Origin: Pseudooceanicola nitratireducens
GTDB lineage: Bacteria; Pseudomonadota; Alphaproteobacteria; Rhodobacterales; Rhodobacteraceae
DNA length: 64,000 nt
Direction: 5' to 3'
Assembly (NCBI RefSeq): GCF_900109195.1
Contig: NZ_FNZG01000004.1
Span: 248,001 to 312,000 of the forward strand
Shown: one piece after another, positions 1-64,000 of the stretch
How the letters are laid out: each line of letters starts with the position of its first letter
How positions within the stretch are numbered: the first letter of the stretch is position 1
Program-made: the position numbers and the translations under genes
Notes under the pieces: model-generated
Database searches by the model: none
Told to the model about the DNA's origin: nothing
The model's input: the letters and a program-made list of their open reading frames with translations, nothing else

Positions 1-315
1 TGTTTCGGCAAAATCGCGCGGCACCATGACGTCAAGCAGGCCGCCCTGGCCGTCCACCAGGATCTCGGGCAGGCCATCCACCGGGCGCGCGGTGCCGTCC
101 CGGATCAGCAGAAGCCGTCCGTCGATCTCGGTCACCAGGAAGGCCCCGCCGGGCAGGAAGGCCAGCGACCAGGGGCCATCAAGGCCGGTGATCACCGGCT
201 GCGCGGTCAGTGATCCGACAGATGTATCAAGCGCTTGGGCGGGAATCGCACCGGCGGCAACAAGGGCCAGAGCAACAGCAGAGAGACGGATCGGGGAACG
301 GGAAATCAGGGGCAT
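1..315 (-). CDS. PQQ-dependent sugar dehydrogenase (GSDH family), 5' part only
   Basis: The minus-strand frame begins at the ATG complementary to 313-315 and runs off the left edge, so only about 105 N-terminal residues are present. Residues 1-25 form a signal peptide ending in an AQA-type cleavage site, so the product is periplasmic. The motif GLDGPWSLAFLPGG followed by TEIDGRLLLIRDG and DGQGGLLDV is typical of the first beta-propeller blades of soluble glucose/sorbosone (aldose sugar) dehydrogenases of the YliI/Asd type, which oxidise sugars with PQQ. Catalytic and PQQ-binding residues lie outside the window. It diverges from the ABC importer operon, and the two share a 132-bp intergenic region. 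Confidence 0.8.
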   Translation of the reverse strand, partial: MPLISRSPIRLSAVALALVAAGAIPAQALDTSVGSLTAQPVITGLDGPWSLAFLPGGAFLVTEIDGRLLLIRDGTARPVDGLPEILVDGQGGLLDVMVPRDFAET

Positions 316-447
316 GAAAGGTCCTTTCTTTGATGAAAAACCTATGCCTGCTTTACGCAAGAGCAACGTTGTTCACGAAGACTTTTCTTTTCCCGTTAGC
401 GCGCATAGCATCGCCGCCAGGACAATGTTCCAACAAGGGAGAACACA

Positions 448-1641
448 ATGAAAAAGCTTCTACTGGCAGGCGCGGCGCTAACGGCACTGACCGCAGCGGC
501 CCACGCGGAAAGCCACGCATCCGAAGTCAAGCTGGGCGTGATCCTCGGCTTCACCGGCCCGATCGAATCGCTGACCCAGGCCATGGCCGCCGGCGCTGAA
601 CTGGCGATGTCCGAAGTGACCGAAAGCGGCGCGCTTCTGGGCGGTGCCAAGGTGACCCCGGTGCGCGCGGATTCGACCTGTGTCGACGCCGGTGCCGCAA
701 CCGCCGCCGCTGAACGCCTTGTGACCGCCGAAGGCGTCAAGGGCATCATGGGCGCTGACTGCTCGGGCGTGACCGGCGCAGTCCTGACCAACGTTGCCGT
801 GCCGAACGGCATGGTCATGATCTCGCCCTCCGCGACCTCTCCGGGTCTGTCGGAAGCGGAAGACAACGGGTTGTTCTTCCGTACGGCTCCGTCTGACGCA
901 CGTCAGGGCGTCGTCATGACCGAAGGTCTGATCGGCATGGGCGTCAAGTCCGTCGCGGTCACCTACACCAACAACGACTACGGCAAGGGCCTGGCAGACA
1001 GCTTCCAGCAAGCCTTCGAAGCCGCTGGCGGTGAAGTCACCATTTCGGCCGCACACGAAGACGGCAAAGCCGACTACTCGGCCGAAGTTGGCGCGCTGGC
1101 ATCCGCCGGTGGCGACCTGCTGGTCGTTGCAGGCTATGTTGACCAGGGTGGCGCAGGCATCGTGCGCGGGTCGCTCGACACCGGCGCATTCGACCGCTTC
1201 CATTTCCCCGATGGCATGATCGGTGCCGCGCTGGAAGAAAACTTCGGCTCCGAGCTGGACGGCTCCACCGGCCAGGTTCCCGGCACCGACAGCCCGGGTG
1301 CGGCGAAATTCGCCGAGGTCGTGGGTGACAAGTTCGACGTCTCCGGCCCCTACACCGGCGAAAGCTATGACGCGGCTGCGCTGATCCTGCTGGCCATGCA
1401 GGCCGCCGGTTCGGTTGAACCCGGTGACTACAAATCCAAGGTCGAAATGGTGGCCAACGCGCCGGGCGAAAAGATCTATCCCGGTGAACTGGCCAAGGCG
1501 CTGGAACTGATCGCCGCCGGCACCGACATCGACTATGTCGGGGCCACGGACGTGGAACTGATCGGCCCCGGTGAAGCTTCGGGCTCGTTCCGCGAGATCA
1601 AGTTCGAAGGTGGCAAGATGACCACCACCGGCTACCGTTAA
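448..1641 (+). CDS. Liv-type ABC transporter substrate-binding protein
   Basis: This is a 397-residue periplasmic binding protein (Peripla_BP_6, HAAT family). A signal peptide with a KK n-region and an AHAES cleavage region covers about residues 1-21. The mature N-terminus (VKLGVILGFTGPIE) and the central TYTNNDYGKGLADSF segment are typical of LivJ/AmiC-like receptors. The start codon is preceded by AAGGGAGAA at good spacing. The gene heads an importer operon and is separated from the ATPase gene by a strong hairpin, which would fit the higher expression usual for binding proteins. The ligand cannot be read from sequence; branched-chain amino acids, amides or other small carboxylates are possible. 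Confidence 0.9.
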   Translation: MKKLLLAGAALTALTAAAHAESHASEVKLGVILGFTGPIESLTQAMAAGAELAMSEVTESGALLGGAKVTPVRADSTCVDAGAATAAAERLVTAEGVKGIMGADCSGVTGAVLTNVAVPNGMVMISPSATSPGLSEAEDNGLFFRTAPSDARQGVVMTEGLIGMGVKSVAVTYTNNDYGKGLADSFQQAFEAAGGEVTISAAHEDGKADYSAEVGALASAGGDLLVVAGYVDQGGAGIVRGSLDTGAFDRFHFPDGMIGAALEENFGSELDGSTGQVPGTDSPGAAKFAEVVGDKFDVSGPYTGESYDAAALILLAMQAAGSVEPGDYKSKVEMVANAPGEKIYPGELAKALELIAAGTDIDYVGATDVELIGPGEASGSFREIKFEGGKMTTTGYR

Positions 1642-1660
1642 GTCTAGCTTGACCATTCAG

Positions 1661-1689
1661 GCGGCCCGGCGCAGAACCGGGCCGCTTTT
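1661..1689 (+). terminator. intrinsic terminator/attenuator after the binding-protein gene
   Basis: A perfect 9-bp stem (GCGGCCCGG/CCGGGCCGC) with a 7-base loop is followed by TTTT. It lies 19 bases after the stop codon and 45 bases before the next gene of the same operon. It probably gives partial termination or 3'-end protection, so the binding protein is made in excess over the membrane parts. Confidence 0.8.
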
Positions 1690-1734
1690 ACATTTGGTAA
1701 TAGGCGGAAACACGTCTGGCCAAAGGGGGACGGT

Positions 1735-2517
1735 ATGATCGTCGTTGACGATATTCACAAACATTTCGGGGGCTTCCGGGCCGTTGACGGGGCCAGCCTG
1801 ACGATCCGCGAAGGGTCGATCACCGGGCTGATCGGCCCCAATGGCGCCGGCAAGACCACCCTGTTCAACGTGATCGCCGGGCATCTCAAGCCCACAAGCG
1901 GCCGCGTCACCATGGGAGGAGAGGACATCACCGGCCTCCCCCCGCATGAGCTGTTTCACAAGGGGCTGCTGCGGACCTTCCAGATCGCGCATGAGTTCCA
2001 TTCCATGACCGTGCGCGAAAACCTGATGATGGTGCCCGGCGACCAGACGGGCGAAACCCTGGTCAATGCCTGGCTCAAGCGTCGTCAGATCGCCCGCGAG
2101 GAAGAGGCCTTACGGCGCAAGGCCGACGAGGTGCTGGAGTTCCTGACGATCTCGCATCTCGCCGACGAAAAGGCCGGAAACCTGTCCGGCGGGCAGAAAA
2201 AGCTGCTGGAACTGGGCCGCACCATGATGGTCGACGCCAAGATCGTCTTCCTGGACGAGGTCGGCGCAGGCGTGAACCGCACCCTTCTGATGACCATCGC
2301 CGACGCGATCCTGCGGTTGAACAAGGAACGCGGCTATACCTTCGTCGTGATCGAACATGACATGGATTTCATTGGGAAACTTTGCGATCCGGTCATCTGC
2401 ATGGCCGAAGGCAAAGTGCTTGCCGAAGGCACCTTGGACGAGATCAAGGCAAACGAACAGGTGATCGAGGCCTACCTGGGCACCGGTCTGAAGAACAAGG
2501 AGATGGCCAATGGCTGA
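1735..2517 (+). CDS. Liv-type ABC transporter ATP-binding protein (LivG-like)
   Basis: This 260-residue ABC ATPase has Walker A GPNGAGKT at residues 34-41, signature LSGGQ at 150-154 and Walker B VFLDE at 171-175. The D-loop region reads DEVGAGVN where the family usually has DEPxAGLN, so the conserved proline is a valine; the catalytic glutamate is intact. The NGAGKTTLFNVIAG context and the C-terminal extension fit the LivG (BCA_ABC_TP_C) subfamily. It is the first ATPase of the importer and overlaps the next ATPase gene by 8 bases, indicating translational coupling. Confidence 0.92.
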   Translation: MIVVDDIHKHFGGFRAVDGASLTIREGSITGLIGPNGAGKTTLFNVIAGHLKPTSGRVTMGGEDITGLPPHELFHKGLLRTFQIAHEFHSMTVRENLMMVPGDQTGETLVNAWLKRRQIAREEEALRRKADEVLEFLTISHLADEKAGNLSGGQKKLLELGRTMMVDAKIVFLDEVGAGVNRTLLMTIADAILRLNKERGYTFVVIEHDMDFIGKLCDPVICMAEGKVLAEGTLDEIKANEQVIEAYLGTGLKNKEMANG

Positions 2518-3223
2518 GCCGTTCCTAATCGGAGAAGCCATGACCGGCGGCTATGGCCGGGGGCCCGACATCCTGCATGATTGCACCATCTCGGTCGATC
2601 CGGGCCAGATCGCGGTCATCGTCGGCCCGAACGGGGCTGGCAAATCCACCGGCATGAAGGCCATCTTCGGCATGCTGAACCTGCGCAAGGGCCGGGTCGT
2701 ACTGGATGGCGACGACATCACCGACCTGTCACCACAGGATCGCGTGCGGCGCGGCATGGGCTTTGTCCCGCAGGTGAACAACATCTTCCCGTCGATGAGC
2801 GTGGAAGAGAACCTGGAAATGGGTGCCTTCATCCGCAATGACGACTTTTCTTCAACGATGGCCCAGGTTTATGACCTGTTCCCGATCCTGAAGGACAAGC
2901 GCCATCAAGCAGCAGGAGAGCTGTCGGGCGGCCAACGCCAGCAGGTCGCCGTGGGCCGCGCGCTGATGACCCAACCCAAGGTCCTGATGCTGGACGAACC
3001 GACCGCGGGCGTTAGCCCGATCGTCATGGACGAACTTTTCGACCGCATCATCGAGATCGCGCGCACCGGCCTTCCGGTGCTGATGGTCGAACAGAACGCC
3101 CGCCAGGCGCTTGAGATCGCAGATCGCGCCTATGTGCTGGTTCAGGGGGCCAATGCCCACACCGGCACCGGCAAGGAACTGCTGGCCGACGACGAAGTCC
3201 GCCGCAGTTTCCTGGGGGGCTGA
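2510..3223 (+). CDS. Liv-type ABC transporter ATP-binding protein (LivF-like)
   Basis: This 237-residue ABC ATPase has Walker A GPNGAGKS at about residues 39-46, followed by signature ELSGGQRQ, Walker B LMLDEPTAGVSP and the H-loop region LMVEQN. The short LivF-type form pairs with the upstream LivG-like subunit as the nucleotide-binding heterodimer. The start overlaps the end of the upstream gene by 8 bases. The stop is directly followed by the start of a small secreted-protein gene that is not normally part of such operons. Confidence 0.92.
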   Translation: MAEPFLIGEAMTGGYGRGPDILHDCTISVDPGQIAVIVGPNGAGKSTGMKAIFGMLNLRKGRVVLDGDDITDLSPQDRVRRGMGFVPQVNNIFPSMSVEENLEMGAFIRNDDFSSTMAQVYDLFPILKDKRHQAAGELSGGQRQQVAVGRALMTQPKVLMLDEPTAGVSPIVMDELFDRIIEIARTGLPVLMVEQNARQALEIADRAYVLVQGANAHTGTGKELLADDEVRRSFLGG

Positions 3224-3224
3224 G

Positions 3225-3629
3225 ATGGGGATCTTCAACGTTATCAATGCTCTGCGCATGGGGGTCAAAGTCCCTTACGCAGTATGTGCAGCCCTTCTGG
3301 CACTTGTCCCCGGCATGGTCCTGGGGTCTGACTACAGCTGCAGCTTCGACACCGAATGCTATGAAAGCGAGGCCTGCGCCGCATCAGACTTTGCCGTCGA
3401 GGTGCGGGGCGAGGATCAGAACATCGCCACCGACTTCGGCACTTTCCCGATCCTCGCGATCCGGGACGAGGCCAACATCCTGACGGTCTTCGTCAATTCC
3501 GACGGTGCGGTCTATCTTCTGTCGGCCAATACCGACCCCGAGGGCGATGCCTCGGCCCGCTTTACGGCCCATGTCACCGATGGCCCGCAAAGCATCACTT
3601 ATCTTGGTACCTGCGAGAGGGTCGGCTGA
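3225..3629 (+). CDS. hypothetical secreted protein inside the importer operon
   Basis: This is a 134-residue protein of no family I recognise. A hydrophobic stretch, VPYAVCAALLALVPGMVLG (about residues 16-34), looks like a signal peptide; Met12 is an alternative start giving a more usual n-region. The mature part begins with a Cys-rich segment (C39, C45, C51) and has one more Cys near the C-terminus (about 131), suggesting periplasmic disulfides. The rest looks like a small beta-rich domain (TDFGTFPILAIR, ILTVFVNSDGAVYLLS). It begins 1 base after the livF-like stop and its own TGA overlaps the ATG of the permease by 1 base, so it is firmly embedded in the operon. Confidence 0.8.
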   Translation: MGIFNVINALRMGVKVPYAVCAALLALVPGMVLGSDYSCSFDTECYESEACAASDFAVEVRGEDQNIATDFGTFPILAIRDEANILTVFVNSDGAVYLLSANTDPEGDASARFTAHVTDGPQSITYLGTCERVG

Positions 3630-4639
3630 TGGATCTTCTGAACGCCTTCGTGGCGCTGTCTAATTTCGTGCTGGTCCCGGCGCTCGCCTATGGCGCGCAG
3701 CTGGCGCTTGGTGCGCTTGGGGTGACGCTGATCTACGGCATCCTGCGGTTCTCGAACTTCGCCCACGGCGACACGATGGCCTTTGGCACCATGGCCGTTG
3801 TGCTGTTCACCTGGCTGTTCCAAAGCTGGGGCATCAACCTTGGTCCGCTGCCGACCGCCCTGCTGGCGCTGCCCTTCGGCATCGTTATCTGCATGGGGCT
3901 GGTACTGCTGACCGACCGCTATATCTATCGCTTCTACCGGGCGCAGAAGGTCAAGCCGGTGGTGCTGGTGATCGTCTCCATGGGGGTGATGTTCGTCACC
4001 AACGGCTTGGTGCGTTTCATCATCGGCCCCGACGATCAGCGCTTTGCCGATGGCGAACGGTTCCTGATCTCGGCCCGGACCTTCAAGGAAATGACGGGCC
4101 TGGACGAAGGGCTGGCGATCAAGACCGGACAGGCGCTGACCGTGGTGATCGCCGTGATCGCCGTGGCGCTGCTGTTCTGGTTCCTGAACCGCACCCGCAC
4201 CGGCAAATCCATGCGCGCCTATTCCGACAACGAGGATCTGGCGCTGCTGTCTGGCATCAACCCCGAGAAGGTCGTGATGGTCACCTGGCTGATCGTCGCC
4301 GCCCTGGCGACCCTTGCCGGCACCCTGTACGGGTTGGACAAGTCGTTCAAACCCTTCACTTATTTCCAGCTGCTTCTGCCCTTCTTCGCGGCGGCCATCG
4401 TTGGCGGGCTGGGATCTCCGATCGGCGCGATCGTGGGCGGGTTCGTCATCGCCTTTTCCGAGGTGCTGATCACCTATGCCTGGAAAAAGGTGCTGACCTA
4501 CGCCCTGCCCGAGACGCTGGCGCCTGACGGGCTCGCCCAGCTTCTGTCCACGGATTACAAGTTCGCTGTGTCCTTCGTCATCCTGCTGGTGGTGCTGCTG
4601 TTCCGCCCGACCGGCCTGTTCAAGGGGAAATCGGTATGA
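3629..4639 (+). CDS. Liv-type ABC transporter permease (LivH-like)
   Basis: This 336-residue inner-membrane permease of the BPD_transp_2 family has about eight hydrophobic segments. The N-terminal GALGVTLIYGILRFSNFAHG stretch is the usual LivH signature (TLIYGxLRxxNFAHG), and a later GGLGSPIGAIVGGF segment matches the conserved coupling region. It forms the translocation pore together with the next gene product. The start overlaps the stop of the secreted-protein gene, and the end overlaps the next ATG (ATGA). Confidence 0.92.
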   Translation: MDLLNAFVALSNFVLVPALAYGAQLALGALGVTLIYGILRFSNFAHGDTMAFGTMAVVLFTWLFQSWGINLGPLPTALLALPFGIVICMGLVLLTDRYIYRFYRAQKVKPVVLVIVSMGVMFVTNGLVRFIIGPDDQRFADGERFLISARTFKEMTGLDEGLAIKTGQALTVVIAVIAVALLFWFLNRTRTGKSMRAYSDNEDLALLSGINPEKVVMVTWLIVAALATLAGTLYGLDKSFKPFTYFQLLLPFFAAAIVGGLGSPIGAIVGGFVIAFSEVLITYAWKKVLTYALPETLAPDGLAQLLSTDYKFAVSFVILLVVLLFRPTGLFKGKSV

Positions 4640-5913
4640 AGATGCGCGATGCTGGATTGTTCGCCCTCGTGGCGGCGCTGCTTGTCCTCACGGGCATGAT
4701 GCAAAGCTGGAACCTGGCGCTCCAGATCCTGAACATGGGGCTGATCTCGGCGATCATGGCCCTGGGCGTGAACCTGCAATGGGGCTTTGCCGGGCTGTTC
4801 AACGTCGGTGTCATGGGCTTTGTCGCGCTTGGCGGGCTGGCCGTGGCGCTGACCGCCATGCCGCCCGTGGGCGATGCCTGGCGTGCCGGAGGCCTTGGCG
4901 TCTTCTCGGCGCTGATCGTGGCGGCGGTGGCGATCACCCTGGCCGTGGTGATCTGGCGAAAGCGCCTGCCCGCGCGTGGCTGGCTTGTGGCGGCGGTTCT
5001 TCTGGTCGGGTTCATCCTGTACCGCGAATTGTTTGATCCCGCCCGTGACGCGATCGAGGCGGTGAACCCCGCGCTTCAGGGCAACCTGGGCGGGCTGGGC
5101 TTGCCGGTGCTGTTCTCCTGGCCGGTCGGAGGGCTCCTGGCCGCCGGTGCGGCCTGGCTCATCGGCAAGACGGCCCTTGGGCTGCGCTCCGATTACCTGG
5201 CCATCGCGACGCTTGGCATTGCGGAAATCATCCTGGCCGTAATGAAGAACGAAGACTGGCTGGCGCGTGGCGTGAAGAACGTCATCGGCGTGCCCTCGCC
5301 CCTGCCCACGGCGGTCGAGCTTCAGGAAAACGCCGGTTTTGCCGCGCGGTTTGCCGATCCGATCACCGCCTCGACCATCGGGGTGAAACTGGGCTATGCC
5401 GTTCTTTTTGCTGTGGTTCTTATCGCGCTGATCGTGCTGATGCAGCTGGCGCTGAAATCGCCCTGGGGCCGTATGGTCCGCGCGATCCGCGACAATGAAA
5501 CCGCGGCCGAGGCCATGGGCAAGGACGTCACCCGGCGGCACCTGCAGATCTTCATCCTTGGCTCGGCCATCTGTGGCCTGGCCGGGGCGATGATGACCAC
5601 GCTGGACGGTCAGCTGGTGCCCGGCACCTATCAGCCGCTGCGCTTCACCTTCCTGATCTGGGTCATGGTGATCGTCGGCGGGTCGGGCAACAACTTTGGC
5701 GCAGTTCTGGGCGGCATGCTGATCTGGTTCCTCTGGGTTCAGGTCGAACCCGTGGGCGCCTGGCTGATCGGCGCGCTGACCAGCGGTCTGCCCGAGGGCG
5801 CGTTCAAGGACCACCTGATGGACAGCGCGGCATATATGCGTTTGTTCACAATGGGTTTGGTCATGCTCCTCGTGTTGCGCTTCAGCCCGCGTGGCCTGAT
5901 CCCGGAGCGTTGA
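4636..5913 (+). CDS. Liv-type ABC transporter permease (LivM-like)
   Basis: This 425-residue inner-membrane permease is the second BPD_transp_2 subunit. The GVNLQWGFAGLFNVGVMGF segment matches the LivM consensus (NLxxGxxGLxNxGxxxF), and RAIRDNETAAEAMGKD is the cytoplasmic EAA-like loop contacting the ATPases. At 425 residues it is longer than many LivM proteins; the extra length is a hydrophobic insertion around residues 95-160. It overlaps the LivH-like gene by 4 bases and is followed 1 base later by the aminotransferase. Confidence 0.92.
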   Translation: MKMRDAGLFALVAALLVLTGMMQSWNLALQILNMGLISAIMALGVNLQWGFAGLFNVGVMGFVALGGLAVALTAMPPVGDAWRAGGLGVFSALIVAAVAITLAVVIWRKRLPARGWLVAAVLLVGFILYRELFDPARDAIEAVNPALQGNLGGLGLPVLFSWPVGGLLAAGAAWLIGKTALGLRSDYLAIATLGIAEIILAVMKNEDWLARGVKNVIGVPSPLPTAVELQENAGFAARFADPITASTIGVKLGYAVLFAVVLIALIVLMQLALKSPWGRMVRAIRDNETAAEAMGKDVTRRHLQIFILGSAICGLAGAMMTTLDGQLVPGTYQPLRFTFLIWVMVIVGGSGNNFGAVLGGMLIWFLWVQVEPVGAWLIGALTSGLPEGAFKDHLMDSAAYMRLFTMGLVMLLVLRFSPRGLIPER

Positions 5914-5914
5914 T

Positions 5915-7084
5915 ATGACCCGCACCAAAACAACTTTCGCGCCACCGGTCATGGAGGCGCGGCGCTGGCTGTCCGAGGCCCGGCTTGGCGCCGACATGCC
6001 CCTGATCAACGTCAGCCAGGCGGCGCCGGTCGATCCTCCGGTCCTGGCGATGCGCCAGGAAATCGCGCGGCTGGCGGTCGAGGAACCGCAGGCGCATCTC
6101 TACGGTCCCGTATTGGGCCTTGGGGGGTTGCGCGAAGAGGTCGCGGCGCAATGGCTTACAGCGTATGGCGGTGAGATCGGGGCCTCCCGCGTCGCCATCA
6201 CCTCGGGCTGTAACGAGGCCTTCTGCGCCACCATCGCCACCCTTCTGGACGAAGGCGACGAGGTGCTGTTGCCGGTGCCCTGGTACTTCAACCACAAGAT
6301 GGCGCTGGACATGATCGGCGGCGTCTCGGTGCCCCTGCCGGTGGACGAGGCGATGCTGCCGCGTCTGGATCTGGCCGAGGATCTGATCACCGACCGCACC
6401 CGCGCCATCGCGCTGGTCAGCCCCAATAATCCGACCGGCGTGGAATATCCGCCCGAACTGATCGGGGCCTTCTTCGATCTGTGCCAGCGGCGCGGGATCA
6501 CCCTGATCCTGGATGAGACCTATCGCGATTTCCATTCCTCGGGCGCGGCCCCGCATGATCTGTTCACCCGGCCCGACTGGGACCGGACGCTGGTGCAACT
6601 TTACAGTTTTTCAAAGGCTTACCGCCTGACTGGCCACCGGGTCGGGGCGCTTGTCACGTCACCCGCGCGGCTGGCCGAGGTCGAGAAGTACCTGGACACC
6701 GTGACCATCTGCCCGGCGCAGCTGGGGCAATATGCGGCGCTTTGGGGGATGCAGAACCTGGGCGAATGGCTGGCCGGAGAACGCGCCGAGATCCTGTCGC
6801 GCGGTCGCGCGATCCGCGACGGCTTTGGCCCGTTGCAGGCCGCCGGCTGGCGTCTGCGCGGGGCCGGTGCCTATTTCGCCTATCTTGACCATCCGTTTGA
6901 CGCGCCCTCGGATCAGATCGCGCGGCGGCTGGTGGCCGAGGCGGGGATCCTGATGCTGCCCGGCACGATGTTCACGCCCGAGGGCGATGCCAACGGCCAG
7001 CGCCAGATGCGCGTGGCCTTTGCCAACCTGGATACCGACGGGATTGCCGGGATGATTGATCGGTTGGCGGGGTTTTCCGGGTAG
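5915..7084 (+). CDS. PLP-dependent aminotransferase (class I/II)
   Basis: This 389-residue fold-type I aminotransferase has the PLP Schiff-base lysine at K234 in SFSKAYRLTGHRVG, the cofactor Asp at D200 in LILDETY, the NNPTG motif at 171-175 and the C-terminal carboxylate-binding Arg in QMRVAF. It is cytoplasmic and probably transaminates the imported substrate or a product of it. The ATG lies 1 base after the LivM-like stop, making it the last gene of the importer operon. The co-transcription suggests the imported compound is an amino acid or becomes one, but substrate identity is inference. Confidence 0.9.
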   Translation: MTRTKTTFAPPVMEARRWLSEARLGADMPLINVSQAAPVDPPVLAMRQEIARLAVEEPQAHLYGPVLGLGGLREEVAAQWLTAYGGEIGASRVAITSGCNEAFCATIATLLDEGDEVLLPVPWYFNHKMALDMIGGVSVPLPVDEAMLPRLDLAEDLITDRTRAIALVSPNNPTGVEYPPELIGAFFDLCQRRGITLILDETYRDFHSSGAAPHDLFTRPDWDRTLVQLYSFSKAYRLTGHRVGALVTSPARLAEVEKYLDTVTICPAQLGQYAALWGMQNLGEWLAGERAEILSRGRAIRDGFGPLQAAGWRLRGAGAYFAYLDHPFDAPSDQIARRLVAEAGILMLPGTMFTPEGDANGQRQMRVAFANLDTDGIAGMIDRLAGFSG

Positions 7085-7132
7085 GAGTCGCGGCCGTTTC
7101 GCCTGTGCGCATCCGTTTGAGTTGAAGAAATA

Positions 7133-7318
7133 AGGGCAGCGCCGTCCCGCGGGGTGGCGCACAAGCGCCGCCCGTCGCACCAAAGGCGTGCCTGAAAATT
7201 TCGGCGCACCTCTGGTGCGACGGGGGCGGCCCCTCTCAGCGATTGCAAGCAATCGCTTGCCGGGCAACGGGCCGCTGCCCGGCGTAAACGCCGGGCGGGC
7301 CTCCTGTCATGGGCCTGC
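7133..7318 (+). repeat. dispersed modular palindromic repeat, copy A (fills the 7085-7488 gap)
   Basis: The 404-base gap between the aminotransferase and PpiD-like genes is mostly this repeat. Module 1 (AGGGCAGCG...GGTGGCGC...GCGCCGCCC) is followed by a copy-specific hairpin (GTCGCACCA at 7179 pairing with TGGTGCGAC ending near 7222). Next comes module 2, a perfect palindrome AGCGATTGC/GCAATCGCT (about 7239-7258), and then module 3, CCCGGCG-TAAA-CGCCGGG (about 7278-7295). The same modules recur on the minus strand at 49910-50030 and, without module 2, at 51975-52078. No convincing ORF lies in it. Confidence 0.75.
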
Positions 7319-7488
7319 GCCCGAGCGCAACACCGCATTCCCATCAAACTCCTGTCATCCCAAGGACATTTCCCGCGCCGATCCCACGCAACGCGCGGTG
7401 CGCCCCTTGCCCCGCTGCCGGTGGCACAATAGACATGGGCGACAAGACCGCCCGCGTCACAGTACGGGCGAACACAAGGGATGCATTT

Positions 7489-9327
7489 ATGGCAAGCAAG
7501 AGTGGCAAGACAGCCGTCTGGATTCTGATGGGTCTTCTGATCCTTGGCCTCGGTGGCTTCGGCGCGACCAGCTTTACCGGCAACGTCCGGTCCATCGGCT
7601 CGGTCGGGGATCGCGACATCTCGGTCAATGAATACGGCCGGGCCCTGCAGAACGAAATGCGCGCGTTCGAGGCCCAGACCGGCCAGGCCGTGTCGCTGGC
7701 AGATGCGCAGGCCATGGGTCTGGACCGCCGCGTGCTGGCCCAGCTTATGACCGCCGCCGCCATCGACAACGAAGCCAGCCGCATCGGCCTGTCGGTCGGC
7801 GATGAAACCCTGGCTCGCCAGGTGCAGAACATCCCCGCCTTCCAGGGGGTCGACGGCAAGTTCGACCGAGACGCCTATAAGTTCGCCATCGACCGCGTCG
7901 GCATGAGCGAGGCAGAGTTCGAACGCGGGCTGCGCCAGGAAACCTCGCGCGCGCTATTGCAGGGGGCCGTGGTCTCGGGCCGCGCCCTGCCCGCGCCCTA
8001 CGTCGACACGGTGCTGGCCTATTTCGCCGAACGCCGCCGCGTGACCTGGACCCGGGTCGAGGCGTCCTCGCTTGAGGCCGAGGACTACACCCCGTCCGAG
8101 GAAGAGCTGAAGGCGCTGTTCGAGGAAGAGATCGAGCAGTTCACCCTGCCCGAGCGCAAGCGCATCACCTACGCCTGGCTGACGCCGGAAATGATCCTTG
8201 ACCAGGTCGAGATCGACGAGGCCCTGCTGCGCCGCGAATACGAGGCCCGCGCCGATCAGTACAACGTGCCTGAACGCCGGCTTGTGGAACGTCTGATCTA
8301 TGCCGACGACGGCCGCGCCGACATGGCCCGCGAAAAGCTGGACAATGGTGAGGCCGATTTCGAGGCACTGGTGGCCGAACGTGGCCTGGCGCTGACCGAC
8401 ATCGACATGGGCGACGTCACCATCGGCGATCTGGACGAGGCCGGCGAAGCCGTCTTTGCTGCCCAGTCCGGTGAGGTCGTGGGCCCCCTGCCGACCGCGC
8501 TTGGACCGGCCTTCTTCCGCGTGAACGGCATCCTCGCCGCCGAGGAAACCACCTTTGAAGAGGCAGAGCCCGACCTGCGTCAGGAACTGGCCTTTGACCG
8601 CGCCCGCCGTCAGGTCGCCAATTCCGCCGAACCGGCCGAAGATCTGCTGGCCGGGGGCGCAACGCTGGAGGACCTCGCTGCCGAGACCGACATGATCCTG
8701 GGCAGCGTCGACTGGGCCGAAGGCCAAAGCGAAGGCATCGCCGCCTATGAAGGCTTCGAGGCCGCCGCCACCGCCCTGGCCGAAGGCGACTATCCGGAGG
8801 TTCTGCAACTGGACGACGGCGGCATCTTTGCCATGCGTCTGGACGAGGTTCTGGAACCGACCCCGTCGGAATTCGACGCCGTACGCGAGCGTGTGGTGAA
8901 CATTTTCGAAACCCGCCGGTCGATGGACCGTCTGCGCGCCCGCGCAGAAGACCTGGTGGCAACCCTGGGCGAGACCTCGGATTTCGGCACGCTCGGCCTT
9001 GAGGTGGAAACCGAAGAGGCGCTGACCCGCCAAAGCTCGGTCCTGGGTGCGCCCGAGGATTTCGTCACCCGCGCCTTCAGCATGGAGCCGGGCCAGGTCG
9101 AGATCGTCGATGGCTTTGGTGCCGTCCTGATCCTGCGCCTGGAAGAGGTGCTGCCGCCGAACCTGGAAGACCCCGATGTCGCCGCCGCGCGCACCGGCCT
9201 GGAACAGCAGCTGCAATCCTCGGTCGCGCAGGACATCTACCGCATCTTTGCAGAAGATCTGCGGGCGCGTGCCGGTGTCGAACTGGACCAGCAGGCCATC
9301 AACGCGGTGCACGTCAACTTCCAGTAA
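7489..9327 (+). CDS. PpiD-like membrane-anchored peptidyl-prolyl isomerase/chaperone (SurA_N domain)
   Basis: The protein has 612 residues. A single N-terminal membrane anchor (about residues 9-29, VWILMGLLILGLGGFG) is followed by a SurA_N_3 domain (GDRDISVNEYGRALQNEMR, then the FDRDAYKFAIDRVGMSEAEF segment) and a PpiC-like region around 225-360. The large periplasmic part is acidic. PpiD-type proteins fold exported and outer-membrane proteins at the periplasmic side of the inner membrane. I chose the ATG at 7489 because AAGGGA lies 8 bases upstream and it places the anchor at the N-terminus. An in-frame ATG at 7435 would add 18 polar residues. Confidence 0.88.
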   Translation: MASKSGKTAVWILMGLLILGLGGFGATSFTGNVRSIGSVGDRDISVNEYGRALQNEMRAFEAQTGQAVSLADAQAMGLDRRVLAQLMTAAAIDNEASRIGLSVGDETLARQVQNIPAFQGVDGKFDRDAYKFAIDRVGMSEAEFERGLRQETSRALLQGAVVSGRALPAPYVDTVLAYFAERRRVTWTRVEASSLEAEDYTPSEEELKALFEEEIEQFTLPERKRITYAWLTPEMILDQVEIDEALLRREYEARADQYNVPERRLVERLIYADDGRADMAREKLDNGEADFEALVAERGLALTDIDMGDVTIGDLDEAGEAVFAAQSGEVVGPLPTALGPAFFRVNGILAAEETTFEEAEPDLRQELAFDRARRQVANSAEPAEDLLAGGATLEDLAAETDMILGSVDWAEGQSEGIAAYEGFEAAATALAEGDYPEVLQLDDGGIFAMRLDEVLEPTPSEFDAVRERVVNIFETRRSMDRLRARAEDLVATLGETSDFGTLGLEVETEEALTRQSSVLGAPEDFVTRAFSMEPGQVEIVDGFGAVLILRLEEVLPPNLEDPDVAAARTGLEQQLQSSVAQDIYRIFAEDLRARAGVELDQQAINAVHVNFQ

Positions 9328-9426
9328 GGGTTGATGCCGGTTCCCGTGCGCCTTGCGTCGCTTCGCAGCCTTTGCGAAGCGGCGTTTGCGTTCTAGATAT
9401 CCCTTGATACTGACAGCAGAGTTTCC

Positions 9427-11466
9427 ATGTCCGACCAACCGCTTGTGATCTTCACCCCTTCGGGCAAACGCGGCCGTGTTGCGCCGGGGACAACCGTGCT
9501 GGCCGCCGCGCGGCAGCTGGGCGTCGACCTGGATTCGGTCTGTGGCGGGCGCGGCATCTGTTCCAAGTGCCAGATCACCCCGTCCTTCGGGGAATTTGCC
9601 AAGCATGGCGTGACAGTGCGCGAAGATGCGCTGTCCGACTGGAACAAGGTCGAACAGCGCTATGACGACAAGCGCGGGCTGCCCAAGGGCCGGCGTCTGG
9701 GCTGTCAGGCCTGCATTCAGGGCGACGTGGTGCTGGACGTGCCCCCCGAAAGCCAGGTGCACCGTCAGGTCATCCGCAAAAGCGCCGACACCCGCCCCAT
9801 GGTCATGGATCCCGCGACGCGGCTGTATTTCGTCGAGGTCGAAGAGCCCGACATGCACGAGCCCTCGGGCGATTTCGAACGGCTGGCCCAGGCGCTGTCG
9901 GATCAATGGGAAGTGACCGGCGTGACCGCCGATCCCAGCCTGTTGGCGCGTCTTCAGGGCGTGCTGCGCAAGGGCAACTGGCAGGTCACCGTGGCCGTGC
10001 ACAAGGATCACACCGGGGCCGTGCCGCGGGTGCTTGAGGTATGGCCGGGCCTGCACGAAGGCGGGCTTTACGGTCTGGCCATCGACCTCGGCTCCACCAC
10101 AATCGCCGCGCATCTGACCGACCTCGAGACGGGCGAGGTCAAGGCATCCTCGGGGTTGATGAACCCACAGATCCGGTTTGGCGAAGACCTGATGTCGCGC
10201 GTGTCCTACGTGATGATGAACCCCGGCGGAGAGGTCGAGCTGACCCAGGTCGTGCGCGCCGCCCTGGCCGATCTGGCCCGCGCGCTGGCGGGCGAGGCCG
10301 GGATTGATCCCGCCCTGATCGTCGAGGCCGCCGTGGTCTGCAACCCGGTGATGCACCACCTGCTGCTGGGCATCGACCCGACGGAACTGGGCCAGGCCCC
10401 CTTTGCCCTGGCGGTAAGCGAGGCGCTGTCGATGCCCGCCTCTGATCTGGATCTGGGCACGATCAACCCGCGCGCCCGTGCCTATCTGCTGCCCTGTATC
10501 GCCGGCCACGTGGGTGCCGATGCGGCGGCGGTGTCGCTGGCCACCGCGCCCGAGATGTCGGACGAGCTGATGCTGGTCATCGACGTGGGCACCAACGCGG
10601 AAATCCTTCTGGGCGACAAGACGCGGGTGCTGGCCTGTTCCTCGCCCACGGGTCCGGCGTTTGAAGGCGCGCAGATCTCATCCGGCCAGCGGGCCGCGCC
10701 CGGTGCCATCGAACGGATCGAGATTGATCCCGTGACCAAGGATCCGCGGTTCCGCGTCATCGGGCTGGACCTGTGGTCCGACGATCCGGGCTTTGCTCAG
10801 GCCGTGGCGCAGACCGGCGTGACCGGCATCTGCGGGTCAGGCATTATCGAGGCGGTGGCCGAGATGCGCATGGCCGGGCTTCTGGACCCCTCGGGCCTGA
10901 TCGGATCGGCCGAGCAGACGGGCACGCCCCGCTGCGAAGCCGAGGGGCGCACCCATGCCTATCTGATCCATGACGGCAGCGCCGAGGGCGGGCCGCGTAT
11001 CACCGTGACCCAGGGCGACATCCGCGCGATCCAGCTGGCGAAATCGGCGCTTTATGCCGGGGCGCGGCTGTTGATGGACGAACGCGGGGCCGACCGGGTG
11101 GATCGCATCGTTCTGGCCGGGGCCTTTGGCGCACATATCTCGCCCAAGCACGCGATGGTGCTGGGGATGATCCCCGATGCGCCGCTGGATCACGTGACCT
11201 CGGCCGGGAATGCGGCCGGCACGGGCGCGCGCATGGCGCTGTGTTCCAACGCTGCAAGGGTCCAGGTCGAAAAGGGCGTGCGCGAGATCACCAAGATCGA
11301 AACCGCCATCGCCCCGAAATTCCAGGAACATTTCGTCAACGCCAACGCGATCCCGCACAAGGTCGATACCTTCCCCGAGCTGCTACAGGTCGTCACCCTG
11401 CCCGATGTGTCCTTCAACACCGGCGGTGACAAGCCCGGCGGCCGTCGGCGGCGGCGCGGCGGCTGA
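9427..11466 (+). CDS. ASKHA-domain 2Fe-2S protein, RACo-like corrinoid activator (DUF4445 family)
   Basis: This 679-residue protein has an N-terminal ferredoxin-like 2Fe-2S domain with ligands C39, C45, C48 and C93 (CxxxxxCxxC...C). A linker region and a C-terminal ASKHA-type ATPase region follow, with GLAIDLGSTTIAAHL (phosphate 1) and LMLVIDVGTNAEILLG. The family includes RACo, the reductive activator of corrinoid proteins, which uses ATP to return Co(II) to Co(I) for methyl transfer. In roseobacters related genes often sit beside trimethylamine or glycine-betaine methyltransferases. Here the neighbours are a chaperone and a surface protein, so the partner corrinoid protein must be encoded elsewhere. 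Confidence 0.88.
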   Translation: MSDQPLVIFTPSGKRGRVAPGTTVLAAARQLGVDLDSVCGGRGICSKCQITPSFGEFAKHGVTVREDALSDWNKVEQRYDDKRGLPKGRRLGCQACIQGDVVLDVPPESQVHRQVIRKSADTRPMVMDPATRLYFVEVEEPDMHEPSGDFERLAQALSDQWEVTGVTADPSLLARLQGVLRKGNWQVTVAVHKDHTGAVPRVLEVWPGLHEGGLYGLAIDLGSTTIAAHLTDLETGEVKASSGLMNPQIRFGEDLMSRVSYVMMNPGGEVELTQVVRAALADLARALAGEAGIDPALIVEAAVVCNPVMHHLLLGIDPTELGQAPFALAVSEALSMPASDLDLGTINPRARAYLLPCIAGHVGADAAAVSLATAPEMSDELMLVIDVGTNAEILLGDKTRVLACSSPTGPAFEGAQISSGQRAAPGAIERIEIDPVTKDPRFRVIGLDLWSDDPGFAQAVAQTGVTGICGSGIIEAVAEMRMAGLLDPSGLIGSAEQTGTPRCEAEGRTHAYLIHDGSAEGGPRITVTQGDIRAIQLAKSALYAGARLLMDERGADRVDRIVLAGAFGAHISPKHAMVLGMIPDAPLDHVTSAGNAAGTGARMALCSNAARVQVEKGVREITKIETAIAPKFQEHFVNANAIPHKVDTFPELLQVVTLPDVSFNTGGDKPGGRRRRRGG

Positions 11467-11491
11467 CATCCTGACTTGATTGACAATTAGC

Positions 11492-11524
11492 CCGCCGCGA
11501 CCCAGTCCGGCGGACTTTTTTTTT
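11492..11524 (+). terminator. Rho-independent terminator after the RACo-like gene
   Basis: CCGCCG (11492-11497) pairs with CGGCGG (11508-11513). An uninterrupted run of nine T follows at 11516-11524. It lies 26 bases after the stop codon. Confidence 0.8.
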
Positions 11525-11669
11525 GGCCCCTACCGACCGCTACCCGGGGCGGACTGATAACCCCATTTTCGGGGGGATTGCCTTTCAACGCGAAAAAAGG
11601 CAGAGTTTTCCTATTGTACGTCTTCTATTTCGACACGCGTTAAACCCAAAACCTTTTCAAGGACCACTC

Positions 11670-12584
11670 ATGACACGTTTTTTCCTGACAGCGGCTGTGG
11701 CCGTTACCCTTTCCGCAACCTCTTCTCTTGCTGCCACCAGGCTGAATGACGGCGGTTTTCACGTCATCAACGGCCCGTCCGACACGCTGGAGGTCACATC
11801 GGACACGGATGTGCAGGTCACGGGCAGGGCCAATATCTCGACCCCGGCAACCAGCGATGTTCGCACCTATGAAGGGATCTCGATCAACGGCGGGTCGCTG
11901 ACAGTTGATGGTGGCCGGATCACAGGCCAGTCGACGACCTCTTCAAACTCCACCGGGGAAGAAGGTATCTATGGCTTCCGCAGCGAGGTCACCGTCACCG
12001 ACGGCGTGATCGTTGGCGGCAGCGGAACACGGGGCGGGGCGGACGCCATGCGGCTGTTCCAAAGCACCGCGTCGATCAGCGGCGGCCGGTTTTCTGGCGG
12101 CGACACCGTTGGCAGCTATGGTGGCGATGCGCTGTCGCTTCTGGGCGGCACGACCAGCATCACCGGCGGCATGTTCTTTGCCGGGTCGGGCAACACCGTC
12201 GACGGCGATGCCCTGGTCGTCGGGCTTGACGCACAGCTAAGCATTTCGGGCGGGTCCTTCAGCGCCACGCGGGGAGGAAGCCATGCGTTGCGCACCTCGG
12301 GCTCGTCGGTGCTGAACCTGACGGGCGGCTCTTTCTACGGTGCATTCGACATCAAGGGCACCTCGATCGTGAATGTCTTCGGCACGGACCTGCTTTATGA
12401 AAACGACCGGCTGACCGGGTTTCTGACCAATGGCAACCGCATCAGCGTGAGCGTTGATCTGGCAAACTCGGCCCAGCTGAACCTGAACCCGTCGCTTCCC
12501 GCCGTGCCGCTGCCCGCGGGCCTGCCGCTGATGCTGGCGGGACTTGGCAGCCTTGCGGCCCTGCGCCGCCGCGCCAAGGGCTGA
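11670..12584 (+). CDS. secreted beta-solenoid protein with VPLPA-CTERM sorting signal
   Basis: This 304-residue protein has a signal peptide (about residues 1-21, ending SLAAT). The body is a degenerate repeat in which short strands alternate with GG turns (SLTVDGGRI, ASISGGRF, TSITGGMF, LSISGGSF, LNLTGGSF), as expected of a right-handed beta-helix. The C-terminus (about 279-304) is VPLPAG, then a hydrophobic helix, then RRR, which is the VPLPA-CTERM signal handled by an exosortase in Rhodobacteraceae. The mature protein is probably cleaved there and released to, or anchored at, the cell surface or matrix. The ATG is preceded by AAGGA. It stands alone behind a strong terminator; function unknown. 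Confidence 0.85.
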   Translation: MTRFFLTAAVAVTLSATSSLAATRLNDGGFHVINGPSDTLEVTSDTDVQVTGRANISTPATSDVRTYEGISINGGSLTVDGGRITGQSTTSSNSTGEEGIYGFRSEVTVTDGVIVGGSGTRGGADAMRLFQSTASISGGRFSGGDTVGSYGGDALSLLGGTTSITGGMFFAGSGNTVDGDALVVGLDAQLSISGGSFSATRGGSHALRTSGSSVLNLTGGSFYGAFDIKGTSIVNVFGTDLLYENDRLTGFLTNGNRISVSVDLANSAQLNLNPSLPAVPLPAGLPLMLAGLGSLAALRRRAKG

Positions 12585-12683
12585 TCTGCCCGTTTCCTGA
12601 CCTTTCGCGGCACCGCACCCTGCCCGGTTCGGTGCCGTCCTTCCCCAGGGGTGCAAGCCCGGCGCTGCAGCGCACGGACGGCC

Positions 12684-12712
12684 TTGACCACCCCCGGCGC
12701 TTGGCCTAATCG
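12684..12712 (+). promoter_or_regulatory. sigma70-type promoter of tRNA-Gly
   Basis: TTGACC (12684-12689), a 17-base spacer and TAATCG (12707-12712) lie just upstream of the tRNA, whose 5' end is 13 bases after the -10 box. The tRNA-Tyr promoter in this window has nearly the same boxes and the same spacing. Confidence 0.6.
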
Positions 12713-12724
12713 TGTCCTCACCTC

Positions 12725-12798
12725 GCGGGTGTAGCTCAATGGTAGAGCAGCAGCTTCCCAAGCTGACGACGAGGGTTCGATTCCCTTCACCCGCTCCA
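12725..12798 (+). tRNA. tRNA-Gly (anticodon CCC)
   Basis: This is a 74-base tRNA with encoded CCA. The acceptor stem GCGGGTG pairs with CACCCGC, with discriminator T. The D arm is GCTC/GAGC, the anticodon loop is TTCCCAA (anticodon CCC), and the T arm is GAGGG-TTCGATT-CCCTT. The outermost anticodon-stem pair is G-A rather than Watson-Crick; the other four pair. It reads GGG codons. Confidence 0.93.
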
Positions 12799-12821
12799 AT
12801 CCCATCCGGACAGCTTTGCGC

Positions 12822-13913
12822 GTGATCCCCAAATTCCAAATTCGTCCGCGCCTGATCCTCTTCCATCTTGGTCTGATCGCCATCGGTTCTGTCGGTGGCT
12901 TTGCCGCACAGGCGCTTGGCCTGCCGCTGCCCTTCATCCTGGGCAGCCTGATCCTTGTCGCCGTGATCGCCCAGGTGTCCGAGGCCCTTGCGTCCGAGCC
13001 TGAAAAGGCGCTGATCCCGCCGTCGTTCCGGTTCAACGAAGATTTTCGCGCGCTGTTCATAGGTGTCATCGGCATGGCCATCGGCACGCGGCTGACGATG
13101 GATGTGATCCTTACCCTGCCCCGCGCGGCCTTTTCCTTTGCCGCGCTGACGGCCTTTGTGCCGATCACTTTCTGGCTGAACTACCAGATCTTTCACCGCG
13201 TCGGGAAATACGACCACGCAACCGCGCTGTTCTCGGCTTCGCCCGGCGGGCTGTACGAGGCGATCCTGCTGGGTGAACAATCCGGCGCGGACATCCGTCA
13301 GCTGATGCTGGCGCAGTTCCTGCGGATCATTGCCGTGGTGACCCTGCTGCCGATCGGCATGTCGCTCTATATCGGCCATCCTGTCGGGTCCGCCGCCGGC
13401 ATGGGCCTGGCCCCCGCGGATACGGGGTTAGAGCATCTTCCGATCGGGGCTGCCGTGGTGGTTCTGGGCCTTGTGGTGGGCAAGCGCATCCATCTGCCCG
13501 CGCCGCAGCTTCTGGGGCCATTGCTTCTGTCGGGCATCGTCACGCTGACCGGGATTGCAGTGCTGGATCTGCCGAACTGGATGCTCTCGGCCAGCCAGAT
13601 CGTCATCGGCACGACCCTTGGCACCCGCTTTGTCGGCATCCGTCCCGCGATGCTCTGGCGCGGGGCCTGGCTGGCGGTGCTCAGCGTGGGGACGATGCTG
13701 CTGGTCGGCACCGCGATGGCGCTGGTGCTGGTGCCGCTGACAGGCGAACATTTCGACGTGCTGCTGATTTCCTTCGCCCCGGGCGGCGTCACGGAAATGG
13801 CGTTGATCGCCCTGTCGCTGAACGCCAACCCGGCTTTCGTCACCCTGCATCACATCTACCGCATCGTGCTGACGGTGCTGGTGATCGGGCGGGTGGCGAA
13901 ACGCTTCGGCTAA
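12822..13913 (+). CDS. AbrB-duplication family membrane protein
   Basis: This integral membrane protein of about 363 residues has roughly ten hydrophobic segments in two halves that resemble each other, as in the AbrB-duplication family (often labelled ammonia monooxygenase or AbrB-like transporter). The first repeat carries GLPLPFILGSLI and ASPGGLYEAIL; the second carries LPAPQLLGPLLL and FAPGGVTEMALIAL. The paired SPGG/APGG motifs are typical. I prefer the GTG at 12822; a TTG two codons upstream (12816) is possible. The substrate is unknown. The gene begins 23 bases after tRNA-Gly and may depend on read-through from its promoter. Confidence 0.8.
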   Translation: MIPKFQIRPRLILFHLGLIAIGSVGGFAAQALGLPLPFILGSLILVAVIAQVSEALASEPEKALIPPSFRFNEDFRALFIGVIGMAIGTRLTMDVILTLPRAAFSFAALTAFVPITFWLNYQIFHRVGKYDHATALFSASPGGLYEAILLGEQSGADIRQLMLAQFLRIIAVVTLLPIGMSLYIGHPVGSAAGMGLAPADTGLEHLPIGAAVVVLGLVVGKRIHLPAPQLLGPLLLSGIVTLTGIAVLDLPNWMLSASQIVIGTTLGTRFVGIRPAMLWRGAWLAVLSVGTMLLVGTAMALVLVPLTGEHFDVLLISFAPGGVTEMALIALSLNANPAFVTLHHIYRIVLTVLVIGRVAKRFG

Positions 13914-13932
13914 CGCCCGGGACCGGTTTCTC

Positions 13933-15771
13933 TCAGCCGGCCTCGGCCTTTTCTTCCAGCTCCAGCCATTCTTCCTCGGCCGCGGCCAGCGCCTGCTGCC
14001 GTTCAACCAGCGCCTCGGTGCCCTTGGCGAATTTCACCGGCTCCTTGGTGTACAGATCCGGCTGGGCCAGGAACTGCTCCAGCTTGGCGATCTCGGCGCT
14101 CAGGCGGTCCATCTCGGCCGGCAGCGCCTCAAGCCGGTGGCGTTCGGTAAAGCTCAGCCCCTTGGATTTGGCCGGGGCCTGTGCCGGTGTCGGGGCCGAT
14201 TTGGTTGCGCCGCCTTGCGACGCCGTACCCGAAGCCGCTTTGCCCTTGCCCGCGGGCGCCGCCTCGGCCTTCTGGGACTGGTAATCGCGCCAGCCGCCGG
14301 CATAGACGGTGACCTCTCCGCCCCCCTCCATCGCCAGGGTCGTTGTCGCGACCCGGTCGATGAAATCCCTGTCGTGGCTGACCAGCAGAACGGTGCCGTC
14401 GTAATCGTCCAGCAGCTCCTGCAACAGATCCAGCGTCTCGACATCCAGGTCGTTGGTCGGTTCGTCCAGCACCAGGACGTTGCTTTCCCGCGCCATCAGC
14501 TTGGCCAGAAGCAACCGCGCCTTTTCCCCGCCCGAGAGCGACCGCACGGGCGCCCGCGCCTGACGTTCGTCAAACAGGAATTCCTTCAGATAGCCGACCA
14601 CGTGCTTCGGCTGGCCGCGCACCAGGACCTGGTCCGCCTGGCCCGACACCCGCATCTCCTTGTCGCCGACAAGGTTTTCCCAAAGGCTCTGATCGGGATC
14701 CAGCGCCGCGCGGCTCTGATCGAAGATCGCCGGCACCAGGTTGGACCCCTGGCTGACCTTGCCGCTGTCCGCCGTGATCTCGCCCATCAGCAGCTTGATC
14801 AGCGTGGTCTTGCCCACGCCATTGGGCCCGACAAAGGCCACCCGGTCACCGCGCATCACCCGCAGGTCCAGGTCGCGCACGATCACCTTGTCGCCAAAGG
14901 TCTTGCCCAGACCCTCGGCCTCGATCACCTTGCGGCCCGATTTCGGCCCCGATGCCAGCTCCATCGCCGCCGTGCCTTGCCGCTTGATCTGCGCCGCGCG
15001 GTCCGCCCGCAGGTCCTGCAGGGCGCGCACCCGCCCCTGGTTGCGCTTGCGGCGGGCCGAAATGCCCTCGACCGCCCATCTCGCCTCGGCCTTGATCTTG
15101 CGATCCAGCTTGTGGCGGGCCACGTCTTCCTCGTCCCAGATCTTGTCGCGCCAGGCCTCGAAGGCGCCAAAACCCTCTTCCTGGCGCCGCACCTCGCCCC
15201 GGTCGATCCACAGCGTGCCCTTGGTCAGCGCCCGCAGAAAGGCCCGGTCGTGCGAAATCAGCACATAGGCGGTGCGGGTCTGCGACAGCTCGGTCTCCAG
15301 CCACTGGATCGCTTCGATATCCAGGTGGTTGGTCGGCTCGTCCAGCAGCATCAGATCGGGCGCTTCGGCCATCAGCTTGGCCAGCGCCGCGCGCCGCCTT
15401 TCCCCGCCCGAGGCCGTCTCGACCGGCCGCGCCGGATCGAACTTCAACCCTTCCGAGGCCATCTCGACCCGGTAGGCCTCCGACGGATCCAGGCGCGAGG
15501 CCGCGAAATCCCCAAGCGTGGCAAAGCCCGCCATGTCGGGCTCCTGTTCCATGTAGCCGACGCTGGTACCCGGCGTGACGACCCGCGTGCCGCTGTCGGC
15601 CTCGACCAACCCGGCCATGACCTTCATCAGGGTGGATTTACCCGATCCGTTGCGCCCGACAAGCGCCATGCGGTCGCCGGGCTGAACCACCAGCGACAGA
15701 TCGGAAAACACGGGATCTCCGCCGAAGGTCAGCGAGATGTCGGAAAGCTGTAAAAGAGGTGCGCGTGCCAT
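13933..15771 (-). CDS. uup: ABC-F family ATPase Uup
   Basis: This 612-residue soluble protein has two ABC ATPase domains and no membrane segments. Domain 1 has Walker A GRNGSGKS, signature ASGGERRR and Walker B LMLLDEPTNHLD. Domain 2 has GPNGVGKT, SLSGGEKAR and LVLDEPTNDLD. Between them lies the basic linker typical of ABC-F proteins, and the C-terminus (about 530-612) is an Ala-rich stretch followed by a coiled coil, the Uup-type C-terminal domain. ABC-F proteins act on the ribosome E site, and Uup also affects precise excision of transposons in E. coli. It converges with the AbrB-type gene, with only 19 bases between stops. Confidence 0.93.
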   Translation of the reverse strand: MARAPLLQLSDISLTFGGDPVFSDLSLVVQPGDRMALVGRNGSGKSTLMKVMAGLVEADSGTRVVTPGTSVGYMEQEPDMAGFATLGDFAASRLDPSEAYRVEMASEGLKFDPARPVETASGGERRRAALAKLMAEAPDLMLLDEPTNHLDIEAIQWLETELSQTRTAYVLISHDRAFLRALTKGTLWIDRGEVRRQEEGFGAFEAWRDKIWDEEDVARHKLDRKIKAEARWAVEGISARRKRNQGRVRALQDLRADRAAQIKRQGTAAMELASGPKSGRKVIEAEGLGKTFGDKVIVRDLDLRVMRGDRVAFVGPNGVGKTTLIKLLMGEITADSGKVSQGSNLVPAIFDQSRAALDPDQSLWENLVGDKEMRVSGQADQVLVRGQPKHVVGYLKEFLFDERQARAPVRSLSGGEKARLLLAKLMARESNVLVLDEPTNDLDVETLDLLQELLDDYDGTVLLVSHDRDFIDRVATTTLAMEGGGEVTVYAGGWRDYQSQKAEAAPAGKGKAASGTASQGGATKSAPTPAQAPAKSKGLSFTERHRLEALPAEMDRLSAEIAKLEQFLAQPDLYTKEPVKFAKGTEALVERQQALAAAEEEWLELEEKAEAG

Positions 15772-15855
15772 GGCCGTGCGCTACGCCCAAGCCCCTACGG
15801 CGTCAAGTGGCCCCACACCTTACTCCGCCGTCTCCGCCCATACCGCACCCCGAAA

Positions 15856-15886
15856 TCATCTTGCCAAAAATACTCCCGCCGGAGGC
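15856..15886 (+). repeat. short dispersed intergenic repeat (CTTGCCAAAAATA type), copy 1
   Basis: The sequence TCATCTTGCCAAAAATACTC followed by CCGCCGGAGGC lies in the 207-base gap between olsB and uup. A nearly identical block occurs at 47171-47200 and, inverted, at 55505-55540. A GC-rich hairpin-prone stretch (CGCCTGTCCCCCGGGGACAGGCG) follows it directly. Confidence 0.7.
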
Positions 15887-15978
15887 ACCGCGCCTGTCCC
15901 CCGGGGACAGGCGCCACAAATCGCTTGCGCCAAAGGCGCGCAATTGGACCCCGCCCCAAGTCAAAGGGCCCACCCTCT

Positions 15979-16716
15979 TCAGCCCGCAGTCGCCCGCAAC
16001 AGACGCTTGCGCGCCGGGGGAATGGCGTTGATTTCAAGCCCGGTGAAGACATGCAGCGTGTTCATGTGGCTGTCGACCACCGCGTGATCGCTGACCCAGC
16101 CCCCCATCAGCAGATAGGTCCGCAACAGCGGCGGCATGCGCAACATGGCCTGTTTTGCATCCGGCTTGCGCCGAAGCTTCTGGGCAAAACGGAAAACCTT
16201 GGGGGCCTTGACCTTGGGTAGCCAGCGCTTCGGGGCCAGGTGGCGTTCCTTCAGCATGGCGAAGGCATCGGCATAGGCCTCGGCATCGGTGCCATGGAAA
16301 GACGAGCAGCCAAACAGCATCTCGACCCCTTCGGCATCCACATAGGCCGTCATCGCGCCCCAGGCGACGCGCAGGATGTCGGGATCGCGCACCTCCGGGT
16401 CGATGCAGAAGCGTCCCATCTCGACCATCGGGCCTTCAAAGGCCTCAAGCGCCGAAAGCTCGTAATACTGGGCCGAATAGCTGCGGGCGATGTCGCTGCC
16501 GCGCGACAGGGGCAGGAAGCGGAAACAGCAGACCAGCGCGCCGTTGCGCTGATCCTCGACCAGCACGTGTTTGCAGATCTCGTCGAAATGATCGGCATCC
16601 AGCTGCTCTGCGCCCTCGCCGTGGAAGGCGCGGGTGCGCAGGCGCTGTGCGGCTTCGATATCCGCGGCATTCTCGGCAAAGCGGGCGCGATACCGGCCTT
16701 TTCGTAAAGACAACAT
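15979..16716 (-). CDS. olsB: L-ornithine N-alpha-acyltransferase (OlsB-like, GNAT fold)
   Basis: This 245-residue protein matches the OlsB/hemolysin-like acyltransferase family: RTRAFHGEG near the N-terminus, FDEICKHVLVED, the VEMGRFCIDPEVRDPDILR core and MLFGCSSFHGTD. OlsB transfers a 3-hydroxyacyl group from ACP to ornithine, giving lyso-ornithine lipid, a membrane lipid common in roseobacters. The O-acyltransferase OlsA is not adjacent. The gene is monocistronic or follows bamE on the same strand across a 175-base gap. Confidence 0.85.
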   Translation of the reverse strand: MLSLRKGRYRARFAENAADIEAAQRLRTRAFHGEGAEQLDADHFDEICKHVLVEDQRNGALVCCFRFLPLSRGSDIARSYSAQYYELSALEAFEGPMVEMGRFCIDPEVRDPDILRVAWGAMTAYVDAEGVEMLFGCSSFHGTDAEAYADAFAMLKERHLAPKRWLPKVKAPKVFRFAQKLRRKPDAKQAMLRMPPLLRTYLLMGGWVSDHAVVDSHMNTLHVFTGLEINAIPPARKRLLRATAG

Positions 16717-16891
16717 CTTGGCACCTCAGCCGGGCGGTCTGCCCGATATAGATTTAGGTTGCCAATCTCATGCCCGCAAGATGTATCGATTCCATGACGC
16801 CCGGCCCCGCATCGGCGCGGATGTGGTGAAAATCACCACTGGCGTCGGCTTTGCCCCCCGTCGCACAAGCACCCGGAGGATCCGATGCACA

Positions 16892-17362
16892 TCAGTTCAG
16901 AAGGCTGCCGGCCGTAAAGTTGCCAAGGTTGCGCAGCAGCTGGGCGATGATGCCGTTGCCCTCGGTCTTGTTGTCGGTCACGCGACGCGACAGGACGACG
17001 GCGCGGCCATCCTCCAGACCATACCGTTCGATGTTCTGCACCACGCCGCCGTCGTCAAAGGTCACGGCCACGACCTCGCGGTCGACAACCTTGGGCTCCA
17101 ACGCGCCAGCATGGCGGACCATCGTGCGAACGTAATAATAACCACTGTCGTCGGTCACGCCGGCGGTCGAGGGCGCGCCAAGCACTTCGGCCACGGTGTC
17201 ACGGGTGTCGACGCCTACTGTGATCTGGTCCAGATCGTCGGCCTCGGGGACATAGCCATGGGCGCGGATGCGTTCGACACAGGCCGCCAGAGACAGCACC
17301 AGGCATCCGGCGATCAGCGCGCGGCCGATGCGGCCTGCGATTTGCGTTACCTTGTCAGACAT
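16892..17362 (-). CDS. bamE: outer-membrane protein assembly factor BamE (SmpA/OmlA lipoprotein)
   Basis: This 156-residue lipoprotein has a signal sequence ending in lipobox LAAC with the acylated Cys at residue 28. The BamE domain follows (VDTRDTVAEVLGAPSTAG, then GYYYVRTMV). BamE supports the BAM complex that inserts beta-barrels into the outer membrane. Met at 17362 is chosen because it places the lipobox 28 residues in; longer in-frame upstream sequence lacks a signal. The gene diverges from the DUF177-rpmF-plsX-fabH operon, an arrangement common in Rhodobacteraceae. Confidence 0.9.
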   Translation of the reverse strand: MSDKVTQIAGRIGRALIAGCLVLSLAACVERIRAHGYVPEADDLDQITVGVDTRDTVAEVLGAPSTAGVTDDSGYYYVRTMVRHAGALEPKVVDREVVAVTFDDGGVVQNIERYGLEDGRAVVLSRRVTDNKTEGNGIIAQLLRNLGNFTAGSLLN

Positions 17363-17490
17363 TCCCGCCCCCAATAATCCGTTCCGCGCCACCTGCCCTG
17401 TCCGCCGTCCTGCCCTTTCTCCGTCGCGGAGACTTCGGCATGTCCCAAAAGGCACAGTACCGATCGAGGTTTCAAACGAACGCAGCCCCC

Positions 17491-17519
17491 TTGTCACCGG
17501 GGTGCGCGGCTTTTATCCC
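17491..17519 (+). promoter_or_regulatory. putative promoter of the DUF177-rpmF-plsX-fabH operon
   Basis: TTGTCA (17491-17496), a 17-base spacer and TATCCC (17514-17519) would give a start near 17526, about 38 bases before the DUF177 ATG. This is a match by eye only. Confidence 0.4.
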
Positions 17520-17563
17520 GATTACATCAAAGTCCGACCCCGGTTCAAGAAAGGATCGACCGC

Positions 17564-18160
17564 ATGGCCACTTCCCAGCCCGGCAAAGCCCAAATTCGCG
17601 TGGCCGATCTGAATGACAGGGCCAGCAGACCCTTCCTGATCGTGCCCGAGGCCGACCAGCTGACCGCCCTTGGTGCCGAACTGGGCCTGTCGGCCCTGCG
17701 CAAGCTGCGCTTCGAAGGTCAGCTGCATCCCGACGGATCGCGCGGCTGGCGGCTGGCCGGTCACATTGGGGCCACCGTGGTGCAGCCCTGTGTCGTCACC
17801 CTGGCCCCCGTCACCACCCGGGTCGAGGAAGACGTGCTGCGTATATATACGCCCGACGTCATCACCCCCGCCCAGGTCGAAGATGACGATGGCGAAGGGG
17901 CCCCCATGCCCGAGGATGACGCGCTGGAACCGCTTCCGGCGGTCATCGACCTGGAAGAGGTCATGGCCGAGGCGCTGGCCCTGGCCCTGCCCCAGTACCC
18001 CCGCGCCGAGAATGTGGAACTGGGCGAAGCCGTCTATACCAAGAAGGGCACCAAGCCGATGACCGATGAGGACATCAAGCCCTTTGCCGGTCTTGCCGGT
18101 CTGCGCGCCAAGCTGGCGGGCGGATCACCGGAAGAAGACCCACAAGAGGATAAGGACTAA
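17564..18160 (+). CDS. DUF177 (YceD) family protein
   Basis: This 198-residue YceD/DUF177 protein is a conserved companion of rpmF, linked in bacteria and plastids to 23S rRNA accumulation. Visible family features are the RKLRFEGQL and VQPCVVTLAPV segments followed by a long acidic insertion (about residues 100-128) and IDLEEVMAEALALALPQYPR near the end. It lies upstream of rpmF on the same strand as part of the ribosome/phospholipid operon. Confidence 0.9.
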   Translation: MATSQPGKAQIRVADLNDRASRPFLIVPEADQLTALGAELGLSALRKLRFEGQLHPDGSRGWRLAGHIGATVVQPCVVTLAPVTTRVEEDVLRIYTPDVITPAQVEDDDGEGAPMPEDDALEPLPAVIDLEEVMAEALALALPQYPRAENVELGEAVYTKKGTKPMTDEDIKPFAGLAGLRAKLAGGSPEEDPQEDKD

Positions 18161-18239
18161 GTCCCCCCGGGGCGCGTGGAAAGAATCGCTTGCGGTTTCA
18201 CTTTTCCGGAGTATTTTCGCGCGCTCATCCGATTTGAAC

Positions 18240-18268
18240 TTGAATGCCGGGCCCATGAGAGATTATGA
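18240..18268 (+). promoter_or_regulatory. putative internal promoter for rpmF
   Basis: TTGAAT (18240-18245), a 17-base spacer and TTATGA (18263-18268) lie in the 197-base gap between the DUF177 gene and rpmF. The -10 box is imperfect. A second promoter here would let the ribosomal protein be made independently of DUF177. Confidence 0.35.
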
Positions 18269-18357
18269 GCCTCGCATCAGACGAAACTCGGCCCTGATTG
18301 CGGACCGGCGCTGACCGGCGCACGGCAACATGGGCCCCAGACGATAAAGGTTGCGAC

Positions 18358-18564
18358 ATGGCTGTCCAACAGAACAAAGTCTCGAAGTCCCGGCGCAACA
18401 ACCGTCGTGCCCACGACGCTCTCGTGGCTGCAAACCCGAACGAATGCCCGTCCTGCGGTGAGCTGAAGCGCCCGCACCATGTGTGCCCCTCGTGCGGCAC
18501 CTATGCCGATCGCGAAGTGATCGCCATGGCGGACGAAGTCGATCTGGACGACGACGCAGCATAA
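18358..18564 (+). CDS. rpmF: 50S ribosomal protein L32
   Basis: This is a 68-residue ribosomal protein. [20 protein letters not shown] is the standard bL32 N-terminus, and a zinc ribbon is formed by C30, C33, C43 and C46. The C-terminus is acidic ([10 protein letters not shown]). The ATG at 18358 gives the normal length. plsX follows 27 bases later, the usual rpmF-plsX coupling of ribosome and membrane-lipid synthesis. Confidence 0.98.
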
Positions 18565-18591
18565 ATTAACGGTTAGACCGGGCATACCCGC

Positions 18592-19719
18592 ATGAGCGAC
18601 GCGCAAAGTCAGACGCTAGCGGGACCGACCGGCGAAGTGGATACTTCGTCCAGTAAGGGCCGCATTATCATCTCTATTGATGCAATGGGGGGTGATCGCG
18701 GCCCTAATGCCGTTGTGGCCGGTATTGCCAAGTCCGCCAAGAAGAACCCGGCCATCGGGTTCATTCTGCACGGGCCCTCTTCCGATCTGAAACGGCTGGT
18801 CAGCCGCCGAAAGGTGCTGCGCGGCCGGGTCGAGATCCGCGATGCCGAAGGCGTCGTGCGGATGGACGACAAGCCAAGCCAGGTGGTGCGGCATGGCAAG
18901 GACACCTCGATGTGGTCCTGCCTCGAATCCGTCCGCAACGGAGAGGCGACCGTCGCCGTCTCCTGCGGGAACACCGGCGCGCTGATGGCGCTGTCGATGA
19001 TCCGCCTGCGCAAGATCCCCGGTGTGAACCGTCCCGCCATCGCCGTGCTCTGGCCGTCGCGCAACCCCTCGGGGTTCAACGTGATGCTGGACGTGGGCGC
19101 AGATGTGCGCGCGGATGAAGAAGACCTGCTGCAATATGCGCTGATGGGGGCGTCCTACGCCCGCAACGGCATGAAGCTGGACCGCCCGCGGATCGGCCTG
19201 CTGAACGTCGGCACCGAGGAAAACAAGGGCCGGGCAGAACTGAAGGCGGCGCATGACCTGATCGAAAAGGCCGCCCCCGGCGCGCAATTCGATTTCGTCG
19301 GCTTCGTCGAAGGCGGGGACATTCCCGGCGATGTCTGTGACGTGATCGTCACCGACGGCTTCACCGGCAACGTGGCGATCAAGACCGGCGAAGGCACCGC
19401 CAAGCTGATCGGCGACCTGCTGAAAGAGGCGTTCAAGTTCTCGCCCCTGTCGCGCATCGCGGCGCTTCTGGCGCTGACCTCGATGCGGCGTCTGCAGAAA
19501 CGCATCGACCCGCGCCGGGTGAACGGCGGCGTTTTCCTGGGGCTGAACGGCACGGTGGTGAAATCCCACGGCTCGGCCGATGCCACCGGCGTCGCGGCCG
19601 CGGTCAAGCTGGCATTCCAGCTGGCGCAGCAGGATCTGACCAATAAGATCAAGGCGCGGGTTGCATCCGCCACGCAGTCGGAAGAGGATGACGCCGAAGA
19701 CAACAAGGTGGCTGAATGA
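18592..19719 (+). CDS. plsX: phosphate acyltransferase PlsX
   Basis: This 375-residue enzyme makes acyl-phosphate from acyl-ACP for phospholipid synthesis. The family signatures are IISIDAMGGDRGPNAVVAG near residue 30, SCGNTGALMA, PAIAVLWP and IVTDGFTGNVAIKTGEG. The first ~25 residues are a polar extension before the conserved core, so a slightly later start is possible. The final codons overlap fabH (ATGA). Confidence 0.95.
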   Translation: MSDAQSQTLAGPTGEVDTSSSKGRIIISIDAMGGDRGPNAVVAGIAKSAKKNPAIGFILHGPSSDLKRLVSRRKVLRGRVEIRDAEGVVRMDDKPSQVVRHGKDTSMWSCLESVRNGEATVAVSCGNTGALMALSMIRLRKIPGVNRPAIAVLWPSRNPSGFNVMLDVGADVRADEEDLLQYALMGASYARNGMKLDRPRIGLLNVGTEENKGRAELKAAHDLIEKAAPGAQFDFVGFVEGGDIPGDVCDVIVTDGFTGNVAIKTGEGTAKLIGDLLKEAFKFSPLSRIAALLALTSMRRLQKRIDPRRVNGGVFLGLNGTVVKSHGSADATGVAAAVKLAFQLAQQDLTNKIKARVASATQSEEDDAEDNKVAE

Positions 19720-20690
19720 CTGTGCGCGCCGTACCGACCGGGATCGGGCATTACCTGCCCGACCGGGTCGTTCCGAATTCCGAATTCGAAGACACGCTGG
19801 AAACCTCGGACGAATGGATCCGCTCCCGCTCGGGGATCGAGCGGCGGCATTTCGCGGCCGAGGGCGAGACCACCAGCCAGATGGCGGTGAAGGCGGCCGA
19901 AAAGGCGCTGGCGATGGCCGGGCTCAAGCCCGATGACATCGACGCGGTGATCGTCGCGACCTCGACCCCTGATCTGACCTTTCCTTCCGTCGGCACCATG
20001 GTGCAGCAGGGCCTCGGCATGACGCGCGGCTTTGCCTATGACGTGCAGGCGGTCTGTGCCGGGTTCATCTATGCGCTGGCCAATGCCAACGGCATGATCC
20101 TGTCGGGTCAGGCCGAACGGGTGCTGGTCATCGGCGCGGAAACCTTTTCGCGCATCATGGACTGGGAAGACCGCGCCACCTGCGTGCTGTTCGGCGATGG
20201 TGCCGGGGCGCTGGTGCTTGAGGCGCGGACCGGGTCGGGCCATTCCGACGATCGCGGCATCCTGTCGGTCGATCTGAATTCCGACGGCCAGTACCGCGAC
20301 ATGCTGTATGTCGATGGCGGCGTATCGAGCACCGGGACCTCGGGCAAGCTGCGGATGCAGGGCAATGCGCTGTTCCGCCAGGCGGTCGAGAAACTGGCCT
20401 CGACCGCGAACAAGGCGCTGGAAAAAGCCGCGCTTGGCCATGGCGACGTCGACTGGATCGTGCCGCATCAGGCCAATATCCGCATCATCCAGGGCACCGC
20501 CAAGAAGCTGGACGTGTCGATGGACAAGGTGATCGTGACCGTTCAGGACCACGGCAATACCTCGGCCGCGTCGATCCCGCTGGCCATGTCCGTGGGTGTC
20601 AGCGATGGCCGCATCAAGCCGGGCGATCTGCTGGTGGCGGAAGCCATCGGCGGCGGCCTGGCCTGGGGTGCCGTCGTCCTGCGCTGGTAG
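19716..20690 (+). CDS. fabH: beta-ketoacyl-ACP synthase III
   Basis: This 324-residue KAS III starts fatty-acid chains by condensing acetyl-CoA with malonyl-ACP. The catalytic triad is C114 ([10 protein letters not shown]), H251 ([10 protein letters not shown]) and N281 (HGNTSAAS). The start overlaps the plsX stop by 4 bases. A clean intrinsic terminator follows 37 bases after the stop, separating fabH from ihfA. Confidence 0.96.
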
Positions 20691-20727
20691 GCTCTGTTGC
20701 GGCCTCGTGGCACCGGGTTTTGATCAG

Positions 20728-20750
20728 GGGCGGCCCGTGCCGCCCTTTTT
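20728..20750 (+). terminator. Rho-independent terminator after fabH
   Basis: GGGCGGC (20728-20734), loop CCGT and GCCGCCC (20739-20745) form a perfect 7-bp hairpin followed by TTTTT. Confidence 0.88.
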
Positions 20751-20889
20751 GCTGCCTCCCCCCGATTTCACTGAAATTCACGAACCCGGCCAATGGGTTG
20801 ATATTGACTCGGAAATCCCGCCGACGCAGGATGCCGTAAACCTGATTTTAAGCAATTCCGCGAAAAGCGGCGTGATGGGAGGAACGGGA

Positions 20890-21192
20890 ATGAGTGACAA
20901 GACGCTGACACGACTGGATCTGAGCGAAGCGGTCTTCCGCGAGGTCGGCCTGTCCCGCAACGATTCCTCTCAGCTGGTCGAATCCGTTCTGACCCATATG
21001 TCCGACGCGCTGGTCAAAGGCGAACAGGTCAAGATCTCGTCCTTCGGGACCTTTTCGGTGCGCGACAAGGCCGCCCGCGTCGGCCGCAACCCCAAGACCG
21101 GGGAAGAAGTGCCGATCAGCCCGCGCCGCGTGCTGACCTTCCGGCCGTCTCACCTGATGAAAGACCGCGTCGCGGGCGGCAACCGCAGTTAA
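20890..21192 (+). CDS. ihfA: integration host factor subunit alpha
   Basis: This 100-residue HU/IHF-family DNA-bending protein has the exact usual length of IHF-alpha. [20 protein letters not shown] is the N-terminal dimerisation helix. [20 protein letters not shown] and [17 protein letters not shown] carry the beta-arm with the intercalating proline. The ATG at 20890 follows GGGAGGAACGG. It forms a unit with the MerR gene 15 bases downstream. Confidence 0.96.
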
Positions 21193-21207
21193 GGACGCCC
21201 CCCGGCA

Positions 21208-21999
<792 letters not shown>

Positions 22000-22111
22000 T
22001 CCGCCGCGCATCCCGGCGCCGGGGTTTCCCCCATGCCGGGGCCGCAAAACCGGCCCCCGCGCCCTGCGCAAAAGAATCTGCCCGAAACTGCAAATCCTGT
22101 CAGTTTGCCCC

Positions 22112-22139
22112 TTGTCCGTGCCGCGAAATTCGATAAATA
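22112..22139 (+). promoter_or_regulatory. putative promoter of tRNA-Pro
   Basis: TTGTCC (22112-22117), a 16-base spacer and TAAATA (22134-22139) end 11 bases before the tRNA 5' end, the same placement as the tRNA-Gly promoter. Confidence 0.45.
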
Positions 22140-22150
22140 GGCCGGACCGT

Positions 22151-22227
22151 CGGGCTATAGCGCAGCCTGGTAGCGCGTCCGTCTGGGGGACGGAAGGTCG
22201 CAGGTTCGAGTCCTGCTAGCCCGACCA
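22151..22227 (+). tRNA. tRNA-Pro (anticodon GGG)
   Basis: This is a 77-base tRNA with encoded CCA. Acceptor CGGGCTA pairs with TAGCCCG. The anticodon stem is TCCGT/ACGGA with loop CTGGGGG (anticodon GGG). The T arm is CAGG-TTCGAGT-CCTG. Confidence 0.95.
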
Positions 22228-22313
22228 CTTCAATCCGCACGGTACCAATTCCAACTCGCCTTTCCTTCGGGACAGGTCGGGTGGTTTTGCGTTTGTAGCC
22301 CCTGCCGAACGGC

Positions 22314-22335
22314 AAAACGGGGGCCAAGGCCCCCG
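22314..22335 (-). terminator. Rho-independent terminator for the STAS-like gene
   Basis: Read on the minus strand, CGGGGGCC, a 2-base loop and GGCCCCCG are followed by TTTT. It lies 16 bases after the stop codon of the minus-strand gene at 22351. Confidence 0.8.
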
Positions 22336-22350
22336 CCTGGCGATCAGCTG

Positions 22351-23118
22351 TCACCCCGCCGGGATCGGTTCGCGCACCCAGGCCCAGGCGGCGTCTTCCT
22401 GGTCCAGCGGGAAGATCCGGATCTCGACCTGGGAAAACAGCCGCGACATGCCGACGAAGGGCCGGACCCAGGCCTGGTCGGTGACAATGGCATAGCGGTG
22501 CATGGCGCGGATCGCGTCCCATTTCATGCCCAGAAGCGCCCGGTCGAACAGGATCTCGGGGTCGAAGCCGGCAAAGCGTTTCATCCGCGCCAGGGCGTTG
22601 AATTTCCCGCCCTGATCAATGCGTTTGCGGAAGGGGAGGATGATGTCCTCCATGTCGTCATCGTCGATATAGCCGTCCAGTTCGAAGGCCAGCACATCGT
22701 CGGACCCGCCGGGGATCATCGTCAGACCCGGACGGCGGTCTTTCGGGTCGGGCAGATCGCGCGCCCAGGCCTCGGCCTCCTCCCGGTCTTCGGGGGCATA
22801 GGCGCGGACCTCCATCCGGGGAATGATGGGGTTGGTATAGCGCACCAGCCCCGCCAGAGTGCGGTTGCCGGTCACAAGGGCCGCGCGCGACATCTTGGAC
22901 AGGTCATCCAGAAGCCCAAGCTCCTCGATCACGTCCTCAAGCATGGCCCCGGCCGAGATATCCGAAAATCCGGTCATGTCGACCAGCAGGCCAATGCGCC
23001 CGACCTCGTCGAGCGCGGGTTTGAAGACGGCATAGAAATCGCGGACCTGATCGCGGGTGATGTCCCCCGATACGGTCACGCGGAATAGCGGGCTGTCAGT
23101 TCTGTCGAGATTGATCAT
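22351..23118 (-). CDS. tandem STAS/SpoIIAA-like domain protein
   Basis: This 255-residue cytoplasmic protein contains two copies of a SpoIIAA-like (STAS/SEC14-type) fold. Half 1 is about residues 1-120 (FRVTVSGDITRDQVRDFYAV, IGLLVDMTGFSDISAGAM). Half 2 is about 135-255 (DVLAFELDGYIDDDDMEDII). Proteins of this kind are annotated in proteobacteria without a firm role. The ATG at 23118 is preceded by a strong AGGAGG; an in-frame start 25 codons upstream has no ribosome site. The gene is flanked by tRNA-Pro and the thiolase-like pair. Confidence 0.8.
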   Translation of the reverse strand: MINLDRTDSPLFRVTVSGDITRDQVRDFYAVFKPALDEVGRIGLLVDMTGFSDISAGAMLEDVIEELGLLDDLSKMSRAALVTGNRTLAGLVRYTNPIIPRMEVRAYAPEDREEAEAWARDLPDPKDRRPGLTMIPGGSDDVLAFELDGYIDDDDMEDIILPFRKRIDQGGKFNALARMKRFAGFDPEILFDRALLGMKWDAIRAMHRYAIVTDQAWVRPFVGMSRLFSQVEIRIFPLDQEDAAWAWVREPIPAG

Positions 23119-23160
23119 CTGGGCCTCCTGCTTTGGAAGGTTCGCGCCCTTCAGACATGG

Positions 23161-23196
23161 GAAATGCCCGCGCATCTTCAAGATGGCGGGCATTTC
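23161..23196 (-). terminator. long stem-loop after the thiolase/DUF35 pair
   Basis: GAAATGCCCGC pairs with GCGGGCATTTC over 11 perfect pairs, and the inside folds further (CATCTT/AAGATG) with one bulged G, making a stem of about 17 bp. It lies 53 bases after the DUF35 stop and just upstream of the STAS-like start. On the minus strand it ends in TTTCCC, so it is a weak terminator at best; it may protect a 3' end. Confidence 0.55.
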
Positions 23197-23249
23197 GGCC
23201 GGGCAGATCAGGGGGGGCGGAGGGGGCTGTTGCCCTGCCCCCGTCCTGG

Positions 23250-23639
23250 TCAGATCAGTTCGGCAAACATCATCGGGGCTCCGTCTTTGACGGGGTGGAA
23301 CATGATGCGGGCGCGTTTGCCGATCTCAAGGTTTTCGCTGTCCTCGGGGCGGAACTGCACGTAGACGCGCGGGCCTTCGTCCAGCTCGAGATATGCCAGC
23401 GCAAAGGGCCCCCGGGGGGATTTGCGCATATGCGTCCAGGTGTAGATCGTGCCGGTGCCGGGGCTTTCGCGCCATTCGGTATCGGCCTGATGGCACAGCG
23501 GGCAGATCGTGCGCGGATACCAATGCGCCTGATCGCAGGCCGGACAGTGGCGGATCAGAAAGGTGCCCTTGGCGGCCGCATCCCAGAAGGGCTGCGATTC
23601 GGGGTTCAAGGGCGGGGGTGAGATCAGATCATAGCTCAT
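23250..23639 (-). CDS. DUF35 zinc-ribbon/OB-fold acyl-CoA-associated protein
   Basis: This 129-residue protein has an N-terminal rubredoxin-like zinc ribbon, CPAC and CPLC separated by about 12 residues, followed by an OB-fold (GTIYTWTHMRKSPRGPFALA, then GPRVYVQFRP). DUF35 proteins partner with thiolase-fold enzymes and bind acyl-CoA; in actinobacterial steroid breakdown the DUF35 part of ChsH2 joins the thiolase-like aldolase Ltp2. Here the start overlaps the stop of the thiolase-like gene by 4 bases, so a 1:1 complex is likely. Confidence 0.88.
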   Translation of the reverse strand: MSYDLISPPPLNPESQPFWDAAAKGTFLIRHCPACDQAHWYPRTICPLCHQADTEWRESPGTGTIYTWTHMRKSPRGPFALAYLELDEGPRVYVQFRPEDSENLEIGKRARIMFHPVKDGAPMMFAELI

Positions 23640-24784
23640 GCGATACGCTCCAATACGGCCGAGGCGGCGCCATGGCGGACGGCCAGCGTGCCGCCGATGC
23701 CGGTGACAAAGGCCAGGTCGCAATTGGGGACCTGGACGGCGGGATGCGCCTCTCCCCGCAGCTGGCGGACGGCTTCCAGCACCTTGGTCATGCCGCCACG
23801 GTTGACGGGGTGGTTGTTGCACAGCCCCCCGCCGTCGGTGTTGAAGGGCAGCTTGCCCTGCCCCGAGATCAGATTGCCATCGGCCACGAAGGCCCCGCCC
23901 TTGCCCTTTTCGCAGAAGCCGCAGTCTTCCAGCTGCATCAGCACGGTGATGGTGAAACTGTCGTAGATCGAGGCGTACTTGATGTCCGAGGGCTTCACCC
24001 CCGCTTCTTCCATCGCCTTGGGGCCTGTGAAGGCCGCGCCGGAATAGGTCAGGTCGATGCGGCCACCGTCCTGGCCCTTGATCGCCTGCGCCGCGCCCTG
24101 CACGCGGATGTCTGCCTTGCCCAGGGATTTCGCGATCTCGGGCGTGGTGATGATGAAGGCGCCGCCGCCTTCGGAGACCACGCAGCAATCCATCCGGTGC
24201 AGCGGGTCGGCGATCATCGGGCTGTTCAGTACGTCATCCACCGTCACCACGTCGCGCAGCATCGCATGTTCGTTGTGCTGCGCATGGTGGCTGGCGGCGA
24301 CCTTGATCCAGGCCAGCTGTTCCGAGGTGGTGCCGAATTCATGCATGTGCCGATGCGCAGCCAGGGCATAGATATTCGGCGGCGTGCCACCCAGGGGCAT
24401 TTCCCATCCCGCTTCGGGCCCATAGGGGCGCGGCTGCGGCGGATCGTTGCGCGGACGGCCCGCAAGGGTGACCAGCGCAATCTTGCAGCGGCCCATGGCG
24501 ATTGCGGCGGCAGCATCGTTCAGATGCGCGATATAGGACGATCCGCCGATGTCGGTGGCGTCGAAATAGGTCAGGTTCCGCAGGCCCATGTAATCGACCA
24601 TGGACATGAACCAGCCCGCATCGCCGGCGCAGAAATAGCCATCCACGTCGTCAAAGGTCAGGCCCGCATCCTCCAGCGCGCCCTTTGCGCATTCGTAATG
24701 CAGCTGCGGGGTGGACTTGTCCGGGGCCTTTCGCAGGGGATGTTCATAGATGCCAACAATGCTGGCGACGCCTTTGATCGACAC
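23636..24784 (-). CDS. thiolase-fold protein lacking the nucleophilic cysteine
   Basis: This 382-residue protein belongs to the SCP2-thiolase-like group (acetyl-CoA acetyltransferase annotation). The N-terminal half is recognisable, but where thiolases have the acyl-accepting Cys (pattern CASG) this protein has DIGGSS at about residues 78-83, so ordinary thiolysis is unlikely. The C-terminal DGGGLCNNHPVNRGG segment is conserved. The start is a GTG at 24784 with AGGAGA upstream. Together with the DUF35 protein it resembles Ltp2/ChsH2-type aldolase pairs or another CoA-thioester enzyme. The substrate is unknown. Confidence 0.82.
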   Translation of the reverse strand: MSIKGVASIVGIYEHPLRKAPDKSTPQLHYECAKGALEDAGLTFDDVDGYFCAGDAGWFMSMVDYMGLRNLTYFDATDIGGSSYIAHLNDAAAAIAMGRCKIALVTLAGRPRNDPPQPRPYGPEAGWEMPLGGTPPNIYALAAHRHMHEFGTTSEQLAWIKVAASHHAQHNEHAMLRDVVTVDDVLNSPMIADPLHRMDCCVVSEGGGAFIITTPEIAKSLGKADIRVQGAAQAIKGQDGGRIDLTYSGAAFTGPKAMEEAGVKPSDIKYASIYDSFTITVLMQLEDCGFCEKGKGGAFVADGNLISGQGKLPFNTDGGGLCNNHPVNRGGMTKVLEAVRQLRGEAHPAVQVPNCDLAFVTGIGGTLAVRHGAASAVLERIA

Positions 24785-24863
24785 GCTGCCTCTCCTTTGT
24801 GAACACGGCTTTCGGGCGCATCCTACCGGACGGTTAGTAACTGTCCAGCCTCTTTGTCCGGAA

Positions 24864-24882
24864 TGCGGAACAATGTTCCGCA
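24864..24882. promoter_or_regulatory. perfect inverted repeat, candidate operator
   Basis: TGCGGAAC-AAT-GTTCCGCA is a perfect 8-bp palindrome with a 3-base centre in the 182-base region between the divergent thiolase-like and dCTP deaminase genes. Its size and symmetry fit a dimeric repressor site (TetR- or IclR-like), though no regulator gene is adjacent. Confidence 0.5.
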
Positions 24883-24966
24883 CGTGCCAATCCCTTTACC
24901 ACCCCCCGCCCGTCTTTCCTTCGCCGCAATGCCGCAGTAACGTGCCCCGAAGACAACGGAGCACCC

Positions 24967-26049
24967 ATGACCGGCATCATTCCCAGCCAGCATTTGCGCA
25001 GCATGATCGACCGCGGAGAGATCGCGGCCACCCCCGGAATCACGCCCGAACAGATCCAGCCGGCCAGCCTGGACCTGCGGCTTGGCACCGTGGCTTACCG
25101 CGTAAGGGCGTCGTTCCTGGCCGGTGACGGCCGCACGGTCGAAGACCGGCTGAAGGAATTCGAAATGCACCGCATCGACCTGACCGAAGGCGCGGTGCTG
25201 GAAAAGGGCTGCGTCTATGTCGTGCCGCTGATGGAACGGCTGAACCTGCCAGGTGCCGTTCAGGCGGTGGCCAATGCCAAAAGCTCGACCGGGCGGCTGG
25301 ACCTGCTGACACGGGCGATTGCCGATGGCGGTACCGAATTCGACCGCATCCCCTCGGGCTACCAGGGGCCGCTGTATGCCGAGATCTGCCCGCGCAGTTT
25401 CTCGGTGCTGGTGCGTCCCGGCATGCGGCTGAACCAGATCCGGTTCCGTGCCGGTCGCGCGCGTCTTTCGGACAAGGAACTGCGCGAGTTGCACAATCGC
25501 ACGCCGCTGGTGAACGGCCATCCGGTGATCGAAGACGGCATGGGCTTTTCCGTCGATCTGAAACCCGGCGACGGCGACATCGTCGGCTATCGCGCGAAGC
25601 CGCATACCGGGGTTATCGACCTTGACCTGATAAACCATTACGATCCCGCGGATTTTTGGGATGCCGTGCGCACGCGCAAGGAACGCATCATCCTGGATCC
25701 CGGGGCCTTCTATATCCTCGTCAGCCAAGAGGCCGTGACGATCCCGCCCGATCACGCCGCCGAAATGGCCCCCTATGTGGCCATGGTGGGCGAATTCCGC
25801 GTGCATTACGCCGGGTTCTTCGATCCCGGTTTCGGTCATGATGCCGCCGGCGGGGCCGGATCGCGCGGCGTGCTTGAAGTGCGCTGTCACGAGGCCCCCT
25901 TCGTGCTGGAACATGGCCAGGTCGTCGGGCGGCTGGTCTATGAACGCATGATGGCCGAGCCCGAGACGCTTTACGGGGCCGGCATCGCCTCGAACTACCA
26001 GGGTCAGGGTCTGAAGCTGGCCAAACACTTCAAGGCAGGCGGGGCCTGA
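24967..26049 (+). CDS. 2'-deoxycytidine 5'-triphosphate deaminase (long form)
   Basis: The protein has 360 residues, about twice the usual dCTP deaminase of ~190. It appears to contain two trimeric-dUTPase-fold halves: residues 1-180 (GIIPSQHLRSMIDRGEI, IQPASLDLRLG, NAKSSTGRLDLLTRAIADGG) and a more divergent second half (about 190-360, IILDPGAFYILVSQEAVTI, FVLEHGQVVGRLVYERM). The SSTGRLD segment is the nucleotide-binding motif. It converts dCTP to dUTP, feeding dTMP synthesis. This long form is the standard annotation in alphaproteobacteria. Confidence 0.87.
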   Translation: MTGIIPSQHLRSMIDRGEIAATPGITPEQIQPASLDLRLGTVAYRVRASFLAGDGRTVEDRLKEFEMHRIDLTEGAVLEKGCVYVVPLMERLNLPGAVQAVANAKSSTGRLDLLTRAIADGGTEFDRIPSGYQGPLYAEICPRSFSVLVRPGMRLNQIRFRAGRARLSDKELRELHNRTPLVNGHPVIEDGMGFSVDLKPGDGDIVGYRAKPHTGVIDLDLINHYDPADFWDAVRTRKERIILDPGAFYILVSQEAVTIPPDHAAEMAPYVAMVGEFRVHYAGFFDPGFGHDAAGGAGSRGVLEVRCHEAPFVLEHGQVVGRLVYERMMAEPETLYGAGIASNYQGQGLKLAKHFKAGGA

Positions 26050-26082
26050 CATCAGGACCCCGCTCTAACAGGCTGAATTTAC

Positions 26083-27213
26083 ATGATTTCGAAACCTCTG
26101 GCCCTTCTGACGGCGGCGATTGCCGTGGTCGGGGCGAATTCCATGGTGCTGGCCCCGATCACCGGGGCCGTCAGCCAGGACATCGGCGGCGATCCCGCCG
26201 ACATCGTGCAGGCCGCCGCCGCCTACGGGGTGACCACGGCGATTTCGGCGATCTTCCTGGCCCCGCGCGCGGACGTCATCGGCGCGGACAAGGCGCTATT
26301 CCAGTCGGTGATCGTGATCCTGGTGTCCATGGTAGCTTCGGTCTTTGCGCCGACGCTGCTGGCGCTGACGGCGGCGCAGGCGCTTGGCGGCATCGGCGCG
26401 GGCATGGCGATCCCGGCGATCTATGCGCTGGCCCCGCAGCTCGGCCCCAAGGGCGAAGAGAAACGGTCCATGGGGCTGGTGCTGTCGGGCTGGACGCTGG
26501 CGCTGGTCGGCGGCGTGGCGGGATCCGGTTTCCTGGCGGAATGGGCTGGGTGGCGATCAGTTTACGCTGTACTTGCCATTGCAATCATTGGTGTTTTCTT
26601 CGCCATGCGCCGGGTGGACCTGCGGGTCGACATGTCGCGCGCGCGGCCGACGTCGCCGCTGACCGCGCTTGGCGTGCCGGGCATCACGCGGGGGCTGTTC
26701 GCCGCCGGAGCCTTCATGCTCGCCTTCTACGGCACCTATGCCTTTATCGGCGCGCATGTGCATGACGCGCTTGGCATGGGCACGGATGGCGCGGGTTTTG
26801 TCACCCTGTTCTACGGCACGGGCTTCGGACTGGCGGCCTTGATCGACAAATACGTCGACCGGTTGCCGCAGCGCCAGGCCGGGCTTTTGTCTTTCACATG
26901 CCTGACAGTGATTTACCTGGCGTTCCTGGTCTTTGGCGGCAGCTTTGCTGCGCTGGCGGGGCTGGCGCTGATCTGGGGGATCGTGCAGCACCTGGGGCTG
27001 AACTTCGTGGTGTCGCGCCTTGCCGGGCTTGATGCGTCGCAACGCGGGGCGGTGCTGGGGCTGAATTCGGCGGTGACCTACCTTGCGGTCACTGGCGGCG
27101 CGCTGGCCTTCCGGCCACTGTACGAAATGGGCGGCTTTGCCCTGTGCAACGTGCTGTCGGCGATCTGCGTCGCCGCCGCCGCGATTGAAAGCCTGACGGC
27201 CAAGCGGGTCTGA
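26083..27213 (+). CDS. MFS transporter
   Basis: This 376-residue inner-membrane protein has about 12 hydrophobic segments. The Major Facilitator loop 2-3 motif is weak (APRADVIGADKALF), and the segment SGWTLALVGGVAGSGFLAEWAGWRSVYAVLA matches the helix 5-6 region of drug/arabinose-efflux-type carriers. The substrate is unknown. The start follows the dCTP deaminase stop by 33 bases. The gene converges with scpB across a hairpin. Confidence 0.85.
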   Translation: MISKPLALLTAAIAVVGANSMVLAPITGAVSQDIGGDPADIVQAAAAYGVTTAISAIFLAPRADVIGADKALFQSVIVILVSMVASVFAPTLLALTAAQALGGIGAGMAIPAIYALAPQLGPKGEEKRSMGLVLSGWTLALVGGVAGSGFLAEWAGWRSVYAVLAIAIIGVFFAMRRVDLRVDMSRARPTSPLTALGVPGITRGLFAAGAFMLAFYGTYAFIGAHVHDALGMGTDGAGFVTLFYGTGFGLAALIDKYVDRLPQRQAGLLSFTCLTVIYLAFLVFGGSFAALAGLALIWGIVQHLGLNFVVSRLAGLDASQRGAVLGLNSAVTYLAVTGGALAFRPLYEMGGFALCNVLSAICVAAAAIESLTAKRV

Positions 27214-27219
27214 CCCCGA

Positions 27220-27241
27220 TCCGGGCCCAATCCGGCCCGGA
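27220..27241. terminator. hairpin between convergent MFS and scpB genes
   Basis: TCCGGGCC and GGCCCGGA form a perfect 8-bp stem with a 6-base loop in the 42-base gap between the two stop codons. There is no T-run on either side, so it may stop or stabilise both transcripts weakly. Confidence 0.5.
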
Positions 27242-27255
27242 CCCAGGGCCGGGAC

Positions 27256-28014
27256 TTAATTCATGTCGTCGAACATGTCGTCCTGGCCTTCGTCGTCGCG
27301 CAGCTCGTCTTCGTCCTGGTCGTCCAGGTCGGATCCGAAGCCGGGCGGCGGCCGGTTCTCCAACAGCCCCGCTTCGCGCAACTCCTTCAGGCCCGGCAGG
27401 TCGCGCGCGGTTTCCAGGCCGAAGTGATCCAGGAAGGTAGCGGTGACCACGAAGGTCACCGGACGGCCCGGCGTCATGCGACGGCGACCGAAACGGATCC
27501 ACTCCATCTCGATCAGCAGATCAATCGTTCCGCGAGAGACCGAAACACCCCGGATTTCCTCGATCTCGGCCCGGGTGACGGGCTGGTGATAGGCGACGAT
27601 GGCCAGGGTCTCGATCGCGGCGCGCGACAGTTTGCGCGTCTCGACGGTTTCCTTCTGCATCAGGTGGCCCAGGTCGGCGGCGGTGCGAATGGCCCAGAGG
27701 TCACCGACCTGCACGACCTCGACCCCGCGCCCGGCATAGCGGTCGCGCAGCAGCCTGACGGCTGCGCCCGCGTCACAGCCATGCGGCATGCGGGAATTCA
27801 TGTCGGCCAGGGTCACAGGCTCGGCCGAGGCAAAAAGAATCGCTTCGACCATGCGCTCCTGCTCGGGCATGGGGGGCGTTTCGAACAGGGATTCGGGGCT
27901 GTCGCTGCCCTGATCCCCCGTCTGATCTTCCGTCTGGTCCACCGACTGGTCCACCGTTTGATCGGCGGGTGTGGTGGAGTCTTCGCGGGTCTCGGCCTCG
28001 GGGTGGTCAGTCAT
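27256..28014 (-). CDS. scpB: segregation and condensation protein B
   Basis: This 252-residue protein is the ScpB subunit (kleisin-associated winged-helix protein) of the SMC-ScpAB condensin. The core runs from MVEAILFASAEPVTLADMNS to TRAEIEEIRGVSVSRGTID and GRPVTFVVTATFLDHFGL, with two winged-helix domains. The N-terminus (about residues 10-40) is a TVDQSVDQTEDQTGDQ-type repeat and the C-terminus is also strongly acidic; both are probably disordered. The start overlaps scpA by 8 bases. Confidence 0.93.
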   Translation of the reverse strand: MTDHPEAETREDSTTPADQTVDQSVDQTEDQTGDQGSDSPESLFETPPMPEQERMVEAILFASAEPVTLADMNSRMPHGCDAGAAVRLLRDRYAGRGVEVVQVGDLWAIRTAADLGHLMQKETVETRKLSRAAIETLAIVAYHQPVTRAEIEEIRGVSVSRGTIDLLIEMEWIRFGRRRMTPGRPVTFVVTATFLDHFGLETARDLPGLKELREAGLLENRPPPGFGSDLDDQDEDELRDDEGQDDMFDDMN

Positions 28015-28801
28015 CGCGGCCCCCTTTCTGGCGCAGCTGGATCGGCGCAAAGGTTTCGGTCTGGCGAATCTCGGCGTGGCCTTCCTTGACCAGTTCCAGC
28101 GCGGCGGCAAAGGTCGCGGCGGTGGCGGACCGGCGGCGCGTCGGATCGCTTTCCCAGCCCTGCGGCAGATAGGACATGATGTCGGTCCAGGTTCCGGCAA
28201 AGCCGATCATGCCGCGCATCCGATCCAGCGCCTGTTCCATCGTGAACACATTGTCCCGGTCCATCACAAAGGGGCGGAATTCGTCGCGGGTGCGGATGCG
28301 GGCATAGGCCTGCATCAGATCCAGCAGGTTGGCCGAATACTCGATCCGGCGCACCCGTTCCACCCCCTCGGGAATGCCGCGCGGGAAAAAGTCCCGGTTC
28401 AGCTGATCGCGCGCCATCAGCCGCGCCGCGACCTCTCGCATCGCCGACAGCCGTTCCAGCTGAAAGGCCAGGTGCGCGGCCAGATCCTCGCCCGAGGGGC
28501 CGTCTTCTTCGGGATCGGGGGGCAGCAGCAGGCGGCTTTTCAGAAAGGCCAGCCAGGCGGCCATGACCAGATAATCGGCGGCCAGTTCGATCCGCAGCTC
28601 TTTCGCCTTTTCCACGAAGAACAGGTATTGCTTGGACAGTTGCAGCACCGAGATCTTCAGCAGATCGACCTTCTGCGTCCGCGCCAGCGACAGCAACATG
28701 TCGAGAGGGCCTTCAAAGCCCTCGACATCGACGATCAGCGCCTCGGCGGCAAGCCGTTCGCTGACGCTGAGCTGATCGGTGAAAAGGTCGCCCTCAGACA
28801 T
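28007..28801 (-). CDS. scpA: segregation and condensation protein A
   Basis: This 264-residue kleisin bridges SMC heads in chromosome condensation. Family features are VDVEGFEGPLDMLLSLARTQKVDL, the helical FLKSRLLLPPD segment and the C-terminal winged helix. The gene sits between nagZ and scpB with 8-base overlaps on both sides, so the three are translationally coupled. Confidence 0.94.
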   Translation of the reverse strand: MSEGDLFTDQLSVSERLAAEALIVDVEGFEGPLDMLLSLARTQKVDLLKISVLQLSKQYLFFVEKAKELRIELAADYLVMAAWLAFLKSRLLLPPDPEEDGPSGEDLAAHLAFQLERLSAMREVAARLMARDQLNRDFFPRGIPEGVERVRRIEYSANLLDLMQAYARIRTRDEFRPFVMDRDNVFTMEQALDRMRGMIGFAGTWTDIMSYLPQGWESDPTRRRSATAATFAAALELVKEGHAEIRQTETFAPIQLRQKGGRDD

Positions 28802-29798
28802 TGCCCTGCCCGTGTAGAAGAGCGTTCAGCTTCTCCTCCACGGTGCGAATGTCAACCTCTGCGGCCTGGTTGCGCAGATCCAGCGCGCGGGTGGCGCGGT
28901 CCTGCGCGGCGGGGTTCATCCGGCCCGAGGCCTCGGCGACCTCGGCCCGTTCGGCCAGCGTGGCATTGCACAGCAGCACCACGTCGCAGCCCGCATTCAG
29001 CGATTGCCGGGCAATATCGCCATAACTGCCTGACAGCGCCTTCATCGAGATGTCGTCGGTCATCAACAGCCCGTCAAAGCCGATGTCGTTGCGGATCACC
29101 TGGATCATGCGTTCCGACAGGGTGGCGGGCTGGGGATCGAAGGCGTCATAGACCACGTGGGCGGTCATCGCCATCGGCAGGTCGTTCAGCACCTTGAAGG
29201 GCGCGAAATCGATGCTGTCCAGAACCTCGACCGGGGCGGTGACACGCGGCAGGTCGTGATGGCTGTCGGCGGTGGCAAGGCCATGGCCGGGGATATGTTT
29301 GACCACCGGCAGCACGCCGCCGGCCATCAGCCCCATGGCGACGGCGCGGCCCAGGCCCGCGGCCTCGGCCGGAGAGGTGCCATAGCAGCGGTTGGTCAGA
29401 AACTCATGGGTCTCGGGGCGCGGCACATCGACCATGGGCGCGCAGTTCACGTCGATCCCATAGCTGCGCAGTTCCAGCGCGGTGATCAGATACCGCAGGT
29501 ACATGGCCTGGGTGGCATGCGGCCCGGCGGCGCGGGCGAAATCCAGCGGCGGGGTCCAGTCACGGGCCAGGGGCGGGCGCAGGCGCTGCACGCGGCCGCC
29601 CTCCTGGTCGATCAGGATAGGTGCGTCGCGGCCGACGGCATCGCGCATCTGGTCACACAGGCGCATCAGCTGATCGGCACTGTCGATGTTGCGTGCAAAC
29701 AGGATGAACCCGAAGGGATCGGCGTCCTTGAACAGCGCGATTTCGTCCGGTGTCAGCGCCTGCCCCTCGGCATCGAGGATCGTGGCCCCGAAGGTCAT
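28794..29798 (-). CDS. nagZ: beta-N-acetylhexosaminidase NagZ
   Basis: This 334-residue glycoside hydrolase family 3 enzyme removes GlcNAc from anhydromuropeptides in cell-wall recycling. The motif KHIPGHGLATADSHHDLP carries the His general acid/base of the NagZ branch. LLMTDDISMKALSG contains the catalytic Asp nucleophile. There is no signal peptide, consistent with a cytoplasmic enzyme. It overlaps the SPOR gene by 4 bases and scpA by 8 bases. Confidence 0.94.
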   Translation of the reverse strand: MTFGATILDAEGQALTPDEIALFKDADPFGFILFARNIDSADQLMRLCDQMRDAVGRDAPILIDQEGGRVQRLRPPLARDWTPPLDFARAAGPHATQAMYLRYLITALELRSYGIDVNCAPMVDVPRPETHEFLTNRCYGTSPAEAAGLGRAVAMGLMAGGVLPVVKHIPGHGLATADSHHDLPRVTAPVEVLDSIDFAPFKVLNDLPMAMTAHVVYDAFDPQPATLSERMIQVIRNDIGFDGLLMTDDISMKALSGSYGDIARQSLNAGCDVVLLCNATLAERAEVAEASGRMNPAAQDRATRALDLRNQAAEVDIRTVEEKLNALLHGQGNV

Positions 29799-30754
29799 TT
29801 TGCCACCACGGGGATGCAGTCGGTATTCTCGGCCACCAGCGCGGCGCAGAAATGGCGCGCGGCGGACATGTCGGCAAAGTTCATCACCCGCAGGCGATAG
29901 AAGGTCCGCCCCCCGGACGAAGCCTTTTGGATCACGCGGCTTTTGTCGGACATGTATTCATCGAAACGGGCGGCGAACTTGGTCCATTCGCTGCGGGCGG
30001 TGTCGATGCTGTCATAAGCGCCAAGCTGGGTCAGGGTGGTGCCCGGCGCGATGGTGTCGGGGTCGACATCCACCGCCGGCTGCAGCGGCGTGGGCGAGGC
30101 GATCGGCGCCTGGGGCGCGCGGGTGGCCAGCACCACGGGGCGCATGCGCGGCCGCAGGGTGACGTTTTCGCCATTGGGGTCGATGACCTTAATGGCAACG
30201 CGTGTTTCCTGCTGTTCCGCCTGCTGTTCGGCCTTCAACAGGGCCAGCGCGATATTGCTGTCCTCGGTCGGGGGGGCGACGGTTTCCCCGCTCAGCGGTT
30301 CGGACCCGTTCATCAGGCGCTTGGTCAGCGCGGCAATGGGATCGGCCTGTTCGGCGGCGGCCAGCTGGGCCTTTTCGGCGGCGCGGGCTTCGTTTTCCTG
30401 GCGGGCGATGATGGCCTGGCCGGGTTCGTCTTCATCGGTCAGACGCACGGGACGCGGGGCCAGGATCAGGCGGTCGGCGGGCTTTTCGGCCAGGCCTTCG
30501 GCGGCGACGGTGTTCACGGCCAGGCCGGTGTTTCCGCCCAGACGGCCGCCGGGATCTTCGGGGGCGACCCGCATCGGATCAGTGGCGGCGCGCACCACCG
30601 GAACCTCGGACACGTCACGCGACAGGGTCTTGTAGCCCCAGACGCCCACGCCGATCAGAAGGGCGATCGACACCAGCCCCCCTGAAAGGTTGACCAGTGT
30701 AGAGGTTGAAACATTCGAATAGCCCTGCTCGGACTCCGCCTGTATCTGTGCCAT
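29795..30754 (-). CDS. SPOR-domain cell-division/cell-wall protein
   Basis: This 319-residue protein has a cytoplasmic N-terminus, one membrane segment at about residues 24-44 (VNLSGGLVSIALLIGVGVWG), a long Pro/Ala/Glu-rich periplasmic linker and a C-terminal SPOR domain (about 240-319; TQLGAYDSIDTARSEW, RTFYRLRVMNFADM). SPOR domains bind denuded septal peptidoglycan, so the protein should locate to division sites. It lies between argS and nagZ, a conserved order in Rhodobacteraceae. Confidence 0.9.
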   Translation of the reverse strand: MAQIQAESEQGYSNVSTSTLVNLSGGLVSIALLIGVGVWGYKTLSRDVSEVPVVRAATDPMRVAPEDPGGRLGGNTGLAVNTVAAEGLAEKPADRLILAPRPVRLTDEDEPGQAIIARQENEARAAEKAQLAAAEQADPIAALTKRLMNGSEPLSGETVAPPTEDSNIALALLKAEQQAEQQETRVAIKVIDPNGENVTLRPRMRPVVLATRAPQAPIASPTPLQPAVDVDPDTIAPGTTLTQLGAYDSIDTARSEWTKFAARFDEYMSDKSRVIQKASSGGRTFYRLRVMNFADMSAARHFCAALVAENTDCIPVVAK

Positions 30755-30827
30755 GTTGCCTCGCTCCCGCGCACGTTCTGTGCGTCGGCTTTCCCTAAGA
30801 CTGCTCGGCCCTGTCGCGGAGGTGCGT

Positions 30828-32570
30828 TTATCGCATCTCTTCCACGGGGGTTACGCCTAGGATAGCAAGACCTGCGGAAATGACAACGGCTGTGGCACGG
30901 GCAAGCGCAAGTTTCGATTGCGAGGCCTCGGCGCTGTCCTGGACAAAGCGCAGTTCGGGCTTGTCGTTGCCGCGGTTCCACAGCGAATGGAAGTCGCTGG
31001 CCAGTTCATACAGGTAGAAGGCCACGCGGTGCGGTTCGTTGGTCCGGGCGGCGATCTCGACCAGGCGGGGCCATTCGGTCAGCTTCTTGGCAACCGCTTG
31101 TTCTGCTTCGTCGGTCATACCGGACAGATCGGCTGCGGCCAGCGTGGCGTCGTCATGGGCAAACCCGGCCTCGGTGGCCTTGCGCAGAACGGAAGACACG
31201 CGGGCATGGGCGTATTGCACGTAGAACACCGGGTTCTCGCGCGATTGTTCCAGCACCTTGTCAAAGTCGAAATCCAGCGGCGCATCGTTCTTGCGGGTCA
31301 GCATGACGAACCGGGTCACGTCGGGCCCGACCTCGTCCACCACGTCGCGCAGAGTGATGAAGGTGCCCGCCCGCTTGGACATCTTGAAGGGCTCGCCATC
31401 CTTGAACAGCTTCACCAGCTGGCACAGCTTGATGTCGACCGGCACGCGCCCGTCGGACAGCGCCGAGACCGCCGCCTTCATCCGTTTGACATAGCCGCCG
31501 TGGTCGGCCCCGAAGACGTCGATCAGCAGGTCATAGCCGCGGGTGATCTTGTCGTAATGATAGGCGATGTCGGGCGCGAAATAGGTCCAGCTGTCGTCCG
31601 ATTTCATGATCGGACGGTCAACGTCGTCACCATGTTCGGTCGATTTGAACAGGGTCTGTTCGCGGGGTTCCCAATCCTCGGGGACCTTGCCCTTGGGCGG
31701 TTCCAGAACGCCCCGGTAGATCAGCCCCTTGTCGCGCAGGCTGTCGATCGCAGCCTCGATCTTGCCGGTGCCGTACAGCGACTTTTCCGAGAAGAACTTG
31801 TCCATCTGCACGCCCAGAAGGCCCAGATCGACGCGGATCAGTTCCATCATCGCCTCGGTCGCCATTTCGCGCACGTCGTCCAGCCAGACCTCTTCGGGCT
31901 GATCCACATAGGCGTCGCCGACCTTGGATTTCAGCGCCTCGCCCACTTCGATCAGGTAGTCGCCGGGATAGGTGCCGCCTTCGAATTCCACTTCGCGGCC
32001 ATGCGCCTCGAGGTAGCGGAGGTAGACCGACCGCGCCAGCACATCGACCTGCGCGCCGCCATCGTTGATGTAGTATTCCCGCGTGACGTCATAGCCCGCG
32101 TAATCCAGAAGCGAGGCCAGCGCATCGCCAAAGACCGCGCCCCGGGTGTGACCCACGTGCAGCGGCCCCGTCGGGTTGGCCGAAACATATTCGACGTTGA
32201 CCTTCAGCCCCTGCCCCATGTCGGACCGGCCATAGGCCTGACCGTCGGTCAGAACGGTCTGCACGACCCGGGCCCAGACAGCGGGATCAAGACGCAGGTT
32301 CAGAAAGCCGGGGCCTGCGACCTCGGCGCTGGTGATGCGCGGGTCTTCGGCCAGGCGGGCGGCCAGAGCGTCGGCGATATCGCGCGGCTTCATCTTGGCG
32401 GGTTTCGCCAGGACCATGGCGGCATTGGTGGCCATGTCGCCATGCCCGGCATCGCGCGGCGGTTCGACCGCAACGTTGGCAAAGTCCAGCCCCTCGGGCA
32501 GGTCTCCGGCCTGCTGCATGGCAGCCAGCGCGTCGAGAACGGTTGCGCGAATGTCGGCGAATAGGTTCAT
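30828..32570 (-). CDS. argS: arginyl-tRNA synthetase
   Basis: This 580-residue class I synthetase has the HIGH-type motif as [12 protein letters not shown] in [10 protein letters not shown], and a KMSKRAG motif. The N-terminal Arg-S additional domain and C-terminal DALR anticodon-binding domain are both complete. The ATG at 32570 gives the standard [10 protein letters not shown]-terminus; the longer frame upstream is not conserved-looking. It is the first gene of the argS-SPOR-nagZ-scpA-scpB unit. Confidence 0.96.
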
Positions 32571-32675
32571 GGGCCCGGTCCTTTTCATCTGGCGCGGGTT
32601 TATCATGGGGGGCTGGCGCGTCAACGGGGTGTCGCGCGCCCTATGCTCCGCCGCCCCCTGCGCCGCAGCTCCGGC

Positions 32676-34547
32676 TCAGGCCCCCGAGGGCGCGTCGCTG
32701 TCAGGGGCGGCGCGTTCGGCGGCCCGGGCGTTCTGCTGCTTCTCGACCTCGTCCTGCGGCGGGGCGAGGTGGATGATGCGCATGTCCTCCTGCCCTTTCA
32801 GGTTTTCGCCGGTGTTGAGAAGCCGCATCGGCTGGCCCTTTCGCTGTGCCGCGATCATCAGGCTATCGGGGTATTCCGCCGCCCAGTCTTCCAGGGTGAA
32901 CTTTTCCGTCAGGCGCGAGGTGCGGAACCGCCAGCCGTCGCGCATGTGGCGGTCCAGCATGTCATAGGTCATGTCGCGGAACACCGGCTTGCCGCCCAGG
33001 GTCGCGGGCAGCGCGTGGCGGGTCTGGGTGTCGCGTTCGCGGGCGATCTGATAGACATCCGCGCGGCCAAAGTGATGCGCCAGGTCGGTCGAAACCAGCG
33101 TGTTGTAGGCGTCGTTGTCCGTCGCCGTCAGCAGCGTGGAATAGCTGACCAGGTCCAGCCGGTGTTCCGCCGCCTCGGCCAGGATGTCACCGTAGTAAGT
33201 CTGCACCCCGTCGCGCCGCGCGCCGCGCAGCTTGCCATGGTTGGGGTCGGATACCAGAACGGGGATTTCGCTATCCTGCAGGTGTTTCGCCAGCCCGGTG
33301 GAAAACCGCGATCCCCCGACGATCAGAAGCCCCGGGGTGCCCGCACCGGTCAGCCCAAGCGCCCGTGCCATGGGCGACAGGCCAAAGCCATGCACCACCA
33401 CGGTCACCGCCACCAGGGCAAAGGCCAGCGGTCCGACCAGCGCGCCGTCGGCCACGCCAAGCGACACCAGCCGTTCGCCGAACAGCCCCGCAACCGCCAC
33501 CAGCACGACGCCGCGCGGCCCGGTGAAAGCCACCAGGACCCGTTCCCTCCAGGGCAGCCCGCTGTTGATCAGCGACACGAAAACCGTGATCGGTCGCGCC
33601 ACCAGCATGATCGCCGCCACAAAGGCCGCCGCACGCCAGTTCAGCGCCGACAGCTCGGACAGGTCCAGCCCGGCGGCAAGGATGATGAAGACGCCCGAGA
33701 CAAGCAGAACGGTTGCATGTTCCTTGAACCGGCGCAGTTCCTCGAACGAGGGCAGATGCGAATTGGCGATGACGATCCCCATGACGGTGACCGCCAGCAG
33801 CCCGCTTTCATGCAGCACCCAGTCACAGCCCGCAAAGACCGCAAGAAGCAGGGTGAACAGCACCGGCACCTTCATGTATTCCGGCACCCGCCCCTTGCGG
33901 AAGGCCCAGACCAGGCCAAAACCCCCCGCCGCACCGACGGCAATGGCCAGAAGGATGCCAAGGGCGGTTTCCCCGATGGCCACCGACATCTGCTGCGAGG
34001 CGCGCGCGACGGTCACCACCTCGAAGGCGAGAACCGCCGCCAGTGCGCCGATCGGATCGTTGACGATCGCCTCCCATTGCAGGACCTGTGCCGGTCGCCG
34101 CGACAGGCGGGCCGAGCGCAGGAGCGGCGCAATCACCGTGGGGCCCGTCACGATCATGATACCGCCAAATACGGCCGAGGTTTCCCAGCTAAGCCCCGCC
34201 ACGTAATGCAGGGTCAGCGACGACAGCAGCCAGCCAAGCGGTGCGCCGACGACCACCAGCCGCCGCACCCCCTTGGCCGCGTCCTGTAGCGACTTGAGGT
34301 TCAGGGTCAGCCCGCCCTCGAACAGGATGATGGCCACGGCGACGGCAATCATCGGTTCGCGCAGCGCGCCGAATTCGCGCATCGGATCGAAGATGCCCGT
34401 CACAGGACCGGCCAGCACGCCCGCGACCAGCATCAGCACGATGGCCGGCATCTTCAGACGCCAGGCGATCAGCTGGGCCCCGACCCCAAGGACACCCACA
34501 AGGGCAAAGGCGGCGACGGGGGGCAATGTCTCGGCTGCGACGGCCAT
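32676..34547 (-). CDS. CPA1-type sodium/proton antiporter with TrkA_N domain
   Basis: The protein has 623 residues. Residues about 10-400 form a 12-13 segment membrane domain of the CPA1 (NhaP-like) family, with ILFEGGLTLNLK and the ion-binding ND pair in WEAIVNDPIGA. Residues about 405-530 form a Rossmann-type TrkA_N domain (LLIVGGSRFSTGLAKHLQDS), and a further cytoplasmic tail of about 90 residues follows. Such proteins exchange Na+ or K+ for H+, and the nucleotide-binding domain may gate them. The cation is not determinable from sequence. Confidence 0.88.
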   Translation of the reverse strand: MAVAAETLPPVAAFALVGVLGVGAQLIAWRLKMPAIVLMLVAGVLAGPVTGIFDPMREFGALREPMIAVAVAIILFEGGLTLNLKSLQDAAKGVRRLVVVGAPLGWLLSSLTLHYVAGLSWETSAVFGGIMIVTGPTVIAPLLRSARLSRRPAQVLQWEAIVNDPIGALAAVLAFEVVTVARASQQMSVAIGETALGILLAIAVGAAGGFGLVWAFRKGRVPEYMKVPVLFTLLLAVFAGCDWVLHESGLLAVTVMGIVIANSHLPSFEELRRFKEHATVLLVSGVFIILAAGLDLSELSALNWRAAAFVAAIMLVARPITVFVSLINSGLPWRERVLVAFTGPRGVVLVAVAGLFGERLVSLGVADGALVGPLAFALVAVTVVVHGFGLSPMARALGLTGAGTPGLLIVGGSRFSTGLAKHLQDSEIPVLVSDPNHGKLRGARRDGVQTYYGDILAEAAEHRLDLVSYSTLLTATDNDAYNTLVSTDLAHHFGRADVYQIARERDTQTRHALPATLGGKPVFRDMTYDMLDRHMRDGWRFRTSRLTEKFTLEDWAAEYPDSLMIAAQRKGQPMRLLNTGENLKGQEDMRIIHLAPPQDEVEKQQNARAAERAAPDSDAPSGA

Positions 34548-34684
34548 GGGACCTCCTGAATTCCTGACGTGACATCATGCGTGATACGGGGCGGAGGACG
34601 TCCGGCCTTTGCACGAAGGTAGAGCAATTGGCGCGATTAGGAAGGGGGCATGTGATTTGCACGACCAAGGGCCGGAGGGGCCTA

Positions 34685-34716
34685 CAAAAAGGGCCCGGAG
34701 GATCCTCTGGGCCCTT
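34685..34716 (-). terminator. Rho-independent terminator after dgt
   Basis: On the minus strand AAGGGCCCAGAGGA pairs with TCCTCCGGGCCCTT over 14 positions with one G-T wobble, and the 3' side continues into TTTTT. It lies about 60 bases after the dgt stop. The rest of the 229-base gap 34548-34776 shows no gene. Confidence 0.8.
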
Positions 34717-34776
34717 GTTCTGTTGGCGATACGCACTGAGGACGGGTCAGGACACCCTGCCCCGTTCGGTACCAGA

Positions 34777-35988
34777 TCAGCCGTTCCGCAACCGATCCTC
34801 ATAGCGGATATGCCCCGGCCCCGAGGCGCGCAGCCCCGGTTCGGGATCCTGCCCCGTCAGCCGCGCATGTTCGACGATGGCGAAACGGTCGGTCATGCCC
34901 GAGATATAGTCACAGACGATCCGCGCCAGCGCGGTCTCATCCCCGGCGATGTCGTCCACATCCTTGCGCCACTGCTTGGGCAACAGATCGGGGGACTGCA
35001 TGAACAGCGGGAACAGCTCTTGCACGATGCGGGTCACCTTGGCGCGGGTCTCGACCACCTCGGGGGCGCGGTACATGCGGTGGAACAGGAATTCGCGGAT
35101 CACCTTGAGGTCGGTCCAGATATGGGGGCTGAACTGCACCATCATCCGGCCCGCGTGGCGCACATCGGCCACCGACGCGGGGTTGAGGTCGGCCAGATTG
35201 GCACGGGTCACGTCGATCACGTCCCCGACCAGCACGCCGAAGAAGCGGCGCAGCGCCTCGTGCCGGCGGCGATAGAGGTTCAGCCCGGGATACAAGCCAT
35301 CGACCTCGGCAAAGCAGTCTTTCAGAATGGGCAGTTCGGAAAGCTCGTCGGTCGAGAACAGCTCGGCCCGCAGACCGTCGTGCAGGTCGTGGTTGTTGTA
35401 GGCGATGTCATCGGACAGGGCGGCCACCTGCGCCTCGGCGCTGGCGTGGGTGTGCAGTTCCAGATCGTGGATGGCGTTGTATTCCGCCAGGGCAATCGGG
35501 ACCGTGCCCGTCACCGGACCATTGTGCTTGGCAATGCCTTCAAGGCAGTCCCAGGTCAGGTTCAGCCCGTCCCATTCCGCATAGGTGCGTTCCAGGTTGG
35601 TGACGATGCGGATCGCCTGGGCGTTGTGATCGAAGCCGCCATAGGGGGCCATCAGATCATGCAACGCGTCTTCGCCGGTGTGGCCAAAGGGCGGATGGCC
35701 CAAGTCATGCGCCAGGGCCACGGCCTCGGTCAGTTCGGGGTTCAGCTTCAGCGCGCCCGCGATGGTCCGCGCCACCTGCCCGACCTCGATCGAATGGGTC
35801 AGACGGGTGCGGAAGTAATCGCCTTCGTGTTCGATGAAGACCTGCGTCTTGTGCTTGAGCCGGCGAAAGGCGCTGGCGTGGATGATGCGGTCCCGGTCGC
35901 GCTGATAGCAGGATCGAAAGGCGCTTTCCTCTTCCGGAAAAAGCCTGCCACGCGTGCCTTCGGGCGTGGATGCATAGGGCGCAAGCAT
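34777..35988 (-). CDS. dgt: deoxyguanosinetriphosphate triphosphohydrolase-like protein
   Basis: This 403-residue HD-domain phosphohydrolase carries the metal ligands in RLTHSIEVGQVART (H), AHDLGHPPFGHTGED (HD) and the downstream Asp of LSDDIAYNNHD. Dgt-type enzymes split dNTPs into nucleoside and triphosphate, adjusting dNTP pools. The length fits the Dgt-like type 2 subfamily. The ATG at 35988 is chosen for its GAAGGAGG ribosome site 7 bases upstream; the frame is open further upstream but without one. It diverges from the Fe-S carrier gene. Confidence 0.92.
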   Translation of the reverse strand: MLAPYASTPEGTRGRLFPEEESAFRSCYQRDRDRIIHASAFRRLKHKTQVFIEHEGDYFRTRLTHSIEVGQVARTIAGALKLNPELTEAVALAHDLGHPPFGHTGEDALHDLMAPYGGFDHNAQAIRIVTNLERTYAEWDGLNLTWDCLEGIAKHNGPVTGTVPIALAEYNAIHDLELHTHASAEAQVAALSDDIAYNNHDLHDGLRAELFSTDELSELPILKDCFAEVDGLYPGLNLYRRRHEALRRFFGVLVGDVIDVTRANLADLNPASVADVRHAGRMMVQFSPHIWTDLKVIREFLFHRMYRAPEVVETRAKVTRIVQELFPLFMQSPDLLPKQWRKDVDDIAGDETALARIVCDYISGMTDRFAIVEHARLTGQDPEPGLRASGPGHIRYEDRLRNG

Positions 35989-36011
35989 GGCGCCTCCTTC
36001 TATATATATCC

Positions 36012-36033
36012 CGTCGGGGATCCGGCCCCGACG
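36012..36033. promoter_or_regulatory. stem-loop in the dgt leader
   Basis: CGTCGGGG and CCCCGACG form a perfect 8-bp stem with a 6-base loop. It ends 24 bases before the dgt ATG, next to TATATATA and GAAGGAGG. It could affect dgt translation or separate the divergent transcripts. Confidence 0.4.
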
Positions 36034-36050
36034 TTGATCGCCGGTGATCC

Positions 36051-36079
36051 TTGTTCCCCGTTCCTGCACTGCATATATT
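36051..36079 (+). promoter_or_regulatory. putative promoter of the A-type Fe-S carrier gene
   Basis: TTGTTC (36051-36056), a 17-base spacer and TATATT (36074-36079) point toward the Fe-S carrier gene, predicting a leader of about 75 bases. Confidence 0.45.
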
Positions 36080-36160
36080 GAAGGCTGATGACAGGCAAAC
36101 CGTGTGGACCTGCCGAAAACCGGCAAAGTCACTGATTTGCCACGCCAAAGAGGTAGCGAC

Positions 36161-36484
36161 ATGCAGATCCCGCCCAAAGTCACCGACCGCGCCTTTGATC
36201 GCCTGGCCGAAATCGGCGCAGGTGCGCAGGGTCAGGCCCTGCGCGTGGCCGTCGAAGGGGGCGGCTGTTCGGGCTTTCAATACGACATCAAGCTGGACGA
36301 TCCGGCCGATGGCGACCTGGTCCTTGAGGGCAAGGGCGAACGGGTCGTGGTCGACGATGTCTCGCTTCCCTTTCTGGCGGGCGCGGTCATCGATTTCTCG
36401 GATGAGCTGATCGGCGCAAGGTTCGTGATCGAGAACCCCAATGCCTCCAGCTCTTGCGGCTGCGGCACGTCGTTTTCGATGTAG
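36161..36484 (+). CDS. erpA: A-type iron-sulfur cluster carrier (IscA/ErpA family)
   Basis: This 107-residue HesB-fold protein has the three cluster-ligand cysteines in GGGCSGFQYD and SSCGCGTSFSM. It carries Fe-S clusters to apoproteins. ErpA is my preferred assignment because the gene stands apart from any suf or isc cluster, but IscA-like is possible. The ATG at 36161 fits family length. A clear terminator follows 30 bases after the stop. Confidence 0.88.
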   Translation: MQIPPKVTDRAFDRLAEIGAGAQGQALRVAVEGGGCSGFQYDIKLDDPADGDLVLEGKGERVVVDDVSLPFLAGAVIDFSDELIGARFVIENPNASSSCGCGTSFSM

Positions 36485-36513
36485 TCACCTTCTGACAGCA
36501 GATGGAACGCAAG

Positions 36514-36534
36514 CGGGGCCTTTCGGCCCCGTTT
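36514..36534 (+). terminator. Rho-independent terminator after the Fe-S carrier
   Basis: CGGGGCC, loop TTTC and GGCCCCG form a perfect 7-bp hairpin followed by TTTCAAT. It separates this gene from the convergent EamA gene at 36576. Confidence 0.75.
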
Positions 36535-36575
36535 CAATGTCTGTCGTCTGCTTTGGGTGGCGCTTGGATGTTCAG

Positions 36576-37496
36576 CTATTCCGCGGGCGGCATCACGGTT
36601 TTGCGCGGGCGCAGCGTCGGGGCCTGCTGCACGACGAACTGCGCATAGACCAGGTACAGCCCGGATCCGACGACGATCGCCGCGCCCAGGAAGACCGAGC
36701 TGTCGGGGATCTCGTTGAAGAAGGCCGCGCCGATCAGCACCATCCAGACGAATTGCAGGTTCATCAGCGGCGTCGCCGTATAGGCCGGCAACAGGCGCAG
36801 CGCGATCACAAGAAGCCAGCGCGCGCCGAAGAGAAGCGCGGCATAGGCCACCGCCAGCCCCAGATCCGTCAGCGGCATTGGCGTGAAGACAAAGGGCAGC
36901 GCCGCGCCCATCACCAGCATGTTCAACAGGTTGGGATAGAAGACCAGCGCCAGGGAATTCCGTTCATACCGGCCGACATAGCGCGCCATGACCATGGACA
37001 GCGTGCCGGACAGACAGGCCCCGAAGGCGATCAGATGGCCCCATGTCGCCGCATGCAGCCCTTCCGGGAACAGGCACAGCACGCCCAGGAAGCCGATGGC
37101 CAGCGCCACCCAGACCTTCAGCGCCACCCGTTCGCCCAGGATCGGTCCCGACATCATCCCCGCCATCAGCGGCATCAGCCCGATAAATATGAAGACCTCG
37201 GCGAAGGGCAGCAGGCGGAAGGCATAGAAAAAGGCCACGCCCGCGATCACCGTTGCAACCGACCGCACCGCCATGGCCCAGGGCCGCGTGGTGCGCAGCC
37301 CGCCCGGTGCCGGGGCGCTGCGATTGGCAAGGTAACAGAAGAAGGCCACCAGCCCGCCGGACACGGCATAAAGCTGCGGGGCGGCGTATCCGCCGGCCAG
37401 CAGCTTGGTGATCCCGTCCGCGGACGAGATCAGCGCCGTGTAAATCAGAACGAATCCCGCCCCGGTCAAAGTTGCAAGGGCGGCTTGGGGCTTCAT
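36576..37496 (-). CDS. EamA/DMT-family membrane transporter
   Basis: This 306-residue inner-membrane protein has about ten hydrophobic segments in two EamA repeats. Repeat 1 includes LRTTRPWAMAVRSVATVIAG and AFFYAFRLLPFAEVFIFIGL; repeat 2 includes YTATPLMNLQFVWMVLIGAA. Members of this family usually export small metabolites such as amino acids. The ATG overlaps the stop of the 368-residue gene by 4 bases, so it is translated in the same unit as that gene and the upstream repeat protein. This context suggests export of something made by them (inference). Confidence 0.87.
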   Translation of the reverse strand: MKPQAALATLTGAGFVLIYTALISSADGITKLLAGGYAAPQLYAVSGGLVAFFCYLANRSAPAPGGLRTTRPWAMAVRSVATVIAGVAFFYAFRLLPFAEVFIFIGLMPLMAGMMSGPILGERVALKVWVALAIGFLGVLCLFPEGLHAATWGHLIAFGACLSGTLSMVMARYVGRYERNSLALVFYPNLLNMLVMGAALPFVFTPMPLTDLGLAVAYAALLFGARWLLVIALRLLPAYTATPLMNLQFVWMVLIGAAFFNEIPDSSVFLGAAIVVGSGLYLVYAQFVVQQAPTLRPRKTVMPPAE

Positions 37497-38599
37497 GCTG
37501 TCAGTTCTCCCATCATGGGGGTGGCGCGCATGCCGGTGCGGGCGAAACCGGCGAAGAATTTGGCGAAATCCTCGGTCGCGGCTTCGGCGCGCAGCAGGAT
37601 GTCGGCACTGTCGGCGCTGACGTTGTCGCAGACGTAGTCGCGCATCAGGTGCCAGTCGGACGACCGGCGCTGATCCAGGCCGTACATGATCTGGGACATC
37701 TCGCGCAGCGGTGCCGGACGATAGGGATCCGCGTGAAAGCTGACCGGACCCGGGCGCAGGCTGCCGGCAAACGGCTGGCCGCCGGACTGGGCCCCGCATT
37801 GGGCCAGGGCCCAGTTGCACACAAGGTATTCGTGATAGTCGTCTTGCCGCACTGCTTCGTTTCCTTCGGCGACGGCAAAGCGTGCCGTCACTTCCTTGAC
37901 GGCTGTGACCCACTCTTCCGGGGGGGTCTCGCCGCAGTAGTTCATTGCCACCAAGACTTCGGCCAGAAGGTCCCAATTGCAATCCAGAAACGCGAGGGTG
38001 CCCGTAAATACAAGGCTTTGACGCGTATCCGCACAGATCGTCAAATCGCGCCGACCGTATTCGGATAGGTAAAACGCGATGTGAGTCAGTTCATACGCGG
38101 CTTTCTTGTTCGGCACAGCAAAAGTTGCGGGTCTTGACACAAACTTCCGCAACCTGTCGTTGATCATATTCGCATCCGCGTCACTGCTGACGCCAACCCG
38201 CGACAGCAGGCGAATGGCCTCACCGCGCTGCAGGTCCGACAGCTCGGCCTCGACCAGGCCCTGATCGGCGATCCAGCGCGCCAGTCGTTCGGATTTGCCG
38301 TGTCCCAGGCCCAGGGCCTCGAGATCCTGGCAGATTGACAGGATGAAGCGATAGTATTGCGGGAAGAACTCCAGCCGGGCCTCGATCGTGTCGTAGAAGC
38401 TGCGGTAGGTTTCCAGCGCGTCGCGCGGGACGTCCTGGCCGGTGCATTCCAGAATGTTCAGTATTTCCGCATTTTCCTTCAGCCAGAACACATCGTCCAG
38501 GTCACGGCGATGGTGGGCGAAGGCTTCCAGAAGGGCCGCGGTGCGCGCGGCCCTCTGATCGCTGCGGGAGGGGAAGGAAAGGCGGATGACATTGGACAT
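37493..38599 (-). CDS. uncharacterised helical protein in the repeat-protein operon
   Basis: This 368-residue soluble protein has no signal peptide or membrane segment, and I do not recognise a characterised family. It appears mostly helical. A notable motif, ELTHIAFYLSEYG (residues 170-182), has His, Tyr and aromatic residues as in an active or binding site. Several Cys (C51, C90, C189 and others) are scattered without a metal pattern. A strong AAGGAGA site precedes the ATG. The gene follows the repeat-protein gene by 59 bases and overlaps the EamA gene by 4 bases. It could process or bind the repeat protein, but that is inference only. Confidence 0.8.
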   Translation of the reverse strand: MSNVIRLSFPSRSDQRAARTAALLEAFAHHRRDLDDVFWLKENAEILNILECTGQDVPRDALETYRSFYDTIEARLEFFPQYYRFILSICQDLEALGLGHGKSERLARWIADQGLVEAELSDLQRGEAIRLLSRVGVSSDADANMINDRLRKFVSRPATFAVPNKKAAYELTHIAFYLSEYGRRDLTICADTRQSLVFTGTLAFLDCNWDLLAEVLVAMNYCGETPPEEWVTAVKEVTARFAVAEGNEAVRQDDYHEYLVCNWALAQCGAQSGGQPFAGSLRPGPVSFHADPYRPAPLREMSQIMYGLDQRRSSDWHLMRDYVCDNVSADSADILLRAEAATEDFAKFFAGFARTGMRATPMMGELTA

Positions 38600-38658
38600 G
38601 ATATTCTCCTTTGATCACCGGGGCTTTACCCACCCCGTCCCGTAGTCGGTGGTCTGGC

Positions 38659-39306
38659 TCAGGAGCCGGAGGCGAAGGCCTGAACCGCGTCACCTGCGGC
38701 GGCTTCGGATTTCACCGGGGCGGAGCCGGAGGCGAAGGCTTCAACCGCGTCGCCAGTCGAGGCGTCGGAGGTGACCGGAGCGGAGCCGGAGGCGAACATT
38801 TCGGTCGCGTCGCCGGTCGAGGCGTCGGAGGTCACCGGAGCGGAGCCGGAAGCGAACATCTCGGTCGCGTCGCCGGTCGAAGCGTCGGAAGTCACCGGAG
38901 CGGAGCCGGAAGCGAACATTTCGACCGCATCGCCTGCGCCCATTTTCGAGGCAGCCGGAGCCGAACCCGAGGCGAACATCTGAACCGCGTCACCGGTGGA
39001 GGCGTCCGAGGTCAGCGGAGCGGAACCGGAGGCGAACATTTCGACCGCATCGCCGGTGGCAGCCGTCGACATGGTGGGTGCGGAACCGGAGGCAAACAGC
39101 TCGACCGCGTCGCCGGTCAGGGCCCGAACCGAGGCCGAAGGGGCAGAACCCGAAGCGAACATCTGGGTCGCGTCACCGGTCAGCGAATGGGACGAAACAG
39201 GGGCGGAACCAGAGGCAAACATCTCGGTCGCGTCGCCGGAGAACATGTCGTTTTCCTGAACCTTAACAGCGACTTGAGCGGATTTGATTTTACGAATTGC
39301 AGACAT
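38659..39306 (-). CDS. ten-repeat protein, possible multi-core peptide precursor
   Basis: The protein has 215 residues. Residues 1-23 are a short basic/amphipathic leader (MSAIRKIKSAQVAVKVQEND, then MFS). Residues 24-215 are ten tandem repeats of 20 residues (one of 21, the last cut at 11), each built on GDAxxMFASGSAP followed by a seven-residue spacer such as VTSDAST. Repeats 6-8 have the same spacer. There is no signal peptide or membrane helix. The ATG at 39306 is chosen because it starts the conserved-looking leader and follows GGGAG. The first gene of an apparent three-gene unit, it may be a substrate of the next two products; a structural or phase-variable role is also possible. Confidence 0.78.
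   Translation of the reverse strand: MSAIRKIKSAQVAVKVQENDMFSGDATEMFASGSAPVSSHSLTGDATQMFASGSAPSASVRALTGDAVELFASGSAPTMSTAATGDAVEMFASGSAPLTSDASTGDAVQMFASGSAPAASKMGAGDAVEMFASGSAPVTSDASTGDATEMFASGSAPVTSDASTGDATEMFASGSAPVTSDASTGDAVEAFASGSAPVKSEAAAGDAVQAFASGS
38662..39237 (-). repeat. 60-bp tandem coding repeats (ten units)
   Basis: The repeat block of the preceding gene has a strict 60-base period, one unit being 63. Units at about 38758-38937 are nearly identical in DNA, indicating recent duplication, while outer units differ at many third positions yet keep the amino-acid motif, indicating selection on the protein. The period leaves all six frames largely free of stops. Confidence 0.9.
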
Positions 39307-39723
39307 CTTTCGGGTCTCCCGTTGGTGGTTGATGCCCTTATCGTTTGCGACCTTGCGGCGTTTTGTGAATCGTTTTTTCAACCTATACGTGTGTTCGGTT
39401 TTGTGGCACGCGAGACGATTCGCAGTAACTGATTGAATTGCTTCGGACGCGGCCGTCGAAAATTTTTCAAACATCGGCCACAATTCCGCCCGATTTCCCC
39501 GAGTATCGTCAGCTTAGGGCGTCAGCGCCGTCAGAATCAGCTTCCTTCTGCGTGCGATTTTGCGACAGCTGCGGGGCCTCACTGGTGCGCACCAGCACCA
39601 GCAAGACGCGCTGATGCGTCACTTTCGCGTCCCTTGCCCCACCCTGATTCTTCCGCCACAACACGCTGAACCCGCCCGAACGCCGGGCCGACGGACCGGA
39701 TTCTTCAGCAAGAGGCAGCCCAA
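39307..39723. other. 417-base AT-richer intergenic region
   Basis: This gap separates the divergent repeat-protein gene and xthA. The stretch 39340-39480 is visibly AT-richer than its surroundings (GAATCGTTTTTTCAACC, AAAATTTTTCAAAC). I see no convincing sigma70 promoter pair, tRNA or ORF. It must carry the promoters of both flanking genes, and the repeat gene may have a long leader. Confidence 0.5.
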
Positions 39724-40506
39724 ATGCGCATCGCGACCTTCAACATCAACGGCATCAAGGCGCGTCACGCGGCGCTGACGGACTGGCTGGACGAGGCGAA
39801 TCCGGACGTTGTGCTGCTGCAGGAGATCAAATCGGTCGACGAAAACTTCCCGCGCGAACTGTTCGAGGATCGCGGCTACAACGTCGAAACCCACGGGCAG
39901 AAAAGCTTTAACGGGGTGGCGATCCTGTCGAAGCTGCCGCTGGAAGACGTCACCCGCGGCCTGCAGGGCGACGACGACGACGAACAGGCCCGCTGGATCG
40001 AGGCGACGGTGGTCGGAAACCATACGGCCGTGCGGATATGCGGGCTGTATCTGCCGAACGGCAACCCCGCGCCCGGCCCCAAGTACGATTACAAGCTGGC
40101 CTGGATGGAACGTCTGCGGCACCGGGCCAAGGACCTGATGGATATGGAAGAACCGGCGCTGATGGCCGGCGATTACAACATCATCCCCCAGGCCGAGGAC
40201 GCGGCGAAACCCGACAGCTGGCGCGAAGATGCGCTGTTCCGCCTGGACAGCCGCGATGCCTATCGCCGGGTGCTGAACCTTGGTTTCACCGAAGCCTTCC
40301 GCAGCCGCCACCCCGAGCCCGAGCAGTATTCCTTCTGGGATTACCAGGCCGGGGCCTGGCAGCGGAACAACGGCATCCGCATCGACCACATCCTGATGAC
40401 GCCGCAATGCGCCGACCTGATGGTGGATGTGGGGATCGAGAAGGAATTGCGCGGTCGCGAAAAGCCTTCGGACCACGTGCCGGTCTGGGTCGAACTGGAC
40501 GCCTGA
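39724..40506 (+). CDS. xthA: exodeoxyribonuclease III
   Basis: This 260-residue Exo III/AP endonuclease (EEP superfamily) has MRIATFNINGIKAR at the N-terminus (metal-binding Asn), LLQEIKSVDENFP (catalytic Glu), AGDYNIIP, and the C-terminal HILMTPQC and SDHVPVWVEL (catalytic His). It cuts DNA at abasic sites and degrades 3' ends in base-excision repair. The family length is normal. Confidence 0.95.
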   Translation: MRIATFNINGIKARHAALTDWLDEANPDVVLLQEIKSVDENFPRELFEDRGYNVETHGQKSFNGVAILSKLPLEDVTRGLQGDDDDEQARWIEATVVGNHTAVRICGLYLPNGNPAPGPKYDYKLAWMERLRHRAKDLMDMEEPALMAGDYNIIPQAEDAAKPDSWREDALFRLDSRDAYRRVLNLGFTEAFRSRHPEPEQYSFWDYQAGAWQRNNGIRIDHILMTPQCADLMVDVGIEKELRGREKPSDHVPVWVELDA

Positions 40507-40543
40507 CCGGCCCCCTTCAGGGCGTCAACACTTAGCGAAGACC

Positions 40544-41734
40544 CTAAGCGTTGGTCACGTCGTGGTCATAGAGCCAGGCGAAGGACCGGATGGGTTTCTG
40601 CGGCGCAAGCGTACCCAGAACACGCATTCCGGTATGTGCCCCCAGGGCCAGTGGCCCCGACAGGTGATAGGCCCAGGCATTGCGCGTGGCAGCATCGACA
40701 ATGCGGCGACAGCGGTCGTGCCGGCGCAGCTGATACCCCGCAAGTGCCAGATTTTGATCGGAATTTCCGGCCAGGCAGGCGGCCAGGACCCAGGCATCCT
40801 CCAGCGCCATACAGGCCCCCTGGGCCAGGAAGGGCAGCGTCGGATGCACCGCGTCACCCATCAGCGCCACCCCGGTTCCGTGCCAGCGTTCGGCCACGGG
40901 ATGGCGGAACAGCCCCCAGATATGCGCGGTCTCGACCCGGGCCAGAAGGTGCTGCACCCGGTCGCCCATTTGCGCAAAGGCGGCGCGCAGATTGGCGGGG
41001 TCATCCTGGCGGGACCAGCTTTCTTCGGTCCAGGTGCTGCGTTCCTCGACCGCGACGATATTGCGAAGCGTTCCGCCGCGTAGCGGGTAGGTCACCAGGT
41101 GCCGCCCGGGGGCCATGTAAAGCTCGACCTCGGCCGTTGGCGAAGGGTCTTTCGGGACCGTCGCGCGCCAGGCGACCTGACCGGTAAAGAAGGGCTGGCC
41201 GCGATCCCCAAGGGTGCGGGCGGTGACGGAATGCAGGCCATCCGCCCCGATGACCAGGGGCGCGGTGATCTCTTTGCCGTCGGTTTCCACCACGGCCATC
41301 GGGTCCGATGGCGTGCCCGTCCGAACACCGGTGATCCGTTGGCCAAGGTCAATCGTCACGCCGGCAGCGCGGGCCCCCTGTTCCAGAACCTTGATCAGGT
41401 CGGCGCGGTGCACGAACAGGTAATCGTCGGGACGCTTCAGGCCGGACATGGGGAAACGCGCCAGCCGCGCGCCATGGCGGTTGCGCAGAACAAGCGCACG
41501 TCCGATCGGGGTGCCGGTGTCGCGCAGCGCCTGGTCCAGCCCAAGGGCGCGCATCACTGCGGTGCCATTGGGGCCCAGCTGAATACCTGCGCCGACCTCG
41601 GTGATGGCGGGGGCCTGTTCCAGAACGGTGACCTTGGCCCCGAGCAGGGCAAGGGCCCGCGCAGCGGCCAAGCCGCCGATCCCTGCCCCGACAATGACGA
41701 TCCTGCCGTCGATCCTGTTCAGACCGTTTTGCAT
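40544..41734 (-). CDS. FAD-dependent monooxygenase (salicylate-hydroxylase-like)
   Basis: This 396-residue group A flavoprotein monooxygenase has the dinucleotide motif VIVGAGIGGLAAARALA near residue 15, the DG-type motif VIGADGLHS in the middle and the ribityl-binding GDAVHPTLPFLAQGACMALED near 285. Such enzymes hydroxylate aromatic or related compounds using NAD(P)H and O2. The substrate is unknown, and no catabolic partner is adjacent. It converges with xthA with 37 bases between stops. Confidence 0.88.
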   Translation of the reverse strand: MQNGLNRIDGRIVIVGAGIGGLAAARALALLGAKVTVLEQAPAITEVGAGIQLGPNGTAVMRALGLDQALRDTGTPIGRALVLRNRHGARLARFPMSGLKRPDDYLFVHRADLIKVLEQGARAAGVTIDLGQRITGVRTGTPSDPMAVVETDGKEITAPLVIGADGLHSVTARTLGDRGQPFFTGQVAWRATVPKDPSPTAEVELYMAPGRHLVTYPLRGGTLRNIVAVEERSTWTEESWSRQDDPANLRAAFAQMGDRVQHLLARVETAHIWGLFRHPVAERWHGTGVALMGDAVHPTLPFLAQGACMALEDAWVLAACLAGNSDQNLALAGYQLRRHDRCRRIVDAATRNAWAYHLSGPLALGAHTGMRVLGTLAPQKPIRSFAWLYDHDVTNA

Positions 41735-41861
41735 CTGGCGTCCCCGTCGGGTGGTTCTGGGTTCTGGATGGGTGTCGGGCCAAAGTCCGGGTCAGATACC
41801 GGACCCGCCCCATTCTTTCGATCCTCCGGCGGGGAAGCAATGGGAACCGCCGGAAAATGCA

Positions 41862-41890
41862 ACGGCGCCAGGGCCCGGGCCCGGCGCCGT
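41862..41890 (-). terminator. hairpin after dksA
   Basis: ACGGCGCC and GGCGCCGT form a perfect 8-bp stem, with a GC-rich 13-base loop that can itself pair. On the minus strand it is followed by TGCATTTTCC. It is 21 bases after the dksA stop. Confidence 0.6.
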
Positions 41891-41911
41891 CAGATTGTGA
41901 TCCAAGAGGGA

Positions 41912-42334
41912 TCAGTCGTCGCGATGGACCTTTTCACGGCGCTCGTGACGCTCTTGCGCCTCAAGGCTCATGGTGGCGATCGGACGCGCGTCGAGACGTT
42001 TCAGAGAAATCGGTTCACCGGTCACTTCGCAATAGCCGTATTCGCCTTCGTCGATGCGGCGCAGGGCGCTGTCGATCTTGGCAACCAGCTTGCGCTGACG
42101 GTCCCGGGTGCGCAGTTCCAGCGCACGGTCGGTTTCCTCGGACGCGCGGTCGGCGACGTCGGGGATGTTGCGGGTGTTTTCCTGCAGACCTTCGACGGTA
42201 TCGCGGCTGTCTTCGAGGATGTCTTCTTTCCAGGCCAGCAGCTTGCGTCGGAAATACTCTGCCTGCCGCTCGTTCATGAAGGGTTCGTCCTCGGCGGGAC
42301 GATAGTCCTCTGGCAGAAAGGTTTCTGCTTTCAT
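41912..42334 (-). CDS. dksA: DksA-type RNA polymerase-binding regulator with a single cysteine
   Basis: This 140-residue protein has the DksA coiled coil with acidic tip (NIPDVADRASEETDRALELRT, the D..A motif) and a C-terminal globular region. Of the four zinc-finger cysteines of E. coli DksA only C102 remains; the other positions are T105, S123 and A126, so zinc cannot be bound by Cys4. Alphaproteobacterial DksA proteins of this type are known and work with ppGpp at the RNA polymerase secondary channel. The ATG at 42334 gives normal length. It diverges from the MoxR ATPase gene. Confidence 0.9.
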   Translation of the reverse strand: MKAETFLPEDYRPAEDEPFMNERQAEYFRRKLLAWKEDILEDSRDTVEGLQENTRNIPDVADRASEETDRALELRTRDRQRKLVAKIDSALRRIDEGEYGYCEVTGEPISLKRLDARPIATMSLEAQERHERREKVHRDD

Positions 42335-42479
42335 GTTATGCTCCCTTGTCTTCCCCTGTCCGTCTGTAGGCGTCAAAAAATGACCGGACGGACAACGGGT
42401 CCCTACGGGGGTGCATTACTCCTATTGAATAGGGTTGTCACTACACATTTCCTCCCTTCCCTTCACCTGCGCGCCCGGA

Positions 42480-42508
42480 TTGCACAGGAATGCGGAAATG
42501 ATTATCGT
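42480..42508 (+). promoter_or_regulatory. putative promoter of the MoxR gene
   Basis: TTGCAC (42480-42485), a 17-base spacer and TATCGT (42503-42508) lie 34 bases before the MoxR ATG. Confidence 0.4.
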
Positions 42509-42542
42509 TCTGCGGAAACGTTACCAACGAGGCCGAAATTTC

Positions 42543-43382
42543 ATGAAATTCCAAGGCACCAAGAGCTATGTCGCAACCGATGATCTGACCGTTGCGGTCA
42601 ATGCTGCCGTCACGCTGGAGCGCCCCCTGCTGGTCAAGGGCGAACCGGGCACGGGCAAGACCGAACTGGCGCGGCAGGTGGCCGACAGCCTTGGTCTGAA
42701 GATGATCGAATGGAACATCAAGTCCACGACCAAGGCGCAGCAGGGCCTGTATGAATACGACGCCGTGTCCCGTCTGCGCGACAGCCAGCTGGGCGAGGAA
42801 AAGGTGCATGACGTCAAGAACTACATCCGCAAGGGCAAGCTGTGGCAGGCCTTCGAGGCGGATGAAAAGGTCGTGCTGCTGATCGACGAGGTCGACAAGG
42901 CCGACATCGAATTCCCGAACGACCTTCTGCAAGAACTCGACAAGATGGAGTTCCACGTCTACGAGACCGGCGAAACGATCACCGCCAAGGTGCGCCCGAT
43001 CGTCATCATCACCTCGAACAATGAAAAGGAACTGCCCGACGCCTTCCTGCGCCGCTGTTTCTTCCATTACATCCGCTTCCCCGACATGGACACGATGCGC
43101 AAGATCGTCGAAGTGCATCATCCCGGCATCAAGGGTGAGCTTCTGACCATGGCGCTGACCCAGTTCTTCGAAGTGCGTGAAACCGGCGGGCTGAAGAAAA
43201 AGCCCTCGACCTCCGAGGTGCTGGACTGGCTCAAGCTGCTGCTGGCCGAGGATCTGGACCCCGCCGACCTGAAGCGTGACGGGGCCAATGCGCTGCCGAA
43301 ACTGCATGGCGCGCTGCTGAAGAACGAACAGGATGTGCATCTGTTCGAACGGCTTGCCTTCATGGCGCGCGGCCAGCGCTAA
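42543..43382 (+). CDS. MoxR-family AAA+ ATPase
   Basis: The 279-residue protein has Walker A GEPGTGKT, Walker B VVLLIDEVDKAD, sensor IITSNNEKELPDAFLRR and a C-terminal lid. MoxR ATPases act as chaperones for metal-enzyme or complex maturation together with a VWA-domain partner. The likely partner is the CoxE-like VWA protein at 45953, which in many genomes directly follows this gene; here three other genes lie between. The ATG at 42543 starts the conserved KFQGTKSYVATDDL segment. Confidence 0.92.
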   Translation: MKFQGTKSYVATDDLTVAVNAAVTLERPLLVKGEPGTGKTELARQVADSLGLKMIEWNIKSTTKAQQGLYEYDAVSRLRDSQLGEEKVHDVKNYIRKGKLWQAFEADEKVVLLIDEVDKADIEFPNDLLQELDKMEFHVYETGETITAKVRPIVIITSNNEKELPDAFLRRCFFHYIRFPDMDTMRKIVEVHHPGIKGELLTMALTQFFEVRETGGLKKKPSTSEVLDWLKLLLAEDLDPADLKRDGANALPKLHGALLKNEQDVHLFERLAFMARGQR

Positions 43383-43715
43383 GGGCCGCGATCGGACCTG
43401 AACAAGACCCAGCACACCAAGACCATGCGCGCCAATCCTTGGGCGCGCATGAACAAGATCTGCCGAACGGCGCGCCCAATCCGGGCGCTATCCATGGCCC
43501 TGCCCCCTCTTCTTCTGGCAAATCTTAACGGTTCCTTTCGGAATCCGCCAAAACCGGAGCCTTTGGGCAATCTTTCCTTTGCACCGCCCCTCGCCCCCTG
43601 CATAGTCGCATCAGGCCAGACAACGATCCGGCCCGGACCTCGGACAAACCGGGGCCACCAATAAAGGTCAGACGGGGGAAACAAATCCGCTGACCGCGAG
43701 ATGGAGCAGTGTTTC
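43383..43715. other. 333-base gap with a stem-loop, no gene seen
   Basis: ATGCGCGCC (43425-43433) and GGCGCGCAT (43442-43450) form a perfect 9-bp stem with an 8-base loop about 40 bases after the MoxR stop. There is no T-run, so it is a weak terminator or a 3'-end stabiliser. The remainder shows no ORF or RNA gene and presumably carries the promoter of the GNAT gene. Confidence 0.5.
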
Positions 43716-44183
43716 ATGGCAGGACCGGCTGAGACCGAGTCCCTGACCATACGGCCTTTGGACAGGGCCGACCGTGCCGAATGGGGCCGGTTGTGGCAGG
43801 GGTATTTGAAATTCTACAAGACAGAGCTTCCGCAGGCGCAGTATGACCTGACGTTCGAACGTATGCTGTCGGGCGAAACGGGGGAATTCCAGGGCTTCCT
43901 GGCGCTGCTGGGCGATCGCCCGGTCGGGCTGGTGCATTACCTGTTCCACCGCCACGGCTGGAAGGCGGAACCGGTCTGCTATCTTCAGGACCTATATGCC
44001 GACCCCGAGGTCCGCGGACGTGGCATCGGTGCGGCGCTGATCACGGCGGTCTATGCCGCGGCGGACGACGCCGGCGCGCCGACGGTCTACTGGATGACCC
44101 AGGAAGACAACACCCAGGCCCGCAAGCTGTATGACCAGATCGCCGGGGTCACGGATTTCATCAAGTATCAGAGGCCGTCGTGA
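43716..44183 (+). CDS. GNAT-family N-acetyltransferase
   Basis: This 155-residue single-domain GNAT has the acetyl-CoA-binding motif A, DLYADPEVRGRGIGAALI, followed by YWMTQEDNTQARKLYDQIAG. The ATG at 43716 is preferred because GGAG lies 9 bases upstream; an in-frame ATG at 43701 lacks one. The target amine is unknown. The stop overlaps the GTG start of the next gene. Confidence 0.87.
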   Translation: MAGPAETESLTIRPLDRADRAEWGRLWQGYLKFYKTELPQAQYDLTFERMLSGETGEFQGFLALLGDRPVGLVHYLFHRHGWKAEPVCYLQDLYADPEVRGRGIGAALITAVYAAADDAGAPTVYWMTQEDNTQARKLYDQIAGVTDFIKYQRPS

Positions 44184-45604
44184 AAGCGCGGCACCGGTTC
44201 AGCCTGACCCCGCTTCGCTTTGCCCCGCTTGCCTTCGCCCTGTCCGCCTGTATCGGCCCCATGACCTCGCCCGAGGGCGGTGTCTCGGGCCTTCCGGTCT
44301 CGGACGAAATGCCAAGCCGTGCCGCGCAGGTGTCCCTGCCGGTGCTGCCGCCGATGAAGGTCTTCGCCGGCTCTGCACCGCTTGCACCGACGCGCGCCAA
44401 TGCCGAGATCGCGCAGGATTTCATGGACCTGTCGTTCCGGCTGGAATCCGGCCGCAGCCTGCCTGTGCTGACCCGCTTCGAAGGCCCGATCCGCATTGCC
44501 GTCACCGGTGCGCCCGCCCCGGGCATGACCGATGACCTGCGCCGCCTGGTCACTCGGCTGCGGACCGAGGCCGGGCTGGATCTGGATTTCGGCACCGGTG
44601 CGAACCAGATCACGGTCCAGGCGGTGTCCAGCAAGAAGATCCGCCAGTACCTGCCCGATGCCGCCTGTTTCGTGGTGCCCGGGATCACAAGCCTGGAGCA
44701 GTATCACGCCGCGCGCCGCCGGGGCGACACCGACTGGGCGCAGCTGCAGCAGCGTGACCGCATCGCGATCTTCGTGCCCAATGACGTCAGCCCGCAGGAA
44801 AGCCGCGACTGCCTGCACGAGGAACTGGCCCAGGCGCTTGGCCCCCTGAATGATCTGTACCGGCTGCCCGACAGCACCTTCAACGACGACAACATGAACA
44901 CGGTCCTGACCGGGTTCGACATGCTGATCCTGCGGGCGACCTATGCGCCAGAACTGCGGTCAGGCATGACGCGCGACCAGGTGGCCCGCCGCCTGCCCGC
45001 CCTGCTGGCGCGGCTGAACCCCGAAGGTCAGCGCCGCGCGGCGCGGCCTCTGCCGCCCACGCCCGCCGCCTGGATCGAGGCCGTGCAGGCCGCGCTTGGA
45101 CCCAAGGGCAATATCGCCGCCCGCACCGCCGCCGCGAACCGCGCCCTGGTGATCGCCCGCAGCGAAGGCTGGCAGGACCACCGCCTGGCGTTTTCGCATT
45201 TCACCGTGGCGCGCCTGGTGCAAAGCTTTGACCGCGACACCGCCTTTGCCCATCTGACCCGCGCCCTGCGGATCTATCGCGCCCGCCCCGAAACCGCGCC
45301 CCATGCAGCCCATGTGGCGGCCCAGCTGGCCGCCCATGCGATCCACGGCGGCGACGGCGACATGGCGCTGGCGCTTCTTGATGGGCAGGAGGGCGTCGCC
45401 CGCCGGTCCGAGAATGCGGCCCTTCTGGCCTCGGTCCAGATGCTGCGCGCCGAGGCGCTCGAGCTGACGGGACGTCCCCAGGATGCGGGCAGCGTGCGTC
45501 TGGACAGTCTGGGTTGGGCACGCTACGGGTTTGGCCCGGATTGGGCCGTGCGGGCAAAGCTGAACGAGATCTCGGCCCTGCGACCCGCCAGCGTAAGGGG
45601 CTGA
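44180..45604 (+). CDS. DUF2927 lipoprotein
   Basis: This 474-residue protein starts at a GTG overlapping the previous stop. A lipoprotein signal ends in lipobox LSAC with C24. The DUF2927 region (about 75-260) includes TRFEGPIRIAVTG and the conserved CLHEELAQALGPLNDLYRLPDS segment, whose HEE resembles a metalloprotease-like helix (inference). The C-terminal third (about 320-460) is Ala-rich, helical and TPR-like. It is probably anchored in the periplasmic face of a membrane. Function unknown. Confidence 0.85.
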   Translation: MKARHRFSLTPLRFAPLAFALSACIGPMTSPEGGVSGLPVSDEMPSRAAQVSLPVLPPMKVFAGSAPLAPTRANAEIAQDFMDLSFRLESGRSLPVLTRFEGPIRIAVTGAPAPGMTDDLRRLVTRLRTEAGLDLDFGTGANQITVQAVSSKKIRQYLPDAACFVVPGITSLEQYHAARRRGDTDWAQLQQRDRIAIFVPNDVSPQESRDCLHEELAQALGPLNDLYRLPDSTFNDDNMNTVLTGFDMLILRATYAPELRSGMTRDQVARRLPALLARLNPEGQRRAARPLPPTPAAWIEAVQAALGPKGNIAARTAAANRALVIARSEGWQDHRLAFSHFTVARLVQSFDRDTAFAHLTRALRIYRARPETAPHAAHVAAQLAAHAIHGGDGDMALALLDGQEGVARRSENAALLASVQMLRAEALELTGRPQDAGSVRLDSLGWARYGFGPDWAVRAKLNEISALRPASVRG

Positions 45605-45623
45605 GCCCCTGGAAAGGCCGACC

Positions 45624-45791
45624 ATGATCATTCTCATCGCACTCATCGCCGGCGCGGTCTTTGGCGCACTGCGGGCCCGCCGCCGCAAGGGGCGCACTGC
45701 GGACATCGTGCAATATGCCATCGTGCATGCACTGATGTTCGGCCTGATCGCGCTGTTCGTGACGCTGATCCTGGATCGCACCGTCTTCTGA
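45624..45791 (+). CDS. small membrane protein (55 residues)
   Basis: This is a short ORF, MIILIALIAGAVFGALRARR to the C-terminal LILDRTVF, with two hydrophobic helices (about residues 1-15 and 32-49) separated by a basic RARRRKGR loop. Its ATG lies 19 bases after the DUF2927 stop and is preceded by GGAAAGG, so it is probably the last gene of the GNAT-DUF2927 unit. Its family is unknown. Confidence 0.7.
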   Translation: MIILIALIAGAVFGALRARRRKGRTADIVQYAIVHALMFGLIALFVTLILDRTVF

Positions 45792-45952
45792 TCGCGCCCT
45801 CACTGCCTGACACCCGCATGGCCCTTCGGGGCCCTGCACCGCGCTTGACGCACGGGTCTTATCACACGGCTCTTATCTCACTGCGCCCTATGGCATCCCC
45901 CGGATCGGGCTGCTAGGCTCCGCTGCAAACGTTTCCAAGAACGGATGCCGCG

Positions 45953-47137
45953 ATGTTCATCCCCTTTTTCCAAAACCTGCGCGACCATGCCGTGCCGGTC
46001 TCCCTGCGCGAATACCTCAGCTTCCTGGAAGCCCTGCGCGCCGATCTGATCACCTATGATCCCGAAGGTTTCTACTACCTCGCCCGCTCGGCCATGGTGA
46101 AGGACGAACGCAACCTCGACAAATTCGACGTGGCCTTCGCCAAGACCTTCGAAGGGCTTGACCAGATCACCCTGGACCAGGTGATGGAAAAGGTCGACCT
46201 GCCCGCGGACTGGCTGCACTCCATGGCGGAAAAGCACCTGAGCGAAGAAGAAAAAGCCGAGATCGAGGCGCTCGGCGGTTTCGAGAAACTGATGGAGACG
46301 CTGAAAAAGCGGCTCGAGGAACAGAAGAAACGCCACCAGGGCGGCAACAAGTGGATCGGCACCGGCGGCACCTCTCCCTTCGGGGCGGATGGCTACAACC
46401 CCGAAGGCGTGCGCATCGGCCAGGAGAAATCCCGCCACCAGCGCGCCGTGAAGGTCTGGGACAAGCGCGAGTTCAAGAACTTCGACGACAAGGTGGAACT
46501 GGGCACCCGCAACATCAAGGTAGCCTTGAAACGTCTGCGCAAATGGGCCCGCGACGGGGCGCATGAAGAACTCGACCTGAATGGCACGATCCGCGCCACG
46601 GCCGAACACGGCTATCTCGACGTGAAGACCCGGCCGGAACGGCGCAACGCGGTCAAGGTGCTGCTGTTCCTCGATGTCGGCGGCTCCATGGACCCGCATA
46701 TCAAGGTGGTCGAGGAACTCTTCTCCGCCGCCAAGTCCGAATTCAAGCACCTGGAACATTTCTACTTCCACAACTGCCTGTACGAAGGCGTCTGGCGCGA
46801 CAACAAACGGCGCTGGACCGAACAGACCCCGACCTGGGAAATACTCAGAACTTATGGTCCGGATTACAAATGCATCTTCGTGGGCGACGCCTCGATGTCG
46901 CCCTATGAAATCGCCTATCCCGGCGGGGCCAATGAACATTGGAACGAAGAGGCCGGCCAGGTCTGGCTGGAACGCTGCCGCAACCAGTGGTCGTCCAGCC
47001 TCTGGATCAACCCGGTGCCGGAAAAATACTGGTCCTACACCCAGTCCATCAAGATGATCAAAGAGATCTTCGAGGAAAACATGGTCCCCATGACCCTCGC
47101 CGGCCTGGAAAAGGGCATGAAGGACCTCACCCGCTGA
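45953..47137 (+). CDS. CoxE-like VWA-domain protein, probable MoxR partner
   Basis: The protein has 394 residues. The N-terminal half is helical and charged. The C-terminal half is a von Willebrand A domain starting KVLLFLDVGGSMDPH, a DxxxS-type metal site in which DVGGS replaces the usual DxSxS. FVGDASMSPYEI is the second metal loop. VWA proteins of the CoxE type work with MoxR AAA+ ATPases in maturing large enzymes such as CO dehydrogenase, but no such enzyme is in the window. The MoxR gene lies 2.6 kb upstream on the same strand. Confidence 0.88.
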   Translation: MFIPFFQNLRDHAVPVSLREYLSFLEALRADLITYDPEGFYYLARSAMVKDERNLDKFDVAFAKTFEGLDQITLDQVMEKVDLPADWLHSMAEKHLSEEEKAEIEALGGFEKLMETLKKRLEEQKKRHQGGNKWIGTGGTSPFGADGYNPEGVRIGQEKSRHQRAVKVWDKREFKNFDDKVELGTRNIKVALKRLRKWARDGAHEELDLNGTIRATAEHGYLDVKTRPERRNAVKVLLFLDVGGSMDPHIKVVEELFSAAKSEFKHLEHFYFHNCLYEGVWRDNKRRWTEQTPTWEILRTYGPDYKCIFVGDASMSPYEIAYPGGANEHWNEEAGQVWLERCRNQWSSSLWINPVPEKYWSYTQSIKMIKEIFEENMVPMTLAGLEKGMKDLTR

Positions 47138-47170
47138 TCCTCCGCCAGCCGCCCGCGCCGCGCCCCCTTG

Positions 47171-47240
47171 CATCCTCTTGCCAAAAATATCCCGGGGTGA
47201 ATTGGGCCCGCCTGCGGGCCCAAGAGGGGCAGCGCCCCTC
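47171..47240 (+). repeat. short dispersed repeat, copy 2, with two adjacent hairpins
   Basis: CATCCTCTTGCCAAAAATAT followed by CCCGGGG (47171-47197) matches the block at 15856. Two perfect hairpins follow: TTGGGCCCGC/GCGGGCCCAA (47202-47223) and GAGGGGC/GCCCCTC (47224-47240). It lies about 35 bases after the VWA gene and may act in its termination or mRNA stability. Confidence 0.7.
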
Positions 47241-47402
47241 CCCCCTCCGACGCCTCCACACAGTGCCCCCGACAGACCGATGCGCGCCGCCCGCCCAAAC
47301 GCAGCTCTTGAAACCGCTCCGCCCCGCACTCCCTTCTTGGTCAAGACCACGGGTCCACACCCACACAGGCCCATGGGTCACCAGACCATAAAGGAGATCG
47401 AG

Positions 47403-47831
47403 ATGATCAAGAAACACGGCTCTGCCATCTGGACCGGCACCATCCGCGAAGGTTCGGGCAAGGTGAACACACAGTCCGGCGTGCTCAGCAACGTGCGCTA
47501 CGGCTTCAACAAGCGCTTCGGCGACGAACCCGGCACCAACCCGGAAGAACTGGCCGGTGCCGCCCATGCCTCGTGCTTTGCCATGGCGCTGTCGCTGCAG
47601 CTGGAGAACGCCGGGATGGAGGCCGAGGAGCTTGACGCAACCTCGACCGTCTATCTCGACAAGGAAGCGGACGGCTTTGCCATCAAGAAGGTGCACCTGG
47701 ACCTCAAGGCCAGGATCCCCGGTGCCGACGAGGAAAAGTTCCAGGAAGCCGCCGCCGCCGCCAAGGCCGGCTGCCCGATCTCCAAGCTTTTCGCCGGAGC
47801 CGAGATCACGCTGGACGCCAAACTGGTCTGA
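47403..47831 (+). CDS. OsmC-family peroxiredoxin
   Basis: This 142-residue OsmC/Ohr-fold protein has the two redox cysteines in HASCFAMALSLQLE and KAGCPISKLFAGAEITLDA. It reduces organic hydroperoxides. The N-terminal KKHGSAIWTGTIREGSGKV and the Asn-Pro-Glu-Glu-Leu segment are typical of the OsmC rather than the Ohr branch. The ATG at 47403 follows AAAGGAGATC. Confidence 0.93.
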   Translation: MIKKHGSAIWTGTIREGSGKVNTQSGVLSNVRYGFNKRFGDEPGTNPEELAGAAHASCFAMALSLQLENAGMEAEELDATSTVYLDKEADGFAIKKVHLDLKARIPGADEEKFQEAAAAAKAGCPISKLFAGAEITLDAKLV

Positions 47832-47953
47832 TCCCGCTGATCCGACGCTGATCCAGTCCGGGCGATCTGATCGCCCCGATCCGATCGGCCACCAGGCAAT
47901 CAATCAGCAAGGCGCGGCTTGTTCCGACCCGCGCCTTGCCCCATATCTTGCCC

Positions 47954-48637
47954 ATGTTGAAGCTGACCCCGATCCTTCTGGCCATCCTTTATGGTGTCGT
48001 CGCCTGGCATTTCTCGTCCTGGCGGCTGAAGAAGGAGCTGGACGAGAAATCCACCGAACTGGCCGACCCGCGCATTGCCGCGCTGACCAAACGCATGGCC
48101 CAGGCGCTGGATCTGCCGCGCATCCGGGTGCACGTTTATGAGATCGAGCCGGTGAACGGAATGGCCGTTCCGGATGGGCGTATCTTCCTGACGCGCGGAT
48201 TTCTGAACAAATACAACGCGGGCGAGGTCACGGCAGAGGAACTCGCCAGCGTCATCGCACATGAGCTGGGCCATGTGGCGCTGGATCACACGCGGCGGCG
48301 GCTGATCGACTTTTCCGGGCAGAACGCCATGCGGACGGCGCTTGGCATGGTGCTTAGCCGGATCCTTCCGGGCGTGGGCGGCTGGATCGCCGGGCTTCTG
48401 ACATCGCTTCTGGCGGCGCGTCTGTCGCGGTCCGACGAATACGAGGCCGACGCCTATGCCGCCGCCCTGCTGACAAAATCCGGCATCGGGGTCGCGCCGC
48501 AGATCCGCCTGTTCGAGAAGCTGGGTGCGCTGACCGCGTCGAGCCACGGGCGCGCGCCGGCCTGGCTGCTCTCCCACCCCAAGCCCGAGGAACGGATCGC
48601 CGCGATCCGCCAGCTCTCGGACGGTTGGAACGCTTAG
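47954..48637 (+). CDS. M48-family zinc metalloprotease, membrane-anchored
   Basis: This 227-residue protein has an N-terminal hydrophobic anchor (about residues 5-20), the zinc motif HELGH at 103-107 and a downstream third ligand in SDEYEADAYAAAL. It resembles short HtpX/Oma1-like or BepA-core M48 proteases. A second hydrophobic stretch (ILPGVGGWIAGLLTSLLAA) precedes the third ligand. A TTG six codons upstream is an alternative start. It stands alone between OsmC and a luciferase-like enzyme. Confidence 0.88.
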   Translation: MLKLTPILLAILYGVVAWHFSSWRLKKELDEKSTELADPRIAALTKRMAQALDLPRIRVHVYEIEPVNGMAVPDGRIFLTRGFLNKYNAGEVTAEELASVIAHELGHVALDHTRRRLIDFSGQNAMRTALGMVLSRILPGVGGWIAGLLTSLLAARLSRSDEYEADAYAAALLTKSGIGVAPQIRLFEKLGALTASSHGRAPAWLLSHPKPEERIAAIRQLSDGWNA

Positions 48638-48820
48638 CCCCTGCGCTAAGTGTTTGCGGCCCACGCCTGCATCATTGCACAGCGCAGGGGCGCAGTTGCG
48701 CTTGCGCCGGGGTTGGAAGTGCTGTCCCCTGACACGATCTTTCAAGGCCGGGCTTTAACCATTGGGCGGTGAATGCCGAATTGTCCGGGCCCGACGCCCC
48801 TTATCCAGAAGACCCCTGAT

Positions 48821-49822
48821 ATGCGCTATTCCCTGCTAGACCTCGCCCCGATCCCCGAAGGCTCCTCGGCCCGCGAGGCGATCGCCAATTCCGTGTCCCT
48901 TGCACAGTTCGCCGAGGCCCAGGGCTATCACCGCCACTGGCTGGCCGAACATCACAACATGCCCGGCATCGCCTCGTCTGCGACCTCGATCCTGATCGGG
49001 CATATTGCCGGGGCGACCTCTCGTATCCGGGTCGGTTCTGGCGGGGTTATGCTGCCCAACCACGCGCCGTTGGTCATTGCGGAACAATTCGGCACCCTGG
49101 CCGAGATCCACGGCCCCCGCATCGACCTTGGTCTTGGCCGCGCGCCCGGCACCGACATGGAAACCGCCCGTGCCCTGCGCCGCCACATGAGCCAGCAGGA
49201 CACCTTCCCCCGCGACGTGCTCGAACTGATGGCCTATCTCGGCCCGATCGAGGACGGCCAGCGCCTGCGCGCCATCCCCGGCGCCAATACCAATGTTCCG
49301 GTCTGGATCCTGGGATCCTCGCTTTATGGTGCCCAGCTGGCAGCGCATCTGGGGCTGCCCTATGCCTTTGCCTCGCATTTCGCACCCGAGATGCTGGAAG
49401 AGGCCGGAGAGGCCTATCGCCGCGGGTTCCAGCCCTCCGAACATCTGGAAAAGCCGCATTTCATGGTGGCGATGAACGTCTTTGCCGCCGAGACCGAGGA
49501 AGAGGCGCTGTTTCACCAGTCCTCGGCCGTGCTGGGGTTTGCGGCGCTGCGGGCGGGCAACCCCGGCCCGCTGCCCCGCCCGGTCGCGCGGTTGGAGGAC
49601 CACCTGGACCCGGCCTGGATCACCGCCGCGCAAAGCCGGTTCACGGTCAGCGCGATCGGGTCGGAAGAGATGGTCAAGCGGCAGGTTGCGGGTATCCTAG
49701 ATACCTACCAGCCGGACGAGGTCATGGTGAACGCGCAGATCTGGGATCATTCCGCCCGGTTGAAAAGCATCGAGATCGCGGCGCGGGTGTTGCAGGGTCT
49801 TGGGGCGGAAGGGTCGTTCTGA
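48821..49822 (+). CDS. LLM-class flavin-dependent oxidoreductase
   Basis: This 333-residue bacterial-luciferase-like protein is of the MsnO8/YhbW-type subgroup. It opens with [20 protein letters not shown] and has [19 protein letters not shown], the [20 protein letters not shown] segment and [10 protein letters not shown], all typical. It probably uses reduced flavin for an unknown oxidation. The ATG at 48821 gives the standard N-terminus. Confidence 0.9.
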
Positions 49823-49909
49823 AATTCGCGTTTCTGTATCGGGTGCGGAGTTCTACACCTGCACCTGGGCCCGATGCAGTTCAATTCAGCCCATACGCCG
49901 ATCAAACGT

Positions 49910-50030
49910 CCCGCCCGGCGGCAACGCCGAGCAGCGCCCGTTGCCCGGCAAGCGATTGCACGCAATCGCTGAGAGGGGCCCGCCCCCATGGGGCGGCGCT
50001 ATTGCGCCACCCACGGACGGACGCTGCCCT
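49910..50030 (-). repeat. dispersed modular palindromic repeat, copy B
   Basis: In reverse orientation this matches the block at 7133-7318: AGGGCAGCG, then GGTGGCGCAATAGCGCCGCC, then CCTCTCAGCGATTGC-GT-GCAATCGCT, then TTGCCGGGCAACGGGCGCTG. It lacks the extra hairpin of copy A. The palindrome stems are identical while the loop base differs (AA versus GT). It occupies most of the 276-base gap between the LLM gene and the PIN gene. Confidence 0.75.
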
Positions 50031-50098
50031 AGTTGATGACCTTAGGCGTCGGGACCGTGTCGACGGTTTTTTCCCGATGAACCCGCCACGCACCGCCC

Positions 50099-50656
50099 CT
50101 AAACCAGCCCGCCCGCCTCAACCGCCTTGCCGAACCGCGGCAGCCGCGCTTTTTTCATCAGGCTGCGCAAGGTCCAGTCGTCCGACGAAAGACGCCGCGC
50201 GGTGGCCAGAACGTCGTCGGCCACGCGGCTCATCACCTCGGGCTGCGCCTCAAAAAAGCCCAGCAAAAGCGTGTCTGGATCGGCGCGGGTCAGCCCTTCC
50301 TCGGCCAGGATGTTGCGCGGGAAATCCTTGGCGTTCATCGTGACGATCCCGTCCGCATGCCCCGCAATCGCTGTGGCCAGAACGTGGATGTCTGCCGGGT
50401 CCGGCAGCCAGAGCCGATTTGTCAGCCCCTCATGCGCAGCCGCGATCCGGGCGCGCGGGAATTGCGTGCCCAGCATGGCGATCTCGCCCCGCGCCTGCGC
50501 CTCTTGCCCCGGTTCGATCCGGGCGGCGGCGCGGGCCCATTCCTCGGTGATACGCTCGGACCAGAGCGGCTGATACAGGCCCGCACGCGCGGCGGCCAGA
50601 AGCACTTCGCGCATCACCGTCGGGTAAAGGACACAGGCGTCGAGGACCAGTTTCAT
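50099..50656 (-). CDS. PIN-domain protein (RSP_2648-like)
   Basis: This 185-residue PIN-fold nuclease has the acidic residues in VLDACVLYP (first Asp), the ERITEEW Glu, DPADIHVLATAI (Asp) and VTMNAKDFP (Asp). This fits the proteobacterial PIN group named after RSP_2648. No antitoxin-like gene precedes it; the upstream neighbour, 13 bases away on the same strand, is an rRNA-methyltransferase-type gene. It may be a solitary toxin or a housekeeping RNA nuclease. Confidence 0.83.
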   Translation of the reverse strand: MKLVLDACVLYPTVMREVLLAAARAGLYQPLWSERITEEWARAAARIEPGQEAQARGEIAMLGTQFPRARIAAAHEGLTNRLWLPDPADIHVLATAIAGHADGIVTMNAKDFPRNILAEEGLTRADPDTLLLGFFEAQPEVMSRVADDVLATARRLSSDDWTLRSLMKKARLPRFGKAVEAGGLV

Positions 50657-50669
50657 CGCCGCCACTCGC

Positions 50670-51872
50670 TTACAGCTGGAAGAACAGAGCCTTGAGGTAG
50701 CCGCTTTCGGCCAGCTGCGGGTGGATCGGGTGATCGGCCCCGGCAAAGCCGGTATGGATCAGCTTGGCGGAACGGCCGGTCTGATACAGCCCCTTGCCAA
50801 TGCCGCGAATGCTGACCTGGCGGAATTTCTCAAGATCCGCGGCATGGGAACAGGAACACAGCCCCAGGTATCCGCCCGGTTTCACCAGTTCCGTCGCCAT
50901 GCGGGCCACGCGTTCATAGGCGCGCAGCCCCTTTTCCAGCGCGGGTTTCGACGGCGCAAAGGCCGGCGGGTCACAGATGACCACGTCGAATTGCGCGCCT
51001 TCCTCGGCCAGGGCGGCGAGCGTGTCAAAGGCGTCGCCCTTGCGGGTGGTCAGCCTGTCGCCCAGCCCGCTTTGCGCCGCGCCCTGGATCGCCAGATCCA
51101 GCGCCGGTTGCGATCCGTCGACGCAAAGCGCGCTTTCCGCGCCGGCGGCCAGAGCCGCAAGGCCGAACCCGCCCACATGGGAAAAGACGTCCAGCACCTT
51201 GGCCCCGCGCGCCAGACCGGCGGCAAAGGCGTGGTTGGGACGCTGGTCATAGAACAGCCCGGTTTTCTGCCCGCCGGTCAGATCCGCCATATAGGTCGCG
51301 CCGTTCATCGGCACGGGCACGGCGGCCTCGGGGGCAGAGCCGCGCAGCACCTTGTCCTGATCGTCCAGCCCTTCCAGGCCGCGCGCCCGTCCGCCGGCGC
51401 TTTTCAGAACGTTGGTGACGCCGGTGACCTGCACCAGCGCGTCGGTCAGGGTTTCCAGATGCACCTCGGCCCAGGCGGCGTTTGGCTGGATCACGGCGGT
51501 GTCGCCGAAACGGTCGATGATGACACCGGGAAAGCCGTCGGCCTCGGCATGGACCAGGCGATAGAACGGCTGGTCAAAAAGCGTTTCGCGCAGCGACAAG
51601 GCGCGGGCGATGCGGGTGGTGAACCACTCGGGCGTGAGTTCGGTCACATCAGCGCTGTCGAGCACCCGGCCGACGATGCGGCTGGCGGTGTTCACGGCGA
51701 CAAGGCCAAGCGGTTCGCGGCCCGCGTCTTCGAGAAGCGCAAGGGATCCCGGCGCGATCGCCTTGGACCGGCGGTCCATCACGAGTTCGTTGTCATAGAC
51801 CCAGGGGTAGCCAAAGCGGATACGGCGGGGGTCCATCTTGGGTTTGAGGCGGAGAATGGGCAGATCTGTCAT
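50670..51872 (-). CDS. class I SAM-dependent rRNA methyltransferase (RlmI-like)
   Basis: The 400-residue protein has an N-terminal PUA-like domain (about 1-75, RRIRFGYPWVYDNELV), a middle RlmI-type domain with EADGFPGVIIDRFGD, and a C-terminal Rossmann methyltransferase (VLDVFSHVGGFGLAALAAGA, catalytic-site motif DVVICDPPAFAPSK, CSCSHA). RlmI methylates C1962 of 23S rRNA (m5C) in E. coli; exact specificity here is inferred. The ATG at 51872 gives the usual N-terminus. Confidence 0.88.
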   Translation of the reverse strand: MTDLPILRLKPKMDPRRIRFGYPWVYDNELVMDRRSKAIAPGSLALLEDAGREPLGLVAVNTASRIVGRVLDSADVTELTPEWFTTRIARALSLRETLFDQPFYRLVHAEADGFPGVIIDRFGDTAVIQPNAAWAEVHLETLTDALVQVTGVTNVLKSAGGRARGLEGLDDQDKVLRGSAPEAAVPVPMNGATYMADLTGGQKTGLFYDQRPNHAFAAGLARGAKVLDVFSHVGGFGLAALAAGAESALCVDGSQPALDLAIQGAAQSGLGDRLTTRKGDAFDTLAALAEEGAQFDVVICDPPAFAPSKPALEKGLRAYERVARMATELVKPGGYLGLCSCSHAADLEKFRQVSIRGIGKGLYQTGRSAKLIHTGFAGADHPIHPQLAESGYLKALFFQL

Positions 51873-51974
51873 GCCCCCCATTAGCCTGTTCTTGGGGGGC
51901 CGGGAAGAGGTGTTGCGTGGGGGATGCAGCAGAACATAGAGCGAGGTCGTCACCGCACGTCAGAGGTCATCGCG

Positions 51975-52078
51975 AAGGGCCGCGGCCGTCCGCGGGTGGC
52001 TGCGAAGCGGCCGCCCAGGGGGGCGGACGGCCGCTGCCCGGCGTCAACGCCGGGCCGGTGCCCCTGTCAAAAGCCCGC
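51975..52078 (+). repeat. dispersed modular palindromic repeat, copy C (middle module missing)
   Basis: AGGGCCGCGGCCGTCCGCGG, GGTGGCTGCGAAGCGGCCGC and then GGCCGCTGCCCGGCG-TCAA-CGCCGGGC match modules 1 and 3 of copy A, but the AGCGATTGC palindrome is absent. It lies in the 350-base gap between the RlmI-like gene and edd, the rest of which holds the edd promoter. Confidence 0.65.
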
Positions 52079-52169
52079 AAAGGCGGGTGATTTAGGCCTT
52101 TCTTCCCACTTCCCCAGCCCCCCAAATCGCCCTACCTTCCCGACACCCCCCGCAAGCTGACGCAACGCC

Positions 52170-52199
52170 ATTGTTACCGCTACCAATGCCTGCTATCCA
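52170..52199 (+). promoter_or_regulatory. edd promoter overlapped by a LacI/GntR-like operator
   Basis: TTGTTA (52171-52176), a 17-base spacer and TATCCA (52194-52199) lie 24 bases before the edd ATG. The 18-base sequence ATTGTTACCGCTACCAAT (52170-52187) is an imperfect palindrome (14 of 18 positions symmetric) with a central CG, the style of LacI-family operators. It is close to the TGTTACC-type site of E. coli GntR, which controls gluconate and edd-eda genes. It covers the -35 box, so binding would repress. Confidence 0.6.
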
Positions 52200-52222
52200 C
52201 GCGCCAGGAACAGGAGACGCCG

Positions 52223-54028
52223 ATGCCACTGAACCCAACCATCGCCAAGGTCACCGACCGGATCATCGCCCGGTCCGCCGACAGCCGCCGCCAGTATCTG
52301 GACCGCATCAATGCCGCAGCCGATGCCGGACCCGTCCGCGCCCATCTGACCTGTGGCAACCAGGCGCATGCCTATGCGGGTGTGCCGGACGACCAGGAGG
52401 CGCTGGCGCAGGGCACAGGTGCAAACCTTGGGATCGTTACGTCCTACAACGACATGTTGTCGGCGCATCAGCCGTTTGAACGCTTTCCCCAGCTGATCCG
52501 CGATTCCGCCCGCGCCAAGGGCTCGACCGCACAGGTGGCTGGCGGTGTTCCGGCCATGTGCGACGGGGTCACCCAAGGCCAGCCGGGGATGGAGCTGTCG
52601 CTTTTCTCCCGCGATGTCATTGCCTTGTCCGCCGGAGTGGCACTGTCTCACAACTGTTTTGATGCAGCACTTTACCTGGGCGTATGTGACAAGATCGTGC
52701 CCGGCCTGGTGATGGCGGCGGCGACCTTTGGCCATATCCCGGCGGTCTTCCTGCCGGCGGGGCCGATGCCCTCGGGTCTGCCGAATGACGAGAAAGCACG
52801 GGTGCGCCAGCAGTTTGCCACCGGCGAAGTGGGCCGCGACAAGCTGATGGAGGCCGAGATGGCCTCCTACCACTCGCCCGGCACCTGCACCTTCTACGGC
52901 ACCGCGAATTCCAACCAGATGTTGATGGAATTCATGGGCTTGCACCTTCCGGGCGCGTCCTTTGTGAACCCCAACACGCCGCTGCGCGACGCGCTGACCG
53001 TGGCCGGTGTCGAACGGGCGCTGGAAATCACCGCGCTTGGCAACGACTACCGCCCCGCCGGTCACGTGCTGGACGAAAAGGCCTTTGTGAACGGGATCGT
53101 GGGCCTGATGGCCACCGGCGGGTCGACCAACCTTGTGCTGCATATGCCCGCCATGGCGCGCGCCGCGGGCGTGCTGCTGGAGCTTGAGGATTTCGACGAG
53201 ATCTCGGGCGCGGTGCCGCTGATGGCCAAGGTCTATCCGAACGGGCTGGCCGATGTGAACCATTTCCACGCCGCCGGTGGCCTGGGCTACATGATCGGAG
53301 AGCTGATCGGCGCGGGCCTTCTGCACGACGACACGCTGACCATCGGCGAAGGTGGACTTACGGCGTATGCCAAGGAGCCCAAACTGGTCGACGGGCGCGT
53401 CACCTATAGCGACGGCGCGCGCAAATCCGAGAACGACAAGATCCTGCGCCCGCCCTCGGACCCGTTCCAGAAAACCGGCGGATTGAAAAGACTTAGCGGC
53501 AATCTGGGCACCGGCATGATGAAGGTTTCCGCCGTCGCGCCCGAACGCCACGTAATCGAGGCCAAGGCCCGGATCTTCAACGACCAGGAGGCTGTTAAGA
53601 CCGCCTTCCGCGCCGGGGAATTCACCGAAGATGTCGTGGTCATCGTGCGCTTCCAGGGCCCCAGGGCCAATGGCATGCCCGAGCTGCATTCCCTGACGCC
53701 GACGCTGTCGGTGCTGCAGGATCGCGGGCTGAAGGTCGCGCTTTTGACCGATGGCCGGATGTCCGGTGCCTCGGGCAAGGTGCCCGCCGCGATCCATGTC
53801 GCCCCCGAGGCGGTGGATGGCGGCCCCCTCGCCCGGTTGCAGGACGGCGACCTGATCCGCGTCGATGCAGTTGCGGGCGTGATCGAGGTGCTGACCGAAG
53901 GCGCGCTGGATCGCCCCGCCGTGACGCCCGATCTGTCGGCCAACAGCCACGGGATCGGCCGCGAATTGTTCGAACTTTTCCGTCAGAATGCCGGACCCGC
54001 CACCTCGGGCGCGGCCAATATCGTGTAA
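52223..54028 (+). CDS. edd: phosphogluconate dehydratase
   Basis: This 601-residue Fe-S dehydratase (IlvD/Edd family) converts 6-phosphogluconate to 2-keto-3-deoxy-6-phosphogluconate in the Entner-Doudoroff pathway. Cluster-ligand cysteines are visible in [14 protein letters not shown] and [15 protein letters not shown], and [13 protein letters not shown] is the conserved N-terminal motif. The length fits Edd rather than IlvD. It is followed 41 bases later by eda, and an AGGAG site precedes the ATG. Confidence 0.96.
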
Positions 54029-54069
54029 GCCCAACACCCTGTGAGGCCAATATCCTGTGAGGACCGCCC

Positions 54070-54714
54070 ATGCCCATCACCCCTGAATCCGCCAGCGCCA
54101 ACAGCGAAAAACTCTGCCGCACCGCCCCCGTGATCCCGGTTCTGGTTGTCGATGACGTGGCCCATGCCGCCCCCCTGGCGACGGCGCTGGTTGCGGGCGG
54201 GTTGCCCGTGCTCGAAGTCACGCTGCGCACGCCGGCGGCGCTTGATGTGATCTCGGCCATGGCCGGGGTCGAGGGCGGGATTGTCGGCGCGGGCACGATC
54301 CTGACCCCTGCGGATGTGGAACGCGCCCTGAAGGCCGGGGCGACCTTTGGCGTGTCGCCCGGTGCCACCGATAAGCTGCTGGATGCGGCCGAAGACATGG
54401 GCCTGCCGATGCTGCCGGGGGCCGCCACCGCATCCGAGGCGATGCGCCTGTTGGAACGCGGCTACCGGGTGCAGAAGTTTTTCCCGGCCGAAGCTGCAGG
54501 CGGGGCCAAGGCGCTGAAATCGCTGGCCTCTCCCATCCCGCAGATCCTGTTCTGTCCGACGGGCGGGGTGACGCCCGGCAATGCACGCGACTATCTTGCG
54601 CTGCCCAATACCGCCTGTGTCGGCGGGTCCTGGGTCGCGCCCAAGGACAAGGTGGAAAGCGGCGACTGGGCCGGGATCGAGGCACTGGCGCGCGAGGCCA
54701 CGCTTCTGGGCTAA
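54070..54714 (+). CDS. eda: 2-dehydro-3-deoxy-6-phosphogluconate aldolase
   Basis: This 214-residue class I aldolase splits KDPG to pyruvate and glyceraldehyde-3-phosphate. The Schiff-base lysine is K136 in [21 protein letters not shown] carries the catalytic Glu/Arg, and [12 protein letters not shown] is the phosphate site. It completes the Entner-Doudoroff pair with edd. Confidence 0.96.
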
Positions 54715-54800
54715 GGCCCATTCCGCGGCGACCTGCGCCGCGTGCCGATGCAGCAAAGCCGCGCAATGCAAGGGAAATTCCGCAGGCCGCGCGCTTTTGC

Positions 54801-54829
54801 TTGGCCCCATGGCCGCGCGCGCCTATACA
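54801..54829 (+). promoter_or_regulatory. putative hisB promoter
   Basis: TTGGCC (54801-54806), a 17-base spacer and TATACA (54824-54829) predict a start near 54836 and an 18-base leader with a GGAGG ribosome site. Confidence 0.5.
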
Positions 54830-54853
54830 GCGGCGAACATCATCGGAGGCCCC

Positions 54854-55441
54854 ATGCGCAGCGCCAAGATCAGCCGCAAGACCGCAGAGACGGACATCGA
54901 AGTCATCCTGTCGCTGGACGGGACCGGCCATTACGACAACCAGACCGGGGTCGGTTTCTTCGACCACATGCTGGATCAGCTGGCGCGGCATTCGCTGATC
55001 GACATGACCATACGCTGTAAGGGCGACCTGCATATCGACGACCACCACACGGTCGAGGACGTAGGCATCGCCATCGGTCAGGCCCTGACCCAGGCACTTG
55101 GAGACAAACGTGGAATCCGCCGCTATGGGTCCTGCCTGCTGCCCATGGACGACGCGCTGGTGCGCTGTGCCCTGGACCTGTCGGGCCGTCCCTTCCTGGT
55201 GTGGAACGTCGATCTGCCGACCCAGAAGATCGGCACCTTCGACACGGAACTGGTGCGGGAATTCTTCCAGGCGCTGGCGACCCATGGCGGCATCACGCTG
55301 CACGTGGATGCGCTGCACGGTCTGAATTCGCATCACATCGCCGAGGCAGCCTTCAAGTCCGTCGCCCGCGCCCTGCGCGAGGCGGTCGAGACCGATCCCC
55401 GCAAGGGCGATGCGATCCCGTCGACCAAGGGCATGCTGTAA
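54854..55441 (+). CDS. hisB: imidazoleglycerol-phosphate dehydratase
   Basis: This 195-residue monofunctional IGPD performs the sixth step of histidine synthesis. The two metal-binding half-repeats are [11 protein letters not shown] with [12 protein letters not shown], and [13 protein letters not shown]. There is no fused phosphatase domain, unlike enterobacterial HisB. GGAGG precedes the ATG at 54854. Confidence 0.96.
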
Positions 55442-55504
55442 GCGGTTCTTTGGACAGTGGTTTGCTGAACCCCGGATCGGGGTGCGAGGCCCGGCTTCGG
55501 GATT

Positions 55505-55540
55505 GCCTCCGGCGGGGATATTTTCGGCAAGAGGATGGGG
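55505..55540 (-). repeat. short dispersed repeat, copy 3 (inverted)
   Basis: On the minus strand CATCCTCTTGCCGAAAATAT is followed by CCCCGCCGGAGGC, matching the blocks at 15856 and 47171. It lies in the 176-base gap between hisB and hisH, in opposite orientation to both genes. A weaker form (CATCATCTTGCTTTAAATAC) is at 59414 after hisE. Confidence 0.65.
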
Positions 55541-55617
55541 GCAGTTGCGCCCGGGCGCGGGTCTTGACCCGCGCGGGGAACCGGGGCAGTGCTGCGGGTA
55601 GGATTTAGGGGGCCAAG

Positions 55618-56250
55618 ATGCTGACAGTTCTGATCGATTACGAAAGCGGCAACCTGCATTCCGCCGAAAAGGCCTTTCAACGCATGGCGCGTGAAACGGG
55701 CGGCGGAGAGGTGATCGTCTCGGACCGGGCCGAGGATGTGCTGCGCGCCGATCGAGTCGTTCTGCCGGGTGACGGAGCCTTTCCCGCCTGTGCAAAGGCG
55801 CTGAAGGGTCACGAGAACCTGTTTGAGGCGCTGCGTGAAGTGGTCGAGGAAAAAGCCCGTCCTTTCATGGGGATCTGCGTCGGCATGCAGCTGATGTGCC
55901 GGATCGGGCACGAGTATGAAGAGACCGCGGGCCTGGGCTGGATCGACGGTGAGGTGACACGGATCGAGGCCGAGGGGCTGAAGGTGCCGCATATGGGCTG
56001 GAACGATCTGGTCATCGACCGCCCGCACCCGGTGCTTGCCGGGATCGAAAGCGGCCAGCATGCCTATTTCGTGCATTCCTATCACATGGCGGTCGCGTCG
56101 CCGGATCAGCTGATCGCGCATGTGGACTATGGCCATCCGGTCACGGCCATCGTCGGACGGGACAACATGATCGGCACTCAGTTCCACCCGGAAAAGAGCC
56201 AGGCCACCGGGCTGAAGATGATCGCGAATTTTCTAGGCTGGGCCCCCTGA
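55618..56250 (+). CDS. hisH: imidazole glycerol phosphate synthase subunit HisH
   Basis: This 210-residue class I glutamine amidotransferase feeds ammonia to HisF. The nucleophile is C87 in PFMGICVGMQLM, with the His-Glu dyad in QFHPEKSQATG. VGWNDLV-type (HMGWNDL) and YFVHSYH motifs are HisH-typical. Its partner hisF lies 2.1 kb downstream. Confidence 0.95.
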   Translation: MLTVLIDYESGNLHSAEKAFQRMARETGGGEVIVSDRAEDVLRADRVVLPGDGAFPACAKALKGHENLFEALREVVEEKARPFMGICVGMQLMCRIGHEYEETAGLGWIDGEVTRIEAEGLKVPHMGWNDLVIDRPHPVLAGIESGQHAYFVHSYHMAVASPDQLIAHVDYGHPVTAIVGRDNMIGTQFHPEKSQATGLKMIANFLGWAP

Positions 56251-56358
56251 GCGCGGGCCGGGCGGGTGTCGCAGACTTAACGTTCCGTTTCATGGCGCGT
56301 CTGATTGCGAGACCGGCCCGTAAGGGCGGGCAAGCGGGCCCGCCCCCAAAGCGTCACG

Positions 56359-56739
56359 TCATTTCACCCGCGACCAGGTCTGTTTCTTGCAGATCGGCCC
56401 GACGCAGCCCGAGACCTTCAGCGTATTGCCCGACAGCGCCATCTTCGATTTGAAGACCTTGTCGGTCGAAGGCTGCCAGATCTTGCCATCCCGGTAATCG
56501 CCGCCGCCCTTGGACTGCATGTCCCAGACCAGTTTTTTGCCCAGGTTGGCGCTTTTGTATTCGCCGTCGGCGTTGAAGGTGCGGCTGATCGTACCGCAGA
56601 GCGCGCCGCCGCAGGGCGCGATGGTGACATGGGCATAGGCCCCGTCGTCAACCTGGGTTTTCCAGATGCCCTCGACCGGATCGGCATGGGCCGCGCCCGC
56701 CGACAGGATCAGAGCCAGTGACAGAATGGTCTTGCGCAT
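56359..56739 (-). CDS. DUF2147 secreted protein
   Basis: This 126-residue protein has a signal peptide (about 1-19, cleavage after AHA). The DUF2147 domain follows: DPVEGIWKTQVDDGAYAHVT at its start, CGGALCGTISR with two Cys likely disulfide-bonded, and GKIWQPSTDKVFKSKMALSG. DUF2147 proteins are small periplasmic beta-barrel-like proteins of unknown role. It is inserted in opposite orientation between hisH and hisA. Confidence 0.88.
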   Translation of the reverse strand: MRKTILSLALILSAGAAHADPVEGIWKTQVDDGAYAHVTIAPCGGALCGTISRTFNADGEYKSANLGKKLVWDMQSKGGGDYRDGKIWQPSTDKVFKSKMALSGNTLKVSGCVGPICKKQTWSRVK

Positions 56740-56869
56740 TCCTTTTCCTCCCTATGTTCGCCCGAAGGCGTGATCTCAGTCTTGCCGGGGCGCCCCTGAT
56801 ATCGCAAGCGAAGGTTGCATGTCCCGTAGCGTCATGCATAACCGCGCCACCGGAACGAAAGGGCTGACC

Positions 56870-57595
56870 ATGATCCTCTATCCCGCGATTGACCTGAAAG
56901 ACGGCAAGGCCGTGCGCCTGTACAAGGGCGACATGGACCAGGCGACCGTCTTCAACGACGACCCCGCCGCCCAGGCGATGGAGTTCGTGAAAGCGGGCTG
57001 CGAATGGCTGCATATCGTCGATCTGAACGGGGCCTTCGCCGGTGAACCGGTCAACGCCGCCCCGGTCGAGGCGATCCTGAAGCAGACCCAGGTGCCCGCG
57101 CAGCTGGGCGGCGGCATCCGCGACATGGCCACGATCGAGACCTGGCTGTCCAAGGGCCTGGCCCGCGTCATCCTGGGCACCGTTGCGGTGGAAAACCCCG
57201 CGCTGGTCAAGGAAGCCGCCCGTGCCTTCCCCGGCAAGGTCGCCGTGGGCATCGACGCCCGCAACGGCCGCGTCGCCACCAAGGGCTGGGCCGAGGAAAC
57301 CGACGTCATGGTCACCGACCTGGCGCGCAGCTTCGAAGACGCCGGCGTGGCAGCGATCATCTATACCGACATTAACCGCGATGGCGCGATGCAGGGTCCG
57401 AACGTGCAGTCCACGGCGGATCTGGCCAATGCGGTGTCGATCCCGGTGATCGCCTCGGGCGGCGTGTCTTCGCTGGACGACCTGCGGGCGCTGAAGGCCT
57501 GCGGCGCACCGCTGAACGGCGCGATCTCGGGTCGGGCGCTTTATGACGGTGCCATCGACCTTGGGCAGGCGCTCTCGGTTCTCAAGAATGACTAA
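56870..57595 (+). CDS. hisA: ProFAR isomerase HisA
   Basis: This 241-residue TIM-barrel isomerase has the catalytic Asp in [20 protein letters not shown] and the second Asp in [28 protein letters not shown] is the typical mid-barrel motif. The ATG at 56870 gives the normal N-terminus. The end overlaps the next small gene by 8 bases. Confidence 0.95.
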
Positions 57596-57926
57596 TCTTC
57601 TTGTCCCGCTGATCCTGTCCCTGGCCGTGACGGGGGCGGGATTTTACTGCCGCTACAAGGGCGCGCGCTACCTGCTGATCGGCATGGGCGCGCTGACCGC
57701 CGTGGGGCTGATCATGGTGATCGCGCTCCAGGCCCTGGCGCTTGGCCTTGGCTGTACCGGCACCTCCCTGCGTGCCATGTCCTGCCCCGAGGGCGGGCTG
57801 ACCGGCGCCGTGACCGCGCTTGGTGGCTTTGCCTCTTTGCTGACGCTGCCGGGGCTTGTTGCGGGCCCCGTGGCCGTGCCTCTGGCGGCGCTGGCCGAAT
57901 ACTGGACCCGCCGCAACCGCGCCTGA
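57588..57926 (+). CDS. small membrane protein between hisA and hisF
   Basis: This 112-residue protein has three to four hydrophobic helices ([56 protein letters not shown]). I do not recognise a family. The ATG lies inside the last codons of hisA (8-base overlap), so it is translationally coupled to histidine synthesis genes. Confidence 0.75.
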
Positions 57927-57968
57927 AGCCCGGTTGCGCGCCCGCCCCCTCCGGGTCAGACTGATGCC

Positions 57969-58262
57969 ATGCGTCGTACCCTTGTGATCCTGCAGGTAAT
58001 CCTTCTCCTGCTCTGCTCTCTGCCTGTCGTTGGTGTCGTCTGGTCGTCCTGGTTTGCCGAACGGCACGGCTGCACCCTGAACGAGGCCGGGGTGCACCCC
58101 TGCGTGGTCAATGGCCACGACTGGGGGCCGGAGCTGGGGGCGGCCTTCCTCTCGGGCTGGCTGGGGCTGATCACCCTGCCCCTTGGCGCGCTTCTGCTGG
58201 TTACCCTCGCGCTGACGCTGGCTCTGCCTCCGCTGATCCGCCGGTTGCGCCGCCTGCGCTGA
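57969..58262 (+). CDS. small membrane protein between hisA and hisF
   Basis: This 97-residue protein has an N-terminal hydrophobic helix (TLVILQVILLLLCSLPVVGV) that may be a signal anchor, a loop with two Cys (HGCTLNEAGVHPCVVNG) probably facing the periplasm, and a second hydrophobic region near the C-terminus ending in RRLRRLR. No family is recognised. It precedes hisF by 61 bases. Confidence 0.7.
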   Translation: MRRTLVILQVILLLLCSLPVVGVVWSSWFAERHGCTLNEAGVHPCVVNGHDWGPELGAAFLSGWLGLITLPLGALLLVTLALTLALPPLIRRLRRLR

Positions 58263-58323
58263 TCCCGCCCCCCGAGGGCGCATTTGATTGCGCTGCCCCC
58301 GATCCGGCCCTAGAAGCACTGTC

Positions 58324-59085
58324 ATGTTGAAGACTCGGATCATCCCCTGCCTCGACGTGGCCGACGGCCGCGTGGTCAAAGGCGTGAATTTCGTTGGCCT
58401 GCGCGATGCGGGCGATCCCGTGGACGCCGCCCGGGCCTATGATGCCGCCGGCGCGGACGAGCTTTGCTTTCTCGACATCCACGCCACCCATGAAAACCGT
58501 GGCACCATGTTCGACGTGGTCACACGCACGGCGGAACAATGTTACATCCCGCTGACCGTGGGCGGCGGCGTGCGCACCGTTCAGGACGTGCGCAACCTGC
58601 TGCTGGCCGGGGCCGACAAGGTGTCGTTCAACTCCGCCGCCGTGGCCAATCCGGACGTGGTGGCCGAGGCCGCGGATCACTTCGGGTCGCAATGCATCGT
58701 GGTGGCGATCGACGCCAAGACCGTCAGCCCCGGCAAATGGGAGATCTTCACCCATGGCGGGCGCAAGGCCACCGGCATCGACGCGGTCGAATTCGCTCGT
58801 ACCGTTGCTGCCAAGGGGGCCGGGGAAATCCTTCTGACCTCAATGGACCGCGACGGCACCCGCGCGGGCTTCAACCTGCCCCTGACCCGCGCGATCTCGG
58901 ACGCAGTCGAGGTGCCGGTGATCGCCTCGGGTGGCGTCGGTAACCTGGATCACCTGGTCGAGGGCGTGACCAAGGGCGGGGCTTCGGCCGTGCTTGCCGC
59001 CTCGATCTTCCACTTCGGCGACTACACCATCCGCGAGGCCAAGGATCACATGGCCGCCGCCGGCATCCCGATGAGGCTGGAATGA
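58324..59085 (+). CDS. hisF: imidazole glycerol phosphate synthase subunit HisF
   Basis: This 253-residue TIM-barrel cyclase has the catalytic Asp in [19 protein letters not shown] and the other in [29 protein letters not shown] and [13 protein letters not shown] are the phosphate-binding loops. It pairs with HisH. The end overlaps hisE by 4 bases. Confidence 0.96.
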
Positions 59086-59396
59086 GCATTCTGGACGAAC
59101 TCTACGCCACGATCGAAGCCCGCAAGGGCGCCGATCCCGACAGCTCCTGGACGGCCAAGCTGCTCTCCAAGGGCCCCGAGAAATGCGCCGAGAAATTCGG
59201 CGAAGAGGCCGTCGAGGCCATCATCGAGGCCGTCAGGAACGACCCCCAAAAACTGAAATCCGAGGCGGCGGACGTGCTCTACCATCTGCTGGTCATGCTG
59301 GCCGCCCGCGATGTGCCCCTTGCGGACGTTCTCGCCGAACTCTCCCGCCGCCAGGGCACCTCGGGCCTCACCGAAAAGGCCTCGCGCGGGCAATAA
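59082..59396 (+). CDS. hisE: phosphoribosyl-ATP pyrophosphatase
   Basis: This 104-residue all-helical MazG-like enzyme performs step 2 of histidine synthesis. [18 protein letters not shown] contains the metal-binding EExxE helix, and [13 protein letters not shown] completes the fold. It is not fused to HisI, unlike in enterobacteria. It closes the hisF-hisE unit. Confidence 0.95.
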
Positions 59397-59509
59397 GCAC
59401 CGCCCCGATCCCCATCATCTTGCTTTAAATACTCAAAAATCCCCGATCTGCCGCCAGATCGGATCGTCCGTCATGGGCTATAGGCACCGGCCAAAGTCAT
59501 GACCCAATG

Positions 59510-59986
59510 TCACAGCTTTGACGAAATCACCCCGGTATTGAACCCGCCCATGCGCAATTCGCCAAACAGGCGCTGGTATTCGATCTTGGGGCAGCGGTTC
59601 ATGATCACGTCGACGCCGCGCGCACGGGCCGTGGCGGCGGCCTCAGGGTTCACCACGCCGATCTGCATCCAGATGGTACGCAGGTCTGGAAAAGTCGCCA
59701 GCGCCTCGTCCACGATCGGCGGCACGTGGTCCGAGCGGCGGAAGATGTCCACCATGTCCACCGGCTCCTTGATCTCGGACAGGCTGGCGCGGATGGTCTG
59801 GCCGAACAGCTTTTCACCGGCATGCCCGGGATTGACCGGAATCACCGTGAATCCCTTCAGGCCCAGGTAGCGCGCCACGTAGTAGCTGGGCCGCACCGGG
59901 TTCATCGACACCCCGACCACGGCGATCACGCGGGTGCGCTGCAGCACCTCTTTCAGATGGGCGTCCGTATAGGTTTCTTCCGTCAT
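59510..59986 (-). CDS. CoA-binding domain protein (YccU-like)
   Basis: This 158-residue Rossmann-fold CoA_binding_2 protein contains VIAVVGVSMNPVRPSYYVAR, the nucleotide-binding region, IPVNPGHAGEKLFGQ, and a late MNRCPKIEYQRLFGEL motif. Proteins of this family bind CoA, but their function is unsettled. It is on the minus strand opposite the his genes. Confidence 0.87.
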   Translation of the reverse strand: MTEETYTDAHLKEVLQRTRVIAVVGVSMNPVRPSYYVARYLGLKGFTVIPVNPGHAGEKLFGQTIRASLSEIKEPVDMVDIFRRSDHVPPIVDEALATFPDLRTIWMQIGVVNPEAAATARARGVDVIMNRCPKIEYQRLFGELRMGGFNTGVISSKL

Positions 59987-60076
59987 GGCGATTGCCTGTC
60001 CCTGAGCCGTCGCCCCCATAGTGGCAGAGCGGCGAGGCCTGCAAAAGGCGAATAGCGACCGGATTGGGATGGCCCC

Positions 60077-60106
60077 AAAAAAAGCGCCCGGGCAGATGCC
60101 GGGCGC
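60077..60106 (-). terminator. Rho-independent terminator with 7-T tail (minus strand)
   Basis: On the minus strand GCGCCCGG pairs with CCGGGCGC around a 7-base loop and is followed by seven T (complement of A at 60077-60083). It lies 230 bases downstream of the rlmB stop and 91 bases upstream of the CoA-binding gene start. Confidence 0.88.
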
Positions 60107-60240
60107 AGTACGGAACGAGGGACAGTGAAAGGAAATGCCAGGGTTCCGGTCTGGCATTCCACGACTCCAGATAGGATGTCACACCCAGAGTAGGGAGAGG
60201 ATGTAATACGATTGTGAACAGAAGATTAACGCCCCCGCGG
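60107..60240 (-). ncRNA. candidate small RNA ending at the terminator
   Basis: The 349-base gap 59987-60335 has no ORF but a strong minus-strand terminator far from rlmB. Just upstream of it is a second hairpin (AATGCCAG at 60134-60141 with CTGGCATT at 60151-60158). The upstream boundary at 60240 is a guess. The pattern of hairpin, linker, terminator and U-run fits a small RNA or a long structured 3' UTR of rlmB. No homologous sRNA family is recognised. Confidence 0.35.
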
Positions 60241-60335
60241 TCAGAGGCGTTACCCACAGGTTTATTTTACGGGGCCCTATTGCGGGCGTACCCTGCGGGG
60301 CTGACAGACCTTTGCAGGGCCCTCTCAGCCCCTGT

Positions 60336-61118
60336 TCACCCCCGCGCCCGCGCCGCGTAAAGCGCGACGGCGGCAGCGTTCGACACGTTCAGCGACCCGA
60401 AGCTGCCGGCAAAGTCGATCCGCACCAGGTGATCGCAGGTGTCCTTGGTCTTGGGTCGCAGCCCCGGCCCCTCGGCCCCAAGCACCAGCGCGATCGGGCG
60501 GTCCAGCTTGCCCTCCACCGCCTCTTCCAGCGTGATCTCGGCCTCACCGTCGAGGCCCAGCACGATGTAGCCCATGGCCCGCAGCTCTTCCATGGTGTCG
60601 GCCAGGTTGCGCACCCGCAGATAGGGCTGGCGCTCCAGCGCGCCGCTGGCGGTCTTGGCAAGGGCGCCGGTCTCGGGCGCGGCGTGGTGGCGCATGCCAA
60701 TGACGGCCACGGCCCCGAAGACCTCGGCCGAGCGGAGAATCGCCCCCACGTTGTGCGGATCGGTCACCCTGTCCAGCAAGACGACGCGCGGAGGGTTTTG
60801 CCCGTCGCCCAGGCAGCGGTCGGCGACCTGCCCCCAGTCCAGCGGCTTGACCTCAAGCGCGGCCCCCTGGTGCACCGACTGCGGATCTATCGGCGCGGTA
60901 AACTTGCGCGGATCGGCCATTTCAGGCTCGATCCCGGCCTCGGCGATGGCATCGGCCAGCTTGTCGCCCGCGTTCTTGGTCACAATCAGGCGCAGTTTCT
61001 CGCGCGCGGGGTTCATCAGCGCGTCCCGGACCGCATGCAGACCAAAAAGCCAGACGGTTTCATCCGCCGCGGCCTTCTTGCTGCGTTCCTTCTCGACGAC
61101 CCACTTGGGCTTTTTCAT
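60336..61118 (-). CDS. rlmB: 23S rRNA (guanosine-2'-O-)methyltransferase RlmB
   Basis: This 260-residue SpoU/TrmH methyltransferase has an N-terminal substrate-binding domain (VWLFGLHAVRDALMNP) and the C-terminal knotted SPOUT domain with motif 1 DRVTDPHNVGAILRSAEVFG, motif 2 ALVLGAEGPGLRP and motif 3 SLNVSNAAAVALY. It methylates G2251 of 23S rRNA. The ATG at 61118 is preferred because GGAGG lies 5 bases upstream; a GTG five codons earlier is possible. Confidence 0.92.
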   Translation of the reverse strand: MKKPKWVVEKERSKKAAADETVWLFGLHAVRDALMNPAREKLRLIVTKNAGDKLADAIAEAGIEPEMADPRKFTAPIDPQSVHQGAALEVKPLDWGQVADRCLGDGQNPPRVVLLDRVTDPHNVGAILRSAEVFGAVAVIGMRHHAAPETGALAKTASGALERQPYLRVRNLADTMEELRAMGYIVLGLDGEAEITLEEAVEGKLDRPIALVLGAEGPGLRPKTKDTCDHLVRIDFAGSFGSLNVSNAAAVALYAARARG

Positions 61119-61207
61119 CTTGGCCTCCGCCACTGCGCATTCCGGGTTTGGTGCGCCTGCCCTAGCACCCCCGCCCGAACAAAGCGAGAGGAGGGCGGAA
61201 TTTCCTG

Positions 61208-61236
61208 TTGACGCCCTTGGGGCTGCTTAGTAATCA
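61208..61236 (+). promoter_or_regulatory. sigma70-type promoter of tRNA-Tyr
   Basis: TTGACG (61208-61213), a 17-base spacer and TAATCA (61231-61236) lie upstream of tRNA-Tyr and closely resemble the tRNA-Gly promoter boxes. The tRNA 5' end is 42 bases after the -10 box. Confidence 0.6.
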
Positions 61237-62898
61237 CCCCCTCACGATCAACGCGGGGCCATCGGCCAGCCAAGATCGGGCGACGAGCTGCAAGGTGCGG
61301 CAGCGGACTGTAACTCCGCCGGGGAGACCCATGCCTGGTTCGATTCCAGGGTCGCCCACCATCCCGCACTTTAGGGATGAAAAATCCGCTAACACCTTGA
61401 AAGGAAAGGTGGTTTCAGCGGTTCGATAACCCTCATTCCTGCTATACCTTAGTGGCTCAGCAAAGGCCAGTTTGAGCACCGTCCTCTTGAGGGCGAAGTT
61501 ACCATTTTTATAAATATTCCAAGGGCTTGCCAGAAACGTCATGGCCGGTTCGATAAATTCGCTCAGGCGTACTTCGCTCGGCACCGCCGACTCGGCCCGT
61601 TCTGCCAGTCTGATTTTCTCGCGTTCCAGCTCTTCGATACGCTTTTCATACGCCCCGATCACGGACGGGCTGGACGAGTTCATGATACGGTCGAGCAGAT
61701 TATCGATCTGCTTGCTGGTGTCATTTAACTGTGCTTCCAGAGCTTTCTGCGCCCCAAGGGCGTCAGCGCGGCGCATCTCCCAGATATCGGTGAAGATCGC
61801 CTTCGCGAGCTTGAAGAGCTGCGCAGCGGGTTGCAGGCTACGCAGGAGAGCTTCTGCCCCTTCCTCGATATCGGCGCGGCGGATCGACTTGCGCTTGGAG
61901 TCGCAACTCGGCGTGTCGCACAGATAGTAAGGATAGAGCTGATTGCGGCCCTTCGACCAGCAAGAGGTCATCGGCTCCCCACAATCATCGCACAGGACGA
62001 ATCCACGCAGCGGGAAGTCCTGATTGATATCTTTGCGGGCTGGCGCGTTCAGCGTGCCTTTGAGACGCGCCTGGATACGTTCGTAGGTCGAGAAGCTGAT
62101 TAGGGCCTCATGATGCCCTTTGCGCAGGGTTACGCCCCAATTCGGCGCTTCCACGCAACCAGCGTAGACGGAGCGCTCCAGCATGTCGCGCACCTTCGTG
62201 GGGTGGACGTAGCCGCTCTTGCCGCTCTTCGGGAAGTCTGGCTTGCCCTCAAGGAAGCGCTTTACTTCGACTTGGGAGGTGAAGCGTCCATCGGCGAATC
62301 CTTCCAGCGCCTCGCGGATGATGGAGGCGATTGGCTCGTTCGGCACGAGAATCTTCCCATGCGCAGCAACGCGCTCGTATTTGTAGCCGATTGGCGGATG
62401 AAAGACGTAGTAGCCCTTCTCAACGCGGGCGGTCATCTTCTGGATGACCTGACGGCGGTTTTGTTCGCGCTCAAGCTGGCCTTGTGCGGCGATCACAGTT
62501 TCAACGAACAGCCCTTCGGGCGTGTCTTCGAATGTGAAGTTCAGGCATTCGACCCGCGCCCCGCGCTGCGCGAATTCGCGGCGAAGCTTGAGGTGGAATT
62601 CAGTATGGCGGGCGAAACGCTTCGGATCATCGAAGATGACCACGTAATTGTCTTCGTTCTTCGCGTCGAGATAGGCCAGCATGGCGCGCATGCCTGGGCG
62701 CTTCATGAAGTCCACGCCGCCAGTGATGTCATCAGGGAAGACCATCTCGACTTCGTAGCCGCGATCTTGCGCATACTTGCGGCAGCGGTGTTCCTGACTT
62801 TCAAGGCCGTGGCCTTGGGTCTTTTGCTTCTTGTCCGAGACGCGGCAATAGATCAGCGCCTTGGTCTGCGTGTCCGATCTTGTTCCTACATGATTCAT
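61234..62898 (-). CDS. large serine recombinase (site-specific integrase)
   Basis: The 554-residue protein has an N-terminal resolvase/invertase catalytic domain with nucleophile S21 in YCRVSDKKQ and QGQLEREQNRRQ. The Recombinase domain follows (about 165-285), then a zinc ribbon (C303, C306, C327, C332) and a coiled coil (about 365-440). This is the standard layout of phage-type serine integrases. Residues about 513-541 are encoded by the antisense of tRNA-Tyr (GDPGIEPGMGLPGG), and the stop lies in the tRNA promoter. The protein end is therefore supplied by the host attachment site. Confidence 0.92.
   Translation of the reverse strand: MNHVGTRSDTQTKALIYCRVSDKKQKTQGHGLESQEHRCRKYAQDRGYEVEMVFPDDITGGVDFMKRPGMRAMLAYLDAKNEDNYVVIFDDPKRFARHTEFHLKLRREFAQRGARVECLNFTFEDTPEGLFVETVIAAQGQLEREQNRRQVIQKMTARVEKGYYVFHPPIGYKYERVAAHGKILVPNEPIASIIREALEGFADGRFTSQVEVKRFLEGKPDFPKSGKSGYVHPTKVRDMLERSVYAGCVEAPNWGVTLRKGHHEALISFSTYERIQARLKGTLNAPARKDINQDFPLRGFVLCDDCGEPMTSCWSKGRNQLYPYYLCDTPSCDSKRKSIRRADIEEGAEALLRSLQPAAQLFKLAKAIFTDIWEMRRADALGAQKALEAQLNDTSKQIDNLLDRIMNSSSPSVIGAYEKRIEELEREKIRLAERAESAVPSEVRLSEFIEPAMTFLASPWNIYKNGNFALKRTVLKLAFAEPLRYSRNEGYRTAETTFPFKVLADFSSLKCGMVGDPGIEPGMGLPGGVTVRCRTLQLVARSWLADGPALIVRG
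61278..61361 (+). tRNA. tRNA-Tyr (anticodon GTA)
   Basis: This 84-base class II tRNA has encoded CCA. Acceptor GGGCGAC pairs with GTCGCCC. The D stem is GCTG/CAGC. The anticodon stem is GCGGA/TCCGC with loop CTGTAAC (anticodon GTA). The long variable arm is CGGGGAGACCCATG and the T arm is CCTGG-TTCGATT-CCAGG. The gene is intact and is the integration target of the adjacent element. Confidence 0.95.
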
Positions 62899-62925
62899 GA
62901 CTCCTCCTTCTCTTCGCGAGGCCGT

Positions 62926-63276
62926 CTACTCAGCCGCGCACAGGTTGAACTGTTCTCTCAGGGTGATGTCTGGCGAGCTTAGCACACCTTGGCCGCAAGC
63001 GGCAGAGTCATCCTGAGTTTCCTCATGTTTTCCACAGGCTTGGCTTGAATCCACGTTGGCAAACTCATAAGCAAAACCAGCGTCATAAAACGCATGTCCT
63101 ATCGTGAACAGCATCTCGATCAGTTGATCTTTATGATCATCGCTGATCGTCTGATCATCGAAGAATGCGCGGTAGCGTTCGTAATCGATCCGAAAGCTGG
63201 ATTTGCCGTTGTTTTTGAGGGCAATCCCAAGAGCGCTGGCCAAATCCGGCGCATTTTCAAAACCATTCGTACTCAT
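62926..63276 (-). CDS. small protein upstream of the recombinase
   Basis: This 116-residue protein of unknown family opens with MSTNGFENAPDLASALGIAL and is mostly helical and acidic (YRAFFDDQTISDDHKDQLIE), ending in a polar Cys-containing tail. The ATG at 63276 has AGGTG upstream. The same frame stays open to an ATG at 63522 with a basic N-terminal extension (MPRKRTRAAKQ), giving 198 residues; I favour the short form. The gene ends 27 bases before the recombinase ATG, so the two are probably co-transcribed. It could act as a recombination accessory factor (inference). Confidence 0.6.
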   Translation of the reverse strand: MSTNGFENAPDLASALGIALKNNGKSSFRIDYERYRAFFDDQTISDDHKDQLIEMLFTIGHAFYDAGFAYEFANVDSSQACGKHEETQDDSAACGQGVLSSPDITLREQFNLCAAE

Positions 63277-63638
63277 CAAAACACCTGCCCATCTGCGCAT
63301 AGGCGCGATAGGACGCACAGGGGCGTCAGTTAAACATTGCCCCTGATGCTCTTCAGCCGATCTGTTGAGATGTTGGTCCTGAGTGTTGTCAACCTCGGGA
63401 CGCTTAGACAAAGAGCGTGGCTCTTTGAATTCTTTATCTTCTTTTAGCTTAGCATAATTTATGCGCTTCCCGCAAACTTGCGGTGAGACTTGCTTCGCAG
63501 CGCGTGTTCGTTTTCTCGGCATTGATCTTCCCATCATCGTTGTTCGATGATGAAAACTTGGCCATCCAAGGCATTGCCGTTTGACGCTGGCCGCGATGCG
63601 CGGCAGCGACAAATCGGAAACGGATGCGAAGCGATTAC
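63277..63638. other. 362-base region inside the element with small palindromes
   Basis: No independent gene is certain here; an in-frame upstream extension of the 62926 gene would cover part of it. GCATAA-T-TTATGC (63452-63464) and CGCAA-AC-TTGCG (63471-63482) are two adjacent palindromes that could be regulator or excisionase sites. Confidence 0.4.
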
Positions 63639-64000
63639 TCACATCATGTCGTGGTCCGGCAGGTAGTAGGCCTCGCCGTGCGTGGTAACGTACCAAAGGG
63701 GTCGCGTGCCCCTTAGGTTCACATAGCGATCTGCGATCTGCTCCTTTGATCCCGCCGAACCGAGTGGTCTTTTCTTGAGCCGCGCAATGAAGTGTGCCGC
63801 GTCGCGTCGGCGTGCATCATGGGAGCCATAGAACACTCGGTGCTGTGAAAATATGTAGGCGGCGCGGTTGACGAAACTGAAAGAGTTCAGAGGCGCAAGC
63901 GAACGGCGTTCGAAAAACATGGCTAGCGCAGCGTGGTCGTACTGCATGCCTTCCCTGAATTCGGCGGCGAAGGGACATTCGGCGCAGGTATCGCGATCAG
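63639..64000 (-). CDS. hypothetical protein of the element, 5' end outside the window
   Basis: The reading frame ending at 63639 is open to the right edge, so the gene may start beyond the window. An internal Met at 63947 would give 102 residues. Upstream of it the frame reads DRDTCAECPFAAEF, containing a CxxC that could be part of a zinc-binding motif, which argues for the longer form. The C-terminal part (YVNLRGTRPLWYVTTHGEAY) is basic and aromatic. The family is not recognised. Confidence 0.5.
   Translation of the reverse strand, partial: DRDTCAECPFAAEFREGMQYDHAALAMFFERRSLAPLNSFSFVNRAAYIFSQHRVFYGSHDARRRDAAHFIARLKKRPLGSAGSKEQIADRYVNLRGTRPLWYVTTHGEAYYLPDHDMM

Follow-up and report, generated by a model that had tools for sequence, protein, structure and literature searches.

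A Tandem-Repeat Precursor Gene Paired with a DUF6902 Gene in Rhodobacteraceae: A Probable Multi-Core RiPP System

Introduction

Bacterial multi-core RiPPs, such as the plesiocin-type graspetides and the cyanobactins, carry several cores on each precursor and are built by enzymes other than DUF6902. The peptide epimerase MslH has a metallophosphatase-like fold. According to a title cited in PMC13352647, MslH is the metal-dependent epimerase of the lasso peptide MS-271. The same source also cites a report in which a member of the DUF6895 family is named as a lasso-peptide epimerase (Shi et al., ACS Catal 2026, doi 10.1021/acscatal.5c08590). In the fungal Kex2-processed repeat proteins and in dikaritins such as ustiloxin, a single precursor encodes one short core many times over, with linkers between the copies, and some of the products are pheromones; these are secreted, eukaryotic precursors with dibasic cut sites, partly encoded with DUF3328 genes (PMC7329392). 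A further relevant group, the FxSxx-COOH peptides, is described in PMC7159879 as having a single C-terminal F-x-S-x-x motif, a radical-SAM/SPASM enzyme and a metallopeptidase.

Gene Organization of the Locus

The window, which is the whole stretch of 64,000 nucleotides of Pseudooceanicola nitratireducens DNA that was analysed, contains three open reading frames on the minus strand, running from 39306 down to 36576, and an ORF check agrees with the preliminary description on all three positions. The first gene (38659..39306) encodes the putative precursor, a protein of 215 amino acids counted from its ATG, and the second (37493..38599) encodes a candidate core-modifying enzyme of 368 amino acids. 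The third (36576..37496) encodes an EamA-family transporter of 306 amino acids, whose ATG does overlap the stop codon of the second gene by 4 bases, as had been noted. The 368-residue protein was at first thought to belong to no nameable family; this is not the case, since it matches PF21843 (DUF6902) with 478 bits against a cut-off of 27 (E 1.8e-143). The EamA assignment was correct (57 bits against a Pfam cut-off of 28).

Outside this unit, the neighbours in the window are an Exo_endo_phos gene (exonuclease-type, xthA-like) and an Fe-S_biosyn gene (iron-sulphur assembly, erpA-like). Eighty loci were kept for comparison from at least 338 confirmed relatives, and within the fetched stretches these two genes stand beside the precursor-enzyme pair in 76/80 and 74/80 of them, respectively. 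In the gene order that the loci share, DUF6902 is the sole candidate for a modifying gene.

The transporter gene adjoins the enzyme gene in 64 of the 80 loci, and it is considered accessory because it is present in only these. The exporter is therefore not an essential part of the unit: the 16 loci without EamA all keep the precursor and the enzyme, and in 15 of them the iron-sulphur gene lies next to the enzyme gene. Such a distribution would be expected if EamA stood outside the system as a small-metabolite exporter, translationally coupled by chance, and single amino acids and comparable metabolites are the usual cargo of EamA carriers. However, of the 64 loci with EamA, 57 retain the 4-base overlap between its start and the enzyme stop, and in distant members such as L002 and L004 the enzyme gene is likewise followed by EamA. 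A bystander EamA is a serious candidate, rated somewhat below an even chance.

The Repeat Precursor

The leader comprises residues 1-23 (MSAIRKIKSAQVAVKVQENDMFS; 39238..39306, minus strand), the length originally given, and the first GD is formed by residues 24-25. Among 81 precursors, 78 have a start of a loosely similar type 27-50 residues ahead of their first pentad. In the window the leader is followed by ten tandem units (38662..39237, minus strand) of the form GDAxx(M/L/A)FASGS(AP) plus a spacer; their number was confirmed by the repeat analysis, and their spacing is 20 residues except in one instance of 21. The pentads begin at residues 30, 50, 71, 91 ... 211, and are encoded on the minus strand at 39205-39219, 39145-39159, 39082-39096, 39022-39036 and 38962-38976 for the first to the fifth and at 38902-38916, 38842-38856, 38782-38796, 38722-38736 and 38662-38676 for the sixth to the tenth. 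The consensus first proposed, GDAxxMFASGSAP, is valid for FASGS, which occurs in 10/10 units, and not for the preceding M, which is replaced by L once and by A twice. FASGSAP is indeed present in nearly all units, and reaches 9/10 only because the tenth unit ends with FASGS (38662..38676, minus strand) and a stop codon directly after it. The C-terminus of the protein is thereby the end of a core, and 73 of 79 precursors end exactly with the core tetrad. The repetition is above chance, since FASGS has 10 copies and no pentamer had more than 5 in 2000 composition shuffles.

The absence of Cys from the window precursor was confirmed. No hydrophobic signal segment was found in it, the highest mean hydropathy over 19 residues being 0.65, and the precursor is therefore probably cytoplasmic. 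It reached no Pfam cut-off and matched no NCBIfam model at E up to 1, and scans of seven other precursors against both collections gave scattered weak matches. A match of UBA_HYPK to the L092 precursor (30.2 bits against a cut-off of 27) was read as chance. Weak PHROG matches to the precursor (best E 2.7e-6, to a family of unknown function) were given no weight; a phage origin was rejected, with no precursor match in the phage collection, as was a plasmid origin, with no DUF6902 match in the plasmid collection.

The longest array seen is in L163 (genome G505), where a 429-residue open frame upstream of DUF6902 contains 20 FTSGS units, mostly near-identical. In the metagenome protein P0006, a CobT domain (PF06213) is followed within a single reading frame by a repeat array whose end is FTSSM; with a length of just 1457 bases, this contig may be chimeric.

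Association of the Precursor with DUF6902

The precursor gene is closely associated with the DUF6902 gene, and the pair is present in many marine roseobacter-type bacteria. Both the precursor and a DUF6902 match over the cut-off were found in 23 of 60 genomes, the window's own included, and neither was found in the other 37, one of which (G038) has a sub-cut-off DUF6902 match that is a DUF6895 protein by Pfam. In the loci kept from a scan of the genome contigs, a repeat precursor stands upstream of the enzyme gene and on the same strand in 80/80, with a gap of 50-75 bases in most loci and of 342 bases in L066. A leader-and-core precursor thus stands beside a candidate modifying enzyme in all 80 loci, and in the same 23 of 60 genomes, which is the gene arrangement expected of a RiPP system.

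In the sample of the family, 82 of 295 genomes encode DUF6902. A single query with the window precursor matched 69 of the 295 genomes, and 68 of these are DUF6902 genomes; the remaining match is weak and lies within a 2969-aa frame. Adjacency was measured in the 80 loci, and for the 68 genomes of the single query coordinates alone were taken, from the listing. The query missed 14 DUF6902 genomes. One of them, G125, was already known to have a precursor; in another, G574, the contig end cuts the locus, and it was left out. Loci from the other 12 were fetched; 10 of them carry a short repeat precursor with a different type of core, bringing the total to 79 of the 82 DUF6902 genomes. No recognisable precursor was found upstream of the DUF6902 gene in L191 (G479) and L201 (G714), where the precursor may be elsewhere or lost. 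In a class-wide sample of 289 genomes, three have DUF6902 over the cut-off, all within the family, and a fourth, G038, is below it.

Homologues of the repeat protein standing without the two partner genes had been named in the preliminary description as evidence against a common system. They do occur without EamA, in the 16 loci mentioned above, and were not found without DUF6902 in two genome samples, which define the scope of this statement; seven database proteins without genomic context fall outside it. A conserved hairpin between the precursor and enzyme genes was also considered, as single sequences looked hairpin-rich, and was rejected: in 72 intergenic stretches of 45-80 bases the mean z was -0.2 against dinucleotide shuffles, with 16 stretches below -1 and 3 below -2.

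Constancy and Switching of the Core

The repeated unit was first taken to have a constant part of 13-20 residues. A repeated short core does exist, but the constant part is a pentad (FASGS in the window), and the residues before the pentad, except a G six positions upstream, vary within one genome, as does the spacer. With the pentad itself as the anchor, 639 of 662 units from the 81 precursors had the modal pentad of their own genome. This anchor is biased toward identity, and a test with an independent anchor, which ignores positions +1 to +4, was therefore made on 79 of the 81 precursors (L068 and L111, with fewer than 3 anchored units, were left out). The modal tetrad was found in 596 of 615 units. 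The 19 units off the modal tetrad were judged to be mostly false anchors in the leader, in read-through or in linkers, with true deviants in L098 and L105; these two and L196 are the exceptions to core uniformity.

The residue differs in 5-6% of unit pairs at +1 to +4, false anchors included, compared with 40-53% at -5 to -1 and 53-69% in the linker at +7 to +11, while the mostly AP positions +5 and +6 differ in 25% and 16%. In pairs with the same residue at +1 to +4, the synonymous codon differs in 50-59%. With about half of the same-residue codon pairs differing in this way, most units are not recent copies, and their residues are held constant. An origin of core identity merely in recent duplication of repeats or in gene conversion, with no selection on the product, would account for places such as units 3-6 of L064, neighbouring units that are recent full copies with identical core codons. 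As a general explanation it is very improbable, given the synonymous differences and the wide divergence of the linkers.

The core changes from genome to genome. Pentads in the 81 precursors are FSSGS (20), FTSGS (18), FTSGL (10), FTSSL (7), FASGS (6) and 14 further types, and distant members have FTCGA, FTTSC, STSSF and others as cores. At least 29 changes of the pentad are needed on a quick tree of 88 enzymes (L113 left out, eight rows added); this tree has 29 open branches among its 85 inner ones, and some of its end branches are long. Close relatives may differ in the whole set: L064 has FTSGS in 7/7 units and L067 has FSSGS in 6/6, with enzymes 94.8% identical, and in the last unit the two cores are one base apart (ACT and TCT). 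Unusual cores were seen in L192, L194, L198, L200 and L202 (YIAGL, MMCCS, MMSCS, LSPSC and SSTC), three of them with two units only, and such precursors should be useful for finding the true substrate rule of DUF6902.

Since nearly all copies within a genome are identical and core switching from species to species is rapid, recognition of the product is probably highly specific, as would be expected of a signal or an interference peptide. The repeat protein might instead work whole in the cytoplasm as a scaffold, sponge or storage protein that DUF6902 modifies or binds, with no small peptides released. No protease gene was seen in the gene order common to the loci, and this agrees with a whole-protein role, as does the lack of a hydrophobic signal segment. 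Nevertheless, identical cores, freely changing linkers and switching of whole sets in close relatives fit a released product better, and the copy number of the main core, which ranges from 2 to 16 in the 80 loci and is 20 in L163, also speaks against a protein that works whole. Such a role is considered improbable.

The DUF6902 Protein and Its Kinship with DUF6895

The window protein also matches PF21836 (DUF6895), with 86 bits against a cut-off of 23.8 (E 2.9e-24), and hhalign of DUF6902 against DUF6895 gave 91.5% over 152 columns. The residues shared with DUF6895 are Y169, H173, Y177, G182, D210, E214, Y255 and H256, encoded within 37832..38095 on the minus strand. Y, H, G, D, E, Y and H are invariant in alignments A3 and A5, and Y177 is nearly invariant in A5. 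The conserved Y, H, D, E and Y-H residues are present in 73/73 rows of A3, an alignment that covers 72 of the 80 loci (L113, truncated, is out, together with L076, L087, L088, L107, L112, L121 and L126).

The AlphaFold model of DUF6902 is almost all helical (mean pLDDT 93.7). No PDB match to its sequence was found at E up to 1, and Foldseek with the model gave none at E 0.001; the fold matches, with LanC-like, AGE-like and terpene-cyclase-like barrels as candidates, do not stand out from the helical background.

Outside DUF6902, the DUF6895 genes read are preceded by a small ORF in 9/9 loci, which are L038, L039, L040, L041 and L042 and those on plasmids of Kitasatospora, Pseudalkalibacillus and two Streptomyces; G135 and G147, with sub-cut-off DUF6895 matches, are not among the nine. 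In eight of the nine, the small ORF has by eye a similar leader (e.g. LQNSGLIDMNTTLEQLV) followed by an aromatic/aliphatic stretch; the likeness is least clear in L042, and the ORF of Streptomyces fungicidicus differs. L042 is from the same family as the window and has a short enzyme frame (228 aa). No lasso cluster was seen at the DUF6895 and DUF6902 loci read. L038 has, at 8050-9738, two similar single-core precursor-like ORFs with GALVGRWYVYVGTEE and GSLVGPWFVLAGDQT ends, followed by one DUF6895 gene. On plasmid p1 of Streptomyces fungicidicus (L206), the stretch 3833-7688 contains a small ORF, an unknown gene of 231 aa, a pair of neighbouring DUF6895 genes and a gene for a beta-lactamase-fold hydrolase, and is possibly a two-enzyme peptide cluster.

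With regard to the chemistry, kinship with DUF6895 puts epimerisation of the cores by DUF6902 at about an even chance. The same multi-core RiPP could be formed by another reaction at the near-constant Ser/Thr/Cys of position +2, such as dehydration, formation of an ester or a heterocycle, or cleavage of the backbone. Against this possibility, the DUF6895 relative carries the name of an epimerase in the cited literature, the fold matches do not rise above the helical background, and one two-unit precursor (L192, YIAGL) has Ala at +2. A reaction other than epimerisation appears unlikely, though by no means remote.

Proposed Mechanism and Significance

The original proposal of a leader, tandem cores and a modifying enzyme is well supported by the co-occurrence with DUF6902, the homology to a family in which one peptide epimerase is named and the identity of the cores despite synonymous codons. 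Judged from sequence, the two genes very probably encode a RiPP precursor and its enzyme. The fuller reading, in which DUF6902 modifies, and probably epimerises, every core of a multi-core RiPP to give one short peptide, perhaps a signal, is moderately favoured.

We infer the chemistry, cleavage, export and role of the system as follows. DUF6902 would act on each core in the cytoplasm while the precursor is still intact. Its reaction would most likely be that of a peptide epimerase, as in a DUF6895 relative, and the His, Asp, Glu and Tyr residues common to the two families would serve as acids and bases. Cleavage by a general protease would then yield numerous copies of a single short modified peptide with the core at its end, and the peptide would be exported by EamA where present, or by another transporter, to be recognised by a specific partner. 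That the product is a species-specific signal is a tentative suggestion. Equally speculative is a peptide code that extends across the Rhodobacteraceae, in which each array would yield one modified, probably D-residue, pentapeptide-like product for species-specific signalling or interference; the need for one uniform message might then, as a no less doubtful part of the same idea, be the pressure that forces the core copies to switch together.

The system links an enzyme family that has been little studied, found in 82 of the 295 genomes sampled from one bacterial family, to a defined set of putative peptide substrates, and the chemistry of the enzyme has become testable. The switching of the core is a natural experiment: the copies in one gene are identical, yet the core is a different one in a close relative, and this pattern points to a specific receptor or target. 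Should the product prove to be a signal, the arrays would represent a peptide language in ecologically important marine bacteria.

Comparison with Known Systems

The nearest described relative, to judge from its citation, is the DUF6895 lasso epimerase, which belongs to a homologous family with shared conserved residues, and DUF6895 genes have a small ORF beside them as the enzyme gene does here. The window differs from that system in its tandem-array precursor, next to which no lasso genes were seen, and in the Pfam family of its enzyme, DUF6902, which is separate from DUF6895. Peptide epimerisation in a RiPP would also be shared with MslH, as its cited title describes it, if the predicted activity of DUF6902 is correct. 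MslH is metallophosphatase-like, whereas DUF6902 is almost all helical in its model.

The FxSxx-COOH peptides have a C-terminal F-x-S-x-x motif such as also ends the window precursor, but they are single C-terminal peptides, while the window has tandem cores and DUF6902. An FxsB-type radical SAM enzyme was looked for and rejected, with no TIGR04269 match in the window's genome; the same search gives sub-cut-off matches in 11 of 14 control genomes. The fungal Kex2-processed and dikaritin precursors resemble the window precursor in having many copies of one short core with linkers. The window precursor differs from them in being bacterial, without a signal segment and without dibasic linkers in its repeat part. 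Several cores on one precursor are a likeness to the graspetides and cyanobactins.

Within the open literature searched, no description of a tandem-array precursor with a DUF6902 enzyme in Rhodobacteraceae was found. The multi-core RiPP is a known kind of system and the DUF6895 epimerase is newly named; what looks new is the combination of a tandem array with DUF6902 across the Rhodobacteraceae, with switching of the core throughout whole arrays.
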